A DNA stretch of 64,000 nucleotides, from positions 248,001 through 312,000 of the forward strand of contig NZ_QPIE01000001.1 in the NCBI RefSeq assembly GCF_003336205.1. The letters are read 5' to 3'. Below are positions 1-64,000 of the stretch, piece after piece. Position numbers and translations under genes: made by a program. The stretch is from Chryseobacterium lacus. GTDB lineage: Bacteria > Bacteroidota > Bacteroidia > Flavobacteriales > Weeksellaceae. Numbering within the stretch: position 1 is the first letter of the stretch; each line of letters begins with the position of its first letter. The notes beneath the pieces are model-generated. The model was not told where the DNA came from and did not search any database. It was given only the letters and a program-made list of their open reading frames with translations.

Positions 1-813
1 TTTAGATACGATGTAACGGTTCGATGCTTTATTTTTCTTTCTTGTTTTATATCCTTTGGCGGGTTTTCCGTTTCTGGATCTTGGGTGTCCTCCTGAAGAG
101 CGCCCTTCACCACCACCCATTGGGTGATCGACAGGGTTCATAGCTACTGGCCTTGTTCTTGGTCTTCTTCCCAGCCATCTGCTTCTACCCGCTTTTCCGG
201 ATACCGTAAGCTGATGGTCTGAATTGGATACAGAACCTATCATAGCGATACATTCTGTAAGAATCATTCTGGATTCTCCTGAAGGCAGTCTTACAATGGC
301 GTATTTACCATCTCTGGAAGTTAACTGAGCGGAAGATCCTGCGCTTCTTGCCATAATGGCACCTTGCCCAGGTCTCAATTCGATACATGAGATCACTGTT
401 CCCAAAGGAACATTTTTCAATTTCATGGCGTTTCCAACGTTAGGCTCGGCGGATTCAGAAGAAATTACTTTCTGGTCTACTTTGATTCCATTAGGAGCGA
501 TGATGTATCTTTTTTCTCCGTCCGCATACTCAAGAAGTGCGATAAATGCCGTTCTGTTCGGATCGTATTCTACAGATTTTACGGTAGCTTCAACGTCAAA
601 CTTGTTTCTCTTGAAGTCGATAATTCTGTATTTCTTTTTGTGTCCACCTCCGGTGTAACGCATGGTCATTTTACCAGTTTGGTTACGTCCACCTGACTTA
701 CTAATACCAACGGTTAGAGATTTCTCTGGTTTGTTGGTAGTAATTTCCTCAAAGTTGTTTACAACTCTGAATCTCTGTCCCGGGGTGATAGGTTTTAATT
801 TTCTAACAGACAT
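1..813 (-). CDS. rplB: 50S ribosomal protein L2 (C-terminal end cut by window edge)
   Basis: L2 is a primary 23S rRNA-binding protein that organises the peptidyl-transferase region of the large subunit. The frame opens at the ATG whose complement lies at 811-813 ([13 protein letters not shown]) and runs off the left edge. The last readable residues are [12 protein letters not shown], close to the usual L2 C-terminus, so only a few codons should be missing. The [12 protein letters not shown] stretch near residue 50 and the C-terminal GRKTRKKNK-type basic tail are typical of L2. It lies 32 bp downstream of rplW as the fourth gene of the S10 operon and has the usual length of about 273 residues. 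There is no plausible alternative. Confidence 0.97.
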
Positions 814-845
814 TACTATTGTTTATATTATTTACTAAATTCTGA

Positions 846-1133
846 TTATACTGAAAACACGTCGAGTACTTCTCCTTCTGCAAGGGTAATAACGGCTTTT
901 TTCAGTTTGTTAGTTTTTCCCACCTGAAGTCCTTTTTTAGTATACTTCGAAGAAACCTTAGGAGCATAAATCATGGTTCTGACGTCTGCTACTTTTACAC
1001 CGTAAGCTTCTTCTACCGCAGTTTTGATCTGGATTTTATTCGCCTTTGGGTTTACCAAGAAAGAATAAGCACTTCTGAGCTCAGTTAGGTAGTTTGCTTT
1101 TTCTGAAATTACTGGCTTAATAATAACTGACAT
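846..1133 (-). CDS. rplW: 50S ribosomal protein L23
   Basis: L23 binds domain III of 23S rRNA at the exit of the nascent-peptide tunnel and is the docking site for trigger factor and SRP. The 95-residue product begins MSVIIKPVISEKA; the KPVISEKA motif at the N-terminus is the family hallmark, followed by VNPKANKIQIKTAVEEAYGV, where tunnel-side residues lie. The length is normal for the family. The gene lies 3 bp after rplD and 32 bp before rplB in the conserved C-D-W-B order, so it is certainly cotranscribed with both. No sign of damage. Confidence 0.97.
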   Translation of the reverse strand: MSVIIKPVISEKANYLTELRSAYSFLVNPKANKIQIKTAVEEAYGVKVADVRTMIYAPKVSSKYTKKGLQVGKTNKLKKAVITLAEGEVLDVFSV

Positions 1134-1136
1134 GAT

Positions 1137-1766
1137 TTATTTCTTTAAAATTTCTGTGAATTTTTCGATAGCATCTTCAATGAATACGATTTCACCAGCA
1201 TGTACCAAATCATAAGAGCTGATCTCATTATAAGTCAACACTTTTGTTTTAGGTAAATTTCTGGAGGACAGGTATACATTTTTATTCGCTTCAGATAAAA
1301 CATACAATGATTTTTTACCTTCGAAACCTAATGCATTATTCAGGTTGATAAATTCTTTCGTTTTCGGCGCATCAAAAGAGAATGATTCCAAAACTTTGAT
1401 CGAATTATCTTTCATTTTCTGAGAAAGCACAGATTTTTTAGCCAATCTTTTAAGCGCTTTGTTCAGTTTGAATCTGTAATCTCTTGGTTTCGGGCCGAAC
1501 ACTCTACCTCCACCTTTGAATACTGGCGACTTAATATCCCCGTATCTTGCAGATCCTGAACCTTTTTGCTTCTTAAGTTTCTTTGTAGAACCAACAATTT
1601 CGTTTCTTTCTTTCGATTTATGAGTTCCCTGTCTTTGTGCAGCCAGATACTGTTTCACTTCTAAGTAAACCGCGTGCTGGTTTGGCTCGATTCCGAATAC
1701 GGATTCATCAAGCGTTACTTTTCTCCCGGTTTCTTTTCCAGATATATTATATACTACTAGTTCCAT
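1137..1766 (-). CDS. rplD: 50S ribosomal protein L4
   Basis: L4 is an early-assembly large-subunit protein whose extended loop lines the polypeptide exit tunnel near the macrolide site. The 209-residue product shows the loop motif [18 protein letters not shown] followed by [18 protein letters not shown], the conserved region (usually KGTGRARQGS..RGGGV.FGP) in its Bacteroidota form. The start ATG lies 7 bp inside the 3' end of rplC, a 10-bp overlap that suggests translational coupling. In E. coli L4 also autoregulates the S10 operon, but I see no matching leader structure here, so that cannot be assumed. Confidence 0.97.
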
Positions 1767-2380
1767 CTTCTGATAATTACATAAGAATTTTTAGCTCCCG
1801 GAACAGCCCCTTTTACTACTAAAAGATTTTGTTCTTCATCTACTTTTAAAACTTCAAGGTTCTGAACAGTAACTTGCTTACCACCCATTCTTCCTGCCAT
1901 TCTCATCCCTTTGAATACTCTTGAAGGGTCGGAACCTGCACCAATGGAGCCCGGAGCTCTCAGTCTGTTGTGCTGTCCGTGAGTTGCCTGCATTACTCCA
2001 CCGAAGTTGTGTCTTTTCACTACTCCCTGGAATCCTTTACCTTTTGAAGTTCCTGTTACATCCACATATTCTCCTTCCGAGAACAGATTTACTTTCACTT
2101 CATCTCCTACTTTCAAATGATCGAACCCGTGGTGGAATTCTACCAATTTAGCTTTAGGAGCAGAACCAGCCTTTTTGAAATGGCCGGCTAACGCTTTACC
2201 AACGTTCTTTTCACTCTTGTCATCGAAACCCAACTGAAAGCCTACATAGCCGTCGTTTTCTACGGTTCTGACCTGTAAAACCGAGCATGGCCCTGCTTGA
2301 ATAACGGTGCAGGGAATATTTTTCCCATTCTCGTCAAACAAAGAGGTCATACCGATTTTTTTTCCAATAATACCTGACAT
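1757..2380 (-). CDS. rplC: 50S ribosomal protein L3
   Basis: L3 nucleates 50S assembly and reaches into the peptidyl-transferase centre. The 207-residue product starts [19 protein letters not shown] and contains the central signature [19 protein letters not shown] and the [24 protein letters not shown] loop, which carries the conserved methylatable glutamine region ([10 protein letters not shown]). It is the first gene of the S10 operon in this window. In most Bacteroidota rpsJ precedes it immediately; here rpsJ is more than 5.5 kb away, and rplC has its own strong promoter about 100 bp upstream. Confidence 0.97.
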
Positions 2381-2478
2381 TATTTACTTTATAAATGTTG
2401 TTTCACTTTATTTCTTTCACGGTTTCGAAGCGATTTCTATATCTACATTAGGCACACTTCTCCCCTAAAAAGAGTGTG

Positions 2479-2509
2479 CAAATTTATGAATATTTTTTGA
2501 ACTGACAAA
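2479..2509 (-). promoter_or_regulatory. Promoter of rplC-rplD-rplW-rplB
   Basis: On the minus strand there is a perfect Bacteroidota -33/-7 pair: TTTG (complement of 2506-2509), a 19-bp spacer, and TAAATTTG (complement of 2479-2486). The predicted transcript start lies about 90 bp before the rplC ATG. The whole element, including the upstream GTTTGTCAGTT, matches the rpsL promoter at 11343-11373 at 26 of 34 positions with identical spacing. Function is inferred from consensus and position. Confidence 0.75.
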
Positions 2510-2539
2510 CAGCGACTTAAAAAAAATTAGGAATTCATA

Positions 2540-2568
2540 AAAAAACTTCAGCGATGTACTGAAGTTTT
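2540..2568 (-). terminator. Rho-independent terminator after the T9SS pseudogene
   Basis: Perfect 10-bp stem (AAAACTTCAG at 2542-2551 with CTGAAGTTTT at 2559-2568) around a 7-base loop. On the minus strand it is followed by a run of T (complement of 2539-2545). It separates the pseudogene from the rplC promoter. Confidence 0.75.
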
Positions 2569-2593
2569 AAAAATAATGCAGAAATAAAAGCCT

Positions 2594-3303
2594 TTATTTC
2601 ACGATCATTTTAAAGGTTTTTATTTTACCATTTGATTCTGCTGAAACTTCCAAAAAATAGTTGCCTTTCGTTAACTGATGCTCCAGATTAAAAATCTGTC
2701 GACTGTCTTTGGTTAATTTTTGCTGAAAAACCACCCTTCCGGAAGCGTCGTATATTTTTAGATAGCATTGCAGTTTCTGAAGCACACTTCCCGCCAAATG
2801 AAAATTCCTGCTATTGGGATTATTGTACAACACCAGATCTTTTGAGAGATCTGCTTCACTGGTATTCATGGTTTTTAAATTAAACTTAGCGACATATCCA
2901 AAAGGCTGATTTAACGACGGATTTGTCATAGTACTATAATAACCATTGCTTGTAGCAATATCTGTACTAGAATTGGTTGTTCCCCATAAATAGAGAGAAC
3001 CGTCATTGTCTAAATAAGGATTTATTTCACTAGTTGTGGTGCTTATACCTCCATAATAAGAACAGAACTCTCTTTCACCATTTGTATTAAAACCTGCAAA
3101 AAACATATTGGAAAAAGAAGAAAGAGTATTATACGGAGTTGTTAAGAAAGCTCCTTCTGTTGAAATATTGTCCGTTCCGTACTGATTTCCTGTTATCACA
3201 ATATGTTGTCCGTAATTTCCCATTCCCTTTCATAAGGGAAATTTTGCGCAGTGAAATACTGGGCAACTACTAAAAAAACGCCGATTCTTAACAGAGCTTT
3301 CAT
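2594..3303 (-). pseudogene. Broken T9SS surface protein (SBBP-type repeat protein) remnant
   Basis: Two frames together make a damaged gene. A typical signal peptide starts at the ATG complementing 3301-3303 (MKALLRIGVFLVVAQYFTAQ, then NFPYEREW) but reaches a stop after 35 codons. From about 3223 the coding sense continues in another frame (GNYGQHIVITGNQYG...) to 2594. The second part has the beta-propeller-like pattern GEREFCSYYGG and GYVAKFN of SBBP proteins. It ends in a type A T9SS sorting domain (LVLYNNPNSRNFHL...LKIYDASGRVVF...GNYFLEVS...FKMIVK). Intact relatives carry many repeats, so an internal deletion that joined signal peptide to C-terminus out of frame is the simplest reading. 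A sequencing error alone would not explain the short length. Confidence 0.7.
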
Positions 3304-3304
3304 T

Positions 3305-3427
3305 CTAATAGATATTAATAAAGGTATATACTGTAGTTCCACTGGTAATTGTAAACCATTCAGCTTCGGAGTAACTTCCTAATTCATAAGTTACTGAGCT
3401 TCCCGTGCAATTTGTATTTACTCCCAT
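3305..3427 (-). CDS. Possible 40-residue open frame or gene scrap
   Basis: An ATG frame of 40 codons (MGVNTNCTGSSVTYELG...YTFINIY) ends one base before the start of the pseudogene's signal peptide, so the stop and the next ATG read TAGAATG. Its composition (Thr, Ser, Tyr, Gly) looks like a strand from a secreted beta protein rather than random sequence, but it has no signal peptide and I do not recognise it. It may be a 3' remnant of a second decayed T9SS gene. From 3428 to 3611 I see only AT-rich sequence with no gene. Confidence 0.2.
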   Translation of the reverse strand: MGVNTNCTGSSVTYELGSYSEAEWFTITSGTTVYTFINIY

Positions 3428-3611
3428 TTTAAATTCCTCATAAAAATTGTGACTCGAATTTAATAAGGAAAATAAAATTTTTCATATTTTATAATATGTA
3501 AAGTGAATCGTAAAGCTAATGCTAAAATAAACAATGTGCAAACAAAACAATATATTTTTAGGTTAAGTTTGCATTATGCGCTAAGCTTTTGAGAACTTAT
3601 TACCAGTAAAT

Positions 3612-3638
3612 AAAAAAACTTCAAATGAATGAAGTTTT
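3612..3638 (-). terminator. Terminator of the iron-uptake operon
   Basis: 9-bp perfect stem (AAAACTTCA 3615-3623 with TGAAGTTTT 3630-3638), 6-base loop. On the minus strand the stem runs into seven T (complement of 3612-3618). It lies 24 bp downstream of the PepSY gene stop. Confidence 0.75.
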
Positions 3639-3661
3639 AAATTTAATTTCAAATCAATCTT

Positions 3662-4858
3662 CTATTTCGCCTTTCGGAATTTATTGAACCAGAAAATGAA
3701 ACCTGTCACCGGAAGTGAAAAACCGATAAAGCAGACAATGAAATACAGAATGATGCTTTTCAAGCCTAATATTTCGCCCGTGTGCAGGGGTTTTACTAAA
3801 GTGGTAAACTGCTGATGCAAAGGTTTCTCCCAAAACAAATCCTTAGATTTTACCACTCCGGTTTTGTCCAGCGTAATCTGATCCGGAAGCATTGCGCCCA
3901 GCCAGTTGTTGGTATTAATCTTAGAAATCACAAACCTCGGATTGTCTTTATTGGGAAATTCTATGGTGGTTACGGCCTCATAAGGAAGAACCTGATCTGC
4001 ATTCTGAAGAATGGTTTCCAGAGAAGCGGAAGGTTCTTCTTTCAGTTCAGCTTTCTCATTTTGCCGGTTCAGCATATCACTGAAAATAGCATCAAAAGCA
4101 GAATTGCTTTCCTGATTTTCCTGAGAAACTCCTGAAATAGAATCTCCGCCCAGAGAAACGATGAGTCCATTTTTCATCCAGGGATAGGTAACATACAAAC
4201 CCGTCACTGCCATAAAAAAAAGCAAAATAAAGGCGTAAAAACCCATGGTATTGTGCAGATCATAATTGATGCGCTGAAATTTCCCTGAGAACTTCACCGT
4301 GAAAGCCTGTTTCCAATATTTCCACTTTTTGGGAATCCACAGCACCAAACCCGAAAGCAGCAAGACACAGAACATCAGTATTGCCACCCCGTTGATCTGC
4401 CTTCCCACTTCACCCATCATCAGATTCCGGTGAATATCGAGAACCACTTCAAAAAACTGATTCAAATTCGTGTCGCCCATCCCCAGTTCTTTTCCTGTAT
4501 ATGGATCATAGTACGTTGCCACATCCGAATTATCTTTCTGATAAGTGACTACATAACTTCGTTTCGGATCATTGGAAATGGTTAATCCTGTGAGATTTTT
4601 TCCTTCTCTTTCAAGATTTATCTGAATTTCGGCGGGGGTTTTCTTAGGCGTTTCTGTTGCTTTTACAAAAACTTTCTCTTTGTTCAGCAAATCGGTGAAC
4701 TGATTTTTAAAAGCATACAAACACCCGGACAAGCATACTACCACGATGATTAGTCCGGAAAGCAGCCCGAACCAAAGATGCAGAACTCCCATGATATATT
4801 TAAACAGGGATTCCTTTTTTCTTCTTTTTCGCAGGAGTGTTTTTCTGAAACGGGACAT
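3662..4858 (-). CDS. PepSY-associated transmembrane protein (iron/siderophore uptake)
   Basis: The 398-residue protein has the PepSY_TM layout. A basic N-terminus (RKTLLRKRRKKES) and first membrane span (about 20-50, HLWFGLLSGLIIVVVCLSG) come first. A periplasmic PepSY region follows (YVVTYQ...VATYYDPYTGKELG, then FFEVVLDIHRNLMMGEVGRQING). Two further spans lie around 160-225, and a last span at the C-terminus (ILYFIVCFIGFSLPVTGFIFW). The conserved histidines in LHRNL-type and PLHTGEI motifs are present. Family members often sit beside siderophore receptors and are thought to act in ferric-siderophore reduction or transport; that role is inferred. It is the last gene of an operon with the receptor and an LTxxQ lipoprotein. 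Confidence 0.85.
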   Translation of the reverse strand: MSRFRKTLLRKRRKKESLFKYIMGVLHLWFGLLSGLIIVVVCLSGCLYAFKNQFTDLLNKEKVFVKATETPKKTPAEIQINLEREGKNLTGLTISNDPKRSYVVTYQKDNSDVATYYDPYTGKELGMGDTNLNQFFEVVLDIHRNLMMGEVGRQINGVAILMFCVLLLSGLVLWIPKKWKYWKQAFTVKFSGKFQRINYDLHNTMGFYAFILLFFMAVTGLYVTYPWMKNGLIVSLGGDSISGVSQENQESNSAFDAIFSDMLNRQNEKAELKEEPSASLETILQNADQVLPYEAVTTIEFPNKDNPRFVISKINTNNWLGAMLPDQITLDKTGVVKSKDLFWEKPLHQQFTTLVKPLHTGEILGLKSIILYFIVCFIGFSLPVTGFIFWFNKFRKAK

Positions 4859-4935
4859 TTTTTAAAAATAGCTATAAAATGGAAGCATTAAAACAAACGG
4901 GTTGTCTTAATGCTTCACAAAATTGAAATCAATAT

Positions 4936-5547
4936 TTATTCTCTTCCTTTGAACTGCTGATCTTTCACCAATTCCAGAAACTTTTCATACTGCTCCGGAT
5001 AAAGCGATGTTTTCATGGCTTCTTTCCTCTGCACATCAAACTTATTCCAGTATTCCCGGGCAAGATCTGTATTTCCGTGGTAAATATCATGAGCATCGTT
5101 GAAGGCTTTTTCGAAAGCATCATTGGAAGCATTCAGCATGGTAAATTGTTCGTTGGTCAGCTGTGCTTCTGTTCTTATTTTTTCCAAAAGTTCGTTGGTA
5201 TATCTTGGTCTTTTTCTGGAGTTTTTCTCCACAAATTCATTGAATTTAACCAACTGGTCTGCTTTCAGAACACTACCCATTTCCAAGGATTGCTGCGCTC
5301 GAAGCTCTTCGTTTTTAATTCCTAAAGCAACGCGATCCATCTGTCCGCCCTGTGCTTTGGCTGCTTCATAATTCTGCTCCTGTTGTTTTTTGTATTTGGC
5401 CGTAATTTCGTCAAAGTTTTTTTCCTGTTCGGGAGTCAGCGTGACTTCTTTCTTGAATTCTGCGAAATCAATTCCCCTTTTTTTCTTTCCTGAACATGAC
5501 ATGATTGCCAATGCCACGATGACCATTAAAATTGCTTTGATATTCAT
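4936..5547 (-). CDS. LTxxQ-motif lipoprotein (Spy/CpxP-like), iron operon
   Basis: A 203-residue lipoprotein. Its signal sequence ends in MSC at residues 16-18, giving lipidation at Cys18. The mature part is almost entirely charged helix and holds two LTxxQ-like motifs, LTPEQ at 37-41 and LTNEQ at 130-134. These are the signature of the Spy/CpxP family of periplasmic helical chaperones and metal-sensing accessory proteins. It lies 12 bp after the receptor and 77 bp before the PepSY gene, so it is the middle gene of the operon. Its role in uptake is unknown; a periplasmic chaperone or metal-binding helper is a guess from the motif and position. Confidence 0.7.
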   Translation of the reverse strand: MNIKAILMVIVALAIMSCSGKKKRGIDFAEFKKEVTLTPEQEKNFDEITAKYKKQQEQNYEAAKAQGGQMDRVALGIKNEELRAQQSLEMGSVLKADQLVKFNEFVEKNSRKRPRYTNELLEKIRTEAQLTNEQFTMLNASNDAFEKAFNDAHDIYHGNTDLAREYWNKFDVQRKEAMKTSLYPEQYEKFLELVKDQQFKGRE

Positions 5548-5559
5548 TGTATAATGTTT

Positions 5560-7737
5560 TTAAAATTTATAATTAATTTGTGCTGCAAAATTTCTCGGTT
5601 GAATCTGATCAATATATCCGCCACGGAAATACGAATTATAGCCTACGGAATCGAAAATATTATTCAGGAAAACCCGCACTCCTAAACCATTGCTGAAAGT
5701 ATATCCTGCCTGCGCATCTACGGTGGTATATTCCTGCATCATGAACGGTTGCACTCCCGGCTTTACTGCCAACTCGTGTCCGTTATTAAAGGTTTTTTTT
5801 GTAAAATCATCCACAGGCCTTTCACCAACGTAATACACTCCTGCTCCAAGATCAAAACCATTCAGGATTCCTTCACTAAATTTATAGTTGATCCAGGCAT
5901 TTGCAGTATTTTTCGGTGTGTTCAACGGTGCTGAACCTTCCACAAAAGCAGGGCTGTCGTGGTATTGCGCATCAATATAAGCCCAACCTGCCATCACCTG
6001 AAGATTGGGAAGAATTCTTCCGATCAACTCCACTTCAGCTCCTCTCCTTCTCAGCTCACCCGCTAAACCGAAAAAGCCCGTTGCATTTCCCTGACTGTTC
6101 AAAACGGAATAAGAAAGATTGTCCGCCAGAATATCAAAGAGTGTAATATTAAATCTCAACTTTTGATCGAACCAATCGGATTTCACCCCCGTTTCCCATT
6201 GTGTGGAAGTAGAAGGGCCTACAGTTCCGCCATCCATCAACGGATTATTAGCAGATCGTAATGCTGTGGTAGTGGTATAAGATCCAAAAACGTTTACATT
6301 TTCCACCGGAGAAATCATCAGCCCCAAAGAAGGATTCCATGCTTCGCTTTTACCTTCCGAATTTCCATTAAGATGACTGTACCGAATTCCCAGATGTGCT
6401 TTTACATATTTGTTGAAAGTAATTACATCCTGAGCCATGAGCCCAAAAGTAGGAGCAAGCGTATTTACAAAAGGATTAGTTACGGCCAAATCAAAATGGA
6501 TTCGGTCAATATGAGAAGGAACGACATTGCTAATATCCTGCAACACATTTATATCATCTACATATTTTGCTTGATACGAAACAGTAGAAACTTCAGTTTG
6601 TTTCCAATCGAAACCGAGTTGGAAAGTGTGTTTTAAAAATCCGGTTTGCACTTCCTGTCCGATAAAATCAAACTGTAAAACTTGATTTTTGTCTTCCCGA
6701 TCAGATTTCGCCAATGTTCGTGCTCTTTCGGCATAACCTGTTGCTGCACTTCCTGCTCCAATAGAAGCTCCGATAAGCGTATTCTCATAACTTGAATTGA
6801 TATACGCCGCCCGGATTTTAAATTTATCATTCAATCTTCTTACCGCAGTAGTAGAAAAATTATAGGTGGTAATTTCCGCGTTATCAGTAGCAAATCCGAG
6901 GAATTTGCCTTTCGGCATTTCATATAAGGCATTGGTATCTCCCGCGGCTAGATTCACGGTTCCTCTGTCGGGAGTGGTATTATTCTTCATATAATCCATT
7001 TCTACGACGATATCTGTATGCTGATCCGGACGGAAAGCAACAGAAGGGTTTACATAAATTCTGTCGGTAGAAACGTGCTTACGAAACGAATTATTGTTTT
7101 GATAAGCTGCGTTCAGACGTACTGCGAACTGCTTATTCTTATCCAAAACTTTTTGAAAGTCAAGAGTCGGACGATAAAAATCCCAGCTTCCGTAGCGGAA
7201 ACCTACGGTGGTTTGATTAATAAACCGGGGTGTTTTAGTAACAATATTGATAACGCCGCCAGGAGAGCCCAATCCATCGCCGATTCCCTGCGTAACCGCT
7301 GCTGAACCTTTAATTACCTGAATACTTTCCACGCCCTGCATATCGGTCATCATGGAACCGGTTCTGAAATCGGAATCCATCATCACGCCGTTTTTGAGAA
7401 CAGGAACGCCGCGATATCCACGGATTGACATGCTTTCCTTTACGCCGCCATAGCTGCCAAACTGCGTAACTCCGGGGATATTTTTCGCAACATCGGTTAC
7501 CGTAAGTCCGCCAAGATCCTCGATCACTTTGTGGGAAACTATCGAAATACTCTGGATCTGATCTCTCGTTTTCAGTGGCAGTCTGGTAATGACTTCCAGA
7601 CCTTCCGGCTGTTTGTTCTTTTCACCAAAGAGTTCTACTTCTTCTATCTGTTGAATTTTTGGGGAGTTGTGGGAAACCTGAGCGTCTACAAAACATGCGC
7701 CCAGAATAATAAAGGAAATGGATACCGTTCTTCTCAT
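5560..7737 (-). CDS. TonB-dependent siderophore receptor
   Basis: The 725-residue outer-membrane protein has a signal peptide (MRRTVSISFIILGACFVDAQ) and a short segment with a possible TonB box (EEVELFG). The plug domain is typical (VSHKVIEDLGGLTVTDVAKNIPGV, MSIRGYRG, VESIQVIKGSAAVTQG, SPGGVINIVTKTP). The beta barrel ends in INYKF with the required C-terminal aromatic. Plug wording and length match the FhuE/FoxA-type ferric-siderophore subfamily, without the CarboxypepD-like leader of SusC proteins. It is the first gene of the three-gene iron operon, has its own -7 box, and has an imperfect palindrome suited to an iron repressor. The siderophore cannot be told from sequence. Confidence 0.93.
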   Translation of the reverse strand: MRRTVSISFIILGACFVDAQVSHNSPKIQQIEEVELFGEKNKQPEGLEVITRLPLKTRDQIQSISIVSHKVIEDLGGLTVTDVAKNIPGVTQFGSYGGVKESMSIRGYRGVPVLKNGVMMDSDFRTGSMMTDMQGVESIQVIKGSAAVTQGIGDGLGSPGGVINIVTKTPRFINQTTVGFRYGSWDFYRPTLDFQKVLDKNKQFAVRLNAAYQNNNSFRKHVSTDRIYVNPSVAFRPDQHTDIVVEMDYMKNNTTPDRGTVNLAAGDTNALYEMPKGKFLGFATDNAEITTYNFSTTAVRRLNDKFKIRAAYINSSYENTLIGASIGAGSAATGYAERARTLAKSDREDKNQVLQFDFIGQEVQTGFLKHTFQLGFDWKQTEVSTVSYQAKYVDDINVLQDISNVVPSHIDRIHFDLAVTNPFVNTLAPTFGLMAQDVITFNKYVKAHLGIRYSHLNGNSEGKSEAWNPSLGLMISPVENVNVFGSYTTTTALRSANNPLMDGGTVGPSTSTQWETGVKSDWFDQKLRFNITLFDILADNLSYSVLNSQGNATGFFGLAGELRRRGAEVELIGRILPNLQVMAGWAYIDAQYHDSPAFVEGSAPLNTPKNTANAWINYKFSEGILNGFDLGAGVYYVGERPVDDFTKKTFNNGHELAVKPGVQPFMMQEYTTVDAQAGYTFSNGLGVRVFLNNIFDSVGYNSYFRGGYIDQIQPRNFAAQINYKF

Positions 7738-7759
7738 CGTTTATTTAATTAACGACAGC

Positions 7760-7790
7760 AAATTTACTATTTTTAATTATTCTAAATAGT
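7760..7790 (-). promoter_or_regulatory. Receptor promoter with Fur-like imperfect palindrome
   Basis: On the minus strand TAAATTTG (complement of 7760-7767) lies 23 bp before the receptor ATG. Immediately upstream, where the -33/-7 spacer should be, is a 23-bp palindrome (7768-7790, arms CTATTTAGAAT and ATTAAAAATAG around one central base, 9 of 11 pairs matched). No TTTG -33 box is present. A repressor site over a weak promoter suits an iron-regulated gene; assignment to Fur is inferred. Confidence 0.45.
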
Positions 7791-7861
7791 CATTGTGTAT
7801 GATTTAAATCATATTTTTTTCGGAAAAGTATGTAAGGCCCGATAAATATGGAAACAAAAAC

Positions 7862-7893
7862 AAAAAATCCGCCCCCTTTTCGGGAACGGATTT
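7862..7893 (-). terminator. Terminator of the str operon
   Basis: Stem AAATCCG (7865-7871) with CGGATTT (7887-7893), an inner C-run/GGG partial pairing, then six T on the minus strand (complement of 7862-7867). It lies about 70 bp past the rpsJ stop and marks the end of the rpsL-rpsG-fusA-rpsJ transcript. Two GGCTAAAAGCAA copies lie between it and rpsJ. Confidence 0.75.
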
Positions 7894-7962
7894 CATTATC
7901 ATAGCAAATGTAAGCTTTTGGCTAAAAGCAATTAGCGATAGGCTAAAAGCAAGCCGCCAAAA

Positions 7963-8268
7963 TCACACTTTAATTTCTACGTCAACTCCGGAAGGGAGTT
8001 CAAGTTTCATCAGCGCATCCACAGTTTTGGAAGAAGAAGAATAGATGTCCATCAGCCTTTTGTGAGCTGAAAGTTGGAACTGTTCTCTTGCTTTCTTATT
8101 AACGTGAGGAGATCTCAACACCGTGAAGATTCTCTTGTTGGTAGGCAAAGGGATGGGCCCGTTTACTACTGCACCTGTAGCTTTTACTGTTTTTACGATT
8201 TTCTCTGCAGATTTATCCACCAAGTTGTAATCGTAAGACTTCAATTTTATTCTGATTCTTTGTGACAT
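7963..8268 (-). CDS. rpsJ: 30S ribosomal protein S10
   Basis: S10 is a head protein of the 30S subunit and also NusE, a partner of NusG and NusB in antitermination. The 101-residue product [25 protein letters not shown] has the normal length and the conserved [28 protein letters not shown] region. It is the last gene of the str operon here, 19 bp after fusA. The usual next gene rplC is missing from its downstream side; a terminator and the iron cassette follow instead. Confidence 0.97.
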
Positions 8269-8287
8269 TTTAATCTAATTTTTAAAA

Positions 8288-10405
8288 TTAACCTCTTGCT
8301 TTAGCGATTACCTCTTCAGCAACACTCTGCGGAGCAGGTTCGTATTTTTCAAATTCCATAGAAGAAGTTGCTCTTCCGGAAGACAGTGTTCTAAGAGAAG
8401 TTACATAACCGAACATTTCAGATAGCGGAACAAATGCCTTAATGACTTTTGCATTGTTTCTATCATCCATTCCGTTTACGGTACCTCTTCTTCTGTTCAG
8501 GTCGCCTACGATGTCTCCCATATATTCTTCAGGAGTTACCACTTCCAGTTTCATAATAGGTTCCATGATAACAGCCTTGGCTGCTTTTCCTGATTCTCTG
8601 AATCCCATTTTGGCAGCAAGTTCGAAGGAAAGCTGATCGGAGTCTACCGCATGGAAAGATCCGTCTTTCAGAACAATCTTCATTGAGTCCACTTCAAATC
8701 CTGCTAAAGGACCGTTTTTCATAGATTCTTTGAATCCTTTTTCTACAGAAGGAATAAATTCTTTTGGAATATTACCACCTTTGATTTCATTTACAAAAGT
8801 AAGGCCTGGTTTGTCATCATCTGCGGGACCGATAGTAAATACAATATCTGCAAATTTACCTCTACCACCGGATTGTTTTTTGTAAACTTCTCTGTGGTTA
8901 GCCGTTTGTGTAAGAGCTTCTTTGTATTCCACCTGAGGTTGTCCCTGGTTTACTTCTACTTTGAACTCTCTTCTCATACGGTCAACAATAATGTCGAGGT
9001 GAAGCTCACCCATACCGGAGATAATGGTTTGTCCGGAAGCTTCGTCGGTTTTTACCTGGAAAGTAGGATCTTCTTCAGCTAACTTTGCCAAAGCGTTACC
9101 CATTTTATCCTGGTCTGCCTTAGTTTTAGGTTCTACAGCAATACCAATTACCGGATCCGGGAAAATCATTGATTCAAGAACAATCGGATTTTTCTCGTCA
9201 CACAGGGTATCTCCGGTTTTAATATCCTTGAATCCTACCGCTGCACCAATATCTCCAGCCTCTATATATTCAATAGGTTCCTGCTTATTTGCATGCATTT
9301 GGAAGATACGGGAAATTCTTTCACGGTTGTTCGATCTAGTATTCAAAACATAAGAACCTGCATCTAAACGCCCAGAGTAAGCTCTGAAGAAAGCTAGACG
9401 TCCCACGAATGGATCGGTTGCAATCTTAAATGCTAATGCTGCAAACGGTTCAGAAACTGAAGGTTTTCTTGAGATTGGCTCGTCAGTTTTAGGATCTGTT
9501 CCATCAATCGCTTCTTTATCTACTGGAGATGGAAGGTATCTACAAACAGCATCCAACATAAACTGAACTCCTTTATTTTTAAAAGAAGAACCACAAGTCA
9601 TTGGAATGATACTCATATCCAAAGTTGCTGCTCTTAAAGCTGTATGAATTTCTTCTTCTGTAATGGAATTTTCATCCTCCATATATTTCTCTAGAAGGTT
9701 TTCATCATAGGCTGCGATTTCTTCAATTAATTGTCCTCTATACTGTTTTACTTCGTCAGCCATTTCTGCTGGTATATCAACAATATCGAATGTGGATCCA
9801 TAATTATCATCATGCCAAACAATGGCGCGGTTTTTTACCAGATCCACCACTCCTTTGAAGTCGGCTTCCTCGCCAATCGGCAATACGATAGGAACTGCAT
9901 TGGAACCCAACATTTCTTTTACCTGCTTACAAACATTCAGGAAATCTGCTCCCTGTCTGTCCATTTTGTTTACAAATCCCATTCTTGGAACTTTGTAATT
10001 ATCCGCAAGTCTCCAGTTGGTTTCAGATTGAGGTTCAACACCATCTACTGCCGAGAAAAGGAATACAAGACCGTCAAGAACTCTTAAAGATCTGTTTACC
10101 TCTACAGTAAAGTCAACGTGACCCGGTGTATCGATAATATTAAAATGATAATCCTTCGCGTCCGGAAGAGGTTTTCCTTGTTCTGTAGGGAACTTCCAAT
10201 CTACAGTTACTGCTGCAGAAGTAATGGTAATTCCTCTTTCAGCTTCCTGCTCCATCCAGTCTGTTGTAGCACCACCTTCATGAGTTTCCCCCATTTTGTG
10301 GTTTTTACCGGAATAAAATAAAATTCTTTCTGTTGTGGTAGTTTTACCGGCATCAATGTGTGCCGCAATACCAATATTTCTTGTAAGCTTAAGATCTCTT
10401 GCCAT
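8288..10405 (-). CDS. fusA: Elongation factor G
   Basis: EF-G is the GTPase that drives ribosome translocation and, with RRF, recycling. The 705-residue protein shows G1 [13 protein letters not shown], the switch II sequence DTPGHVDFT and G4 NKMD. The C-terminal domains carry the family motifs [10 protein letters not shown] and [10 protein letters not shown]-like [19 protein letters not shown]. The glycine-rich end of domain V is intact. Length and domain order (G, II, III, IV, V) are complete. It lies between rpsG (6 bp) and rpsJ (19 bp) in the str operon. Only one copy is in the window. Confidence 0.98.
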
Positions 10406-10411
10406 TTCAGA

Positions 10412-10888
10412 TTAGAATTTAAAGTGCGAGAATGCTTTGTTAGCTTCTGCCATTTTATGAGTATCCGATTTTTTCTTGTAAGCAGCTCCTTCTTCTCTTG
10501 AAGCAGCGATAATTTCAGAAGCTAATTTCAAAGCCATGGACTTATCATTTCTTGCTTTTGAATATTTGATGAGCCATTTCATTGCCATAGAGATTTTTCT
10601 ATCAGCACGAATAGGCATTGGGATCTGGAAGTTAGCACCACCGATTCTGCGTGAACGTACTTCTACGTGTGGCATTACGTTGGTAAGGGCATCTTTCCAG
10701 ATTTCTAAGGAAGTTTTTTCGGTTTCTCCTTTCTTAGATTCTACAATATCCAATGCATCGTAGAAAATTTTGAATGCGATAGATTTTTTACCATCTAGCA
10801 TCAGGTTATTTACAAATCTTGTTACCAGTTGATCATTAAACTTTGGATCCGGTAACAACGGTCTTTTTTTCGCTTTCGTTTTTCTCAT
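10412..10888 (-). CDS. rpsG: 30S ribosomal protein S7
   Basis: S7 is the primary assembly protein of the 30S head and contacts mRNA and E-site tRNA. The 158-residue product starts [22 protein letters not shown] and contains the conserved blocks [35 protein letters not shown] and a basic region around [14 protein letters not shown]. Length is normal. It lies 25 bp after rpsL and 6 bp before fusA. Confidence 0.97.
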
Positions 10889-10913
10889 TGTCTTGTTCCT
10901 TTACATTTAATGA

Positions 10914-11318
10914 TTACTTTTTCTTACCTGTTGGTGCAGCTTGTCCTGGCTTAGGCCTTTTGGCTCCGTACTTGGATCTTCTCTGCGTTCTTCCATTTAC
11001 ACCAGCGGTGTCTAAGGCTCCTCTTACAATATGATAACGTACTCCCGGTAGGTCTTTCACCCTTCCTCCACGTACCAATACTATCGAGTGCTCCTGAAGA
11101 TTGTGTCCTTCGCCCGGGATGTAGGCATTGACTTCTTTACCGTTAGAAAGCCTAACTCTTGCAACTTTTCTAAGTGCAGAATTTGGTTTCTTCGGCGTGG
11201 TAGTATATACTCTCGTACACACACCTCGTCTTTGTGGACAGGATTCAAGGGCAGCCGATTTGCTCTTCTTGGCAAGCGTGGCTCTTCCTTTTCTAACTAA
11301 TTGTTGAATAGTAGGCAT
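10914..11318 (-). CDS. rpsL: 30S ribosomal protein S12
   Basis: S12 sits at the decoding centre. The 134-residue protein begins [12 protein letters not shown] and carries the loop [20 protein letters not shown] and the [14 protein letters not shown] motif with its conserved aspartate. The lysines classically changed in streptomycin-resistant strains (in KKPNSALRK and GRVKDLPG) are both the wild-type residues, so a sensitive target is expected from this gene alone. The basic C-terminal tail [12 protein letters not shown] is normal for Bacteroidota. It is the first gene of the str operon, 24 bp downstream of a consensus promoter. Confidence 0.97.
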
Positions 11319-11342
11319 TTAATTGCTTTTTATTTTAGGGTG

Positions 11343-11373
11343 CAAAAGTAAGAAATATTTTCAAACTGACAAA
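11343..11373 (-). promoter_or_regulatory. Promoter of the str operon (rpsL)
   Basis: On the minus strand TTTG (complement of 11370-11373), a 19-bp spacer and TACTTTTG (complement of 11343-11350) form a full consensus. The surrounding sequence, including GTTTGTCAGTT over the -33 region and the trailing CAC, is shared with the rplC promoter at 2479-2509. Confidence 0.75.
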
Positions 11374-11422
11374 CGAACAATACTAATTATTTCTAAATAG
11401 CTCAGGGGTTTATGTCCAAATA

Positions 11423-13012
11423 TTAGTTCTTTATCAGGAAATTTTGATTGACTTCCGGCGACAGGTTAAACTTTCGAAGGCTTTTCTGTAGCTTTCCCAC
11501 TTCATTTTTATTCAAAGCGTAGAAGACAACTGTATCCCGGGCTGCACTCCGATTTTGGGAAATCGTCCATGTAGCAACAGGAATCCAGTTCTCCGGAACT
11601 CCGTCAGGAAACCAATCGGGATAAACCACGGCAATTTTATATCCACTATTCCTGATATGATTTTTCAAAAAATGATGCATCGCTTCCTCTTTTTTCTTCT
11701 TAGGAACGTTTTTTAACTCCACAACTTTTGAGGCAATTTCTGTAGATCCAAGTCCCACAATATCTAAAAGCTGCACATTTCCATAATACGCAATGGCTCC
11801 AATATCATTCGCTACAATTTTTTCTCCTTGGTAATACTTATTTAAAAAACGTGACATTTCCACCTGCTGTTCTAGGATGTTTTTAGGGGCGAACTGCAGT
11901 GTTCTATGAAAATAATAAAACCGGTAAGCCGAAATTAAAATCATTCCGAAGAAACTACAAAAGAGGATCACATTTCTGAAATTGCTGAAAAGCTGCCTTT
12001 TTTGTAACTGAGAAGTTACAGGAACCACTAAAAGCAATAAGGAGATCATCAAATAACTTTCGTATCTGTATTCTATCATTGCAAAACACGCCTGAAAAAG
12101 GGCTGTAAGAAAAATTACAATTTCAGGGGTTCGAAGGGTAATCGTTTTTTTAAGCGAGAAAGGAGGTTTAAAAATTAAAAAACCAACAATGATCAAGGGG
12201 AAAAATAAATATTTGTAAAAACTAAAATTCAGGAAAATTCCCTTCTTCAAAATCATCCACAAACTGGCAATTAAACCGCCTTCGGCAGGATAACTCCCTT
12301 TCACCATCACTGAATTGGGGAAAAATAATCCGCCATTCTCAACAGCCACCCATCCAAATAATAAAATGGGTAGAAAACCGGCCGCTACCACCGCAAAACC
12401 TTGACTCCATTTTCTTCTCAAAACCAAAACAAAAGCCAATGTAACGGTGAAAAACATACTCTCAAACCTTACCATCCCCAAAAGGAAAACCAGCAACAAA
12501 AGGTTACCAAAATATCGTCCGGAAAATTCACGCTCCTCGTTTTTCCGTATCCCATACAGCGCACATACCGTGAGAAACATATGGATAACGTGTTCCATTC
12601 CAAATATCACCATAGCATACAACAGCGTGAAAGGCAGAAACAGAAAAAGAACCCATTTCATTTCTCGAGTTCCATAAAATTCTTTGAAATAACGCCAAAT
12701 CATATAGACGGTAGCGTAACCAAAAAGTAAATTAATGAGCATCGGGTAATAATCCCAGTTACCAAAAACCTTAAAACAAAAAGCCAATAAAAGTGTATAA
12801 AGAATGGATGATGAAGAACTGTCAAATCCGGTGGTGTTGACCGACCAAACGCCGTATTCAGCAAAATTCTTTGAAATAGCCAGATGGATATACGCATCAT
12901 CTATAGGATATACATATCCGTGGCCTTCCGGGAGTTGAGACCAACCTAATACATAATAAAACGCAACTGTTATAGTAAAAGCGAGGAAAAAGAATAATAA
13001 ATATTTCTTCAT
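11423..13012 (-). CDS. GT-C-type multi-spanning membrane protein (putative glycosyltransferase)
   Basis: A hydrophobic protein of about 529 residues with roughly ten to twelve membrane spans and a soluble C-terminal domain. Soon after the first span (MKKYLLFFFLAFTITVAFYY) is the acidic motif YPIDDAYIHLAISKNFAEYG, with the paired Asp of GT-C fold transferases that use lipid-linked sugars. FDSSSSSILYTLLLA, the usual next loop, follows. The C-terminal part (VANDIGAIAYYGNVQLLDIVGLG) also recurs in this group. Substrate unknown. An upstream GTG would add three residues, but it overlaps the -7 box at 13021, so the ATG at 13012 is preferred. It runs in the same direction as rpsL but is a separate unit. 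Confidence 0.7.
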   Translation of the reverse strand: MKKYLLFFFLAFTITVAFYYVLGWSQLPEGHGYVYPIDDAYIHLAISKNFAEYGVWSVNTTGFDSSSSSILYTLLLAFCFKVFGNWDYYPMLINLLFGYATVYMIWRYFKEFYGTREMKWVLFLFLPFTLLYAMVIFGMEHVIHMFLTVCALYGIRKNEEREFSGRYFGNLLLLVFLLGMVRFESMFFTVTLAFVLVLRRKWSQGFAVVAAGFLPILLFGWVAVENGGLFFPNSVMVKGSYPAEGGLIASLWMILKKGIFLNFSFYKYLFFPLIIVGFLIFKPPFSLKKTITLRTPEIVIFLTALFQACFAMIEYRYESYLMISLLLLVVPVTSQLQKRQLFSNFRNVILFCSFFGMILISAYRFYYFHRTLQFAPKNILEQQVEMSRFLNKYYQGEKIVANDIGAIAYYGNVQLLDIVGLGSTEIASKVVELKNVPKKKKEEAMHHFLKNHIRNSGYKIAVVYPDWFPDGVPENWIPVATWTISQNRSAARDTVVFYALNKNEVGKLQKSLRKFNLSPEVNQNFLIKN

Positions 13013-13020
13013 AAAGTTCA

Positions 13021-13028
13021 CAAATATA
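13021..13028 (-). promoter_or_regulatory. -7 box of the GT-C-like gene
   Basis: TATATTTG on the minus strand ends 9 bp before the ATG at 13012, which implies a leader of only a few bases. No clear -33 TTTG at 19-21 bp. Confidence 0.45.
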
Positions 13029-13131
13029 AATGCTTTTCTAAAACTAATGGATATAATCCTTAATGGAACCGCTCCTCTGACAATTTGGCAAGAGGTACAG
13101 ATTTTGCATTAAATGGTTCAAATCAAATCTT

Positions 13132-13608
13132 ATGAAAAACACCGCTATTATTGGACTGAAAGAGTCCAAAACAAAAGAAATTGCAGAAAAACTGAATGTA
13201 CTGTTAGCAAATTATTCCTTGTTTTACCAAAATACCAGAGGCGTACATTGGAACATTAAAGGAGACCAATTTTTTACGCTTCACCCGAAATTTGAAGAAT
13301 TATATAACGATTTAGTTCTTAAAATTGATGAAATTGCAGAACGCATTCTGACCCTTGGAGCAACCCCGAATCACAATTATTCCGATTATCTGACGGTTTC
13401 CTCAATTCCCGAAAGCAAAGAAGTAAGTGATGCCACAAAAGCTGTAGAGAATATTTTAGCTTCATTTAAAATCGTGATCGATCTTCAACGGGAACTTCTT
13501 GATATATCCGAGGAAATCGGCGACGAAGGAACCAACTCTCAAATGAGTGACTACATTACCCAACAGGAAAAAGAAGTCTGGATGTACAATTCTTATCTAG
13601 GGAAATAA
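13132..13608 (+). CDS. dps: Dps, DNA-binding ferritin-like protein
   Basis: Dps forms a dodecameric cage that oxidises and stores iron and protects DNA in stress and stationary phase. The 158-residue product has the ferroxidase-site motifs in order: NTRGVHWNIKG (first His), FFTLHPKFEELYND (second His), and LKIDEIAERILTLG (acidic ligands Asp and Glu). The helical C-terminal half follows. No N-terminal lysine tail beyond KESKTKEIAEK is present. It is a single gene with its own downstream terminator, between divergent and co-oriented neighbours. Length is normal. Confidence 0.95.
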   Translation: MKNTAIIGLKESKTKEIAEKLNVLLANYSLFYQNTRGVHWNIKGDQFFTLHPKFEELYNDLVLKIDEIAERILTLGATPNHNYSDYLTVSSIPESKEVSDATKAVENILASFKIVIDLQRELLDISEEIGDEGTNSQMSDYITQQEKEVWMYNSYLGK

Positions 13609-13621
13609 TTCCCTATCCCAT

Positions 13622-13650
13622 ATCGCTCTCTATCAAGGGCGATTTTTTTT
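13622..13650 (+). terminator. Terminator of dps
   Basis: ATCGC (13622-13626) pairs with GCGAT (13639-13643), with inner CT/AG pairing, followed by eight T on the plus strand. Confidence 0.7.
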
Positions 13651-13725
13651 GCTTAAAAATCAGGTTTTCATTATCTGAATACTCTCATATTTAAAATTCC
13701 TTTCTTCAAAATAGAATCTTCTTTG

Positions 13726-13733
13726 TATTTTTG
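13726..13733 (+). promoter_or_regulatory. -7 box of rmuC
   Basis: TATTTTTG ends 5 bp before the rmuC ATG, so the transcript is expected to be leaderless or nearly so. A TTTC lies 21 bp upstream as a weak -33 candidate. Confidence 0.5.
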
Positions 13734-13737
13734 AAAC

Positions 13738-15249
13738 ATGGAAATCACCTCATTACTCATCGGCCTTCTTCTTGGCATTATAGCCGGAACTGCGATTGTG
13801 TACTTCGCCTTAAAATCGGGAAATGTTCCCCGGAAAAAATATGACGAGGTTCATCAAAATTTTATTCGAAGCGAAGCGGATTTGCAAAACTTTCAGCTTA
13901 AAAAAGATGAATTGGAAAAAATGATTCTACAGGAAAAGGAACGAAACAACCAGCAATCCGAAATACTGAAGGAAGTGCAACACAATCTAGCCCGCATCAA
14001 TGCTGTGAATGAAAATCAGAATGAGCAAATCATACGGCAGACCGAAATAAATAAGAAACAAGCAAGCGAAATCGAAAATTTGCTGAATGAGAAACTGCGC
14101 CTCAGCGAACTGAAATCAGAGCTTTCTGCACAAAATGAAAATCTGAAAAAGCTTCTGGAAAATCAGAAAGATGAAATTATAAAACTTCAGGAAGCTGCAA
14201 AAAACGAATTTAAAAATATTGCCAACGAACTCTTCGAGGAAAAATCCAAAAAATTCACTGATGCAAATAAGGAAAATCTGGATACCCTTCTGAAACCGTT
14301 GGGAGAAAACCTCGAAAGTTTCAAAAAACGCGTCAATGAAGTTTATGAAAATGAAACGCGCGAAAGGTTTTCTCTCAATACTACCATCAAACTCATGATG
14401 GAACAAACCAACAAAATAAGTATGGAAGCCAATAATCTGGCGACCGCATTAAAAGGTCAGACGAAAACTCAGGGCGACTGGGGAGAGATGATATTGGAAA
14501 GAATTCTGGAAGATTCCGGGCTTTCCAAAGATCGGGAATATTTTGCCCAAATGAATATTAAAACCGAAAACGGAGAAAATCAGAGGCCGGATTTTGTTCT
14601 GAAACTTCCGGGAAATCAAATGGTAGTTATTGATTCTAAAGTTTCATTAAACGCTTATGAGCGAATGATAAGTGCGGAAAATGAAGAAACTCGTCAGCAG
14701 AATCTCGCATTACACATCGCTGCCGTAAAAAAACATATTGACGCACTTGCCCTGAAACGTTACGATAATTTAAAAGAATCTTTGGACTTCACCATTATGT
14801 TTATCCCGATAGAGCCTGCATTTCTCACAGCAGTACAAAATGATTCACAACTTTGGAATTATGCTTACCAGAAACACGTTATCATGCTGAGTCCGACCAA
14901 TCTTATTGCTTACTTGAAATTGATTTCCGATGTGTGGAAAAGAGCAGATCAAAATAAAAATGCAGAAGAAATCGCAAGACAAGCCGGAGCATTGTACGAT
15001 AAATTTGATGGTTTTGTTGCAGATCTTCTGAAAATCGGGAAGAAAATGGACGATGCCAAAGGCGATTATGAAAACGCGATGAAAAAACTTTCTTCAGGCC
15101 GGGGAAATCTTGTAGGAAGTGCGCAAAGACTCAAACAACTGGGTGCTTCTACAAAAAAATATCTTCCAGAAGCTCTGCTTGAGCGTGCTGGCGAAGATTT
15201 CCATACTGAATTTCCGGATCATGATGAAAATGAGAAAAACGATGATTGA
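13738..15249 (+). CDS. rmuC: DNA recombination protein RmuC
   Basis: RmuC limits recombination at inverted repeats and carries a PD-(D/E)XK nuclease-like fold. The 503-residue product has an N-terminal membrane anchor (residues 4-24, SLLIGLLLGIIAGTAIVYFAL) and a long coiled coil (about 40-175, rich in Glu, Lys and Gln). The RmuC domain follows, with GDWGEMILERILEDSGL, RPDFVLKLPGNQMVVIDSKVSL and FTIMFIPIEPAFLTA, the core motifs including the catalytic D...DSK. The C-terminus contains GRGNLVGSAQRLKQLGA. Length is typical. The 3' end overlaps the next gene by 8 bp (ATGATTGA), which implies cotranscription with the methyltransferase. Confidence 0.94.
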   Translation: MEITSLLIGLLLGIIAGTAIVYFALKSGNVPRKKYDEVHQNFIRSEADLQNFQLKKDELEKMILQEKERNNQQSEILKEVQHNLARINAVNENQNEQIIRQTEINKKQASEIENLLNEKLRLSELKSELSAQNENLKKLLENQKDEIIKLQEAAKNEFKNIANELFEEKSKKFTDANKENLDTLLKPLGENLESFKKRVNEVYENETRERFSLNTTIKLMMEQTNKISMEANNLATALKGQTKTQGDWGEMILERILEDSGLSKDREYFAQMNIKTENGENQRPDFVLKLPGNQMVVIDSKVSLNAYERMISAENEETRQQNLALHIAAVKKHIDALALKRYDNLKESLDFTIMFIPIEPAFLTAVQNDSQLWNYAYQKHVIMLSPTNLIAYLKLISDVWKRADQNKNAEEIARQAGALYDKFDGFVADLLKIGKKMDDAKGDYENAMKKLSSGRGNLVGSAQRLKQLGASTKKYLPEALLERAGEDFHTEFPDHDENEKNDD

Positions 15250-16006
15250 AAGCCTTCAGAATGAAAAAATAAAATACCTGAACCGCCTCATTACAGACAA
15301 CAGATTCAGAAAAAAAAATGGTGTTTTTGTAGTGGAAGGAAAGCAGGAAAACTCGCGGGCTTTGCAGTTTGGTTTTGAACCTTTGGAATTCTTTATTGCT
15401 GAAACCATTTATGATGGAGAAGAAATTTCAGGTAAAATTCATTCTATATCAGAGAAAATTTACGAAAAGATCGCTTATCGCGGAACTTCTGAAGGGATTA
15501 TAGGTATTTATAAAATAAAAGAGAAAACTTTAAAAGATTTTATTTCAGACGAAACTTCTTCTATAATTATACTGGAAAGTGTAGAAAAACCAGGCAATTT
15601 AGGAGCAATTATGCGGAGTTGCGAAGCATTCGGAATTGATGCAATAATAGTAACCGATGCGAAAGTGGATTTCTATAATCCCAACGTGATCCGATCAAGT
15701 GTCGGTTGCATTTTCGGAATGAATTTCATCCAGACCAGCAATGAAGAACTTTATAGTTATCTTAAAGAAAACGATTACCAAATCTTCACTACAATGATGG
15801 ATTCACATTCGCAACCGATATATCAAAGGAATTTTAATTCTAAATCTGCCGTTTTGTTTGGTACGGAGCATTCGGGTCTTTCAGAATTTTGGGTTGGGAA
15901 AGGCGAAAACATGTTAATTCCGATGTCCGGAACTATTGATTCTTTAAACCTCAGTAACGCCGTTGCGATTACCTGTTATGAAATCATGAAACAAAAAACC
16001 AAATAG
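15242..16006 (+). CDS. TrmH/SpoU family RNA 2'-O-methyltransferase
   Basis: A 254-residue enzyme expected to methylate a ribose 2'-OH in tRNA or rRNA with S-adenosylmethionine through the SPOUT trefoil knot. The N-terminal substrate-binding domain reads KIKYLNRLITDNRFRKKNGVFVVEGKQ. SPOUT motifs 1-3 are present as LESVEKPGNLGAIMRSCEAFG, VLFGTEHSGLS and MSGTIDSLNLSNAVAITCYEI. The ATG at 15242 overlaps the rmuC stop and gives the family N-terminus; the frame stays open upstream inside rmuC but that part encodes nothing family-like. Target nucleotide unknown (RlmB- and TrmH-like enzymes share these motifs). Confidence 0.88.
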   Translation: MIESLQNEKIKYLNRLITDNRFRKKNGVFVVEGKQENSRALQFGFEPLEFFIAETIYDGEEISGKIHSISEKIYEKIAYRGTSEGIIGIYKIKEKTLKDFISDETSSIIILESVEKPGNLGAIMRSCEAFGIDAIIVTDAKVDFYNPNVIRSSVGCIFGMNFIQTSNEELYSYLKENDYQIFTTMMDSHSQPIYQRNFNSKSAVLFGTEHSGLSEFWVGKGENMLIPMSGTIDSLNLSNAVAITCYEIMKQKTK

Positions 16007-16037
16007 TTTAGTTTACGTTCGATTTTGGGCATAAAAA

Positions 16038-16076
16038 AAGAGGCGGATTTCTAAGAAACCAGCCTCTTGTTTTTTA
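16038..16076. terminator. Bidirectional terminator
   Basis: AAGAGGC (16038-16044) pairs with GCCTCTT (16062-16068), with inner GG/CC and TTTC/GAAA pairing. It is flanked by A7 on the left and T6 on the right, so it can stop the plus-strand methyltransferase transcript and the minus-strand lipoprotein transcript. Confidence 0.75.
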
Positions 16077-16087
16077 CTACGTAAAAA

Positions 16088-16291
16088 TTAGTTTACTTCA
16101 ACAGTAGCAGAATCAGTTACGATAGTAGCAGAATCAGTTACGATAACTGCAGAATCGTCAACGATTACAGCAGAAGAATCCATAACTTCTACATCCATAG
16201 AATCAGCAGAAGTAGTGTCTACAGTTTCAGTTTTTTTACAAGCTACAAGAGCTAAAGCAGCGATACCTGCTACAAATAATGACTTTTTCAT
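16088..16291 (-). CDS. Small Asp/Ser/Val-rich lipoprotein, first paralog
   Basis: A 67-residue lipoprotein: MKKSLFVAGIAALALVAC is a clear signal peptide with a lipobox (LVAC), followed by KKTETVDTTSADSM. The mature part repeats the unit DSAVIVTDSATIVTDSATVEV. It is very short and low in complexity, and I recognise no domain. The next upstream gene encodes a protein with the same lipobox context (CKKSETVATSSEDSA), so the two are paralogs in tandem. A TTG three codons upstream is possible but less likely than this ATG. A -7 box TACTTTTG lies at 16328-16335 on the minus strand. Function unknown. Confidence 0.65.
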   Translation of the reverse strand: MKKSLFVAGIAALALVACKKTETVDTTSADSMDVEVMDSSAVIVDDSAVIVTDSATIVTDSATVEVN

Positions 16292-16384
16292 AATATTCAA
16301 TTTGTTTTAATTGTTTTTTTGCGAGTGCAAAAGTAGTTAATATTTATTTTTTTGTTCACTTTTATTTTAAGATTTTTAAAATCT

Positions 16385-16711
16385 TTATTTTTTTGCTGCT
16401 TCAGCTGCTTCTTTTGTTGCATCGGCAGCAGCGTTGGCAGCACCTTTTGCAGCTTCAGCAGCATTTTCTGAAGCTTCTTTTGCAGCATTGGCAGCAGCGA
16501 CGGAAGTAGCAGCAGCGGCATCGGCGGCTGCATCTACTGAAGCAGTAGCAGCGGAATCCACAACAGATGCGGCAGAGTCTGTAATTATTGCTGCGGAATC
16601 AATCATTGAAATTGCTGCGGAATCTTCTGAAGAAGTAGCAACAGTTTCAGATTTTTTGCAAGACACCATGGCTATAACAAGAGCACCAGCGATTAATATT
16701 GATTTATTCAT
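16385..16711 (-). CDS. Ala-rich helical lipoprotein, second paralog
   Basis: A 108-residue lipoprotein: MNKSILIAGALVIAMVSC gives the lipidated cysteine, then KKSETVATSSEDSA matches its downstream neighbour. A DSAA-type repeat leads into a long Ala/Lys/Glu helix (NAAKEASENAAEAAKGAANAAADATKEAAEAAKK) like the amphipathic repeats of LEA and apolipoprotein-type helices. The frame stays open 22 codons upstream, but TACCTTTG (complement of 16761-16768) lies within that extension, so this ATG is chosen. Function unknown; an envelope spacer or stress protein is a guess from composition. Confidence 0.65.
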   Translation of the reverse strand: MNKSILIAGALVIAMVSCKKSETVATSSEDSAAISMIDSAAIITDSAASVVDSAATASVDAAADAAAATSVAAANAAKEASENAAEAAKGAANAAADATKEAAEAAKK

Positions 16712-16760
16712 TGTATTTATTATTTTGTTGGTTTGATATCGTTCAGCATTTTGAACATGA

Positions 16761-16830
16761 CAAAGGTATCGCAACATTGTAATTTGTTTTAGAAAATTAA
16801 TTGTAATACATTTGTAAAAGTGATTTACAA
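16761..16830. promoter_or_regulatory. Divergent promoter region with a palindromic operator candidate
   Basis: Minus strand: TACCTTTG (complement of 16761-16768) serves the Ala-rich lipoprotein. Plus strand: TTTG (16783-16786), a 20-bp spacer and TACATTTG (16807-16814) serve the membrane-anchored protein at 16875. A perfect inverted repeat, TTGTAAA (16812-16818) and TTTACAA (16824-16830), sits over the predicted plus-strand transcript start and could bind a dimeric regulator. Confidence 0.5.
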
Positions 16831-16874
16831 ACTACCATTACTGATAATCAACTCAATATACATATATCTTACAA

Positions 16875-18035
16875 TTGGCAGATCTGGAGATTTTACATTT
16901 TGAGCAACTGAAAACTGAGGTACAAGCTCAATATTTAAAGAGTCACACTCCTTCGCATGATGATATTTCAAAATGGAAGGGGATTGACATTATTTATTTT
17001 CAGGAAGATTTAAGAAAATTTGCTAAAGGAAATATTAGCGAAAAGTCGTTTTATACTTATTTTAAAAACAAACCTGTTACTAAGGTTCCTCGCATTGATA
17101 TGCTTAATTTACTGAGTATTTATGCAGGTTACGCTTCTTGGTACGACTTTAAAAAGAACCATCTTTTTGCGGATGAAATTCTAAAAGAAACTGAGGAACA
17201 AACTGAATTTAATCCAGAGGAAGCTGACGAAACGGAAAGAATTTCAATTGATACAGCTATAGCTGAAAAACCGTATATAAAAGAAGCAATAAAGAGTGAT
17301 ATACAAATAAGCACTCCTGATAATCAAAATGTTAGCGACAAAAGCATTTTTTTGGAAACCTATGATACTTCTGAACAAAAACCATTGAAAAAATCGTTAA
17401 AGAACTTTATTTTAGGAATTACCACAGGAGTGGCAGCCATCATCGCCGTGATCTTCCTTTGGCAAAGCAAAATTTTCGACACGACTTACTCTTATTGCTT
17501 TTATGATGCTGACAGAAACGCTCCGATCCAGAATATGCTGGAGATAAAAGTATTTAAAGAGAATGAATCTCCTCTTTATTACAGAATAAAACCCGGAGAA
17601 TGTTTTCACTACACTACCAAAGATGAATCGCTCCGAATGCTGATTTCTTCTCCACTACACGAAAATGTGGAAGTGAACAGAAGCCTTGAGAATGCACCAC
17701 AGGAGGAAAATATAGAACTGAAACCGGACGACTATAAAATGGCCGTAGATTATTTTTCAAAAAAATCTATTCTGGGGAATCCTGAAGAATCTTCATTATT
17801 AATCAAGCAGAAACGGAGAGAACTGGAAAACAGAATCAGTGATCAAGCCGTTATTTATCAGGTGTTTGACAGTGATATTTATGGAATAGAAACTTTAGAC
17901 AAACAAAAATATATTTCTTTGGTTACAACCCCCACTACTTCCCTCAAAAACCTTTCTGTCATTGAAATGAAGACAGATAAAGGGAAAATAGTCTCCATAA
18001 AATTTAAAATTACAGAAGATGATGAAAATCCATAA
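16875..18035 (+). CDS. Single-span membrane protein with N-terminal helical domain, TTG start
   Basis: A 386-residue protein of unknown function. Residues 1-100 are a helical cytoplasmic-type domain with the wording SKWKGIDIIYFQEDLRKF, ISEKSFYTYFKN and PRIDMLNLLSIYAGYASWYDFKKNH, a pattern I associate with many Flavobacteriia proteins; it may bind nucleic acid, which is unproven. One membrane span lies near 178-198 (FILGITTGVAAIIAVIFLW), then a periplasmic domain of about 180 residues. The only start after the in-frame stop at 16845 is the TTG at 16875, 60 bp after a consensus promoter; the next ATG would delete the domain. It overlaps the following lipoprotein gene by 17 bp, so the two are coupled. 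A ToxR-like sensor arrangement is possible. Confidence 0.7.
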   Translation: MADLEILHFEQLKTEVQAQYLKSHTPSHDDISKWKGIDIIYFQEDLRKFAKGNISEKSFYTYFKNKPVTKVPRIDMLNLLSIYAGYASWYDFKKNHLFADEILKETEEQTEFNPEEADETERISIDTAIAEKPYIKEAIKSDIQISTPDNQNVSDKSIFLETYDTSEQKPLKKSLKNFILGITTGVAAIIAVIFLWQSKIFDTTYSYCFYDADRNAPIQNMLEIKVFKENESPLYYRIKPGECFHYTTKDESLRMLISSPLHENVEVNRSLENAPQEENIELKPDDYKMAVDYFSKKSILGNPEESSLLIKQKRRELENRISDQAVIYQVFDSDIYGIETLDKQKYISLVTTPTTSLKNLSVIEMKTDKGKIVSIKFKITEDDENP

Positions 18036-18597
18036 AATATTGTCGCTGCTTTTCTTCGTTGTATTGCTTACAGGATGTAAAAAAGAGGATCAAAATCTGT
18101 CTCTGGAACAGGTGAAATACAACTCGAACAAGACAAGTTATCCTACCAACAAAATGGACAGTGCGCAAGCCATCAATAAAATCACGAAGCAAAAAGTGCG
18201 GGAAGTGTTGGAACTTTCCATTTTATACAACTCCGGGAATAAAGATACTGATATTGATGATGCTTTGTATAAGCAGATTTTGGGATATTTTCATAAACCG
18301 GATTCTACAACAGTGAGAAATCTTCTTACCGAACTCGACAGTTTGCAGGTAAGCAATGTGAATATCAATTCATTTGAAGTAAAAGAACGGTATTTCCGGA
18401 ATGACACCTTGAATTTTGCGAAGTTTAATGTTGAATATTTTGACAAAAATAAACGGTCGATAGGCAACTATGAGCGAGAAGCGCAATATATTTTGATTCC
18501 TGCGGAAATTCAGTTTAAAAAAGAATTCAAGTTTTTCTTTCTTAATTTTTATCAAAAACCTCTGAACGACAGTATTGTTTCAGGCGTCACCAGATGA
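18019..18597 (+). CDS. Lipoprotein paired with the membrane-anchored protein
   Basis: A 192-residue lipoprotein. The signal sequence MMKIHKILSLLFFVVLLTGC has a lipobox at LTGC; either of two adjacent ATG codons (18019, 18022) could start it. The mature part has no motif I recognise: it is hydrophilic and rich in Asn, Lys and Phe, and ends with an aromatic segment (FKFFFLNFYQKPLNDS). Its start lies inside the preceding gene, which suggests a functional pair with the periplasmic domain of that protein. The 3' end overlaps the convergent folate cyclo-ligase gene by 46 bp, so there is no terminator between them. Confidence 0.65.
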   Translation: MMKIHKILSLLFFVVLLTGCKKEDQNLSLEQVKYNSNKTSYPTNKMDSAQAINKITKQKVREVLELSILYNSGNKDTDIDDALYKQILGYFHKPDSTTVRNLLTELDSLQVSNVNINSFEVKERYFRNDTLNFAKFNVEYFDKNKRSIGNYEREAQYILIPAEIQFKKEFKFFFLNFYQKPLNDSIVSGVTR

Positions 18598-19121
18598 TCT
18601 AGGCGAGTATCCCAGTCGGAAACATCTTCAATAATTTCCTGCGGCTGGAAGAATGACAAGCCGACCTTAAGACAGGTTTCGGAAATTCCGAAAAAAAAGC
18701 GATCGTAGTATCCTTTTCCGTATCCTACCCTGTTGCCGGTATTGTCACAATATAACAAAGGGGTGATAATGTAATCAAAATCTTTAATCCCCGAATCTAC
18801 ATTACTTGAAGGTTCCGAAATTCCCCACGAGTTGGTTTCCATCTTTGTTTCCCTGTTATATTCCACTGCTATCAGCTGGTTATCAATCATTTTAGGAACG
18901 AAAACTTGCGCACCATTAGTCCAGAAATGCGCAATGAACGCATCTGTTTCTATTTCATTCAATTTTGAAATCGTCATAAAAACATGAATCTTCTGGCCTG
19001 TCAAAACCGGAAACTCAGACTGGAAATTGTCAAATATTTGTTCTGATAACGTACGGATTTCCATTTCCGACATTTTTTTTCTTTCTTGAAGATATTTTTT
19101 TCGCAACTCCTTTTTCGTCAT
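18552..19121 (-). CDS. 5-formyltetrahydrofolate cyclo-ligase
   Basis: This ATP-dependent enzyme converts 5-formyl-THF to 5,10-methenyl-THF, returning the stored folate to one-carbon metabolism. The 189-residue product starts MTKKELRKKYLQERKKM and contains the key signature NRVGYGKGYYDRFF near residue 130 (substrate and ATP contacts). DYIITPLLYCD precedes it and VGLSFFQPQ follows. Length is normal. It begins one base after the ferredoxin stop on the same strand, so it is the last gene of a U32-ferredoxin-cyclo-ligase run. Confidence 0.92.
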   Translation of the reverse strand: MTKKELRKKYLQERKKMSEMEIRTLSEQIFDNFQSEFPVLTGQKIHVFMTISKLNEIETDAFIAHFWTNGAQVFVPKMIDNQLIAVEYNRETKMETNSWGISEPSSNVDSGIKDFDYIITPLLYCDNTGNRVGYGKGYYDRFFFGISETCLKVGLSFFQPQEIIEDVSDWDTRLDHLVTPETILSFRGF

Positions 19122-19122
19122 T

Positions 19123-19353
19123 TTAAACTTCCTTTACTGAAATAATTTTAACCGGACACGCTTTCGCAGCTTTCTCACAAGGCTCCATTGCTGTAGATAC
19201 CGGTGTTTTCAACGTATAAAATCCTCTCTTTTCCGCTGATCGAAGCAAAACTGATTTTCCGTCTTTTTTTGACATACGAAAATAATCCGGAGCAAATTCC
19301 GCACAATAATTACATCCAATACATTTATCGCGCTGTAGCGTTATAATGATCAT
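19123..19353 (-). CDS. Small [4Fe-4S]/[3Fe-4S]-type ferredoxin
   Basis: A 76-residue single-cluster ferredoxin. Three ligands come from CIGCNYC (residues 10-16) and the last from ACPV near the C-terminus, with one more Cys in EPCEKAA. The loop FAPDYFRMSKKDGK between the ligand groups is typical of single-cluster ferredoxins. It likely transfers electrons to a partner enzyme. It lies 24 bp after the U32 gene, whose family members that modify RNA depend on iron-sulfur metabolism, so it may serve that protein; this is inference from adjacency. Confidence 0.85.
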   Translation of the reverse strand: MIIITLQRDKCIGCNYCAEFAPDYFRMSKKDGKSVLLRSAEKRGFYTLKTPVSTAMEPCEKAAKACPVKIISVKEV

Positions 19354-19377
19354 ATTAAATCCTTAAAAAGCTCACAA

Positions 19378-20622
19378 TCAAGCAGGAACAATTTTATATA
19401 ATTTATCTGATGGCCTTACTCTGAATGCTGTTTTAAAAGTAATAACGTCGGATTTCGATGCTTTGCTGGCTTCTGGTTTTTCATCAACTCTCATTTCATC
19501 AATCGTCATTTCCTGCGAACCTGTTGTAGGCCCTTGAATCAGAATTTTATCGCCGACGTTCAAATCATAAGCTTCTATTAAGAATTCTGCAATATTTGCT
19601 TTCGGATAAAAATGTCTTCCTTTTCCAATATAAATTTTCTTTTGAGTAGCATTAGAACCGGAGTTCGGTGACCACTCTCCCAATTCCTGCCCAAGATAGT
19701 ATCCACTCCAAAAACCTCTGTTATAAACTGCTTCCAGTCGCTTCATCCATCCTTCTACTTTCTCTTGGCTGAAAGTTCCGTCATTGATAGCATCTATAGC
19801 TTCCCGATAACATTGGGTAACAGTTGCCACATATTCCGGAGCTCTTCCGCGTCCTTCAATTTTCAAAACTTTCACACCAGCGTCTGAGATTTCATCCAAA
19901 AATCCTATAGTACAAAGATCTTTTGGCGACATCATATATTCATTATCCAGTTCAATTTCAAAACCGGATTCCTGATCAATGACGGTGTATTTTTTTCTGC
20001 AATTTTGTTTGCAAGCCCCTCTGTTAGCGGAAGAATTATGAGAATGCAAACTCAGATAGCATTTCCCTGAAACCGCCATACACAATGCGCCGTGACCGAA
20101 GATCTCTATTTCCACAAGATTTCCAGACGGCCCTTTTATCTGTTCTTTCTCAATCTGATCACAAATTTTTCTGATCTGGCTAATGCTCAGCTCGCGGCTC
20201 ATCACCATCGTATCGGCAAACATGGCATAGAATTTCACCGTTTCGATATTGGTAATATTAATCTGGGTAGAAATATGAATTTCCATCCCGATTTGTCTGG
20301 CATAAGCAATAACGGCCTGATCCATCGCTATCACAGCGGTTAAGTCTGCCGATTTGGCTTTATCCAATAGTGTTTTAATAATCGAAAGATCGTGATCGTA
20401 AATAATGGTATTCAATGTAAGATAGCTTCTGACACCTTTCTCTTTGCATCGTCTGGAGATTTCTGGAAGATCATCTATAGTGAAATTCATAGTAGCTCTG
20501 GCGCGCATATTGAGCTGTTCTACACCAAAATATACTGAATCTGCACCATTATCAATTGCTGCCTGAAGAGATGTAAAATCTCCGGCCGGAGACATCAATT
20601 CTATTTTTCCTGTATTTGTCAT
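19378..20622 (-). CDS. U32 family protein (RlhA/TrhP-like, annotated peptidase U32)
   Basis: The 414-residue protein carries the U32 layout: IELMSPAGDFTSLQAAIDNGADSVYFG at the start, STQINITN, FGHGALCMAVSGKCYLS and NRGACKQNCRKKY. The four cysteines of the last two motifs are characteristic. The KIEGRGR block follows, and a C-terminal beta domain (VGDKILIQGPTTG) ends it. Despite the peptidase label, studied members RlhA and TrhP are needed for hydroxylation of 23S rRNA or tRNA U34, so an RNA-modification role is more likely. The frame opens 48 bp further upstream, but the promoter at 20643-20671 overlaps that part, so the ATG at 20622 is chosen. Confidence 0.88.
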   Translation of the reverse strand: MTNTGKIELMSPAGDFTSLQAAIDNGADSVYFGVEQLNMRARATMNFTIDDLPEISRRCKEKGVRSYLTLNTIIYDHDLSIIKTLLDKAKSADLTAVIAMDQAVIAYARQIGMEIHISTQINITNIETVKFYAMFADTMVMSRELSISQIRKICDQIEKEQIKGPSGNLVEIEIFGHGALCMAVSGKCYLSLHSHNSSANRGACKQNCRKKYTVIDQESGFEIELDNEYMMSPKDLCTIGFLDEISDAGVKVLKIEGRGRAPEYVATVTQCYREAIDAINDGTFSQEKVEGWMKRLEAVYNRGFWSGYYLGQELGEWSPNSGSNATQKKIYIGKGRHFYPKANIAEFLIEAYDLNVGDKILIQGPTTGSQEMTIDEMRVDEKPEASKASKSDVITFKTAFRVRPSDKLYKIVPA

Positions 20623-20642
20623 TCTAAATGAAAAAATTTGTG

Positions 20643-20671
20643 CAAAGATAAGATATTTAACTGAGGTCAAA
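20643..20671 (-). promoter_or_regulatory. Promoter of the U32-ferredoxin-cyclo-ligase unit
   Basis: On the minus strand TTTG (complement of 20668-20671), a 17-bp spacer and TATCTTTG (complement of 20643-20650). It ends 20 bp before the chosen ATG. Confidence 0.6.
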
Positions 20672-20810
20672 ATCCTTAGACATTTAGCAAGAGTGCGACA
20701 ATTTGACAGTATCTTCGACAGATTCTATATATTCTCTTCATAATATAACAAAAAAACTGTTAATTTCTTTCGATATTGTTAAAGTTAAGTTAAAAATGAA
20801 ACGAATCGGT

Positions 20811-20841
20811 TTTGAAGCGTACTTATTTAGCATTAAATTTG
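20811..20841 (+). promoter_or_regulatory. Promoter of the HtrA-type protease gene
   Basis: TTTG (20811-20814), a 19-bp spacer and TAAATTTG (20834-20841): a full consensus 29 bp before the ATG. Just upstream is an AT-rich stretch with repeated GTTAA (around 20779-20793) whose role is unknown. Confidence 0.7.
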
Positions 20842-20870
20842 TTTCAGATACAAGTAAAAAAGAACTATAG

Positions 20871-22391
20871 ATGAAAAATACAATGAAAAAATTACTACCT
20901 TATGTAGTGGTAGGTGTGCTTTCAGGTGCAACTACCTTCGGAGCTATTAAATATGTAAGCACTGAAACCGGAAATGGAGATTTCTCTTATTTCACAAAAA
21001 CTGGCGATAATGCCTCATTTGCCTCCATGAATTCCGTCGCAATGAGTGATGATTTCGTGAAAGCTTCCAAAATGACTGTTCCTGCGGTAGTAACGATAAA
21101 AAATTATCAAAATAGAAACGCAGGAAGAAGTTCAGAACAGGATATTTTCGAGTGGTTTTTTGGTGATCCACGAAGAAGCCAAAGACAGCAACAACAACGC
21201 CCCGATAATATACCCTCAGGAATGGGTTCCGGTGTCATCATTTCTCCGGATGGATATATTATTTCTAACAATCACGTCGTAGCTGGAGCTAATAAATTGG
21301 AAGTAGTTCTCAACAATAAAAAAAGTTATATCGCCACTTTGGTAGGAACCGATCCTAATACGGATATTTCTTTACTAAAAATAGAAGAAAAAGGATTGCC
21401 TTATTTGAATTTTGCCAATTCGGATAATGTTCAGGTTGGACAATGGGCTATCGCAGTTGGAAACCCGTTAGGTTTGAACTCCACAGTAACTGCAGGAATT
21501 ATTTCTGCTACCGGAAGAGGAATTGGGATCTTGGGAAGTCAGGGTGATGCTACGAATCCTATTGAAAGTTTCATACAAACAGATGCTGCCATTAACAGAG
21601 GAAATTCCGGAGGAGCTTTAGTAAATCTGAACGGAGATCTGATTGGAATTAATTCAGCTATCGCTTCCACAAGCGGATATTATCAAGGATACGGATTTGC
21701 AGTTCCATCCAATCTTGCAAGAAAAATAGTGGAAGACATTAAGAAATTCGGTTTGGTACAGAGAGGATTTTTAGGGGTCAGTTCTCTTGATCTTTCCAAT
21801 GATCAACATATTGCGGCTTATAACAGAGAAAATAAAACAAATTTAAAAGCCGGACCCGGTATTTATGTAACAGCTGTCAGCGATAATAGTGGTGCTCAGG
21901 ATGCAGGAATTCGAGTAGGCGATATCATTACGAAAGTCGACAACACCAATATTTCGAGTTTTGGAGATCTTTCCTTTGCTATCGGAAGCAAAAGGCCGGG
22001 CGATCTGGTAACAGTGACTTATCTCCGAAACGGAAAAGAAAATAATGCCAGAGTTACACTGAAAGATTTAAAAGGAAATACCACTGCCAGAACCCGCGCA
22101 GACCTGACAGTTACCGAAAAAATAGGCGCAGAATTTGAACCTTTGAGCGACCGTTTCAAAACCGATTACGGATTAACCAGCGGTGTGGTAACGAAAAACG
22201 TAGTCAGCGGTGGAGAAATGGCGAGAATAGGTGTTGTGGATAATTATATCGTAATTGAAGTCAACGGAAAACCGGTTAACTCACAGAAGGAAATTGAAAA
22301 TATCCTTAAAAATCATAAAGGAAATGTACAGATCAAATTTGTGGATGAGTTTGGAAGAATCTACACCAAAGGGTTCGCAATGCCAAATTAA
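20871..22391 (+). CDS. HtrA/DegP-type periplasmic serine protease (Do family)
   Basis: A 506-residue envelope protease-chaperone that degrades or holds misfolded periplasmic proteins. An N-terminal signal peptide or anchor (residues 6-25) is followed by a flexible Gln-rich linker. The trypsin-like domain has His135 (SNNHVV), Asp165 (NTDISLL) and Ser246 (RGNSGGAL). Two PDZ domains follow, the first around 290-380 (GIYVTAVSDNSGAQDAGIRVGDIITKV) and the second around 400-500 (GVVTKNVVSGGEMARIGVVDNYIVIEV). The triad is complete. A second ATG four codons in could also start translation. It is a single-gene unit with a consensus promoter and a strong terminator. Confidence 0.94.
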   Translation: MKNTMKKLLPYVVVGVLSGATTFGAIKYVSTETGNGDFSYFTKTGDNASFASMNSVAMSDDFVKASKMTVPAVVTIKNYQNRNAGRSSEQDIFEWFFGDPRRSQRQQQQRPDNIPSGMGSGVIISPDGYIISNNHVVAGANKLEVVLNNKKSYIATLVGTDPNTDISLLKIEEKGLPYLNFANSDNVQVGQWAIAVGNPLGLNSTVTAGIISATGRGIGILGSQGDATNPIESFIQTDAAINRGNSGGALVNLNGDLIGINSAIASTSGYYQGYGFAVPSNLARKIVEDIKKFGLVQRGFLGVSSLDLSNDQHIAAYNRENKTNLKAGPGIYVTAVSDNSGAQDAGIRVGDIITKVDNTNISSFGDLSFAIGSKRPGDLVTVTYLRNGKENNARVTLKDLKGNTTARTRADLTVTEKIGAEFEPLSDRFKTDYGLTSGVVTKNVVSGGEMARIGVVDNYIVIEVNGKPVNSQKEIENILKNHKGNVQIKFVDEFGRIYTKGFAMPN

Positions 22392-22411
22392 ACTTTAAAA
22401 AATCATTCAAA

Positions 22412-22446
22412 AAAACGCTTCAGTTATTCTGAAGCGTTTTTTGTTT
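22412..22446. terminator. Bidirectional terminator overlapping a gene end
   Basis: 12-bp perfect stem (AAAACGCTTCAG 22412-22423 with CTGAAGCGTTTT 22429-22440) and a 5-base loop, with T-rich sequence on both outer sides. It ends the plus-strand protease transcript. The stop codon of the minus-strand membrane gene (22424-22426) lies in the loop. Confidence 0.85.
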
Positions 22447-22888
22447 TTGAAATACTGTTTTTCTTCTTGCTTTTGTTTCGTTCATACAAAACCTCAACTA
22501 TTTTACCTCCAAACCAAGCAAACGGGAAAAAGGTAAGAAAAATACTGATCTTGTAAAAAGTAGGATGATAAGGGAAAATGATAACATCCAGCATCGCAAT
22601 AAAAAGCAGAATAAAACCGATTAATATCGCATACGCCACCTTTGCATATTTAACAATTATTGCAGTAATCACGCCGCCTACGACGGAGCCTATACCCGTG
22701 AAAATAAGCAGAAAACCAAAAAAGCTGCCGTCATCTTCTACACTTCTGAGAAATGTTCCCCAGTTTTCAAATGGCAGATATTCATCAAAGGTAATCCACC
22801 TCGGATTCATACGGATTCCAAGGGTTATGATGAGCAATGCTGCTGCAAGTCCTAAAATAACTGCAAATGTATTGCGAAGGAAGTTCAT
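22424..22888 (-). CDS. Small four-span membrane protein, unknown function
   Basis: A 154-residue protein with four predicted membrane helices: LRNTFAVILGLAAALLIITLGI, FFGFLLIFTGIGSVVGGVITAII, AYAILIGFILLFIAMLDVII and ISIFLTFFPFAWFGGKIVEVL. The tail is strongly basic (NKSKKKNSISKTKN). A hydrophilic loop with Trp and acidic residues lies after the first helix. I do not recognise a family. It starts 3 bp after ridA on the same strand and is likely cotranscribed with it. Its last codons form one arm of the shared terminator. Confidence 0.6.
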   Translation of the reverse strand: MNFLRNTFAVILGLAAALLIITLGIRMNPRWITFDEYLPFENWGTFLRSVEDDGSFFGFLLIFTGIGSVVGGVITAIIVKYAKVAYAILIGFILLFIAMLDVIIFPYHPTFYKISIFLTFFPFAWFGGKIVEVLYERNKSKKKNSISKTKNASE

Positions 22889-22891
22889 TAA

Positions 22892-23269
22892 TTACTGATG
22901 GGCGATCATTGAAATTTCAACATCTACATTTTTCGGAAGGCAGGACACCTGAACAGTTTCCCGGGCCGGATAACTTCCTTCCTCCAGATACGATGCATAA
23001 ATCCCGTTCATCACCGCAAAATCATCCATATTTTTAAGAAAAATAGTGGCTTTCACTACATTTTTAAAACTCATTCCGGCTTCTTCCAAGATAGCTTTTA
23101 AGTTTTTCATCACCTGATGTGTGGAATCTTCTATACCTTCCATCAGTTTTCCTGTTTCTGGATCAGCAGGAATTTGTCCTGAAACATAAAGAATACCCTT
23201 CGCCAAATTTGCCTGAGAATAAGGCCCGATAGCAGCAGGTGCGTGTGGTGTAGAAATTATTTTTTTCAT
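22892..23269 (-). CDS. ridA: RidA family enamine/imine deaminase
   Basis: RidA hydrolyses reactive 2-aminoacrylate and related imines that leak from PLP enzymes. The 125-residue product has the family blocks PHAPAAIGPYSQA, LYVSGQIPADPETG, QVMKNLKAILEEAG and the catalytic arginine motif YPARETVQVSCLPKNVDVEI near residues 100-120. Length is typical. The -7 box TATCTTTG (complement of 23292-23299) lies 22 bp upstream of the ATG. The other nearby genes have no clear metabolic link. Confidence 0.94.
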   Translation of the reverse strand: MKKIISTPHAPAAIGPYSQANLAKGILYVSGQIPADPETGKLMEGIEDSTHQVMKNLKAILEEAGMSFKNVVKATIFLKNMDDFAVMNGIYASYLEEGSYPARETVQVSCLPKNVDVEISMIAHQ

Positions 23270-23334
23270 AATCTTAATTCTATTGAATTTGCAAAGATAA
23301 AACTAATAATGAATACAGACTTGTTCGTTTCAAA

Positions 23335-25926
23335 TTAAAAAGGCGCATTAGGCTGTGTAAAACTTCGGTCTTCGTATTTCAGTGCATCGCTCAGGATGTT
23401 GGCTTTGATGCCAATAAAAAAATCATACACTTTGTATTGCCCGAAAGGAACCCAATTAAAATTGATGGTGAAACTGCGCTGATCTCTGGAAATCCCGATG
23501 CGCGTATAGGCCAGCTCTTTGGTCATAATATCATAATGGGTGCTGCCGTTAATATTCCAATACGGAGTTAGTGCAATACTGCCGTCTAAACCAACGGAAG
23601 CCACTTTGTTCCCGAACTGTGTTTGGGTTCTCGTATAAGCATAATTGGCATTGATGTTCAGTGTCCATGGCTGATGAAATCTCGCGTAATAATCATCATC
23701 AAAATAATAATTCTCATTCCGAATTTCACCTTTCATTTTATATTTTTCCGAAAGTTCTTCTTTTTCGCCAAAAATAGCTTCACTCAACGGATAAGACAAC
23801 TGCAGATTGAAACCCTGAACACTAAAATGTCCGAAATTTTCAGTACGAAAGTTTCTGTTCTCGTCCGGAAGGAAAAGGATCTGATAAGGATCAATCGTAA
23901 GGCTGGAATTGAGGCTCAATTTATTGTCAAAAAAAGAGGATTGTCCATTGAGGGTAATCAGAGACCAGCGGTGGTTGGGTGCTGCGAAATTATAATTTCC
24001 ACTGATGTTGAGCGATTCAAAAATTTTAATTTTCTTCACTCCGGTAGAATCATTTTTAGAAGCCACTTTTATCTCGAGATTATTCCCGATATTAAAATTA
24101 ACTGCACCTACCATTCCGGAAGTTGGCGAACCAATGATTCCTCCCTCAAAAATGGAATACGGCGTCAGCGCACCTACAGCATCATAATAATTATTAAAAT
24201 AACCGAAAGAAGGCTTCCCGAAATCCGGCGAATAGGTAAATCCAACACTCGGCGTGACCATATGCCTGATCCCTTGAATTTTAGATCCCGCTTTGAAAAT
24301 TTTGGTTCCGTACAAGGTAGTCTGAAGGCTGGTATTCGTAGAAAATGTAGAATATCCCGCAATATTATTGTATGTGATATTATCCACACGGTTGGTGATA
24401 GGATTATAGCGTTTGGTGATTGTTTTGGTAGTAAGTGCGTTGTCAATATTTGCGCCCAGCGAGAAAGTGAAATATTTGGCTATTGTAGTATTAGTACCCA
24501 AAGCTATATTATTTTTCAAACCTGTCTGCATTTTTTTCCACATCGCATCGGTGAATATTTCACCTTCATTGGTGGTCACAAAGTTATTAACATTAAATCC
24601 GGTATTCACGGTAATATTTTCCAATAATCCTTGCCTGACTCCGGTTTTGGGTTTGAAAAGGTAAAACTGATTCACCGCAACATTCAGCTCCGGAAGCCTC
24701 ATATCACCTTGCCCGGTTGCGAAGTTCTGTGCATACCTTGCGGAGCCTGTAATGGTAATAGGAAGCGTCAGGAACCTTTTTGTAACGCTGATGCTGGAGT
24801 TCTGCTGACTGTTAAGGACATTCTGATTGAAAATATAATTATTATTGATGGTATTATTATAAAACTGGGAACTTACCAGATTCACAGAAGCACTGAAATT
24901 CAGTAGCGGGTTCGCCTTCGTATCCTGACTGTGTGTCCATGAAAGGCTGTAGGTATTGGTTTTACTATAATCATCCAGCCCCTGAATTCCTCTGATTGTA
25001 GAGCCAATATCGGCAGCAAAGTTTCCGGAATAACGGTATTTCTTGATATAATTCATCTGAGGGCGCAGATTCCAACTTCCTTTCGTATAGAAATCCGCCA
25101 TAATTTTTAGGTCAAAATGTTCACCAATAGGTTGATAATATCCAAAATTATTAAAGAAAAAACCCACATCTTGGCGTTCACCAAAACTTGGAATCAGAAT
25201 TCCCGCAGAACGTTTATCGGAAAAAGGAAGAATGGCAAATGGCAAGATAAGCGGTGTGGGAACTTGTTCCACATACATTTGAATCGGGCCTGTAACCACT
25301 TGTGAAGACTGTCTTCCTTTGATAAGTTTAATATTCGGAGCCAAAAGATGGTAATCTGCCAACGAGTCTTTTTTCGCCAGAAAATATTCATCTGTAGTAT
25401 AAAGTCCTCTTCTCATGAAGAAAACAGAATCATTATATTTTTTGGTTTTCTGGGCCACAATTACTCCTTCGCTTTCTTCGGTTCGTGCGTTATAAGCAAT
25501 AGCTTGGCGGGTTTTAAAATTATATTGAAAATCTCTGTATTCGTAAGGCTTTCCCCCTTGTGTTGCCACTGCAGTGCCAATGATTCTTCCGGTAGAATCC
25601 ACTTCCCCGCGGGCGTAAATTTCATTCCGGCTCCAGTCGATACGAATATAATCTGCATCAATCTGCATATCTTGATACCGAACCTGGGCATTTTTATTCA
25701 GATAGGTCATTTTCATATTATTATGAAAATCTGTCCTTTCGCTGTCCGCTTTGGTACGTACAATATCATCCAACTGTTCCTGTTGAATACGTAGTGTATC
25801 TGCAGTGCGAACGGTATCATTAACCACCTTATTTTCAGACAAATTTTGAGCGTTAAGCTGTGCTAAAAAATTGTTAAAAATTAGGATAATTAAAATATGT
25901 AATATACTTTTGAAGCCGGTTTTGAT
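23335..25926 (-). CDS. lptD: LPS-assembly protein LptD, apparent non-standard start codon
   Basis: LptD inserts lipopolysaccharide into the outer leaflet. About 863 residues: an N-terminal OstA-like beta-jellyroll (MTYLNKNAQVRYQDMQIDADYIRIDWSRNEIYARGEVD, near 70-200) and a long barrel. The family line QVPTPLILPFAILPFSDKRSAGILIPSFGE is near 220. The first ATG/GTG/TTG in frame is the TTG complementing 25840-25842, but in the same frame just upstream lies a perfect signal peptide (KTGFKSILHILIILIF..NNFLAQLNAQ). It is bounded by a stop, and the -7 box TAATTTTG is at 25954-25961. The best start is ATC at 25926, with ATA or ATT a few codons later as alternatives; a base error is also possible. No lptE is nearby. 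Confidence 0.85.
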   Translation of the reverse strand: MKTGFKSILHILIILIFNNFLAQLNAQNLSENKVVNDTVRTADTLRIQQEQLDDIVRTKADSERTDFHNNMKMTYLNKNAQVRYQDMQIDADYIRIDWSRNEIYARGEVDSTGRIIGTAVATQGGKPYEYRDFQYNFKTRQAIAYNARTEESEGVIVAQKTKKYNDSVFFMRRGLYTTDEYFLAKKDSLADYHLLAPNIKLIKGRQSSQVVTGPIQMYVEQVPTPLILPFAILPFSDKRSAGILIPSFGERQDVGFFFNNFGYYQPIGEHFDLKIMADFYTKGSWNLRPQMNYIKKYRYSGNFAADIGSTIRGIQGLDDYSKTNTYSLSWTHSQDTKANPLLNFSASVNLVSSQFYNNTINNNYIFNQNVLNSQQNSSISVTKRFLTLPITITGSARYAQNFATGQGDMRLPELNVAVNQFYLFKPKTGVRQGLLENITVNTGFNVNNFVTTNEGEIFTDAMWKKMQTGLKNNIALGTNTTIAKYFTFSLGANIDNALTTKTITKRYNPITNRVDNITYNNIAGYSTFSTNTSLQTTLYGTKIFKAGSKIQGIRHMVTPSVGFTYSPDFGKPSFGYFNNYYDAVGALTPYSIFEGGIIGSPTSGMVGAVNFNIGNNLEIKVASKNDSTGVKKIKIFESLNISGNYNFAAPNHRWSLITLNGQSSFFDNKLSLNSSLTIDPYQILFLPDENRNFRTENFGHFSVQGFNLQLSYPLSEAIFGEKEELSEKYKMKGEIRNENYYFDDDYYARFHQPWTLNINANYAYTRTQTQFGNKVASVGLDGSIALTPYWNINGSTHYDIMTKELAYTRIGISRDQRSFTINFNWVPFGQYKVYDFFIGIKANILSDALKYEDRSFTQPNAPF

Positions 25927-25953
25927 TTTCTGTTATTTTTCTGTTTCAGATGC

Positions 25954-25961
25954 CAAAATTA
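25954..25961 (-). promoter_or_regulatory. -7 box of lptD
   Basis: TAATTTTG on the minus strand, 27 bp before the proposed ATC start. It limits the 5' end of the coding region: translation must begin between here and the signal peptide. Confidence 0.5.
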
Positions 25962-25983
25962 AAATAATTTTTAAGATTTGAAG

Positions 25984-27270
25984 ATGATAACGAGATTTTG
26001 TTCTAAAAAATATTTTTTCCTTTTTTGCCTCTTTATATTTCCTTTTATAACAGCACAGAAAAAATTCACGATCGTCTTGGATGCGGGACACGGCGGTAAT
26101 GATCACGGTGCTGCAAGAAAGTATGACGGCTTAGGATATATTGCAGAAAAAGACATCACCCTTTCGGTAGTATTAAAAATCGGAAGAATGCTGGAAAGAG
26201 ATAAAGACTTCAAAGTAATTTACACCCGTAAAACAGATGTATACCCTTCATTAACAGAGAGAACCAATCTAGCCAACAGAAGTAAAGCGGATCTTTTCAT
26301 TTCCGTACATGTAAACGCCAGTCATAAAACTGCGCCTTACGGAACCGAAACTTTCGTACAAGGCCCGGACCAAAACAAAACCAATTTGGAAGTCGCTAAA
26401 GCAGAAAATGATGTGATTTTTCTGGATGCGCAGGACAGAGCTACATTTGCCTCTTATGATCCCACTTCTCCTGAATCTCTGATTGCATTGAAACTTCAGC
26501 AAAGCAAATACCTGGAAAGCAGCCTTGTTTTTGGCGGAATGGTAGAAGATAATTTCGTGAATAAGGACAAGCGGTTTTCCCGGGGAGTGAAACAACAAAA
26601 TCTGCACGTTCTCCGGATGAATGCTATGCCTTCTGTATTAATAGAGCTTGGATTTGTGAGTAATTATGATGAAGCACAATACTTGGCTTCTGATAAAGGC
26701 CAAAATGAATCCGCTGAAAGTATCTACAATGCAATCCTTAGTTATAAAAAAGCGAGAGACAAAAAAAGCGGCAGTGAAATCGCTGCTAAAGAAACGGTAA
26801 AACCAAAAGAACAACCCCTGAAAAATGACTTCAGGATTTTGCTCATGAGTACTCCTATAAAGTATAATTATGGAGATCCTATTTTCAAAGGGCTTAATTA
26901 TATTCTTCCAATTAAAGAAAATAATATTTACAAGTACTATTACAGCGTTTCCAATTTCGCCTCCATTCGGGATGCCAATCTGAAAACAGCCCGTGATGCA
27001 GGTTTCAAAAACGCCTATGCGGTAGGGTTTGTCCCGGATCAGGCGCTAAGCAATGGACATTATACCCTCGAACTGTATGTTGGGAAAGACAAGCTTTCCA
27101 GCGATTCTTACATCTTAAAATCCCTGAAAGACACCAAACGTGAGAAAGTAAGCGGATTATTTTACTATACTTACGGAAATGTAAAAACCTTGGAAGAAAT
27201 AGTTCAAATACAGAAAGCCTTGGAAGAAAAAGGCATCAAGAACTCTGTAATTCAGAAAGTATCCAAATAA
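25984..27270 (+). CDS. N-acetylmuramoyl-L-alanine amidase (Amidase_3)
   Basis: This zinc amidase cleaves the bond between muramic acid and the stem peptide during cell separation and wall turnover. The 428-residue product has a signal peptide (MITRFCSKKYFFLFCLFIFPFITAQ). The Amidase_3 domain has zinc ligands in VLDAGHGGNDHGA, GYIAEKDITLSVV and ISVHVNAS and the catalytic Glu in VLIELGFVSNYDEA. A C-terminal region (about 285-428) with KYYYSVSNFASIRDANLKTA resembles a SPOR-like peptidoglycan-binding repeat. The frame extends two codons upstream to a TTG; the ATG is preferred. It is divergent from lptD with about 57 bp between start codons. Confidence 0.9.
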   Translation: MITRFCSKKYFFLFCLFIFPFITAQKKFTIVLDAGHGGNDHGAARKYDGLGYIAEKDITLSVVLKIGRMLERDKDFKVIYTRKTDVYPSLTERTNLANRSKADLFISVHVNASHKTAPYGTETFVQGPDQNKTNLEVAKAENDVIFLDAQDRATFASYDPTSPESLIALKLQQSKYLESSLVFGGMVEDNFVNKDKRFSRGVKQQNLHVLRMNAMPSVLIELGFVSNYDEAQYLASDKGQNESAESIYNAILSYKKARDKKSGSEIAAKETVKPKEQPLKNDFRILLMSTPIKYNYGDPIFKGLNYILPIKENNIYKYYYSVSNFASIRDANLKTARDAGFKNAYAVGFVPDQALSNGHYTLELYVGKDKLSSDSYILKSLKDTKREKVSGLFYYTYGNVKTLEEIVQIQKALEEKGIKNSVIQKVSK

Positions 27271-27303
27271 GCAAATATATTTTCGGGCTCGACAAATTAT
27301 CAT

Positions 27304-27311
27304 TAATTTTG
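27304..27311 (+). promoter_or_regulatory. -7 box of the first tRNA-Glu
   Basis: TAATTTTG, with TTTC 19 bp upstream as a near-consensus -33, 14 bp before the tRNA 5' end. Confidence 0.5.
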
Positions 27312-27325
27312 CATTCCGAATTTTT

Positions 27326-27397
27326 GGCCTATTCGTCTAGTGGTTAGGACTCAAGATTTTCATTCTTGCAACAGGGGTTCGATTCCCCTATAGGCTA
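27326..27397 (+). tRNA. tRNA-Glu (anticodon TTC)
   Basis: 72-nt cloverleaf. Acceptor GGCCTAT pairs with ATAGGCT (the first pair is G-U), followed by discriminator A. The anticodon stem CAAGA/TCTTG encloses loop TTTTCAT with anticodon TTC. The T arm is GGGGTTCGATTCCCC. CCA is not encoded. It differs from the second copy at 27744 mainly in the acceptor stem. Confidence 0.95.
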
Positions 27398-27425
27398 CAA
27401 ATTTTAGTAAAAATTAGAAAATAAA

Positions 27426-27456
27426 TTTGCAGGATTAAAAATTAGTTATATCTTTG
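27426..27456 (+). promoter_or_regulatory. Promoter of rpsT
   Basis: TTTG (27426-27429), a 19-bp spacer and TATCTTTG (27449-27456): a perfect consensus 22 bp before the rpsT ATG. It probably also drives the downstream tRNA-Glu. Confidence 0.75.
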
Positions 27457-27478
27457 CACGCACAATTGAGAAGCAATT

Positions 27479-27733
27479 ATGGCAAATCATAAATCAGCAT
27501 TAAAGAGAATCAGACAGAACGCAGCCAAAAGACTGCGCAACAGGTATTACAATAAAACTGCAAGGACAGCTTTAAAGCAATTAAGAAATGAAGAAGATAA
27601 AAAATTGGCAACCGAACAACTGCCAAAAGTAATCTCTTTATTAGACAGGCTTGCTAAAAAGAACATTATCCACAAAAATAAGGCAGCCAACCTGAAAAGC
27701 AAACTTACAAAACGCGTTAATAAATTAGCTTAA
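27479..27733 (+). CDS. rpsT: 30S ribosomal protein S20
   Basis: S20 is a helical protein that binds the body of 16S rRNA. The 84-residue product MANHKSALKRIRQNAAKRLRNRYYNKTARTALK shows the family start (MANHKSALKR) and the Lys/Arg-rich helices. The C-terminal motif LAKKNIIHKNKAANLKSKLTKRVNKL is conserved too. Length is normal. It sits between two tRNA-Glu genes, 10 bp before the second. Confidence 0.96.
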   Translation: MANHKSALKRIRQNAAKRLRNRYYNKTARTALKQLRNEEDKKLATEQLPKVISLLDRLAKKNIIHKNKAANLKSKLTKRVNKLA

Positions 27734-27743
27734 TTTATAAAGC

Positions 27744-27815
27744 GGCCCGTTCGTCTATCGGTTAGGACTCAAGATTTTCATTCTTGCAAGAGGGGTTCGA
27801 TTCCCCTACGGGCTA
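27744..27815 (+). tRNA. tRNA-Glu (anticodon TTC), second copy
   Basis: 72-nt cloverleaf. Acceptor GGCCCGT pairs with ACGGGCT plus discriminator A. The anticodon arm CAAGATTTTCATTCTTG is identical to the first copy, as is the T arm GGGGTTCGATTCCCC. The D arm differs slightly (CTATCGGTTAG against CTAGTGGTTAG). No encoded CCA. Likely cotranscribed with rpsT; a terminator follows 12 bp later. Confidence 0.95.
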
Positions 27816-27826
27816 CTAAATCTATC

Positions 27827-27858
27827 AACCTTTGATCTTCGGATTGAAGGTTTTTTTT
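27827..27858 (+). terminator. Terminator of rpsT-tRNA-Glu
   Basis: AACCTT (27827-27832) pairs with AAGGTT (27847-27852), with inner GATC/GATT and a TTCG tetraloop, followed by a T8 tract. Confidence 0.75.
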
Positions 27859-27967
27859 ATTGACTCAAGTCCCAACCTTCAAATTTTCTTCAATGAATTT
27901 CTAGAAATCTTTCTATATCCAAACCATCCAGATATAAAGGTTTAATGAATGAATGAATTGTAAATAG

Positions 27968-27995
27968 AAATCCCAGCCATAAATGACCGGGATTT
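27968..27995 (-). terminator. Probable terminator of the rpoBC-DUF3467 unit
   Basis: AAATCCC (27968-27974) pairs with GGGATTT (27989-27995). The T tract on the minus strand is interrupted (TTTCTATTTA), so this is moderate evidence only. It lies 26 bp past the DUF3467 stop. Confidence 0.5.
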
Positions 27996-28020
27996 ATCAT
28001 GAATAGAGAACGCTTAAATA

Positions 28021-28329
28021 TTAAGCATTCACATTATTATTCTGTCCAAGAACAAAAGGCTCTACTTCTTTTATTTCGCCGAATTGTTGCTCATAGTTGG
28101 CGATATTCTGCTGAAGGGCAGCCATCACTCTTTTGGCATGTAACGGAGCTAGAATCACTCTGGATCTCACGTTTGCCTGCTGTACGCCTGGCATAAGTTG
28201 GATAAAATCCAAAACAAATTCGGACGGTGAGTGGTTTACCAGCGCAAGGTTGCAATATACCCCTGCTGCCACCATTTCGTTTAGATTAATGTTGATGTTG
28301 TTTGGATCTTGGTTTTGATTGTTGTCCAT
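28021..28329 (-). CDS. DUF3467 family protein
   Basis: A 102-residue cytoplasmic protein: an Asn/Asp-rich N-terminus (MDNNQNQDPNNININLNE), then the conserved core VAAGVYCNLALVNHSPSEFVLDFIQLMPG and ANVRSRVILAPLHAKRVMAALQQNI. These are the signatures of DUF3467. Members lie directly downstream of rpoC in many Bacteroidota, as here (119 bp), which suggests a link to transcription, but no role is established. A repeat-rich spacer (28368-28430) separates it from rpoC. Confidence 0.88.
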   Translation of the reverse strand: MDNNQNQDPNNININLNEMVAAGVYCNLALVNHSPSEFVLDFIQLMPGVQQANVRSRVILAPLHAKRVMAALQQNIANYEQQFGEIKEVEPFVLGQNNNVNA

Positions 28330-28367
28330 TTTTTAATTATTTTAAATTATAGATTTCGATTTTTCTA

Positions 28368-28430
28368 AAGATAATAGACTAACAGATAATAGAAATTAGC
28401 GTAAATGCACGGTATAAAATCTATTATCTG
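28368..28430. repeat. Direct and inverted repeats between rpoC and DUF3467
   Basis: AGATAATAGA occurs at 28368-28377 and 28384-28393. CAGATAATAGA (28383-28393) has a perfect inverted copy TCTATTATCTG at 28420-28430, leaving 26 bases between the arms. The structure could fold in the rpoC-DUF3467 transcript. No protein role is seen. Confidence 0.6.
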
Positions 28431-28448
28431 TCTGTCTATACTCCACTA

Positions 28449-31400
28449 TTAATTAATATCTTCAAATTCCTTCTTGGAACCAACGATCACGTTCTGATAC
28501 TCTTTCAAACCTGTACCGGCAGGAATTTTATGTCCTACGATTACATTTTCTTTCAGTCCGCTCAGTTCATCTACTTTTCCGGAAACTGCTGCTTCGTTCA
28601 ACACTTTTGTAGTTTCCTGGAACGATGCCGCTGACATGAAAGATTTGGTTTGAAGGGCAGCTCTTGTGATCCCTTGCAATACAGGAACCGCAGTAGCCGG
28701 AAGAGCTTCTCTCACTTCTACCAACTGCAGATCTTCCCGCTTCAACTTAGAATTTTCGTCTCTCAATTCTCTTGCTGTAATCATCTGACCTGGTTTAAAT
28801 TCTTTCGAATCACCCGCGTCTACAACTACTTTCATTCCGAAAATACGGTTGTTTTCTACAAGGAAATCATATTTATGCTCCAGTGATGCTTCCAGGAATT
28901 GGGTATCTCCTCCATCCACGATTTCTACTTTGGTCATCATCTGTCTTACAATGATTTCAAAATGTTTATCGTCGATTTTCACACCTTGCAAACGGTACAC
29001 TTCCTGAATTTCATTTACCAGATATTCCTGAACGGCTGTTGGGCCTTTAATTTTCAGGATATCTTCCGGCGTGATAGAGCCGTCAGAAAGTGGTGAACCT
29101 GCGCGGACAAAGTCGTTTTCCTGTACAAGAATCTGGTTGGAAAGTTTCACCAAATAGATCTTTCTTTCTCCAGTTTTTGCTTCTACAATCAATTCTCGGT
29201 TACCTCTCTTGATTTTTCCGTAAGAAACTACACCGTCAATTTCCGTAACTACAGCTGGATTTGAAGGATTTCTCGCTTCGAATAATTCGGTAACTCTCGG
29301 AAGACCTCCGGTAATATCTCCAGCTTTTGCTGATTTTCTCGGGATTTTAATCATTACCTTACCTGCCTTGATCTTCTCTCCGTCGTTTACCATCAAGTGG
29401 GCTCCGACAGGCAAGTTGTAAGATTTAAACTCTTCACCTTTCGAATCTACTACTCTTAATGTAGGTACCGCTTTTTTATTTCTTGATTCTGAAATTACTT
29501 TCTCCTCAAAACCGGTTTGTTCGTCAATTTCCAATTGGAAAGAAACACCCTGAATGATGTCTTCGTATTCTACTTTACCTGCAGATTCTGCGATGATAAC
29601 CGCGTTATACGGATCCCATTTTGCGATAAGATCTCCTCTTTTAACTTTATCACCGGGCTTTACAGAAAGTGAAGCACCATAAGGAAGGTTGGCCACCATC
29701 AATGGTGTCCTGTTTTCGTTATCAGCTACCAAACGGAATTCCGTGGAGCGGGAGACGACCACTTCGTGCTTCTCACCGAATTCATTTTCTGAAGTTACGG
29801 TTCTTACTTCGTCCATTTCCACGATACCGTCTCGACGTGCAACAATGGAAGGATTTTCCGAAACGTTACCTGCAGTACCACCTTGGTGGAAGGTTCTCAG
29901 TGTCAACTGCGTTCCCGGTTCACCAATGGACTGAGCGGCAATTACCCCAACAGCTTCACCCATGTGAATAGGTTTCCCAGTGGCAAGGTTTCTACCGTAA
30001 CATTTCGCACAGATTCCTTTTTTTGCTTCACAAGTTAGCGGAGAACGAACCTCAACGGTTTCAATTCCAGCCTGTTCAAGATCTTTAGCAAAGGTTTCGT
30101 TGATAATTGTATCTGCATTGACAATCAAATCATCCGTTTCTGGATGATACACGTCATGAAGAGAAACTCTCCCTAAAATTCTCTCGGAAAGTTTTTCTAC
30201 AATCTCATCATTTTTCTTGAGTGCAGCTACCTCAGTTCCTCTTAGTGTTCCACAATCTTCCTCTGTAATGATAACATCCTGAGCGACATCCACCAGCCTT
30301 CTGGTCAAATAACCAGCATCGGCAGTTTTAAGAGCGGTATCCGCAAGACCTTTACGGGCACCGTGAGTAGAAATAAAGTATTCCAAAATTGACAAACCTT
30401 CTTTAAAGTTGGCCACAATCGGGTTTTCAATAATTTCAGCACCTGTAGATCCGGCTTTTTGTGGCTTTGCCATCAAACCTCTCATCCCTGATAACTGACG
30501 GATTTGTTCTTTAGAACCTCTCGCACCGGAATCCAGCATCATGTACACAGAATTGAATCCGCCTTGGTCGGTTTTCATTCTGCTCATGATCATTTCTGTC
30601 AATCCTGCGTTGGTGTTCGTCCAAACATCAATTACTTGGTTGTATCTTTCGGTGTCTGTAATGAGACCCATGTTATAGTTTGCCTTAATTTCGTCTACAT
30701 TTTCAACTGCAGAGGCAATCATGGTTTTCTTTTCAGCCGGAATTACTATATCTCCCAGAGAGAAAGAAAGTCCTCCTTTGAAAGCGTTGGAATATCCCAA
30801 ATCTTTCATATCATCTAGAAACTGCACCGTAGTCGGAAAATCGGTATCGGCAAGAATTCTGCCGATAACATTTCTCAACGATTTCTTGGTAAGGAGTTCA
30901 TTGAAGAAACCAACTTCTTTCGGAACAATCTGGTTAAAAAGGATTCTACCTACCGTCGTTTCGATAAGTTTTGTCACCAATTCGCCTCCTTCTTTGATAG
31001 GCAAACGGCATCTTACTTTAGCATTTAATGAAACTTTTCCTTCAGCATAAGCAATTTCTGCTTCTTCTGGAGAATAGAATGCCAACCCTTCACCTTTTAT
31101 CTTGTGATTTTCATCGGATGAAGAAGCTTCTTTGGTCATGAAATAAAGACCCAAAACCATGTCCTGAGAAGGTACCGTAATCGGAGAACCGTTGGCCGGG
31201 TTCAGAATGTTCTGCGAACCCAACATCAATAACTGTGCTTCCAGAATTGCTTCCGGGCCAAGTGGTAAGTGAACCGCCATTTGGTCACCATCAAAGTCGG
31301 CGTTGAAAGCCGTGGTAACCAATGGGTGAAGCTGAATTGCTTTCCCTTCGATCATCTTCGGTTGGAACGCTTGGATACCCAAACGGTGAAGTGTAGGCGC

Positions 31401-32717
31401 CCTGTTCAGAAGAACAGGATGTCCTTTCATCACGTTCTCAAGAATGTCATAAACAACAGGTTCTTTTCTGTCGATAATTCTCTTGGCTGATTTTACGGTT
31501 TTTACAATTCCTCTTTCGATCAATTTTCTGATGATAAACGGTTTGTAGAGTTCCGCAGCCATATCTTTAGGAATTCCGCACTCATGAAGTTTCAGGTTTG
31601 GTCCTACAACAATCACGGAACGTGCTGAATAGTCCACCCTTTTACCCAATAAGTTCTGACGGAAACGGCCTTGCTTACCTTTCAATGAATCTGAAAGTGA
31701 TTTCAATGGCCTGTTGGATTCTGATTTTACAGCAGAAGATTTTCTCGTATTATCGAAGAGCGAATCTACCGCTTCCTGAAGCATCCGCTTTTCGTTTCTC
31801 AAAATAACTTCCGGAGCTTTGATTTCCAAAAGTCTCTTCAAGCGGTTGTTACGGATGATTACTCTTCTATAAAGGTCATTCAAATCGGAAGTTGCAAAAC
31901 GCCCTCCATCCAATGGAACCAATGGTCTCAGTTCAGGCGGAATGATCGGAAGAACCCTCATAATCATCCATTCCGGACGGTTGATCATTCTGGTATTAGC
32001 ACCTCTTAAAGCTTCAACTACGTTCAGTCTTTTAAGGGCTTCTGTTCTTCTTTGTTTAGAACCTTCATTGTGTGCTTTGTGTCTCAGATCGAAAGACAAT
32101 GCATCCAGATCGATTCTTTTTAATAATTCCTCAACGGCTTCAGCACCCATTTTTGCAATAAATTTGTTTGGGTCAGCATCATCAAGATATTGATTTTCAA
32201 CAGGAAGTGTTTCCAGAACGTCCAGATATTCTTCTTCTGTTAGAAACTCCATTTCATCGAAATCGGAACCGTCAGCTTTTTTAGCCATACCCTGCTGAAT
32301 AACGACATATCTTTCATAATAGATAATCATATCCAGTTTTTTGGATGGCAAGCCTAAAAGATAACCGATTTTATTCGGTAAAGAACGGAAATACCATATG
32401 TGTGCAATAGGAACTACCAAGCCGATGTGGCCTATTCTTTCTCTACGTACTTTTTTCTCGGTTACTTCTACACCACAACGGTCGCACACGATACCTCTGT
32501 AACGGATACGCTTATATTTTCCGCAGGCACATTCGTAATCCTTCACAGGACCGAATATTTTCTCGCAGAACAACCCGTCTCTCTCGGGCTTGTGCGTTCT
32601 GTAGTTGATGGTTTCCGGCTTCAGAACCTCTCCTCTGGATTCCTGAAGTATAGATTCCGGTGAAGCCAAACCGATGGTGATTTTGTTAAATCTGCTTGAT
32701 TTATTTTTATTTGACAT
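28449..32717 (-). CDS. rpoC: RNA polymerase subunit beta'
   Basis: The beta' subunit holds the catalytic magnesium. The 1422-residue protein starts [23 protein letters not shown]. It has the N-terminal zinc ribbon ([23 protein letters not shown]), the catalytic motif [16 protein letters not shown], the bridge-helix and trigger-loop region ([20 protein letters not shown]), and the second zinc site ([16 protein letters not shown]). A TTG three codons upstream exists; the ATG is preferred. It is separated from rpoB by 145 bp that contain a repeat-like insertion, longer than the usual short spacer. Confidence 0.98.
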
Positions 32718-32772
32718 ATTATTCAAATGTATTTTAATATTAAAAAGTAATTTATGGTTTGTATTAAAAATT

Positions 32773-32850
32773 CCTTCGATAAGCTCAGGATGACATCTCT
32801 AATACTAATCGTTTTAAAATGAATGCTGTAAGGCTGAGCCTGCTGAAGCG
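32773..32850. repeat. REP-like inverted element between rpoB and rpoC
   Basis: Two related arms, CCTTCGATAAGCTCAGGATGA (from 32773) and AGGCTGAGCCTGCTGAAGCG (from 32831), are partly inverted copies: CTGAGCTTATCGAAG (reverse complement of the left arm) against CTGAGCCTGCTGAAG. Their wording is close to the extragenic CTTCGACAAGCTCAGGATGAC-type repeat I know from many Bacteroidota genomes. It lies inside the rpoB-rpoC spacer, so it is transcribed. Confidence 0.55.
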
Positions 32851-32862
32851 ATTCACCTTAAA

Positions 32863-35800
32863 TTACTCTTCTAGTCTCACATCCAGACCAAGACCCTGCA
32901 GTTCGTGCAACAATACGTTGAAAGATTCAGGAATTCCAGGTTCTGGCATTGCTTCACCTTTGGCGATGGCTTCATAAGTTTTCGCTCTACCAATCACGTC
33001 ATCAGACTTCACGGTTAAGATTTCTCTCAGGATGTTGGATGCACCAAATGCTTCCAGAGCCCAAACTTCCATCTCCCCGAAACGCTGTCCACCGAATTGC
33101 GCTTTACCACCGAGTGGTTGCTGCGTAATCAATGAATAAGGACCGATGGAACGTGCGTGCATCTTGTCATCCACCATGTGGCCTAATTTCAACATATAAA
33201 TCACACCTACAGTTGCCGGTTGTGTGAATCTTTCACCGGTTCCACCGTCGTACAGATAGGTACTTCCGTATCTTGGCAAACCTGCTTCATCCGTATATTT
33301 CGTGATGTCATCCAATGATGCACCGTCGAAAATCGGAGTAGCAAACTTAAGACCCAGTTTTTGACCGGCCCATCCAAGAACAGTTTCATAAATCTGTCCG
33401 ATGTTCATACGGGAAGGTACGCCTAGTGGATTCAAAATGATATCTACTGGTGTTCCGTCTTCCAGGAACGGCATATCTTCTTCACGAACAATACGTGAAA
33501 CAATACCTTTGTTACCGTGACGCCCTGCCATTTTATCACCAACGTTCAGTTTACGTTTTTTAGCGACATAAACTTTGGCAAGTTTCATGATTCCTGCAGG
33601 AAGTTCATCCCCGATGGAAACAGCAAATTTCTCTCTGTTTTTCACACCGGCAATGTCATTATACTTGATTTTATAGTTATGAATCAATTGTTTGATAAGA
33701 TTATTCTTGTCATTATCAACCGTCCAGTCGGAACCGCTAACATTCACATAATCTTCAACACTTTGTAACAATTTGGTAGAAAATTTAACTCCTTTTCCAA
33801 TGATTTCTTCACTCAAATCGTTATTCACGCCTTGTGAAGTTTTCCCATTAACCAAAGTTCCAAGTTTTTCGATCAGCGTATTTCTTAAATCATCGAATTT
33901 TGCTTTGTAGTCGTTTTCGATTTCTTCCAATTTAAGTTTTTCTTCCGCTCTTTTCTTTTTATCCTTGATATTTCTAGAGAACAGCTTTTTGTTGATCACC
34001 ACTCCTCTTAATGAAGAATCTGCTTTCAGGGAAGCATCTTTCACATCGCCGGCTTTATCACCAAAGATCGCTCTCAGTAATTTTTCTTCCGGTGTAGGAT
34101 CAGATTCACCTTTAGGCGTAATTTTACCGATCATAATGTCGCCAGGCTTCACGTCGGCTCCAATTCTAATCATACCGTTTTCATCAAGGTCTTTGGTAGC
34201 CTCTTCAGAGATATTCGGGATATCTGCTGTGAGTTCTTCCATTCCTAATTTGGTATCACGAACTTCAAGAGAATATTCATCTACGTGAATCGACGTAAAC
34301 CAGTCCTCACGAACCACTTTTTCGTTAATTACGATGGCATCCTCAAAGTTATATCCTTTCCAAGGCATGAATGCTACGGTAAGGTTTCTACCCAACGCCA
34401 ACTCTCCATCTTCAGTTGCATAACCGTCGCAAAGTACCTGCCCTTCATGAACTTTATTGCCTACTCTTACGTTTGGCCTCAAAGTGATGGTTGTACCTTG
34501 GTTGGTTTTTCTGAATTTGGTTAGATTATAAGTTTTAGTTGCTGATTCGAAGCTTACAATGTCTTCATCTTCACTTCTGTCATATTTAATAACAATTTTA
34601 TCAGCATCTACATATTCTACAATTCCGGATCCTTCTGCATTAATCAGAATTCTGGAATCTTTTGCTACTTGTTTTTCAAGACCTGTTCCTACAATCGGCG
34701 CATCCGGCATCAATAATGGCACTGCCTGACGCATCATGTTGGATCCCATCAAGGCACGGTTCGCATCGTCATGTTCCAAAAACGGAATCAAGGATGCAGA
34801 AATACCGGAAATCTGATTTGGAGCAATATCGATAAGGTCTACCTGCTGAGGTTCAACTACAGGATAATCACCATCCAAACGGGCAATAATTCTGTCTGTT
34901 ACGAACACTCCGTCTTCGTTCAGGTCAACGTTAGCTTGTGCGATAACCTTATCCTCTTCATCTTCTGCATTCAGATATATCGGTTTCGCCTTCAGATCTA
35001 CTTTTCCGTTCTCTACTTTTCTGTAGGGTGTTTCAATAAACCCTAAGTTGTTGATTTTCGCATAGATACCTAACGAGGAAATCAAACCGATGTTCGGTCC
35101 TTCCGGAGTTTCAATCGGACAGATTCTTCCGTAGTGCGTATGGTGAACATCTCGAACCTCGAAACCTGCTCTTTCTCTTGAAAGGCCACCAGGCCCTAAA
35201 GCCGACAATCTTCTCTTATGTGTGATTTCCGACAAGGGGTTCGTTTGGTCCATAAACTGAGAAAGCTGATTGGTACCAAAGAAAGAGTTGATTACGGAGG
35301 TTAATGTCTTCGCATTCACCAAATCAACTGGCGTAAAGATCTCGTTATCACGCACATTCATTCTCTCGCGAATTGTTCTTGCAATTCTGGAAAGACCTAC
35401 GCCGAATTGTCCTGCCAACTGCTCACCAACTGTTTTAATCCTTCTGTTAGAAAGATGGTCAATATCGTCCACCTCCGCTTTAGAGTTGGCCAACTCAATA
35501 AGGTGGCGAACAATAGCGATGATGTCGTCCTTGGTTAGAACTTCTGTGGTTTCAGGGATATTTAATCCTAATTTTTTGTTCAGACGGTAACGCCCAACCT
35601 CACCTAATGAATATCTTTGTTCAGAAAAGAATAATTTCTCAATAATTCCTCTTGCCGTTTCCTCATCTGGCGGATCTGCATTTCTCAGCTGACGGTAGAT
35701 ATATTCCACAGCCTCTTTTTCAGAGTTTGTAGGATCTTTTTGTAATGTATTCTGGATAATAGAAAATTCATTTGAGTTTTCTTTATGAATCAAGATTGAC

Positions 35801-36699
35801 TTCACGCCAGCTTCCAAAATGATATCAATATGTTCTTTCTCAAGAACCGTTTCTCTTTCAAGGATAATTTCATTTCTTTCGATAGAAACAACTTCTCCTG
35901 TATCTTCGTCTACGAAATCTTCAAACCAAGTGTTCAAAACTCGCGCAGCCAAAGTTCTGCCTTCTACTTTTTTAAGAGCAGCTTTAGAAACTTTCACTTC
36001 TTCTGCAAGATCGAAAATCTGAAGAATATCCTTATCAGATTCAAAACCGATGGCTCTCAGTAAAGTAGTAAGAGGTAATTTTTTCTTACGGTCAATATAC
36101 GCATACATTACGTTGTTGATATCCGTAGTAAATTCCATCCAGGAACCTTTGAAAGGGATAATTCTTGAATAATAAAGTTTGGTACCGTTGGCGTGGTAAG
36201 TCTGTCCGAAGAATACCCCCGGCGACCTGTGCAACTGTGTTACGATAACACGCTCTGCTCCGTTGATAATGAACGAACCTGAAGGCGTCATATACGGAAC
36301 CGGGCCTAAATAAACATCCTGAATCACGGTTTGGAAATCCTCGTGCTCAGGGTCTGTACAATACAGCTTTAGTCTCGCTTTCAATGGAACGGAGTAGGTT
36401 AATCCTCTTTCCACACACTCATCGATTGAGTAACGAGGGGAATCTACCAGATAATCCAAAAACTCTAATACAAATTGATTTCTGGAATCGGTAATCGGAA
36501 AATTTTCCTGAAAGGTTTTGTAAAGCCCTTCATTCACTCTATCTTCCGGAAGGGTATCCAGCTGAAAGAAATCTGTGAAAGAGGCCAACTGCACATCCAG
36601 AAAATCCGGTGCTACAATACGTCCTTTGGCAGAGGAAAAGTTGATCCTTTCCTTAGCCGAAAGTTCTGCAGTGTTTTTTGTTGCTTTAGATTTACTCAT
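32863..36699 (-). CDS. rpoB: RNA polymerase subunit beta
   Basis: The 1278-residue beta subunit has all main blocks. The rifampicin region reads [20 protein letters not shown] then [20 protein letters not shown], with the Asp, His and Ser positions most often changed in resistance all wild type. [20 protein letters not shown], the [19 protein letters not shown] line and the C-terminal [17 protein letters not shown] and [24 protein letters not shown] motifs are intact. The usual rplK-rplA-rplJ-rplL genes are not upstream; a 462-bp gene-free stretch and then punA precede it. Confidence 0.98.
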
Positions 36700-37161
36700 A
36701 AAGTAATAAAAAAATTGTTGGGGTTAAAAAATATTTTGTTCACACAAAAAATATCAGAAAAGACGGGAGAAAAAGAGGAAACAGAAAAGACTGAACTGAA
36801 GTTATCCGTTTGCAGAAAAATAGTCTTTGATCTTGTTTCTTTATTCTAAAATCTCATTCTTACTGCAACGCCGGTATATCTTTTCACGGGGTAATGCAAA
36901 ATATTTTTTATTTCCTGATGAAAAAATCCGAAACTCTAAAAGTATCAAAAAGCAAAAATCTCCTTCCCAATAAGGAAAGAGTGAATCTGAAAATATGTTT
37001 TTAAAACTTTTGGAACAATGGATAACTTCAAAAGGAGTGCAAATGTACGATTTAATTCTTTATTCCACAAGTTATTATAAATCCAACACCAACTTTATTC
37101 AATCAGATAAAAAAACTCATCGTTAGCGATTAAGGTTTATAATTTTTATTTAAAGTGATTT
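36700..37161 (-). other. Gene-free 462-bp stretch, probable long rpoB leader
   Basis: I find no protein frame with coding character here on either strand. On the minus strand the only CAAAnnTA match in the distal part is at 37040-37047 (TACATTTG), with CTTG 20 bp upstream, so an rpoB transcript would have a leader of about 335 bases. Within it is an AT-rich hairpin near 36731-36754 (ATATTTTGT with ACAAAAAATAT) and a small CCTT/AAGG stem near 36961. Whether these regulate rpoB is unknown. Confidence 0.5.
37040..37071 (-). promoter_or_regulatory. Promoter candidate for rpoB
   Basis: On the minus strand CTTG (complement of 37068-37071), a 20-bp spacer and TACATTTG (complement of 37040-37047). 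It lies 91 bp downstream of the punA stop, with no obvious terminator in between. Confidence 0.5.
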
Positions 37162-37983
37162 TTAATCTTCGTAATAGTTTCTCACCAAGCCTTTCACAAT
37201 TTTAATGACGTTCGGCATGGCTTTATCGGCTGCTGCCAACACTTCTTCATGGGAAACGGTAAAAGCAATTTCAGGGCCCCCCAGATCGGTGATTATTGAA
37301 ATCCCGAAACAGTTCATTCCCTGATGTTTCGCAACGATCACTTCCGGGACGGTACTCATTCCTACAGCGTCACCACCCATGGCGCGTACCATTCCGTATT
37401 CTGCTGGTGTTTCAAAAGTAGGACCTTGCAGAGCGAGATAAACCCCGGAATGCATTTTAATATTCTCTTCTGATGCTACTGATTGTGCGGTTTCAATCAT
37501 TTTTTTATTGTACGGCTCGCTCATATCCACAAACCTTGGCCCCAATTCATCTATATTTTTCCCGCGAAGTGGATGCTCAGGCATCATGTTGATATGATCC
37601 CGAATCACCATAATGTCGCCAACATTAAAATAAGGATTCACGCCACCAGAAGCATTGGAAAGTATCAAATTTTTAATTCCTAACGAATGAAAAACCCGAA
37701 AAGGGAAAGTAACGGTTTGCATATCATGTCCTTCATAATAATGAAATCGGCCGCTCATCATCAGTACTTTTCTCCCTTCCAGCATTCCGTAAATGAGCTT
37801 GCCTCCATGTCCTACGACGGTTGTTTGTGGAAAATGTGGAATTTCATGATACTCCAAAATATGTTCCGCCTCTACTTCATGTTTCAAAGCTCCTAAACCA
37901 GAACCCAAAACAATCGCAAATTCAGGAGTTTCACGAATAATATTTTTGATGAAAGTAGCGGTTTCTTTAATTTTTTCTAACAT
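37162..37983 (-). CDS. punA: Purine-nucleoside phosphorylase (trimeric class)
   Basis: The enzyme splits purine nucleosides with phosphate in purine salvage. The 273-residue product carries the trimeric PNP motifs: VLGSGLGAL (phosphate loop), GHGGKLIYG, MSGRFHYYEGHDM, LSNASGGVN, ALQGPTFETPAEYGM with the active-site Glu, and GGDAVGMSTVPEVIVA. The last block also contacts the sugar. Length is normal. Its start lies 17 bp inside the lpxK end, so the two genes are coupled; rpoB follows after the 462-bp gap. Confidence 0.93.
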   Translation of the reverse strand: MLEKIKETATFIKNIIRETPEFAIVLGSGLGALKHEVEAEHILEYHEIPHFPQTTVVGHGGKLIYGMLEGRKVLMMSGRFHYYEGHDMQTVTFPFRVFHSLGIKNLILSNASGGVNPYFNVGDIMVIRDHINMMPEHPLRGKNIDELGPRFVDMSEPYNKKMIETAQSVASEENIKMHSGVYLALQGPTFETPAEYGMVRAMGGDAVGMSTVPEVIVAKHQGMNCFGISIITDLGGPEIAFTVSHEEVLAAADKAMPNVIKIVKGLVRNYYED

Positions 37984-38992
37984 AATTCATAATAATTTGG
38001 TTGAATTCCTGATGTTGGTCGATATTGACATTTATAGGCCAATAGAAAACCAAATCTCTAAGGTAATCAAAAGTTTTTAAACGCACATAGTCCTTTTCAG
38101 TCGTAAGAATGATTCGGTATTCACCCATTTTTTTATACTCGTTGAGAATATTTTTTACATCATTATCTGAAAAATGGTGATGATCTTTAAATTTAAGATG
38201 CTTCACGCGGTCAGAAAACCGTGAGAGATGTTGCAAAAGCGGTTTTGGATTGGCAATTCCTGTGATGAGGAGAATATCATAGTACGCCAAATTATTATCC
38301 GGCAACTTTTTATCAACGGAATAAATATGTTCATCATAAGAAATAGAAGAGAAAAACACACGCTGATTCTCTCGTGGCCTGATTCTGGAAATAAAATACT
38401 GTTTCTTTTCATCCGTCAAATCCGGAGGACATTTTGAAACCATAATGATTTGTGCTCTTTTTGAGTTTCTTCTGCTTTCCCGAAGATCGCCTGCGGGCAA
38501 AACAAAATCTTTGAAATACGGATCATTATAATCAGTCATCAGAATATTCAGTCCAGCTCTTATGGCACGATGCTGATACGCGTCATCCAATACCAGAACA
38601 TCCAGCTCCATATCTTCGATGATTTTTCTGGCACCGGGAACTCTCTCTTCCGAAACTCCGATGACGAAACGGTTTTTGTATCGCTCAAAAAGCTGCATCG
38701 CCTCGTCGCCAACTATTTTGTAATGACTGTCATAATTAACAATTCCGTAGCCTTTTGTAACTCTTCCATAACCGCGGGAAAGCACACCAGTGCGATAATT
38801 TTTTGAAAGAAAATCGGCCAGATACATTACCATAGGCGATTTTCCACTGCCTCCTACAGAAAGATTTCCGACATTGATAATCGGTGTTCTGAACTTTGTG
38901 CTTTTAAAAATTCCAAGATTATAAAAGATATTCCGGAAAGTGGTGATCAAATTATAAACTAAGGAAAACGGGTAGAGATACCATCTTTTCAT
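37967..38992 (-). CDS. lpxK: Tetraacyldisaccharide 4'-kinase (lipid A)
   Basis: LpxK phosphorylates the 4' position of the lipid A disaccharide at the inner membrane. The product, about 341 residues from MKRWYLYPFSLVYN, has an N-terminal membrane-associated helix, the P-loop VGNLSVGGSGKSPMV and the family motifs SRGYGR, GDEAMQLF and VLDDAYQHR with the catalytic Asp. VLPAGDLRES comes next. A frame extension of nine codons upstream is excluded because TACTTTTG (complement of 39001-39008) lies in it. It overlaps punA. Confidence 0.93.
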   Translation of the reverse strand: MKRWYLYPFSLVYNLITTFRNIFYNLGIFKSTKFRTPIINVGNLSVGGSGKSPMVMYLADFLSKNYRTGVLSRGYGRVTKGYGIVNYDSHYKIVGDEAMQLFERYKNRFVIGVSEERVPGARKIIEDMELDVLVLDDAYQHRAIRAGLNILMTDYNDPYFKDFVLPAGDLRESRRNSKRAQIIMVSKCPPDLTDEKKQYFISRIRPRENQRVFFSSISYDEHIYSVDKKLPDNNLAYYDILLITGIANPKPLLQHLSRFSDRVKHLKFKDHHHFSDNDVKNILNEYKKMGEYRIILTTEKDYVRLKTFDYLRDLVFYWPINVNIDQHQEFNQIIMNYVRKN

Positions 38993-39000
38993 TACGAATG

Positions 39001-39008
39001 CAAAAGTA
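39001..39008 (-). promoter_or_regulatory. -7 box of lpxK-punA
   Basis: TACTTTTG on the minus strand ends 9 bp before the lpxK ATG, implying a leader of a few bases. No -33 TTTG seen. Confidence 0.45.
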
Positions 39009-39084
39009 ATGATTTTCATGTTTTCTAAAAATTAATCTAAACTGAGTTTTCAACAAAAGCGGACTTTAACTGATGAAATTAAAT

Positions 39085-39092
39085 TATTTTTG
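39085..39092 (+). promoter_or_regulatory. -7 box of truA
   Basis: TATTTTTG lies 28 bp before the TTG start of truA and downstream of the more distal in-frame ATG at 39073, which it therefore rules out. Confidence 0.45.
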
Positions 39093-39120
39093 CAGCATAA
39101 AAATCATAAGGTTTACTGTT

Positions 39121-39852
39121 TTGCGTTATTTTATTGAATTTTCATACCACGGCAAAAATTATTTTGGCTATCAGATTCAACCCAGGGAAGTATCTGTACA
39201 AGAAGAATTGGAAAAAGCACTATCCACAATTTTGAGAGAAAACATCAAAATTACAGGAGCCGGAAGAACCGATACAGGCGTTCATGCCCGGAAAATGTTT
39301 GCGCATTTCGATACATCACTTCTGCTTTCTGAAAAATTGCCATCTCAACTCAACAGTTTTTTGCCGCCGGATATTGCCGTCAAAAAAATTTTTAATGTAA
39401 AAGCGGATTTACACGCGAGATTTGATGCAACTTACCGAACATATGAGTATTATATTTCTCTGGAAAAAAACCCTTTCACACAGGATTCCGCATGGCAACA
39501 CTGGAAAAGGAATATTGACATGGATCGAATGAACGAGGCTTGCAAAATACTTTTTGAATATGACGATTTCGAAAGTTTTGCTAAAACCGGTGGCGACAAT
39601 ACAACCCATCTTTGCAAAATATACAAAGCGTATTGGGAAAAAAATGAAGCTGAATTGAAATTCACCATTTCAGCCAATCGGTTTCTCCGGAATATGGTGC
39701 GCTCGATAGTGGGAACTATGGTAGAAATTGGAACAGGAAAAACAGAACCTGAGGAACTTAGAAAAATTATAGAAAGTAAAAACAGAAGCAATGCAGGCAC
39801 TTCAGCTCCCGCACACGGGCTTTTTCTGGCCGATGTAGGTTACGATTTTTGA
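39121..39852 (+). CDS. truA: tRNA pseudouridine synthase A, TTG start
   Basis: TruA makes pseudouridine at positions 38-40 of tRNA anticodon stems. The 243-residue product starts, by family comparison, at TTG 39121 (MRYFIEFSYHGKNYFGYQIQP). It contains the catalytic aspartate in GAGRTDTGVHAR near residue 50, DATYRTYEYYI, ANRFLRNMVRSIVGTMVEIG and a C-terminal APAHGLFLADVGY. The ATG at 39073 would add 16 residues without family match and lies upstream of the -7 box. Monocistronic or linked to the exporter 100 bp downstream. Confidence 0.92.
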   Translation: MRYFIEFSYHGKNYFGYQIQPREVSVQEELEKALSTILRENIKITGAGRTDTGVHARKMFAHFDTSLLLSEKLPSQLNSFLPPDIAVKKIFNVKADLHARFDATYRTYEYYISLEKNPFTQDSAWQHWKRNIDMDRMNEACKILFEYDDFESFAKTGGDNTTHLCKIYKAYWEKNEAELKFTISANRFLRNMVRSIVGTMVEIGTGKTEPEELRKIIESKNRSNAGTSAPAHGLFLADVGYDF

Positions 39853-39954
39853 CTTTTACAGAAATTATTTCCCGATCCGCTTCCGTCTAAATTGCTTATT
39901 TTTGCGCTACCTTTTTAGATACTCGGCTTTTTATAGCTATTCCCGGTTTTAAAA

Positions 39955-41706
39955 ATGAAAAAACAAAGTACCTGGCAAATCATCAAAAGACTCTTTACGA
40001 TTGGGATGAAATTCCGTTCGTGGTTCATCATCGCATTGCTGATTTCAGTGGTTTTATCCATCGTTTCCACGTACAGACCCTATCTTACGATGCAAATTGT
40101 AGATACCGACATCATTCAACTTCGCGACAAATCGCTGATGATGAAACACATCTACTGGCTCATCGGACTGGTAGTATTAGAGACTTTTTTGAATTTTTTC
40201 CTGGTTTGGTTTTCCAATTTTATTTCTCAAAATGTTATTCGAGATATCCGGGAACGGTTGTATCATAAACTCATCTATTTTAAAACTTCTTTTTTTGATA
40301 AAACACCAATCGGACAATTGGTAACGCGGGCTGTAGGTGACGTAGAGACCATTGCCACAGTATATACCGACGGTTTCCTGATGGTTTTCGGAGATATTCT
40401 CAGGATTTTATTTGTATTGGTCATGATGTATCAAACCAATGAAAACCTTACGTACATTTCCCTGATTATTCTTCCGCTCATGGTATTCAGTACCCGATTT
40501 TTTCAAAAACGGCTGAAAAAAGCTTTCGGTGATGAACGAACCTGGACTGCGCATCAGAATTCATTCGTACAGGAACGTTTGACGGGAATGCAGATTATTC
40601 AGGTATTTAACCGTGAAGAGCAGGAATTTAAAAAATTTGAGGAAATTAATAAAACTCTGAAGTCGGCATTGCTAAGAACCGTCTTTATTTTCTCGCTGTT
40701 TTTTCCGGTAGTAGAACTTATTTCATCGGTTTTCATCGGCTTTATTCTGTTTTATGGCGGTTATATCACCATTAGCGCAGGAGTTGTGATTGCATTTATT
40801 CAGTATATTTCAATGTTGATTCGCCCGTTGCGGCAGATTGCTGACCGTTTTAACAATATCCAGCGAGGTATTGTAGGTGCAGAAAGAGTGTTGGGATTAA
40901 TAGATGAAGATTTTGCGCTTCCAAATAATGGAACAGTAACCAAAAATCATTTCGAAGGGAAAATAGAATTTAAAAACGTCCATTTTTCTTATGATGAAAA
41001 ACAGGAAGTACTGAAGGGAATTAGTTTTACTGTAAATCCTGGGGAAAACGTAGCGATCGTTGGTGCAACCGGTGCGGGAAAATCAACCATTATCAGCCTG
41101 ATTACCAGATTATATGACATTAATTCCGGAAAAATTCTGATTGACAATGTTGATCTGAAAGATTATGAACTCTATAACCTTCGGAGCCATATTGGCGTGG
41201 TGCTTCAGGATGTATTTTTGTTTCACGGAAGTATTGCTGAAAATCTTGCTTTTGGCGACGATACCATTAGTTTAGACAAAATAAAAAAAGCAGCGGAAGA
41301 AATTGAGGTAGATGAATTTATTCAACAACTTCCCGGCGGTTATGATTATGTAGTAAGCGAACGCGGAAGCTCCATTTCACTTGGACAAAGGCAACTCCTC
41401 TCCTTTTTACGAGCGTATCTTTCTGATCCTAAGATTCTTATTTTAGATGAAGCCACTTCTTCTGTAGATCTGGAAAGTGAAAAATTAATCCAAAAAGCGA
41501 CGGAAAAAATCACGAAAGACCGAACGTCCATTATCATTGCGCACCGCCTTTCTACGATCGAGAAGGCAGATAAAATCATTGTGATGGATCAGGGAATTAT
41601 TGTGGAAGAAGGACCACACACTGAACTTTTGCAAAAAAACGGATATTATGCCGCTTTATACAGCGCACAGTTGAGGACAGCTTCTGCTGAGAATCAGGAA
41701 CAGTAA
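39955..41706 (+). CDS. ABC exporter (MsbA/MdlB type, TM and ATPase fused)
   Basis: The 583-residue half-transporter has six membrane spans in the first about 310 residues. The ATPase domain has Walker A GATGAGKST, Q-loop HIGVVLQDVFLF, signature ISLGQRQLLSF (the LSGGQ motif reads SLGQ, as in MdlB/LmrD-type members), Walker B ILILDEATSSVD and the H-loop IIAHRLSTI. Such proteins export lipids or drugs as homo- or heterodimers; no second half-transporter is adjacent. A TATTTTTG box lies at 39897-39904. Substrate unknown; lipid A precursor is possible given lpxK nearby, but this is weak. Confidence 0.88.
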   Translation: MKKQSTWQIIKRLFTIGMKFRSWFIIALLISVVLSIVSTYRPYLTMQIVDTDIIQLRDKSLMMKHIYWLIGLVVLETFLNFFLVWFSNFISQNVIRDIRERLYHKLIYFKTSFFDKTPIGQLVTRAVGDVETIATVYTDGFLMVFGDILRILFVLVMMYQTNENLTYISLIILPLMVFSTRFFQKRLKKAFGDERTWTAHQNSFVQERLTGMQIIQVFNREEQEFKKFEEINKTLKSALLRTVFIFSLFFPVVELISSVFIGFILFYGGYITISAGVVIAFIQYISMLIRPLRQIADRFNNIQRGIVGAERVLGLIDEDFALPNNGTVTKNHFEGKIEFKNVHFSYDEKQEVLKGISFTVNPGENVAIVGATGAGKSTIISLITRLYDINSGKILIDNVDLKDYELYNLRSHIGVVLQDVFLFHGSIAENLAFGDDTISLDKIKKAAEEIEVDEFIQQLPGGYDYVVSERGSSISLGQRQLLSFLRAYLSDPKILILDEATSSVDLESEKLIQKATEKITKDRTSIIIAHRLSTIEKADKIIVMDQGIIVEEGPHTELLQKNGYYAALYSAQLRTASAENQEQ

Positions 41707-41737
41707 AATAACCTCCTGCTTTTACACAAGACTTATT

Positions 41738-43180
41738 TTATATCGTCGTTAATCTCAAAGTATTGGTTTTGCCGCTGTCTTCTACCGGAGTAGCATTTAA
41801 ATTAATCACAAAATCACCTTCCTCAACGAAGCCCAAATCTCTGACCATCTGATTCACCTGAATAATGGTTTCATCGGTAGATTTTGTTCCGTCGTAATAA
41901 TAAGCGTGAACACCCCAAAGCAGGTTGAGCATTGTGGTGACCCTTTTGTTGGAACTGAAGACAATAATGTGGGAATTCGGGCGGTGTGCAGCAATTTGAA
42001 ACGCAGTATATCCTGAATGGGTTAAAGTGATGATGGCTTCCACATCGGTAGTTTTGGCAATTCTTACCGCAGCAAGACAAATTCTGTTGGTGATGAAGCG
42101 GCTGTCAATGCAATTGAATTCTTTCTCGATGGGCGCGTTTTTCTGAACATAGAAACTGGTGCTTTCGATATTCTTCACAATTTTGGCCATATTTCTCACT
42201 ACTTCTACGGGATATCTTCCGACAGAGGTTTCTCCGGAAAGCATGACTGCATCAGCGCCATCCAGAACGGAATTGGCTACATCATTCACCTCGGCTCGCG
42301 TGGGCGTAAGGCTTTTGATCATCGTTTCCATCATTTGTGTGGCAATAATAACCGGCTTGGAATGGTGTCGGGCTTTTTCTACCAAAATTTTCTGAATAGC
42401 CGGAACTTCTTCCATAGGAACTTCCACTCCAAGATCGCCTCTGGCCACCATCAGTCCGTCACATTCCATCAATATTTCATCAATATTTTTGACACCTTCA
42501 GGTTTTTCAATTTTAGCGATGATGGGTGTTCTCTGTTGATTAGGATGCTTTTCAATCAGTTTTTTGAGATCAATAATATCCTGCGCATGGCGAACAAATG
42601 ACAAAGCAATCCAATCGATTTCTAGATCAAGCATCAGTTGAACATCCTGAATATCTTTTTCGGTAAGTGCTGGAAGTGAAACATTGGTATTGGGTAAATT
42701 AACTCCTTTTTTAGAGCTCAAAGGGCCTCCCTGAATGGTCACTGCTTTTACGGTATCCAATTCGTTGGTTTCTGTGACCTGCAATACCAGCTTTCCGTCG
42801 TCAATCAGAATTCTTTCGCCTGCTTTTACGTCTCTGGGAAATTCCGTATACGTCATATATACTTTGGTGGAATCGCCTTCTATTTTCTCATTGGTAAAAG
42901 TTAGGATGTCGCCCGGATTCAGATAGGAACCTTCTTCCACTACCCCAACCCGGAGTTTGGGGCCTTGCAGATCGCCCAATATCGCTACCGAAGTTCCCAA
43001 TTCCTGATTGAGTTGGCGGATCATGTTTACATTCGCATGAACTATCTCGTAATCGGCATGTGAAAAATTGATTCTGAAAATATCAACTCCGGACTTAATG
43101 AGCTCTGTCATCATTTCTTTTGATGAAGAAGCCGGGCCCAGGGTTGCTATTATTTTTGTTCTTTTTAAATATTTATTCAT
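41738..43180 (-). CDS. pyk: Pyruvate kinase
   Basis: The last enzyme of glycolysis, making ATP and pyruvate from phosphoenolpyruvate. The 480-residue product starts MNKYLKRTKIIATLGPASSS. It has the catalytic signature IIAKIEKPEGVKNIDEIL and MVARGDLGVEVPMEEVP, then IIATQMMETMIKS, TRAEVNDVANSVLDGADAVMLSGETSVGRYP, and a C-terminal regulatory domain. Length is typical. Its start overlaps the preceding small gene by 8 bp, placing it at the end of the acpP-fabF-rnc run. Confidence 0.96.
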   Translation of the reverse strand: MNKYLKRTKIIATLGPASSSKEMMTELIKSGVDIFRINFSHADYEIVHANVNMIRQLNQELGTSVAILGDLQGPKLRVGVVEEGSYLNPGDILTFTNEKIEGDSTKVYMTYTEFPRDVKAGERILIDDGKLVLQVTETNELDTVKAVTIQGGPLSSKKGVNLPNTNVSLPALTEKDIQDVQLMLDLEIDWIALSFVRHAQDIIDLKKLIEKHPNQQRTPIIAKIEKPEGVKNIDEILMECDGLMVARGDLGVEVPMEEVPAIQKILVEKARHHSKPVIIATQMMETMIKSLTPTRAEVNDVANSVLDGADAVMLSGETSVGRYPVEVVRNMAKIVKNIESTSFYVQKNAPIEKEFNCIDSRFITNRICLAAVRIAKTTDVEAIITLTHSGYTAFQIAAHRPNSHIIVFSSNKRVTTMLNLLWGVHAYYYDGTKSTDETIIQVNQMVRDLGFVEEGDFVINLNATPVEDSGKTNTLRLTTI

Positions 43181-43643
43181 AATACTGAAGGATATGATAA
43201 AGCTCCTCGTCAGATGTCAAAAGAATTTCCTGAATCTGAAAAGTAAGATTTTCAGGCAGCAAAATTACGGAAAATTCATTTAAGCTGTCTGAGCTGCTGA
43301 TAATATAATCTGTATCGTGAAAATTATTTAATAAATACTTAACATTCTGTTCCTCAATAAAAAGCTCATTGATTTCTTTTTTCTGAAAACTTTCGGAAGA
43401 TTTATTGGAAATAAAACGGTAGCAAGTTTGGGTTTCTTTACTATATCCTTCAAAGACTGGAAAGAAATACCGGAAGTAATCGCCTTCTACAATAACATCA
43501 TTAATCCTTTGAAAAGAAAAAGTATTGATTTTGTTGACATGAAAAAAAAACTCAAAATCTGGCATCTCTTTGGCCATCCTCACCAGAGCTATTGTGACTT
43601 CTTCTGTATCCGTATCATCCAGAATGATTCTTTGAATTTCCAA
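43173..43643 (-). CDS. Conserved small protein between rnc and pyk (IPExxxVDY-family-like)
   Basis: A 156-residue acidic soluble protein of unknown function. In Flavobacteriia the gene between rnc and pyk usually encodes the IPExxxVDY family, and this one fits by position, length and wording in the middle (YFRYFFPVFEGYSKETQTCYRFISNKS). The naming motif itself is not recognisable; LLPENLTFQ near the C-terminus could be a diverged version. The start is a TTG (complement of 43641-43643) that lies inside rnc; no closer ATG keeps the N-terminus. It overlaps rnc by 29 bp and pyk by 8 bp, so translation is coupled. Confidence 0.55.
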   Translation of the reverse strand: MEIQRIILDDTDTEEVTIALVRMAKEMPDFEFFFHVNKINTFSFQRINDVIVEGDYFRYFFPVFEGYSKETQTCYRFISNKSSESFQKKEINELFIEEQNVKYLLNNFHDTDYIISSSDSLNEFSVILLPENLTFQIQEILLTSDEELYHILQYYE

Positions 43644-44382
43644 TGATATTTTCTTTTTTATTTAAAACATAAAATGCTCTCTGTGCCGCTTTTTCTTCAG
43701 CTTTCTTTTTGGAAGTTTCTGTTGCGTTGGCTGTTTTTTCATCGGCAATCCAAACCGTACAGCGAAAGACCGTATTTTTACTTGGACGGGATTCTTCGCA
43801 AGTTTCATACTGAATGCTGACTTTATTTTTCTGTGCCCATTCCAAAAGCAACCCTTTGTAACTGACAATTTTATTTTCCAGCTTGGTCATTTCCGAGGGT
43901 GTAAGAAGTCGTTCCAACACAATTCTTTCACAAGCACTATAGCCAAGATCGAGATAAACGGCACCTATAAGTGATTCAAAAAGGTTTCCTGAAATATTCT
44001 CGCTGAGTGTACAGGTGTTTCCTGTTTGGATGTATTTTGTGATTTTAAGATCGTCGCCGACTTTATTGAGGTTTTTCCGGTTGACAATTTTAGATTTCAT
44101 CTGAGTCAGATACCCTTCATTAGCTTCCGGATAAGTAGTGAAAAGATGACAGGAAATAATAGAACCCAAAATGGAATCGCCTAAAAACTCCAAACGTTCA
44201 TAATTATTGAATTCCTGATCTTTCTGAGGAGATTTCAAAGAGAAAGCTTCGCGGTAGAGACTGATATTCTGAATTTCACAACCAATGATTCTACCGATTT
44301 CAGAACTCAGATAATAATCCTTCTCCGATAATACTTTTTTTCTTTGTTTCAGGAATTTAGGAAAGTACTTCTGCAACTCCAT
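43615..44382 (-). CDS. rnc: Ribonuclease III
   Basis: RNase III cuts double-stranded RNA in rRNA and mRNA processing. The 255-residue product has the nuclease signature NYERLEFLGDSILGSII around residue 65, with acidic residues for metal binding. The second acidic site is NLFESLIGAVYLDLGY. A C-terminal double-stranded-RNA-binding domain follows (SYKGLLLEWAQKNK...EEKAAQRAFYVL). Complete. It lies 9 bp after fabF on the same strand. Confidence 0.95.
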   Translation of the reverse strand: MELQKYFPKFLKQRKKVLSEKDYYLSSEIGRIIGCEIQNISLYREAFSLKSPQKDQEFNNYERLEFLGDSILGSIISCHLFTTYPEANEGYLTQMKSKIVNRKNLNKVGDDLKITKYIQTGNTCTLSENISGNLFESLIGAVYLDLGYSACERIVLERLLTPSEMTKLENKIVSYKGLLLEWAQKNKVSIQYETCEESRPSKNTVFRCTVWIADEKTANATETSKKKAEEKAAQRAFYVLNKKENIIGNSKNHSG

Positions 44383-44391
44383 CGTACTGAT

Positions 44392-45639
44392 TTACAGTTT
44401 TTTAAACAGAACACATGCATTATGGCCACCAAAACCAAAGGTGTTGCTCATCGCCACATTTACTTCTTTTTTTACAGCTTCATTAAAGGTAAAATTCAAA
44501 CGGCTGTCAATATTTTCATCATCTGTAAAATGATTGATCGTAGGCGGCACGATTCCGTGGATAATGGTACCCAGCGCGGCAATGGCTTCTATGACACCAG
44601 CTGCGCCTAATAAGTGGCCCGTCATGGATTTTGTGGAATTGATCTGAATATCAAACGCATGTTCTCCCAACAATTTGGAAATGGCATTTGATTCTGCAAT
44701 ATCGCCTAACGGAGTAGAAGTACCGTGCATATTAATATGATCTACCTCGTCGGCAGTAACTTCTGCATCATCCAGACAGTTTTTCATCACCATATACGCA
44801 CCCAATCCTTCGGGATGAGGAGCGGTCATATGATAAGCATCTGCACTCATACCTCCTCCTTTCAGTTCTGCATAGATGGTAGCACCCCTTTTTTTGGCAT
44901 GTTCATACTCTTCTAAAATGATACTTCCCGCTCCTTCGCCCAGTACAAAACCATCCCGGTCCTTATCAAAAGGCCTGGAAGCTGTTTGAGGATCATCATT
45001 TCGGGTTGAAAGTGCCATCATGGCATTGAATCCTCCTACACCACTTGCTGCAACAGCTGCTTCTGATCCACCACAAACAATGACATCAGCTTTGCCCAGT
45101 TGGATGAGCATTTTCGCATCAATAATAGCGTTGGCAGATGAGGCACAGGCAGAAACGGTGGTATAATTGGGTCCGTGAAAGCCGTATTCCATGGAGATAT
45201 GTCCTGGAGTAATATCAGCAATCATTTTCGGAATAAAAAAAGGATTGAATCTCGGCATTCCTTCTGAAGCAGCAAAACCAAGAACTTCTTGTTCAAAAGT
45301 TGCAAGGCCGCCAATTCCGGATCCCCAGATAACGCCTACCCGGTTTTTGTCTACATTGTCTTCCATAATACGGGAGTGGGAAACAGCTTCCTTAGCAGCT
45401 ACCATTCCCAACTGGGTATTACGGTCCATTTTTTTTGATTCTTTCTTATCAAAATGGTTTAACGGATCGAAACCTTTTACTTCGCAGGCGAATTTTGTTT
45501 TAAAATTTGAGGCATCGAAAAGAGTAATAGGAGCGGCTCCGCTCTTGCCTTTCACAAGGTTTTCCCAGTATTCTTTTGTGTTGTTGCCAATAGGCGTTAC
45601 AGCACCAAACCCGGTAACTACTACTCTTTTCAATTCCAT
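44392..45639 (-). CDS. fabF: Beta-ketoacyl-ACP synthase II
   Basis: FabF condenses malonyl-ACP with acyl-ACP in fatty-acid elongation. The 415-residue product starts MELKRVVVTGFGAVTPIGNN. It has the Cys-His-His set: catalytic Cys in TVSACASSANAI, first His in NMHGTSTPLGD and second His in KSMTGHLLGAAGV. GFGGHNACVLF is at the C-terminus. Length is typical. It lies 27 bp after acpP, as in most bacteria. Confidence 0.97.
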   Translation of the reverse strand: MELKRVVVTGFGAVTPIGNNTKEYWENLVKGKSGAAPITLFDASNFKTKFACEVKGFDPLNHFDKKESKKMDRNTQLGMVAAKEAVSHSRIMEDNVDKNRVGVIWGSGIGGLATFEQEVLGFAASEGMPRFNPFFIPKMIADITPGHISMEYGFHGPNYTTVSACASSANAIIDAKMLIQLGKADVIVCGGSEAAVAASGVGGFNAMMALSTRNDDPQTASRPFDKDRDGFVLGEGAGSIILEEYEHAKKRGATIYAELKGGGMSADAYHMTAPHPEGLGAYMVMKNCLDDAEVTADEVDHINMHGTSTPLGDIAESNAISKLLGEHAFDIQINSTKSMTGHLLGAAGVIEAIAALGTIIHGIVPPTINHFTDDENIDSRLNFTFNEAVKKEVNVAMSNTFGFGGHNACVLFKKL

Positions 45640-45666
45640 AAATTATTGTTTTCTGTTAAAGAAATA

Positions 45667-45906
45667 TTACTTGTTTACTACTTCTTCGATGTAAGCGATA
45701 GCGTGACCTACAGTAGTAATTTTTTCTGCCTGATCATCAGGGATCTGGATGTTGAATTCTTTTTCAAACTCCATAATTAGTTCTACAGTATCCAAAGAAT
45801 CTGCTCCTAAATCGTTGGTGAAGCTCGCTTCTGGAGTCACTTCTGTTTCTTCAACGTCAAGCTTATCAGCGATGATAGCTTTTACTCTTGATGCAATGTC
45901 TGACAT
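45667..45906 (-). CDS. acpP: Acyl carrier protein
   Basis: The 79-residue acidic ACP carries growing acyl chains on a phosphopantetheine arm attached to the Ser of [15 protein letters not shown] (residue about 39). It begins [20 protein letters not shown]. Length and charge are typical. It is the first gene of the acpP-fabF-rnc-pyk unit; TATATTTG (complement of 45941-45948) lies 35 bp upstream. The region 45949-46119 holds no gene. Confidence 0.97.
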
Positions 45907-45940
45907 AGTAATTTATATTTTTAATTGTTGATAATTGCTG

Positions 45941-45948
45941 CAAATATA
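45941..45948 (-). promoter_or_regulatory. -7 box of acpP-fabF-rnc-pyk
   Basis: TATATTTG on the minus strand 35 bp before the acpP ATG; no TTTG at the expected -33 distance. Confidence 0.45.
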
Positions 45949-46115
45949 TAAAATTCTTTAAGAATTCATGTTTTTTTATTCTGATTTAAGGAAATATTGA
46001 GGAGTGTTATTAGTTCCAAAGCCGGATTTTTCACGTTATGAATGAGATAAGAAAGTGAATTTAATTATTCTTCTCTGCGATCGAAAATATTTTGCTTTTC
46101 TGTTGTCTTCCTTAT

Positions 46116-46146
46116 AAAAAAAGAAGCCCTCCAAGAAGAGGGCCTC
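46116..46146 (-). terminator. Terminator of the large T9SS gene
   Basis: GCCCTC (46126-46131) pairs with GAGGGC (46138-46143), extended by flanking G-A/T-C pairs. It is followed on the minus strand by seven T (complement of 46116-46122). Confidence 0.75.
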
Positions 46147-46168
46147 AAACAATTAAAGTTTAAAACTG

Positions 46169-49100
46169 TTATTCTTTAATGAATTTCCGCTGAGCAGATT
46201 GACCATTTTTAGCTTCAATATTGATGATAAAAATACCATTAATTAATCTGCTAACATCAATCTTGTTGCTGAAAATACCTCCAGATTGAACCAACTGGCC
46301 AATGGCACTGTAAATGGTATATTTAGAACCATCTTCAACTCTGGTAATATTCAGAACATTTTTCACAGGGTTTGGATAAATTTGAATTTGAGTCAGATCC
46401 AGAATATTGGTAGCTAATGGTTTTACAATTCTTACGTTGTAGTCTTCCACTTCTCCAAATTCAAACACGGAACACATTTCTGGCGAGCTGGTTCTGCTCA
46501 TCGCTACTCTCATCACAACAAATTTATCTAATGTGAGGCTGGCGTAGGCGCTTGCAGGGACACTAAAGGTTCCGGATACATTCGCTTCTGTATTTGGCGG
46601 CGTCATCAATATTCTTTCGTCATTGGTAAATAATCCATCTCTGTTAAAATCAATCCAGACAGTTACTGCGGCATTTCGCGGTGTTCCATTCCATGATTTC
46701 GTTATAGAAATCTGATTATTATTAGATCCTTGTAGTAAAACGATAGATCTGGTTATATCTCCTACATAAGAAGTATAATTGGATGCACCCGAGTTACTGT
46801 TCATTTCTGCATTTCCAAAAGGTTTAACATTAACATTGGAAATATGTTCCGCTGAACTGTCGGTGGAGCCCATTCCACAATAGTTTAATCCTGGAGTAGT
46901 GAATACATAAGGATCTGTAAAGATCTGAGTTCCTCCATTACACACATTCGCAATCTGGACTTCATATTGGGTTTCTTCTGTTAATCCGGTGATGATGTAA
47001 TTATTAACCGACACAGGAGCAGAAGTCCATCCTGCGGAAGATCCTACTTTTCTCCATCTGACAATGTAAGTAGCACCGGGAACTGCATTCCAGTTTACCT
47101 GAGCCTGAGTCATGGTAAGATTGGTAATGGATAATCCGACCGGAGCCATTTCACAAGTGGAAAGCGTTGTAAATACTTTCGGGGTTGTATAAATATTATA
47201 GGTAATGGAACAAGCAGAAGCTATTCTCACTTCATAATTCGTATACGGCAATAGCCCTGAAATCGTATAAGAGTTTGTATTTACATTGACAACTGTCCAT
47301 GTGGTTCCACCTACTTCTCTGTACTCTAATGTGTAGGTAAAAGGAATCATCGGATCCCAGGTTACAAGCGCTGAAGATGAAGTAATATTATTAACTGTTA
47401 ATCCACTTGGCGGGACAGGGTTACATTCTGTGGTAAACTCAATATGCGCATACGTTCCTTCTACTCCCTGACATACTGCAGCAACTTCAACCTCATACAA
47501 TTGAGATGAAATAAGGTTACTCAAATCAATGGAATTAGTAGTTGCCGGCCACGGTGCAGCAGGAACCGGAATAACAGAAACCCAACCTGTTGTTCCTACA
47601 GGACGGTATCTTACTACATAAGAAGCGCCGCCAATATCCTGAGGCCAGGTAATAGTAGCCGTGTTATGCGTAATAGCAGAAGCAACCGGTAATGGTGCTG
47701 TATTATTACAAATTACAATCATCACATTATCTACAGCCGCTGGAGGATTAGTTCCTGCGGAAGCATTATTTCTCCATTCAAAAACAACCCGCATAGTTTC
47801 TCCAGCAAAACTGCTTACGTCTAATGCCGGATCTTCATATGTCTGCCAGGTATTCTGCAGTTGGAAATTACCGGCAATAGGAATTCTTCCCGGTGCAGCA
47901 GCAGTTTGTGTTCCGGCAACCGGCATATAATCAATCGGCACCAGCCATACTCTCATATAATCATTATTGTTTTCTCCATCTGACTTCCAGTCGAATTTAA
48001 AAGTAACGGTAGTAGTTCCTGGAGGTATGATAATATCTCTGTACGCCTGTACTACACTTGGTGCAGTGATGGTATACTCATTAGCTGCTCCGTTATTATT
48101 GGAGATATAGATCGCATTGGCAGGATTTCCCGTTGCTGAACCGTATGCCCATTTATTTGGCTGCGACCCGTTAATAAAACCAAAATCATTAGGTCCCGTA
48201 AAATTCTGAATATACGGAATAGTAGCCGGAATCTGGTCTGTTGTAAAATATCCTCCCGAGACCCAGAAACTCGTATCGCCCGGACCACAATTGGAACGCA
48301 CCCACCAGTAATAAGTGGTGTTAGGAGTAAGCCCAGTGACGTTGTGTGGCGAACTTGCCGCAGAACCTGTAGGAGCGGTAGTTGGCGTAGGCGGAATATT
48401 AGATGGTGATAGATAGTAATGATAACCTTGAGCAGGTGCAGGTACTGCTGCCGTCCATGATAGTGTTGCTGAAGTGGAGGTTATATTTGAAGATGCTAAG
48501 TTGGATGGTGGCACTCTACAGGCATTTACCGAAAAATTAATATTATCGATCGCCGCAGGAGGCTGGGTTCCAGTTGTTGCATTATTTCTCCATTCAAAGA
48601 CCAAACGCATGACACCAGTAGTAGTTGCAAAGCTGAAAACAGGCACGTTAGTATTCAGATAGGTCTGCCAGGTATCTTCCAATTGGAAATTTCCTCCAAT
48701 TTGAATTTTACCACCCCCCGCTGTCAATGCTGCACCTGGAACAATAGTATGAGAAACCGGCACCATCCATACCTTGAAATAATCCTGTCCGCTCTGTCCT
48801 TCAGATTTCCAGTCGAACATCAGTGAGCCAAGGGTAGATCCGGTAGGAATTATAATATCACGGTAAGCATGCGCATAACTTGTGGAAGTAATCGTATAAG
48901 CATTGGATACTCCATCGTCATTTGAAATATAAATTGAGTTTGGCGGATTTCCTTCTGCGGCACCGTACGCCCATTTATTTACTTGATTCCCAACAAAAGT
49001 AAAATCGTTAGGACCTGTAAAGCTTTGATGATAAGGCACAGGAGCCGGTATCTGTCCGGTAGTAAAACTTGGTCCCGGTATCCAGATGCTTCTGTTTGTT

Positions 49101-50749
49101 GTGCTACATGCTGCGCGAACCCACCAATAATAAGTTGTATTTGGTGTTAAACCAGACACTGCGGCAGGTGAAGACGGAGAAGTACCTGAAGGAACCGTGG
49201 CTGCAGTTGGCGGCACATTGGAAGTTGAAATATAATATTGGAATCCGTTGGCCGGTGCTGGACTTGGTCCGCTCCATGGCAAACTAACAGAGTTCGCAGT
49301 AATAGCAGTTGGAGATGAAGTAGTCGGTGCCAAACAAGTATGCACTAAGAAATTAATATTATCAATAGCTGCTGGTGGATCGTTAAAAACCGAAGTATCA
49401 TTTCTCCACTCAAATACCAAACGGACAATACTTCCTGCAAACGAACTGAGATTGACTGATTGGTTAATATAGGTTTGCCAGTTCGCCTGTTGATTAAAAT
49501 TAGAACCTATTTGAGTTCTGCCTGTGCCGGAAGTTATCTGGGTGCCTGCAGTTGGTGTAAATGTGGTTGGTACCAACCATACTCTAAAATAATCATAGGT
49601 ACTTTCTCCTACAGCTTTCCAATCAAACATCAACGTAGCAAGATTAGTTCCTGCAGGGACGGCAATATCTCTATACGCCTGTACAACTGATGTCGTATTG
49701 GAATACGTGTTAGTCAATCCATCATTATCCGAGATATAAATAGAGTTGGCCGGATTACCAGCTGCTGATCCATAAGCCCATTTATTGGGTTGTGTTCCGT
49801 TTATAAAACCAAAATCGTTAGATCCGGTAAAAGACTGCACATACGGCATAGTAGCAGGAATCTGGCTGGTACTAAAACTGTCACCTTGTATCCAAGCAGT
49901 TTTATCTGTTGCTGAACACACAGAACGCACCCACCAGAAATATGTGGTACTGGGCGCTAACGCCAGCACTGCTGAGGTAGCCGTTGTGGCTGTTCCTGCT
50001 GTAGTTGGCAATGGAGGTGTATTGGTAGTAGTAAAATAATACTCATAACCCTGGGCCGGAGCAATCGCTGGTGCGTTCCAACTGATTGTCGCAGCAGTAG
50101 CAGTTATATTGGTAGGAGTCTGAGGAGTGGGAACAAAACAAGTAGGCGCTTGCAAAACCTGAACTTCATCCAATAAAACATTATCATAAAAATACCCATT
50201 ACCTGCAACATCTTTGTCAACCGTAAACCTTAATTGAATCGTTGATCCAACATAGGACGCAGCTAAAGGTATTCCTACCGTTCTCCATTCATTTGAGTTG
50301 GTACTATTGGCCCATATCTGTACCCATCCACTACCGTCATTCACATGAACTTTCAATTCATTATTATCATAGCTCGGAGGTGTTGTACCTGTTGATGACG
50401 AAAGATGATTTTTAAACCATTCAAACTGAACATAAGGTACAGTTAAGCCCGTCAAATTTATTTGGGGAGAAACAAGTTCAACATTGTGAATATTAGCGTA
50501 AGGTGAAGAAGCATCTACCCAAGCATATGTTCCTGCTGGTTTGCCATTGTTCGTAGTACCATAATCGGGAGCTCCTGAAAACCTCCATAACGCATAAGTA
50601 GATGTAGAAACGGGATTCTGGTTCGTCCAGCATGGAGGCAAAACTCCCGTACTAAAGGACTGTTGAAACGGCACCGTAACAGGAGGGCAAGCTTGTCCTG
50701 ATACGTGAGCCATGAATCCCATAAATAGCATTAATAAAAATTTCTTCAT
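46169..50749 (-). CDS. Giant modular T9SS-secreted protein with FN3, jelly-roll and GEVED domains
   Basis: A 1526-residue secreted protein. It has a signal peptide (MKKFLLMLFMGFMAHVSGQ) and a MAM-like jelly-roll at about 20-200 (PPCWTNQNP...FYDNVLLDEVQVL). Three near-identical modules of some 270 residues follow (about 203-470, 471-745, 745-1015). Each is an FN3 domain (PxTTYYWWVRSxC) joined to a jelly-roll (NKWAYGSAxGNPxNSIYIS...FEWRN...PPAAIDN). Three more FN3 domains come next, then a GEVED domain (about 1290-1440, VEDYNVRIV) and a type A T9SS sorting domain (IYPNPVKNVLNI...RKFIKE). It looks like an adhesin or polymer-binding protein; no catalytic motif is seen. Single gene with its own terminator. 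Confidence 0.85.
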   Translation of the reverse strand: MKKFLLMLFMGFMAHVSGQACPPVTVPFQQSFSTGVLPPCWTNQNPVSTSTYALWRFSGAPDYGTTNNGKPAGTYAWVDASSPYANIHNVELVSPQINLTGLTVPYVQFEWFKNHLSSSTGTTPPSYDNNELKVHVNDGSGWVQIWANSTNSNEWRTVGIPLAASYVGSTIQLRFTVDKDVAGNGYFYDNVLLDEVQVLQAPTCFVPTPQTPTNITATAATISWNAPAIAPAQGYEYYFTTTNTPPLPTTAGTATTATSAVLALAPSTTYFWWVRSVCSATDKTAWIQGDSFSTSQIPATMPYVQSFTGSNDFGFINGTQPNKWAYGSAAGNPANSIYISDNDGLTNTYSNTTSVVQAYRDIAVPAGTNLATLMFDWKAVGESTYDYFRVWLVPTTFTPTAGTQITSGTGRTQIGSNFNQQANWQTYINQSVNLSSFAGSIVRLVFEWRNDTSVFNDPPAAIDNINFLVHTCLAPTTSSPTAITANSVSLPWSGPSPAPANGFQYYISTSNVPPTAATVPSGTSPSSPAAVSGLTPNTTYYWWVRAACSTTNRSIWIPGPSFTTGQIPAPVPYHQSFTGPNDFTFVGNQVNKWAYGAAEGNPPNSIYISNDDGVSNAYTITSTSYAHAYRDIIIPTGSTLGSLMFDWKSEGQSGQDYFKVWMVPVSHTIVPGAALTAGGGKIQIGGNFQLEDTWQTYLNTNVPVFSFATTTGVMRLVFEWRNNATTGTQPPAAIDNINFSVNACRVPPSNLASSNITSTSATLSWTAAVPAPAQGYHYYLSPSNIPPTPTTAPTGSAASSPHNVTGLTPNTTYYWWVRSNCGPGDTSFWVSGGYFTTDQIPATIPYIQNFTGPNDFGFINGSQPNKWAYGSATGNPANAIYISNNNGAANEYTITAPSVVQAYRDIIIPPGTTTVTFKFDWKSDGENNNDYMRVWLVPIDYMPVAGTQTAAAPGRIPIAGNFQLQNTWQTYEDPALDVSSFAGETMRVVFEWRNNASAGTNPPAAVDNVMIVICNNTAPLPVASAITHNTATITWPQDIGGASYVVRYRPVGTTGWVSVIPVPAAPWPATTNSIDLSNLISSQLYEVEVAAVCQGVEGTYAHIEFTTECNPVPPSGLTVNNITSSSALVTWDPMIPFTYTLEYREVGGTTWTVVNVNTNSYTISGLLPYTNYEVRIASACSITYNIYTTPKVFTTLSTCEMAPVGLSITNLTMTQAQVNWNAVPGATYIVRWRKVGSSAGWTSAPVSVNNYIITGLTEETQYEVQIANVCNGGTQIFTDPYVFTTPGLNYCGMGSTDSSAEHISNVNVKPFGNAEMNSNSGASNYTSYVGDITRSIVLLQGSNNNQISITKSWNGTPRNAAVTVWIDFNRDGLFTNDERILMTPPNTEANVSGTFSVPASAYASLTLDKFVVMRVAMSRTSSPEMCSVFEFGEVEDYNVRIVKPLATNILDLTQIQIYPNPVKNVLNITRVEDGSKYTIYSAIGQLVQSGGIFSNKIDVSRLINGIFIINIEAKNGQSAQRKFIKE

Positions 50750-50929
50750 AATAACTTTTTTTAAGTTGACACTAAAGATTAACGTATTACACCAGTACTG
50801 AACGATTTCCTGAATACAATAAGTCCATACTAGATACTTTATCCTACAAATCTAAATAATTTTTATGATTAACTGAATAATAATGAATAAAAAATTAAAG
50901 TATTCAACAATGATTAGGAAATGGATAAA

Positions 50930-50957
50930 AAAAATCCTCTGATCAAATCAAAGGATT
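50930..50957 (-). terminator. Terminator of the M43-type protease gene
   Basis: AAATCCTCTGAT (50933-50944) pairs with ATCAAAGGATTT (one internal mismatch) and is followed on the minus strand by eight T. Confidence 0.7.
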
Positions 50958-50981
50958 TCAATAGTGTGTAACATTAAAAAT

Positions 50982-52202
50982 TTATTTCTTTACAAACTTG
51001 AGTGATTTAATAAACTCACCCTTCATATAGGCTCGTACATAATAAACTCCCGCTGGTAATTCACTTACTTCTATTTTTGTAGTTTCATCTTTTCTCAGAG
51101 ATTTTTTCACTAAACGTCCTTCGGAATTAAAAATATGAAGTTCATCGATCTTCACCTGTCCTGAAACTGAAATATATTGTGTAGTAGGATTCGGAAAAAC
51201 AATCACGCTGTTCATCATCTCCACATCGCTTACCGACAAAACAGTACAGGCATTACTATTGAGTAAACTTGCCCTTGGCCCCATAAGCGCATTTCGAGTA
51301 ATTGTTTTTTGATTATTGGTAAACATGGCCATTGCTCTGTCATCTACATAATCCATATAATTCATGAACATGGCTCCATGTGCAGTGGGAGTACACATAT
51401 AAGTATTATTCGGATACGTGGGTGCCCCGTAATAAGGATTAAACGTTGCTGGAGTATCGGCACAATAATCAGTATTTGCCGGACTTCCACAGGTAGAGTT
51501 ATCATCGCCCCAGATATGATCCAGTCCAAAATAATGGCCAATCTCATGGGTAGCTGTTCTTCCCTTATTATAAGGATATTGTGCTGTACCTGTGGTTCCG
51601 AAACAAAAATATCCAATGGCTAAACCGTCAAATGGATATCCTGCAGCACCGGGCTGATATGCCCAACCCAAAAGGCCTCCCGTAACATTTCCCACCCAGA
51701 TATTCAGATAACGCGTTGGATCCCAAGCGGCAAGTCCTGAAGCAGTGTAATAATTATTATTGAAGTTGAAACTAGCGGCTACAGATTTCCTTTGTACCCC
51801 TGTGGTCGGGTTCCCATTAGGATCTACCGTTGCCAAACAAAAAACCAGTTCCATATCGGATGCAAATGATTGGAAATAAGGAGGAACTGCTGTGGAGAAA
51901 TCAGTATTTAATTTTCGGAAATCAGCATTCAGGACCGCCAATTGTGAATCAATCTGAGCCTGTGAAATATTCATCGTTGTATTGGAATACAAAACATGTA
52001 CAACTACTGGAATGGTAACAACCGTTTTCTTGGCCTGGAATTGATGCTCTGTATTCAAAAAGTTCCTGAGATCCTGACGCTTAGCCTTTTCTGTGGGGTT
52101 TGCATTATAAAATTCTTCCATTTTTTGCGGAGTTACACATACTCTCTGCGCCGCTACCGACACCACTAAGGTAGAAAACAAACCAATTAATATTTTCTTC
52201 AT
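50982..52202 (-). CDS. T9SS-secreted zinc metalloprotease, M43 (pappalysin)-like
   Basis: A 406-residue secreted protease. It has a signal peptide (MKKILIGLFSTLVVSVAAQ) and an N-terminal region with IPVVVHVLY and ISQAQIDSQLAVLNADFRKLN, as in M43 enzymes. The zinc site HEIGHYFGLDH (about 216-226) is followed by IWGDD, and the Met-turn lies in FMNYMDYVDD. A type A T9SS sorting domain ends it (IVFPNPTTQYISVSG...GVYYVRAYMKGE). The frame is open 45 codons further upstream, but TATCTTTG (complement of 52214-52221) lies inside that stretch, so the ATG at 52202 is the start. Divergent from a small lipoprotein gene, an arrangement repeated at 52917-56399. Confidence 0.9.
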   Translation of the reverse strand: MKKILIGLFSTLVVSVAAQRVCVTPQKMEEFYNANPTEKAKRQDLRNFLNTEHQFQAKKTVVTIPVVVHVLYSNTTMNISQAQIDSQLAVLNADFRKLNTDFSTAVPPYFQSFASDMELVFCLATVDPNGNPTTGVQRKSVAASFNFNNNYYTASGLAAWDPTRYLNIWVGNVTGGLLGWAYQPGAAGYPFDGLAIGYFCFGTTGTAQYPYNKGRTATHEIGHYFGLDHIWGDDNSTCGSPANTDYCADTPATFNPYYGAPTYPNNTYMCTPTAHGAMFMNYMDYVDDRAMAMFTNNQKTITRNALMGPRASLLNSNACTVLSVSDVEMMNSVIVFPNPTTQYISVSGQVKIDELHIFNSEGRLVKKSLRKDETTKIEVSELPAGVYYVRAYMKGEFIKSLKFVKK

Positions 52203-52213
52203 AAATTTTTTTT

Positions 52214-52221
52214 CAAAGATA
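52214..52221 (-). promoter_or_regulatory. -7 box of the M43-type protease
   Basis: TATCTTTG on the minus strand, 11 bp before the ATG at 52202: a very short leader. It fixes the start codon. Confidence 0.5.
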
Positions 52222-52379
52222 AATTTTTCTTCTTTCAGTTTATAATATTCTTCGATTTTTAAGCCTATCATATTTTTAAAATAAAATATCACAAAGAAAC
52301 ACATTTGAAAAAAATAGCTATTCCTGTCTAAATTCATCCCTTTTATACTTACTTTTATAGCTTGATAAATGAAGAAAAC

Positions 52380-52841
52380 ATGAGAAAGCTATTTGTAACA
52401 CTACTGCTTTTTGGGCTGGCATTCAGTTCCTGTAATTCTCAAAAAAATGAAAAAAACGCCCAGCAGTATTCTAAAAACACACCTGCAATTGTGAAAATTG
52501 AACTATCGGAGCGTACCAGAGGACACTCACGATCCATTTCCGTCACTCCAGAGATGACGAAAATAACAGTCAATCGTCAGGAAAATAACAGCCGTCAGGA
52601 TAAAGAATTATGGGACAAAATAACAGCCGAAACCCAAAAAATTGACGTGAAAAACATTGCGAGTTTCCCTGCGCCTTCGGAAAAGCGCCGTGTGGATGCT
52701 GCCTTAGCGTCATGGATTGTCATCACCACCAAAAATGAAACGTATTCATCAGTTTCGTTTGATTCCGGAAACCCTCCTTTAGAACTGAAAGCATTGTATA
52801 AAATACTGTCCGCCCAATTCAGTTCAAACGAAAAGGAATAA
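52380..52841 (+). CDS. Small lipoprotein A, paired with the M43-type protease
   Basis: A 153-residue lipoprotein of unknown function: signal peptide MRKLFVTLLLFGLAFSSC with lipidation at the Cys. The mature part has IELSERTRGHSRSISVTPEM near the start and ASFPAPSEKRRVDAALASW and SFDSGNPPLELKALYKIL near the end. The same order of motifs is found in the protein at 55944 (TRGSRRMIVITP, SFTPPTNKRFYDGAMAA, TFDAGNPPEQLATLYRKL), so the two are paralogs. Each is divergent from a T9SS metalloprotease gene. A role as an inhibitor or folding partner of the protease is only a hypothesis. A TTG six codons upstream exists; the ATG is preferred. Confidence 0.65.
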   Translation: MRKLFVTLLLFGLAFSSCNSQKNEKNAQQYSKNTPAIVKIELSERTRGHSRSISVTPEMTKITVNRQENNSRQDKELWDKITAETQKIDVKNIASFPAPSEKRRVDAALASWIVITTKNETYSSVSFDSGNPPLELKALYKILSAQFSSNEKE

Positions 52842-52865
52842 CATTACATTCAAAAATCACTGATC

Positions 52866-52900
52866 AAAAAAGCCGCTCCACAATCGTGAAACGGCTTTTA
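52866..52900. terminator. Bidirectional terminator between lipoprotein A and the second protease
   Basis: AAAAGCCG (52868-52875) pairs with CGGCTTTT (52892-52899), with inner CAC/GTG pairing. A6 lies on the left, so the minus-strand hairpin ends in six T; the plus strand ends in four T. Confidence 0.75.
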
Positions 52901-52916
52901 TCTTAAAGATTAATTC

Positions 52917-55826
52917 TTATTTTTTAATAAACTTCACACTTCCATTGAAGTCTTTATCCGCAATGGTAATAATATAATTACCTACAGTAAGCCTGGAAAC
53001 ATTCACTTTATTATCTTTCACTGTGCCGGTATCCACGATCTGGCCTATGGCATTATGAATCTGATAAACCGCTTTATCGGACACTTTGGTAATATTCAAA
53101 ATATCAGAAACAGGGTTCGGATAAACTCTGAAATCATCTTTTCCAACTTCCTGTGTGGACAAACCTGTGGTAACCATCACAGTATAATCTTCTACTTCTC
53201 CATAAGCACCTAGTGCCGAAGTCATACAAGGATAAAGCTGATAAGTGGCACCCGCCTGACCGTAAAAAGAAATCACTCTCATTCGGTAAGGGATATTCTC
53301 TACAGCAATTGTAGGAACAGAGAATGTTACCGAGGCAACCCCTGTACTGGATGGGCTATTCATAATAACTTCCTCAGGAATATCTCCGAAAGTACCATTA
53401 GCATTATAATCAATATAAGCCTGCACTGCATTCGGATAAGGTGTTCCGCCCAGCCATCCTTTGGTTACAGCTAAGGTGTATTGCTGGCCAGCTCCTTTCA
53501 CAAGATTAATTTGTAATGCAGGATCATTAGTGTAATTAGAATAGGTACTGGCACCAGAACTGTTATTAACGTTAGCCAATGTTACATTTGCAATATGATC
53601 ATCTGTTGCATTTGCTGAAGAAGCACTACAGTATACAAGAGTTTTAAACGTCTTTGGCGTTGAGTATGCTCCTGTAACTCCGGAGCAAATGGCTGCAACT
53701 TCAACTTCATACATGGTATTATTGGTCAGTGCAGATAAAGTAACCGGTGAATTACTAAAAGAGCCTGTTTGCCAAGCTGTTTGTCCCACCACCCTGTATC
53801 GCACAATATACGTAGCACCTAACATTGGATTCCAAGAAACCGTTGCTTCAGAACCTGTAACACCTGAAATCATCACGTTCTGAGGAGCAGAACCATCACA
53901 GTTAGAATAGGTCACAACGTTCACGGATTGCACAGCATAGAACACATTATTAATTGCTGAAATTCTTAATTTAATAGTTTGCCCATTTAGAGACGCTGGG
54001 AAAGATAATGCCTCTGAACCATCATTTGGAGTAGATGCCGCCAAAACTGTCCAGGTAGCACCATTATCCGTCGTATAATCTATTTTCACATTGGCAACAT
54101 TGTAAGGAGCCACATTGGTTCCTACCACATCCCATGAAATCACCGTCGGCGCATTGGTGTTTGCATTTTGGGTGTTTATTTTAAAGGGGCCGTTATTTCC
54201 AACATTAATAATCTGCTCCGCACTGTTAGTCTGCTGTTGTGCGGGATTAGGATGATTGTCTCTTACCGTAACAACAAAATTAAGAGTTCTGGCTACATTG
54301 GATACCGTTTCCCAATTCGCTTGAGAAGTTAAGTTTCCATTCAGCACTTCACTCAGTCTCGGGAAATACCTTGTAGGAGATGTGGAAGGCAAAACAGATC
54401 TGAAAATAGGTTTTGTGGTACTGGTTGGATCAACATTCGTGGATGGAGATGTGGCGCTGTTAAACTGTTCCCATGTATAGGTTAACGGATTATTTTCCGG
54501 ATCTGTAGCTACAGCCGTCAGCGCAAACGCAGTCCCTTTAGGAATCGTGTAGGTAGGCAATGCTTGAATACTTGGAGGATTGTTTGCTATCGGTGTTTCT
54601 ACATCGCAAGCTTTGGCATTCAGATTCTGCTGAACCTGTATGATACTTGCCACGTGAAAATATGCATCTGCATGGTTCTGTACATTCGAAGTAGTAATTC
54701 CGGCATAACTCATAATGGTTGAACCAGAACCTGGCTCCATATTAGTACCCGTACCTTCCAAATTCATGGAAAAAGTGTGGGTTGCTCCCAACTGATGTCC
54801 CATTTCGTGGGCAACATAATCAATATCAAATGCATCTCCTTGAGGCACAGTACTGCTGGTAAAAGCCGAACCTTTAGCTGTAGAATTGGCATTTGCAGGA
54901 TTAACACAAATACATCCAATACATCCTGCATTCCCGTTTCCTCCAGATTGCCCGAATAAATGTCCAATGTCATAATTTGCATTACCTACCACGTTGGTCA
55001 GGGTTTGCTGCAGCTGTACATTCCAGTTATTTTGGCTGGTATAAGGATCCGTACCGGGATTCAAATAAATGATCGCAGGGAAATTCTGCAGATTAAGATG
55101 CAATGCGAAATCTTTTTCAAAAATCCCGTTCACGCGTGTTAACGTAGCATTGATTGCAGATAAAGCACCTGCAACGGTTCCGCCATGATACTGCGTATAT
55201 TCTCCTGTAACGGATACCGCCAGCCTCAGCGTTCTGTATTTTTTATCGGAGCTTTTTGCAAAATCGGTCGGATTATGAGAAAAAGTACTTCCATTCTGAT
55301 ATAAAGCATTCATTTGAGCCTGAGCAGCTGAACCTTCTTCGGTAGAACACACGAAGCTGCCTTTTTCCGGATCTATCGTTTTGTAATGCACTCCATAAAC
55401 AGTTTTATCAGCGTTCATCGGAGAAATAAATTCATACTTGCCGTTTTTGATAATCATCGACTGAAAATCTACCGGGGAAGTGCTGAATCTGATATATTTG
55501 GAAGGATCATCCAACCCCACTCCTACATAAGATCCTAAATCATACTGAACCGCAAGTTCTTTGTCAACAACAGGGAAACTGTATACGGTGAAACGCTCCA
55601 CTTTGCCGTCCATTGTAGGTATAGAAACCTGTACGCCTATCGATCCTCTGCCCATTTCGGGAGCATTTTGAAGTTGCGATTTCAGCGTATTCATGTCTAA
55701 TGTGTAAAATTGCCGTACATTAGAGTCTTCGATTTTAGTTTTTTCTCTGTGATTGGTTTTTGTCCATTGTGCATTGGTAAGTCCAAAACTTAATGCCATA
55801 AACAAAAATGCAAACCTTTTTTTCAT
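52917..55826 (-). CDS. T9SS-secreted reprolysin-like metalloprotease (M12B type) with GEVED domain
   Basis: A 969-residue secreted protease. The signal peptide MKKRFAFLFMALSFGLTNAQ leads into a propeptide-like region (RVQVS-type beta sequence, 30-190). The catalytic domain has HEMGHQLGATH near residue 340 and the Met-turn TIMSYAG. FN3-like domains follow (about 420-520 and 650-740, SEATVSWNPMLGATYIVRYRVVG), then a GEVED domain (about 745-890, AYGEVEDYTVMV) and a type A T9SS sorting domain (VYPNPVSDILNITKVS...GSVKFIKK). Domain order resembles other Flavobacteriia reprolysin-like proteins. It is divergent from lipoprotein B, 117 bp away. Confidence 0.9.
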   Translation of the reverse strand: MKKRFAFLFMALSFGLTNAQWTKTNHREKTKIEDSNVRQFYTLDMNTLKSQLQNAPEMGRGSIGVQVSIPTMDGKVERFTVYSFPVVDKELAVQYDLGSYVGVGLDDPSKYIRFSTSPVDFQSMIIKNGKYEFISPMNADKTVYGVHYKTIDPEKGSFVCSTEEGSAAQAQMNALYQNGSTFSHNPTDFAKSSDKKYRTLRLAVSVTGEYTQYHGGTVAGALSAINATLTRVNGIFEKDFALHLNLQNFPAIIYLNPGTDPYTSQNNWNVQLQQTLTNVVGNANYDIGHLFGQSGGNGNAGCIGCICVNPANANSTAKGSAFTSSTVPQGDAFDIDYVAHEMGHQLGATHTFSMNLEGTGTNMEPGSGSTIMSYAGITTSNVQNHADAYFHVASIIQVQQNLNAKACDVETPIANNPPSIQALPTYTIPKGTAFALTAVATDPENNPLTYTWEQFNSATSPSTNVDPTSTTKPIFRSVLPSTSPTRYFPRLSEVLNGNLTSQANWETVSNVARTLNFVVTVRDNHPNPAQQQTNSAEQIINVGNNGPFKINTQNANTNAPTVISWDVVGTNVAPYNVANVKIDYTTDNGATWTVLAASTPNDGSEALSFPASLNGQTIKLRISAINNVFYAVQSVNVVTYSNCDGSAPQNVMISGVTGSEATVSWNPMLGATYIVRYRVVGQTAWQTGSFSNSPVTLSALTNNTMYEVEVAAICSGVTGAYSTPKTFKTLVYCSASSANATDDHIANVTLANVNNSSGASTYSNYTNDPALQINLVKGAGQQYTLAVTKGWLGGTPYPNAVQAYIDYNANGTFGDIPEEVIMNSPSSTGVASVTFSVPTIAVENIPYRMRVISFYGQAGATYQLYPCMTSALGAYGEVEDYTVMVTTGLSTQEVGKDDFRVYPNPVSDILNITKVSDKAVYQIHNAIGQIVDTGTVKDNKVNVSRLTVGNYIITIADKDFNGSVKFIKK

Positions 55827-55851
55827 TTTTTTATTTTAATGGGTAATTTTG

Positions 55852-55916
55852 CAAATATATATAAATTTACAGAATGGAATAAATTTGATGATGTTTATAT
55901 TTTTGATTTAATTTTG
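55852..55916. promoter_or_regulatory. Divergent promoters of the M12B-type protease and lipoprotein B
   Basis: Minus strand: TATATTTG (complement of 55852-55859), 25 bp before the protease ATG. Plus strand: TTTG (55884-55887), a 21-bp spacer and TAATTTTG (55909-55916), 27 bp before the lipoprotein ATG. The two promoters are back to back within 65 bp, so one regulator could control both. Confidence 0.55.
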
Positions 55917-55943
55917 CTCCATAATTATTAAAGTTTCTATTCT

Positions 55944-56399
55944 ATGTATATAAAATCTTTTTTTCTTGCGTTTTTTACGCTGCTGCTGTTGCATTGTAAT
56001 GCACAAAAAAATAATGATTCATCAAATGCAATAACTGAAAAATCATCGGATCGCCCTTTTCAAAAAATAGAACTGGAAGAAATGACCCGCGGATCGAGAA
56101 GGATGATTGTGATAACACCAAACTTTAAAGAGGTTGAAATTAACCGGAAAATTACCACTCTTAAAACAACGGAAACGGAATGGAAAAACCTTCAAAAGTT
56201 AATTACCCAACTGAATCCGGATAAAATAGAATCCTTTACTCCTCCCACCAACAAAAGGTTTTATGACGGAGCGATGGCTGCAACTATAAGGGTAAACATT
56301 GATGGTACAGTTTATTCTTCACAAACTTTCGATGCCGGAAATCCTCCCGAACAACTGGCCACTTTATATCGCAAATTGGTTTCGTCTTTTAAAGAATAA
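55944..56399 (+). CDS. Small lipoprotein B, paired with the M12B-type protease
   Basis: A 151-residue lipoprotein: MYIKSFFLAFFTLLLLHC gives the lipidated cysteine. The mature part carries TRGSRRMIVITPNFKEVEINRK, then SFTPPTNKRFYDGAMAATIRV and YSSQTFDAGNPPEQLATLYRKL. These align in order with the protein at 52380, with which it is paralogous. Its stop is one base from the stop of the convergent DUF6048 gene at 56401, with no room for a terminator. Function unknown; see the findings for the protease-pairing hypothesis. Confidence 0.65.
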   Translation: MYIKSFFLAFFTLLLLHCNAQKNNDSSNAITEKSSDRPFQKIELEEMTRGSRRMIVITPNFKEVEINRKITTLKTTETEWKNLQKLITQLNPDKIESFTPPTNKRFYDGAMAATIRVNIDGTVYSSQTFDAGNPPEQLATLYRKLVSSFKE

Positions 56400-56400
56400 G

Positions 56401-57060
56401 TTAGAAATGATACGCCAGATTCCACATAAATCCGAAGTTGAATTTCCCTGAGCTCTGCCCAAAACCCGGAACCACCATAGGCTGGATATCCTCCTGCTTC
56501 GTAGAGAATATCAGGTATTTCGGCTGCACATTCACATCGATGTAGAAATTGCTGGAAAAAAGTTGTACCCTTCCACCAATTACCGCTTCTGCCCAATACG
56601 AAGATTGCGAAGACGATGGAAAAGATTCAAATGAACTGCTGCCGCCAAATCCACGGATCGGAACCGCACGATATTCCTGATGATAAAAAGAGGCCGCCAA
56701 TTTAGCACCGGCATAGAAACCATTTTGCGCATGTTCAGGATCTCTCATCAGCATATAAAACCCGCCTATTTTCACAAAAGGGCCATTTACCTCCGCATCA
56801 TATCCGTTTTTCTGATAAATATTCTTCTCAAATCCTGCATCTGCAACAGCGTGCAGTCTTTCTTTCAACCTAGTGGAAACAAATCCCTGATACACCTTTC
56901 TTTCCGAAAAAAAGGAAATTCCGGCATTCAGCACATCAATGCCAACCATGAAATTAGGATCGTATCGCCATTTTTCTTTCTGCTGTGTTTCATTTTCCTG
57001 CGAAAAGCCCAATGCAAAAAGAAAGCTAAAAAAGAAGAAAAAGATGCGTTTTGTTCTCAT
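56401..57060 (-). CDS. DUF6048 family outer-membrane-type protein
   Basis: A 219-residue protein with a signal peptide (MRTKRIFFFFFSFLFALGFSQ). Its beta-rich mature part (GIDVLNAGISFFSERKVYQGFVSTRL, FVKIGGFYMLMRDPE, GFYAGAKLAASFYHQEYRA) ends FMWNLAYHF, with alternating pattern and C-terminal aromatic, as in small outer-membrane barrels. The family usually lies beside DUF6452 and rlmD in Flavobacteriia, as here. It overlaps the DUF6452 gene by 35 bp. Function unknown. Confidence 0.75.
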   Translation of the reverse strand: MRTKRIFFFFFSFLFALGFSQENETQQKEKWRYDPNFMVGIDVLNAGISFFSERKVYQGFVSTRLKERLHAVADAGFEKNIYQKNGYDAEVNGPFVKIGGFYMLMRDPEHAQNGFYAGAKLAASFYHQEYRAVPIRGFGGSSSFESFPSSSQSSYWAEAVIGGRVQLFSSNFYIDVNVQPKYLIFSTKQEDIQPMVVPGFGQSSGKFNFGFMWNLAYHF

Positions 57061-57499
57061 TTATAATTTCATTTTGAGCATTTTCAATCCCCGGAACGGG
57101 GCCAACAGTTATGATTTCCGAAGAAACATTTTCATACAGTTTTCTGATACCACACGCTGGCGACACATATTCTGTTTTATCGTTATATTTTACTCGGATC
57201 TGAGATTTAATCCCTTGTTGCGACGTACTGATATAAAGGTCTGTAAAACCATGATCATCTACCCGCAACGGGACAAAAACCGAGTCCGTTGCCGTTCTTC
57301 TTTCAATCACCGGAACCACTCCGTTACCATAATCTACACTTACGAAAAGAGAATCCATTGTTTTGGGTTTTCCGGTAGTATAGGTTTTAAATTTAATCTT
57401 CATTCGAGGCGTCCCTTCACCTCCGGCACAAATATCATCATCCGTACTGCAGGAAAACAGAAAAAGAAAAACAGCAAAAAACAGAACGGCGGTTCTCAT
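57026..57499 (-). CDS. DUF6452 family lipoprotein
   Basis: A 157-residue lipoprotein: MRTAVLFFAVFLFLFSC is the signal with lipobox FSC, then STDDDICAGGEGTPRMKIKFKTY. The mature part is a predicted beta sandwich with SLFVSVDYGNG, SVFVPLRVDD and a conserved Cys in YVSPACGIRK. Position next to DUF6048 supports the family call. The frame is open 25 codons further upstream inside the protease gene, but the signal peptide defines this start, 4 bp after the protease stop. Confidence 0.75.
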   Translation of the reverse strand: MRTAVLFFAVFLFLFSCSTDDDICAGGEGTPRMKIKFKTYTTGKPKTMDSLFVSVDYGNGVVPVIERRTATDSVFVPLRVDDHGFTDLYISTSQQGIKSQIRVKYNDKTEYVSPACGIRKLYENVSSEIITVGPVPGIENAQNEIINENKTHLFLLF

Positions 57500-57503
57500 C
57501 TTT

Positions 57504-60014
57504 TTAATTATCAGGATCCAAAGCTTTTTCCAGCCTGTACACGAGATCTTCATAATGGTATGTCGTAATTGCATTATCGGCCGGCATAGATTTCAATTCA
57601 TTTTGCAGGGTGTTCAAAGTACCACGAACTACTGCCTTAACATCCGAATTATCGGAGATGCTTACCGATCTGAAAAAACGGGAAGAAGCTGCTGCGGTTG
57701 GCTTCGCATTCAATAAATCTATCATAGAACCAACATAGTTCCGCTGAAGATTTCTTCTGAAAAGATCAGGTTCAGCAGTGAACATCATCTGTTTCAAATC
57801 ACTCATATATTCAATAACAGGATAGGCATTTGGGTCTGCCGTGGAAGAGAGATACATCATCTGCACGACGGACGGACTCAGAATTCGGTTCAAGACACTG
57901 TTCTGAAGTCTTTCCACCACCTCAACAGATGACTTTCCTGTCTTCTCAAAAATTTCATTCCTCAAAAGCCATTCCGGGGTTTGAAAAATATTTTCGTTCA
58001 GAAACTGCAATGCTTCTTTCTGTTCAGACTTTGGAACCACTTCGTACACCGCGCCTTCCTGTTCAATATTCTTAGGCGTTTCTGTCTGTCCGCCGATATA
58101 TTTTGAAACATGGCCTAGATATCTCCCGAACTGTCCTGTAACCTGATCATACATTAAGGAAAGGTTTTCGTAATCTTCGTTGGGCTTGGCAGTCCATTTC
58201 TTCAGATTATCCATAATTCTGTCTAGGTTTTTGATTCCATATCTTCCAGCGATCATCGGGTTATCGCCCACCTGTTCGCTTTGCAGGCGCGGATCAAACT
58301 GATTGCTTTCGGTACCGAAATGCAACCTTGGATCTTTCAGTTTATTGATCACCCATTTATTTAGGTGCGCTTTTTCCTTTTCAGGTGAAGAGTATTGATA
58401 GAATCTTCTGTATCCCCATTCTATTGCCCAATCATCATAATCTCCAACTCTGGGCATAATTCCCTTATCTCCTACTTTATCTTCCGGCTGTGCAACGTAA
58501 TTAAATCTCGCATAATCCATAATAGAAGGCGTGTGTCCGTTCTTTTCCAGCCATTTTCTGTCTCTGAGTTTCTCTACAGGAACAGCGTTGCTGGCGATGA
58601 AATTATGTCTCAACCCTAAAGTATGTCCCACTTCATGAGCGGAAACAAAACGAATAAGTTCGCCCATCAGTTTTTCATCGAAATCTAACCTTTGTGCTCT
58701 TGGATCATTAGGAGATGCCTGAACGAAATACCAGTTTCTAAGCAGCATCATCACATTGTGATACCAATTAATGTGGCTTTCCAGAATTTCTCCGGTTCGC
58801 GGATCGGAAATGGACGGTCCCGAAGCATTGGGAACATCGGATGGTTTATAAACAATAGCCGAATATCTCGCATCTTCCAGGCTCCATTCCGGTTCATCCT
58901 TCGCGTTGGGAATTTTAGCATAAATGGCATTTTTAAATCCGGCCTTCTCAAAAGCTTTCTGCCAATCATTGACACCCTGCATCAGATAAGGAACCCATTT
59001 CTTAGGTGTGGCAGGATCAATATAGAAAACAATCGGTTTCGCAGGTTCTACCAGTTCGCCTCTTTTATATTTTTCCAAATCCTGAGGTTTCGGTTCCAAG
59101 CGCCATCTTTTAATTAAAGAAACTCTTTTCACGCCCTGAGGATCGAGATCAAAATCCGTATAGCTTACGGTAAAATAGCCCACTCTCGGGTCATAATATC
59201 GTGGCTGCATTTTATTTTCCGGCAAAAGCACCAGCGAGGAATTGATTTCCACTGTATAATTTCCACTTACTTCCGGCTTTTCCGTTCCGGGAGGAAAAGT
59301 CATGTTGCCTAAGGTTCGTGCGAAGGTTTTGGTAGTATTGAGCTCAATATTGGTTGAAAACGACCGGATGAAATTCACATAAGATTTGTCCTTTTGGAAG
59401 GCTCCGACTTTATATCTTTTCTTCACCGTCGGGGAAAAGGAAACCAGTTCATTATCGGCATTGATTAAATCTGTAATATCTACAACGGAAGATTTCTTGT
59501 CCTTTCCGAAAGCTTTGATATCGAATGCATGAATAATTGCGTGGGTATTGTTCCGCATCACCGAATTGTACATCTGCGAAGTAGAATCGCTGGCGTAATC
59601 TGCATAGGAAACGGAGCGGATAAAGATCTTATCGTTCGGGCCTTTTTCAAAGGAAATAAGGTTTTGTCCTATCTGGTCGCCGGCGTAACCTGTTGTTCCG
59701 GATCTCATGCCTGCCGCAGCTTTGGTAAGGCGGCTCACCAGAAGAAATTCTTTTCTCAGAACGGTATCGGGAATTTCAAAATAATACTTATCTTCTACTT
59801 TATGTACCGTGATGATGCCCTCGTCCGTAGTTGCTTTCTCAGTGATGACTTCCTTATACGGTTTTATCTTCTCTGGTTTTTTATCTTTTGCCGCAGCGGC
59901 AGATTTCTTTACGGCAGCGGTATCGGTTTTGGCCTTTAAGGTATCTTTTTCCTGCGCCGGCGCAAAGGTTACCAAAGAGAATAAAGACAATAAAAGTATT
60001 CGTTTGAAATTCAT
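57504..60014 (-). CDS. Zinc-dependent metalloprotease, DUF5117/DUF5118 type
   Basis: An 836-residue exported protein. It has a signal peptide (MNFKRILLLSLFSLVTFAPAQ), a low-complexity Ala/Lys linker, and a DUF5118-like and DUF5117-like beta region (about 60-300, FEIPDTVLRKEFLLVSRLTKAAAG and SYTDFDLDP). The catalytic domain has HEVGHTLGLRHNF at about 456-468 and the distal SIMDYARFNYVA. Unlike the other two proteases in the window, it has no T9SS sorting domain, so it is probably periplasmic or surface-held by another route. Substrate unknown. It is the first of three same-strand genes with DUF6452 and DUF6048. Confidence 0.9.
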   Translation of the reverse strand: MNFKRILLLSLFSLVTFAPAQEKDTLKAKTDTAAVKKSAAAAKDKKPEKIKPYKEVITEKATTDEGIITVHKVEDKYYFEIPDTVLRKEFLLVSRLTKAAAGMRSGTTGYAGDQIGQNLISFEKGPNDKIFIRSVSYADYASDSTSQMYNSVMRNNTHAIIHAFDIKAFGKDKKSSVVDITDLINADNELVSFSPTVKKRYKVGAFQKDKSYVNFIRSFSTNIELNTTKTFARTLGNMTFPPGTEKPEVSGNYTVEINSSLVLLPENKMQPRYYDPRVGYFTVSYTDFDLDPQGVKRVSLIKRWRLEPKPQDLEKYKRGELVEPAKPIVFYIDPATPKKWVPYLMQGVNDWQKAFEKAGFKNAIYAKIPNAKDEPEWSLEDARYSAIVYKPSDVPNASGPSISDPRTGEILESHINWYHNVMMLLRNWYFVQASPNDPRAQRLDFDEKLMGELIRFVSAHEVGHTLGLRHNFIASNAVPVEKLRDRKWLEKNGHTPSIMDYARFNYVAQPEDKVGDKGIMPRVGDYDDWAIEWGYRRFYQYSSPEKEKAHLNKWVINKLKDPRLHFGTESNQFDPRLQSEQVGDNPMIAGRYGIKNLDRIMDNLKKWTAKPNEDYENLSLMYDQVTGQFGRYLGHVSKYIGGQTETPKNIEQEGAVYEVVPKSEQKEALQFLNENIFQTPEWLLRNEIFEKTGKSSVEVVERLQNSVLNRILSPSVVQMMYLSSTADPNAYPVIEYMSDLKQMMFTAEPDLFRRNLQRNYVGSMIDLLNAKPTAAASSRFFRSVSISDNSDVKAVVRGTLNTLQNELKSMPADNAITTYHYEDLVYRLEKALDPDN

Positions 60015-60049
60015 TATATCATTTTTTTGCTAAAGATAAACAATCTGTA

Positions 60050-61462
60050 TTATTTCCTCAAAAGAAGTGCAATGTTCTCCACATGATGGGTTTGCGGGAA
60101 CATATCCACAGGAAGGATTTTCACCACGTCGTAATGCTCTTTCATCAAAGCAATATCCCTTGCCTGCGTAGCGGAGTTACAACTTACATACACGATTCTT
60201 TCCGGGGCGAGTTTTAATATTTGTTCCACCACCTTCTGATGCATGCCATCTCGTGGCGGATCTGTGATCAGCACATCTGCTTTCGGGTGCTGGCTGAGGA
60301 ATTCCTCTGTGAAAACCTCTTTCATATCGCCACAGTAGAAGGTGCAATTGTCCAGGCCGTTCAGCAGGGCATGCTCTTCCGCGGCATTGATGGCTTCCTG
60401 AACCGACTCGATGCCGATGACCTGTTTGGCATTCCGTGCGACATATTGAGCGATGGTGCCGGTTCCGGTGTAGAGATCGTACACGACTTCATGACCTTTT
60501 AAATCGGCAAATTCCAAAGTTTTCCTGTAGAGTTCCAACGCCTGGGCATAGTTGGTTTGGAAAAAAGATTTCGGGCCTATTTTAAATTTGAGCCCATCCA
60601 TTTCTTCCATCAGATAGCCTTCGCCGAAATAGGTCTGCACTTCCAGATCATAAATTGAGTCGTTCCCCTTTGGATTAATGGCGAAAAGCAATGTTCTGAT
60701 CTGAGGAAAATTTTCCAAAAGAAAGGCAAAAAGTTTCTCACGGTTCTCCTTTTCTTCGCGAAACAACTGGAAAAGCACCATCCATTCGCCCTTTGAATTT
60801 TGACGTAACATCATGGTTCGCAGGAAACCTTCCTGGTTTCTTACATCGAAAAAATCGAGGTTATTCTCCACAGCGTACTGCTTCACGGCAAGGCGAAGCG
60901 CGTTGGAAGGATCTTCCTGAAGGTGGCATTCTTTCAAATCCAATATCTTGCTCCACATCCCGGGAATATGGAATCCCAGGGCATTCTTATCATGAATTTC
61001 AGCATCGGAATTCACCTCATCCAAAGTGAGCCAGCGTGCATCGGAAAAAGAAAACTCCATTTTGTTGCGGTAGTAATATTGTTTTTCTGCACCTAAGATG
61101 GGCTGGGTCTCAAACTGATCCACCCCTCCGATTCTCAGGATATTGTTCACCACCTCATCCTGCTTGAACTCCAGCTGTTTTTCATAGCTCAGGTTTTGCC
61201 ATTTGCACCCGCCGCACACGCCGAAGTGTATGCATCTTGGCAGCACGCGAAACGGCGAAGCTTCCACAAGGTCGGCTATTTCTGCTTCAAAGTATTTGGA
61301 TTTGGATTTCTTCACCCTTGCGTTCACCACATCTCCCGGAACTGCGCCGGATACAAGGACGGTTTTGCCTTCTTCCGTTCTGCCTACGGCCACGCCTTTC
61401 GCCCCTGCTGAGACGAGCGTGATGTTCTCGAGAATCTGGTTTTTCCTTTTGTTTTTTGCCAT
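60050..61462 (-). CDS. rlmD: 23S rRNA (uracil-5-)-methyltransferase, RlmD type
   Basis: The enzyme methylates U1939 of 23S rRNA with S-adenosylmethionine. The 470-residue product starts MAKNKRKNQILEN, has an N-terminal TRAM domain (10-70, VSGAVPGDVVNARVKK) and iron-sulfur cysteines CIHFGVCGGCKW. A further Cys lies in LKECHLQ. The methyltransferase core reads VYDLYTGTGTIAQYVA, and the catalytic Cys is in YVSCNSATQARD near 428. The frame opens 11 codons upstream, but TACTTTTG (complement of 61467-61474) overlaps that stretch, so this ATG is used. RlmCD-type specificity is not excluded. Confidence 0.9.
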   Translation of the reverse strand: MAKNKRKNQILENITLVSAGAKGVAVGRTEEGKTVLVSGAVPGDVVNARVKKSKSKYFEAEIADLVEASPFRVLPRCIHFGVCGGCKWQNLSYEKQLEFKQDEVVNNILRIGGVDQFETQPILGAEKQYYYRNKMEFSFSDARWLTLDEVNSDAEIHDKNALGFHIPGMWSKILDLKECHLQEDPSNALRLAVKQYAVENNLDFFDVRNQEGFLRTMMLRQNSKGEWMVLFQLFREEKENREKLFAFLLENFPQIRTLLFAINPKGNDSIYDLEVQTYFGEGYLMEEMDGLKFKIGPKSFFQTNYAQALELYRKTLEFADLKGHEVVYDLYTGTGTIAQYVARNAKQVIGIESVQEAINAAEEHALLNGLDNCTFYCGDMKEVFTEEFLSQHPKADVLITDPPRDGMHQKVVEQILKLAPERIVYVSCNSATQARDIALMKEHYDVVKILPVDMFPQTHHVENIALLLRK

Positions 61463-61466
61463 GCTG

Positions 61467-61474
61467 CAAAAGTA
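61467..61474 (-). promoter_or_regulatory. -7 box of rlmD
   Basis: TACTTTTG on the minus strand ends 5 bp before the rlmD ATG, implying a leaderless or nearly leaderless transcript. Confidence 0.5.
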
Positions 61475-61570
61475 CGATTTTGAAATAAAAATCATACTGC
61501 ACCCTCAAAGTTTAGGGAGTTATAGCACACCCAGCAAAAGGCGATGAAATCCGGGGTTAGCAGGCCCACT

Positions 61571-61658
61571 TTAAAACGTCCTGACGTTTTGCTGAAAACG
61601 TCCTGATCTTTTTATTAAAACGTCCTGACGTTTTGCAGACAACACCCGTATCTTTTTA
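61571..61658. repeat. Two tandem 44-bp units with an 18-bp palindrome
   Basis: Units 61571-61614 and 61615-61658 begin with the identical 22-mer made of TTAAAACGTC, CTGACGTTTT and GC, and both end ATCTTTTTA. The palindrome AAAACGTC-CT-GACGTTTT (perfect 8-bp arms) lies at the start of each, and a partial third copy AAAACGTCCTGA is at 61595-61606 inside the first. It lies about 100 bp upstream of the rlmD promoter. No coding sense is seen in 61496-61743. Confidence 0.8.
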
Positions 61659-61737
61659 TCAACTCGTAGGAATGAGTGGGAATATTGGGTTTGATAAATA
61701 TCAGAAAAGACATGATACGCTCTTGAAGTTTGTTGAA

Positions 61738-61771
61738 TAAAAAAAACCCTGTTTATTAAAACAAGGTTTAA
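61738..61771 (-). terminator. Terminator of the TlpA-like lipoprotein gene
   Basis: AAACC-CTGTTT (about 61744-61753) pairs with AAACAAGGTTT (about 61758-61769, one bulge). On the minus strand a run of eight T follows. Confidence 0.65.
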
Positions 61772-61788
61772 AATATATTGATGTAATA

Positions 61789-63315
61789 TTATTTCTTTTC
61801 AGTTGCATCCGGGGTTTCCTGCGGCGGAGGCGGCATCAGAAGATCGTTCTGTAGTGTGGCTTCGGGGGCTACCTGAGGTGCTTTGAGCCCGGAAAGTTGA
61901 TCCATCACTTGTACAAATTCCGGCTCTCCCATGTTGTAAAAGAATTTACTGGCTATTTTCCCGTCTTTATCCAACACCATGAAACTTGGCGCCAGTTTGA
62001 ATCCGTATACGCCATACTGCTCAGCAAATTTGGAATTCAGGCCGCCGTCTGCATAAACATTGGTGCCCGGAATGCCTTTCAGCAAGGCTGCGCTGGTTTT
62101 CCCGAACTGTTCTTTGGTATCATCGAAGTTCACAAAAACAAAATTTACCTTTTGCTTGTAGAAATCAACCACCTCTTTCAGGACAGGAACGGTAGATTCG
62201 GCGATGTAAGGCGACCAGGATGCGTAGAACATCATGACGGTTGGTTTGCCTTTGCTTTCAGAGATGTTATAGGCTTTTCCGTCCTGTTTTACGAGCGTAG
62301 CTTCGGGAGCTACTTCGCCTCTCTTCAATCCTGAAAGAACAAAATGAATCTTTTTAAGGTCTTTTTTTATCGTAGCATCTTTGATTTCGGCATCGATAAT
62401 TTTAGCAATTTTATCGTTGTTTTCTTTGGATTGATCAGGACTGATGTCAGACTGAGCCATGACGAATGCCAATAAATAATCCTTTGCTGTTTGAGATAAA
62501 TCTTTTCTTTGTTTCATGAAATCGCTGAACACCTGCGAGGTAAGAACGTCTATTTTCCCCTGCGTATTGGCATTAGCATACTTCTTATAATCTTCCGTGA
62601 GTTTACTTAGAAGGTAGTTTCTGTACAGCGGATGCTCTTTTATCAGCTGTTCTTTATTCTCCTGAAGTTTCTCTTCATAGTCTTTTAAAGCTTTAGGCAA
62701 CGCAAAAGAAGGATTGGCAGCCATCTGCTTTTGATACATTTCGTACTGGGGAATAAGCGACATGATGCCGGTGCGGATATCGTTTTTTTTCCATGTTACC
62801 ACTTCGCTGTCGGCTTTGGTTTTTTCAGCAACCTGATCAATATTCTTTTCCAGATCAGTTTGAATTTTCTGAAGATCCTTTAGAAACGCATTACCTTCCT
62901 TCGCGATACTGGCCTGCATATCCAGCTTTTGGGAATAGTCGGACATGTATTTTTGAGTTTCTGCCAAGAAATCGTTGTTGGCTTTAGCATCTCCTGTAAC
63001 CGTGTATTGTGCGGGGAAAGACTCACTGGCTCCTGAAATTTCAAGAGTCTGACCTTTTTTCAGATAAATCAGGTTCTGTTTTCCGGCGTAGGAAATGACG
63101 TACATTCCGTTTTTCGGAGCATCAAATTTTCCGTTGAAATTCCCGTCTTTATCCACTCCGGTATTCATCAGCGGCAGTGTGGCAACCCCTGAAGCTTCCA
63201 CGAGTTCAATACGCTCCAACGGAGAACCGCCGGTCACTTTTCCTTTGATCTCTACGGTTTTGGAACATGATATGGCAACGAGGGCCATCATCAGCAATAC
63301 AAAATATTTTTTCAT
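61789..63315 (-). CDS. TlpA-like thioredoxin-fold lipoprotein lacking the CxxC pair
   Basis: A 508-residue lipoprotein (MKKYFVLLMMALVAISC). It begins with a DUF4369-like N-terminal domain (about 20-130, IKGKVTGGSPLERIELVEASG and YVISYAGKQNLIYLKKGQTLEISG). A helical middle region (130-330) follows, then a thioredoxin-fold domain of the AhpC/TlpA kind (GEVAPEATLVKQDGKAYNIS, SKGKPTVMMFYASWSPYIAE, KLAPSFMVLDKDGKI). Where active members have WCxxC, this one reads WSPYI at about 367, so no disulfide redox chemistry is possible there. The C-terminal tail is Pro-rich. It may bind rather than reduce its partner. Single gene between two terminators. Confidence 0.85.
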   Translation of the reverse strand: MKKYFVLLMMALVAISCSKTVEIKGKVTGGSPLERIELVEASGVATLPLMNTGVDKDGNFNGKFDAPKNGMYVISYAGKQNLIYLKKGQTLEISGASESFPAQYTVTGDAKANNDFLAETQKYMSDYSQKLDMQASIAKEGNAFLKDLQKIQTDLEKNIDQVAEKTKADSEVVTWKKNDIRTGIMSLIPQYEMYQKQMAANPSFALPKALKDYEEKLQENKEQLIKEHPLYRNYLLSKLTEDYKKYANANTQGKIDVLTSQVFSDFMKQRKDLSQTAKDYLLAFVMAQSDISPDQSKENNDKIAKIIDAEIKDATIKKDLKKIHFVLSGLKRGEVAPEATLVKQDGKAYNISESKGKPTVMMFYASWSPYIAESTVPVLKEVVDFYKQKVNFVFVNFDDTKEQFGKTSAALLKGIPGTNVYADGGLNSKFAEQYGVYGFKLAPSFMVLDKDGKIASKFFYNMGEPEFVQVMDQLSGLKAPQVAPEATLQNDLLMPPPPQETPDATEKK

Positions 63316-63473
63316 TATTCTATTTTAGAAACTGGGCAAAAATAAGATATTGAACGGTTTAAAAGAAATTAATCTACGATTTTTATAAGATAATGTGACA
63401 AGATCGCTGCTTCTCATTATAAAACCCCGACCTACTTTGATTTCTTCTCTGATTCTTGCTGATCTTTAACAAA

Positions 63474-63500
63474 AATCGCTCTCCGTTCTGGAAAGCGATT
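63474..63500 (-). terminator. Terminator of sdhB
   Basis: AATCGCT (63474-63480) pairs with AGCGATT (63494-63500), with inner CC/GG, followed on the minus strand by five T. The rest of 63316-63523 contains no gene. Confidence 0.7.
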
Positions 63501-63523
63501 GTTATACTAAGATTGAGAGATTT

Positions 63524-64000
63524 CTATCCTCTATCCAGATGAGCAGTCATATACTCACGGTTCATTCTGGCGATGACTTCAAGGGAAATTCCTTTCGGGC
63601 ATTCCACTTCGCAGGCACCGGTATTGGAACAGTTCCCGAAACCTTCTTCATCCATGGCTTTCACCATGTTCAGAACTCTTCGTTTCGCTTCTACTTTCCC
63701 TTGCGGAAGCAGCGCAAACTGAGAAACCTTCGCTCCTACAAATAACGCAGCAGAACCATTTTTACAGGTTGCAACACACGCTCCACAAGCGATACACGCC
63801 GCTGCATCCATGGCTTTGTCCGCATCATCTTTCGGCACAGGAATCGCGTTGGCATCCAAAGTATTTCCTGAAGTATTTACGGAAACAAAACCTCCGGCCG
63901 CCATGATTCTGTCGAACGCGGAACGGTCCACCACTAAATCCTTAATGACCGGAAAAGCCACACTTCTCCAAGGCTCAATGGTAATAGTTTCGCCATCTTT
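63524..64000 (-). CDS. sdhB: Succinate dehydrogenase/fumarate reductase iron-sulfur subunit (5' part outside window)
   Basis: The C-terminal 158 residues of the iron-sulfur subunit of complex II, which passes electrons from the flavoprotein to quinone. The visible part begins [19 protein letters not shown] and carries two cysteine clusters, [12 protein letters not shown] and [15 protein letters not shown]. These give the [4Fe-4S] and [3Fe-4S]-type centres. The [2Fe-2S] plant-type domain lies outside the window. ASN-rich inserts resemble the longer Bacteroidota type. An internal GTG at 63961 is not the start because the frame continues to the edge in family sense. The flavoprotein gene should lie beyond 64000. 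Confidence 0.93.

Follow-up and report, generated by a model that had tools for sequence, protein, structure and literature searches.

LipA and LipB, two small lipoproteins encoded beside metalloprotease genes in the window (the whole stretch of 64,000 nucleotides that was analysed), are candidate cognate periplasmic guards or inhibitors of the neighbouring enzymes, a function to which we assign, from sequence and gene linkage, a probability of about 0.6. Since the pairing recurs at 14 different places in related bacteria, these small lipoproteins would probably act as guards until the enzymes have left the cell.

The locus contains two T9SS metalloprotease genes, each lying divergent to a small lipoprotein gene, and their open reading frames, strands and coordinates agree with the original prediction. 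The features are as follows, with coordinates given as positions within the window:

50982..52202, minus strand: M43 (pappalysin-type) metalloprotease with a T9SS type A sorting tail, 406 aa, assigned by Pfam and PDB matches
52203..52379, no strand: divergent intergenic region A, with the -7 box TATCTTTG at 52214-52221 towards the protease
52380..52841, plus strand: LipA lipoprotein of the putative DUF6438-sister family with predicted Mago fold, divergent partner of the M43 gene
52917..55826, minus strand: M12B reprolysin-like metalloprotease with fn3, GEVED and a T9SS sorting tail, 969 aa
55827..55943, no strand: divergent intergenic region B, with back-to-back -7 boxes
55852-55859, minus strand: region B box towards the protease, TATATTTG
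55909-55916, plus strand: region B box towards LipB, TAATTTTG
55944..56399, plus strand: LipB lipoprotein, LipA paralog with predicted Mago nashi fold, divergent partner of the reprolysin-like gene

LipA and LipB are paralogs, as had been proposed (35% identity in a 133-residue alignment, E 4e-25). Both contain all three of the motif blocks that they were said to share, the first reading TRGxxRxIx[VI]TP. A search of the whole genome (2.38 Mb, 31 contigs) revealed exactly two copies of the lipoprotein family, LipA and LipB, and exactly one M43 gene, together with one strong reprolysin and a weaker one elsewhere. LipA starts at the ATG at 52380, and 52202 is a likelier start of the M43 gene than the first ATG of its open reading frame (52337), because a signal peptide (MKKILIG...) is found there and a TAnnTTTG box lies just upstream, at 52214-52221. 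The locus also holds a third metallopeptidase-like gene (57504-60014, minus strand), a DUF5117/DUF4953 met-zincin with HEVGHTLGLRH and without a T9SS tail, which is kept near the lipoprotein/protease pair in many relatives. Adjoining the pairs is the gene of a T9SS protein of 1526 aa (46169-50749, minus strand) that contains six fn3 repeats as well as a GEVED domain and has C-terminal domain types in common with the reprolysin-like protein.

The back-to-back boxes anticipated within 55852-55916 could be located exactly, at the two positions listed above. Of 77 divergent intergenic regions, 83% have a TAnnTTTG box some 23 nt upstream of the protease start (15% in shuffles) and 23% have one towards the lipoprotein (8% in shuffles); region A has no clear -7 box towards LipA. 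The lipoprotein promoter is not generally of the TAnnTTTG type, and joint control of the divergent pair is possible.

Both protease types that had been claimed are borne out by Pfam, each with a Por_Secre_tail above cut-off. The product of 50982-52202 matches M43 (E 2.3e-12) and Por_Secre_tail (8.6e-11), and that of 52917-55826 matches Reprolysin_4 (1.3e-39), GEVED (1.6e-13) and Por_Secre_tail (6.4e-9). Among PDB sequences, ulilysin (5.7e-67) and mirolysin (5.8e-63; PDB entry 7od0 carries its sequence) match the window M43 across its catalytic domain, and the mirolysin match, 284 residues long, begins at residue 19 and therefore covers the pro-segment too. HEIGHYFGLDH (HExxHxxGxxH) and MNYMDYVDD, the Met-turn with the S1' Asp, are shared in this comparison. 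Judged by these matches, the window M43 is a relative of ulilysin and a close one of mirolysin, which is among the KLIKK proteases of Tannerella forsythia.

Lipoprotein homologs were gathered from 320 genomes of the same family, 80 named contigs and 395 genomes of the order. It had been proposed to check whether such homologs are scattered without protease neighbours, and the idea survived this check: the gene immediately 5' codes for an M43 or M12B-like protease in 98 of 161 distinct homologs, and at least one lipoprotein/protease pair is found in 14 of 15 separate genomic contexts (loci grouped by common flanking genes). The neighbour is divergent in 83 of the 98 paired homologs (69 with a T9SS M43, 13 with an M12B-like protease, one with a short M43) and co-directional in 15, where an M43 lipoprotein gene comes first; in the other 63 homologs this position holds no protease. 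None of the 23 members of a control family, DUF6438, lies beside an HExxHxxGxxH protease, and the pairing of the lipoprotein with proteases is beyond chance (14/15 unrelated contexts versus 0/23). Among the linked pairs there are proteases of two unrelated types, two orientations of the genes and two routes of export. The linkage is to metalloproteases and not to the T9SS as such, because the partners vary (T9SS M43, T9SS M12B-like, M43 lipoprotein) and the lipoprotein is what they have in common.

Among the co-directional loci, the gene order in Tenacibaculum is infB, M43 lipoprotein gene, partner lipoprotein gene, and nine genera of the Flavobacteriaceae have the order sufS, M43 lipoprotein, Lip, sufE; in the genus Flavobacterium, Lip occupies the same suf place and the protease has been lost or was never there. 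Across the Flavobacteriaceae, the lipoprotein gene has its place within the suf operon, between sufS and sufE, whether or not the M43 gene is present (L271-L310), and one lipoprotein partner is preceded by two tandem M43 lipoprotein genes on the same strand (L281:5026-7614).

Across Chryseobacterium, the lipoprotein and the 670-aa M43 occur together in 86 genomes, the lipoprotein only in 32, the protease only in 8 and neither in 47, giving an odds ratio of 16 (p 2.6e-13) that is uncorrected for phylogeny. The lipoprotein diverges fast, with a median identity of 40% versus 68% for the catalytic domain of the protease, and inhibitors often evolve fast. Strong coevolution of lipoprotein and protease beyond shared descent was considered and rejected, the correlation between their trees being weak (partial r 0.13-0.19) once the flanking DUF6048 and DUF6452 genes were used as controls. 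These two genes (56401-57060 and 57026-57574, minus strand) flank the pair in the commonest context of the family.

Export signals distinguish the two partners. A lipobox-like Cys is present in 159 of 163 lipoproteins, both window copies among them. Acidic residues after the lipidated Cys constitute a lipoprotein export signal (LES) to the cell surface in Bacteroidota (PMC5080379). No acidic residue occurs at +2..+6 in 132 of the 159 lipoproteins, the window copies reading CNSQKN and CNAQKN, and one to three occur there in all 15 M43 lipoprotein partners (e.g., CQDEDT, CSDDSN, CDDDKS), most of which have a LES-like signal weaker than the published consensus. Since the proteases have T9SS tails or LES-like signals and the lipoproteins have none, in every arrangement the protease is probably exported and the lipoprotein probably retained on the periplasmic side.

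Protease and lipoprotein can each be found without the other. Thirteen genomes (8 of Chryseobacterium and 5 of another genus) keep an intact 670-aa M43 of the same type and in the same place without the lipoprotein anywhere in the genome, and tblastn detected no lipoprotein remnants beside these genes. These genomes weaken a strict sense of immunity or antidote, against which the many unpaired lipoproteins also speak. A general job had been foreseen for the lipoprotein, and in this respect the data are best read as pointing to a periplasmic guard or inhibitor (98/161 homologs, 14/15 contexts), with immunity in the strict sense less well supported. The same genomes bear on an unlikely alternative, namely that the lipoprotein is a steric chaperone or foldase that would aid the protease in folding or in reaching the exporter without inhibiting it. 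Such a chaperone would leave the same genetic linkage as a guard and would explain how one family serves unrelated metzincins with a common catalytic core, but it is hard to reconcile with an M43 that does without the lipoprotein in 13 genomes and with orphan lipoproteins that persist without an adjacent client; a T9SS-specific chaperone would, in addition, be at odds with partners that use two export routes (T9SS tail and lipoprotein signal).

On the tree, the orphan lipoproteins imply a minimum of 11 label changes. At two loci (L099 and L166) a broken M43 gene lies adjacent to an intact lipoprotein gene, a snapshot of the protease being lost first. Other M43 genes in the genome were rejected as an explanation of the orphans: they exist in 19 of 20 genomes with orphans, and are uninformative because they also exist in 27 of 35 lipoprotein-less controls. 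Self-protection against the proteases of kin or neighbours, in which the lipoprotein would mainly be a shield and its own protease only the commonest source, is quite unlikely. It would account for the repeated retention of orphans without an adjacent protease, for the Arg-Gly turn described below that 62 of 63 of them retain, and for the two loci with a broken M43 gene; the predicted periplasmic side is, however, a poor place for meeting proteases from outside, and the occurrence of other M43 genes in orphan genomes and controls alike does not decide the matter.

As regards the kinship of the lipoproteins, no Pfam or NCBIfam family reached its cut-off with LipA or LipB, a Pfam search gave no match to inhibitor families, and a sequence search of the PDB gave no match. 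Against DUF6438 (PF20033), with a gathering cut-off of 30 bits, LipB scores 13.7 bits and LipA has no score, and weak matches appear in 37 of the 82 members of the family alignment used for this comparison (best E 4.7e-4). Alignment of the lipoprotein profile with 23 DUF6438 proteins by hhalign gave a probability of 96% (P 1e-9). These profile comparisons make DUF6438 a distant sister of the family, which is itself outside Pfam. Both are Bacteroidota lipoproteins with distant sequence kinship, but the window copies fall below the Pfam cut-off and are without the CFGxCP motif, and the DUF6438 genes are unlinked to HExxHxxGxxH proteases in the 23 loci examined. The sister family may have protease pairs of its own. 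At two DUF6438 loci (L201:183-1848 and L217:190-1839), the gene follows, at a distance of 1-3 bases, a gene for a Peptidase_Mx-like lipoprotein, with HEFAH and HEFGH, respectively.

The predicted structure of the mature domain has pLDDT means over 10-residue blocks of mostly 95-97 from residue 41, with about 70 at residues 101-110, and a topology of four strands, two helices, two strands and one helix (beta4-alpha2-beta2-alpha). Its best structural matches (Foldseek, VIA-align) are Mago nashi/Magoh chains, with Z 10.6-11.2 over 106-109 residues and an rmsd of 3.0-3.4; the next fold follows at Z 4.7. At a Z of about 11, the model has the Mago fold. The predicted fold is thus the same as that of Mago nashi/Magoh of the exon junction complex, but identity is 10-11% and compartment and kingdom are others, and no function is therefore transferable. 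Pfam gave no sequence match to the Mago family for LipA or LipB, nor is there one among the 25 families listed for the 82 members. In the literature search, a bacterial Mago fold was unreported and nothing on point was found for DUF6438 either. Three homologs have an added N-terminal META (HslJ-type) domain (L293:5006-5824, L294:4533-5354 and L295:5011-5802), supported by Pfam in the first and the last; no natural fusion of lipoprotein and protease was seen among the homologs, which have META-domain fusions instead.

In the predicted structure, strands one and two are joined by a turn that carries Thr-Arg-Gly. All 86 lipoproteins with an M43 partner retain Arg-Gly, as do 62 of 63 orphans, but among the 14 with an M12B-like partner 5 do, and four have Met in place of Arg. 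Because orphans keep it too, Arg-Gly does not in itself indicate pairing. On the protease side, a simple motif for the S1' Asp matches 81 of 86 M43 partners and no M12B-like partner, and it has been described that pappalysins take Lys or Arg in S1' via a conserved Asp (PMC6949598). The correlation between Arg-Gly and partner type depends on roughly 4 to 6 evolutionary events and is not significant in a tree-based independent-pairs test. These sequence patterns suggest that the Arg of the turn may serve as bait for the S1' pocket of M43 proteases. In the mechanism that we propose, the lipoprotein would sit in the outer membrane facing the periplasm, bind the protease in transit through this compartment and block its active site, which would keep enzyme that strays or is activated too early from damaging the envelope. 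With M43 partners, Arg49 of the turn (LipB numbering) would enter the S1' pocket that holds the conserved Asp. M12B-like partners are without this Asp, and in their lineages Arg-Gly has often disappeared or been exchanged, in four cases for Met.

A P1' cleavage site is an equally possible role for the conserved Arg, and the lipoprotein encoded upstream of mirolysin is cleaved by this enzyme, with its peptide found in the cleft (PMC6949598). Both points favour a substrate, processing partner or sensor, cleaved, for example, to signal, over an inhibitor. We regard this as very unlikely, since that T. forsythia lipoprotein belongs to a group reported as specific inhibitors (PMC7296668) and a small, compact and well-conserved fold suits a binder more than a disposable substrate. 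Inherited linkage without functional meaning would fit the largest context (48 loci), where the linkage is old and shared, but is highly improbable given pairs in 14 of 15 unrelated contexts, with three protease kinds and two orientations, against 0/23 for DUF6438. Beyond the guard function itself, it is conceivable, though rather doubtful, that the Mago-fold family predicted here constitutes a new structural class of metalloprotease inhibitors, spread through Flavobacteriales, whose Arg-Gly hairpin turn would block pappalysins and would have been changed to suit M12B-like enzymes, and whose members would often be kept alone as a shield.

The original prediction held that no system of this form had been described, and this is incorrect, because potempins have been described and the window M43 is close to mirolysin. 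The potempins of T. forsythia, small lipoproteins whose genes lie beside those of T9SS proteases, are described as specific inhibitors of the neighbouring enzyme; these proteases are of several families, the M43 mirolysin being one of them, and some strains are without the partner (PMC7296668, PMC4404884). A potempin gene lies in front of its protease gene, in the same orientation, and potempins have no significant sequence similarity to one another (PMC4404884). The LipA/LipB family resembles them in consisting of small lipoproteins (159/163 with a lipobox-like Cys) whose genes adjoin those of secreted proteases, as in 98 of 161 homologs. Potempins are beta-barrels of the OB or up-and-down type, and the fold predicted here is alpha/beta and Mago-like; no potempin is among the structure-search matches listed, outside which a kinship of fold may still exist. 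The present family is either divergent (83) or co-directional with the protease first (15), in neither case directly preceding it on the same strand, and here one homologous family serves unrelated proteases. Because gene order and this single family for unrelated proteases differ, and the predicted scaffold probably does as well, we place it, on these comparisons, outside the potempin family.

If LipA and LipB are indeed guards, the potempin principle of one lipoprotein guard per exported protease would be a general device of Flavobacteriales and not a peculiarity of one oral species, and the guard would have been invented on a second, apparently unrelated scaffold, bacterial reports of which were not found in the literature. 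It would also open to testing the question of how exporters of aggressive metalloproteases keep their own periplasm safe, and provide both a prediction for one specific residue, Arg49, and a protein family of potential natural metalloprotease inhibitors.

A second parallel is provided by AprI and BamI of Pseudomonas aeruginosa, inhibitors encoded beside the metzincins AprA and Mep72; partners of this type are thought to suppress the metzincin until secretion, and bamI relieves the toxicity of mep72 in E. coli (PMC4334185). LipA and LipB likewise are adjacent-gene partners of a metzincin, but the proteases, secretion systems and gene order are others, and the lipoproteins have no Pfam inhibitor match. 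By analogy, the best explanation is that the system would work like potempins and AprI/BamI while, on the comparisons made here, standing outside those families.
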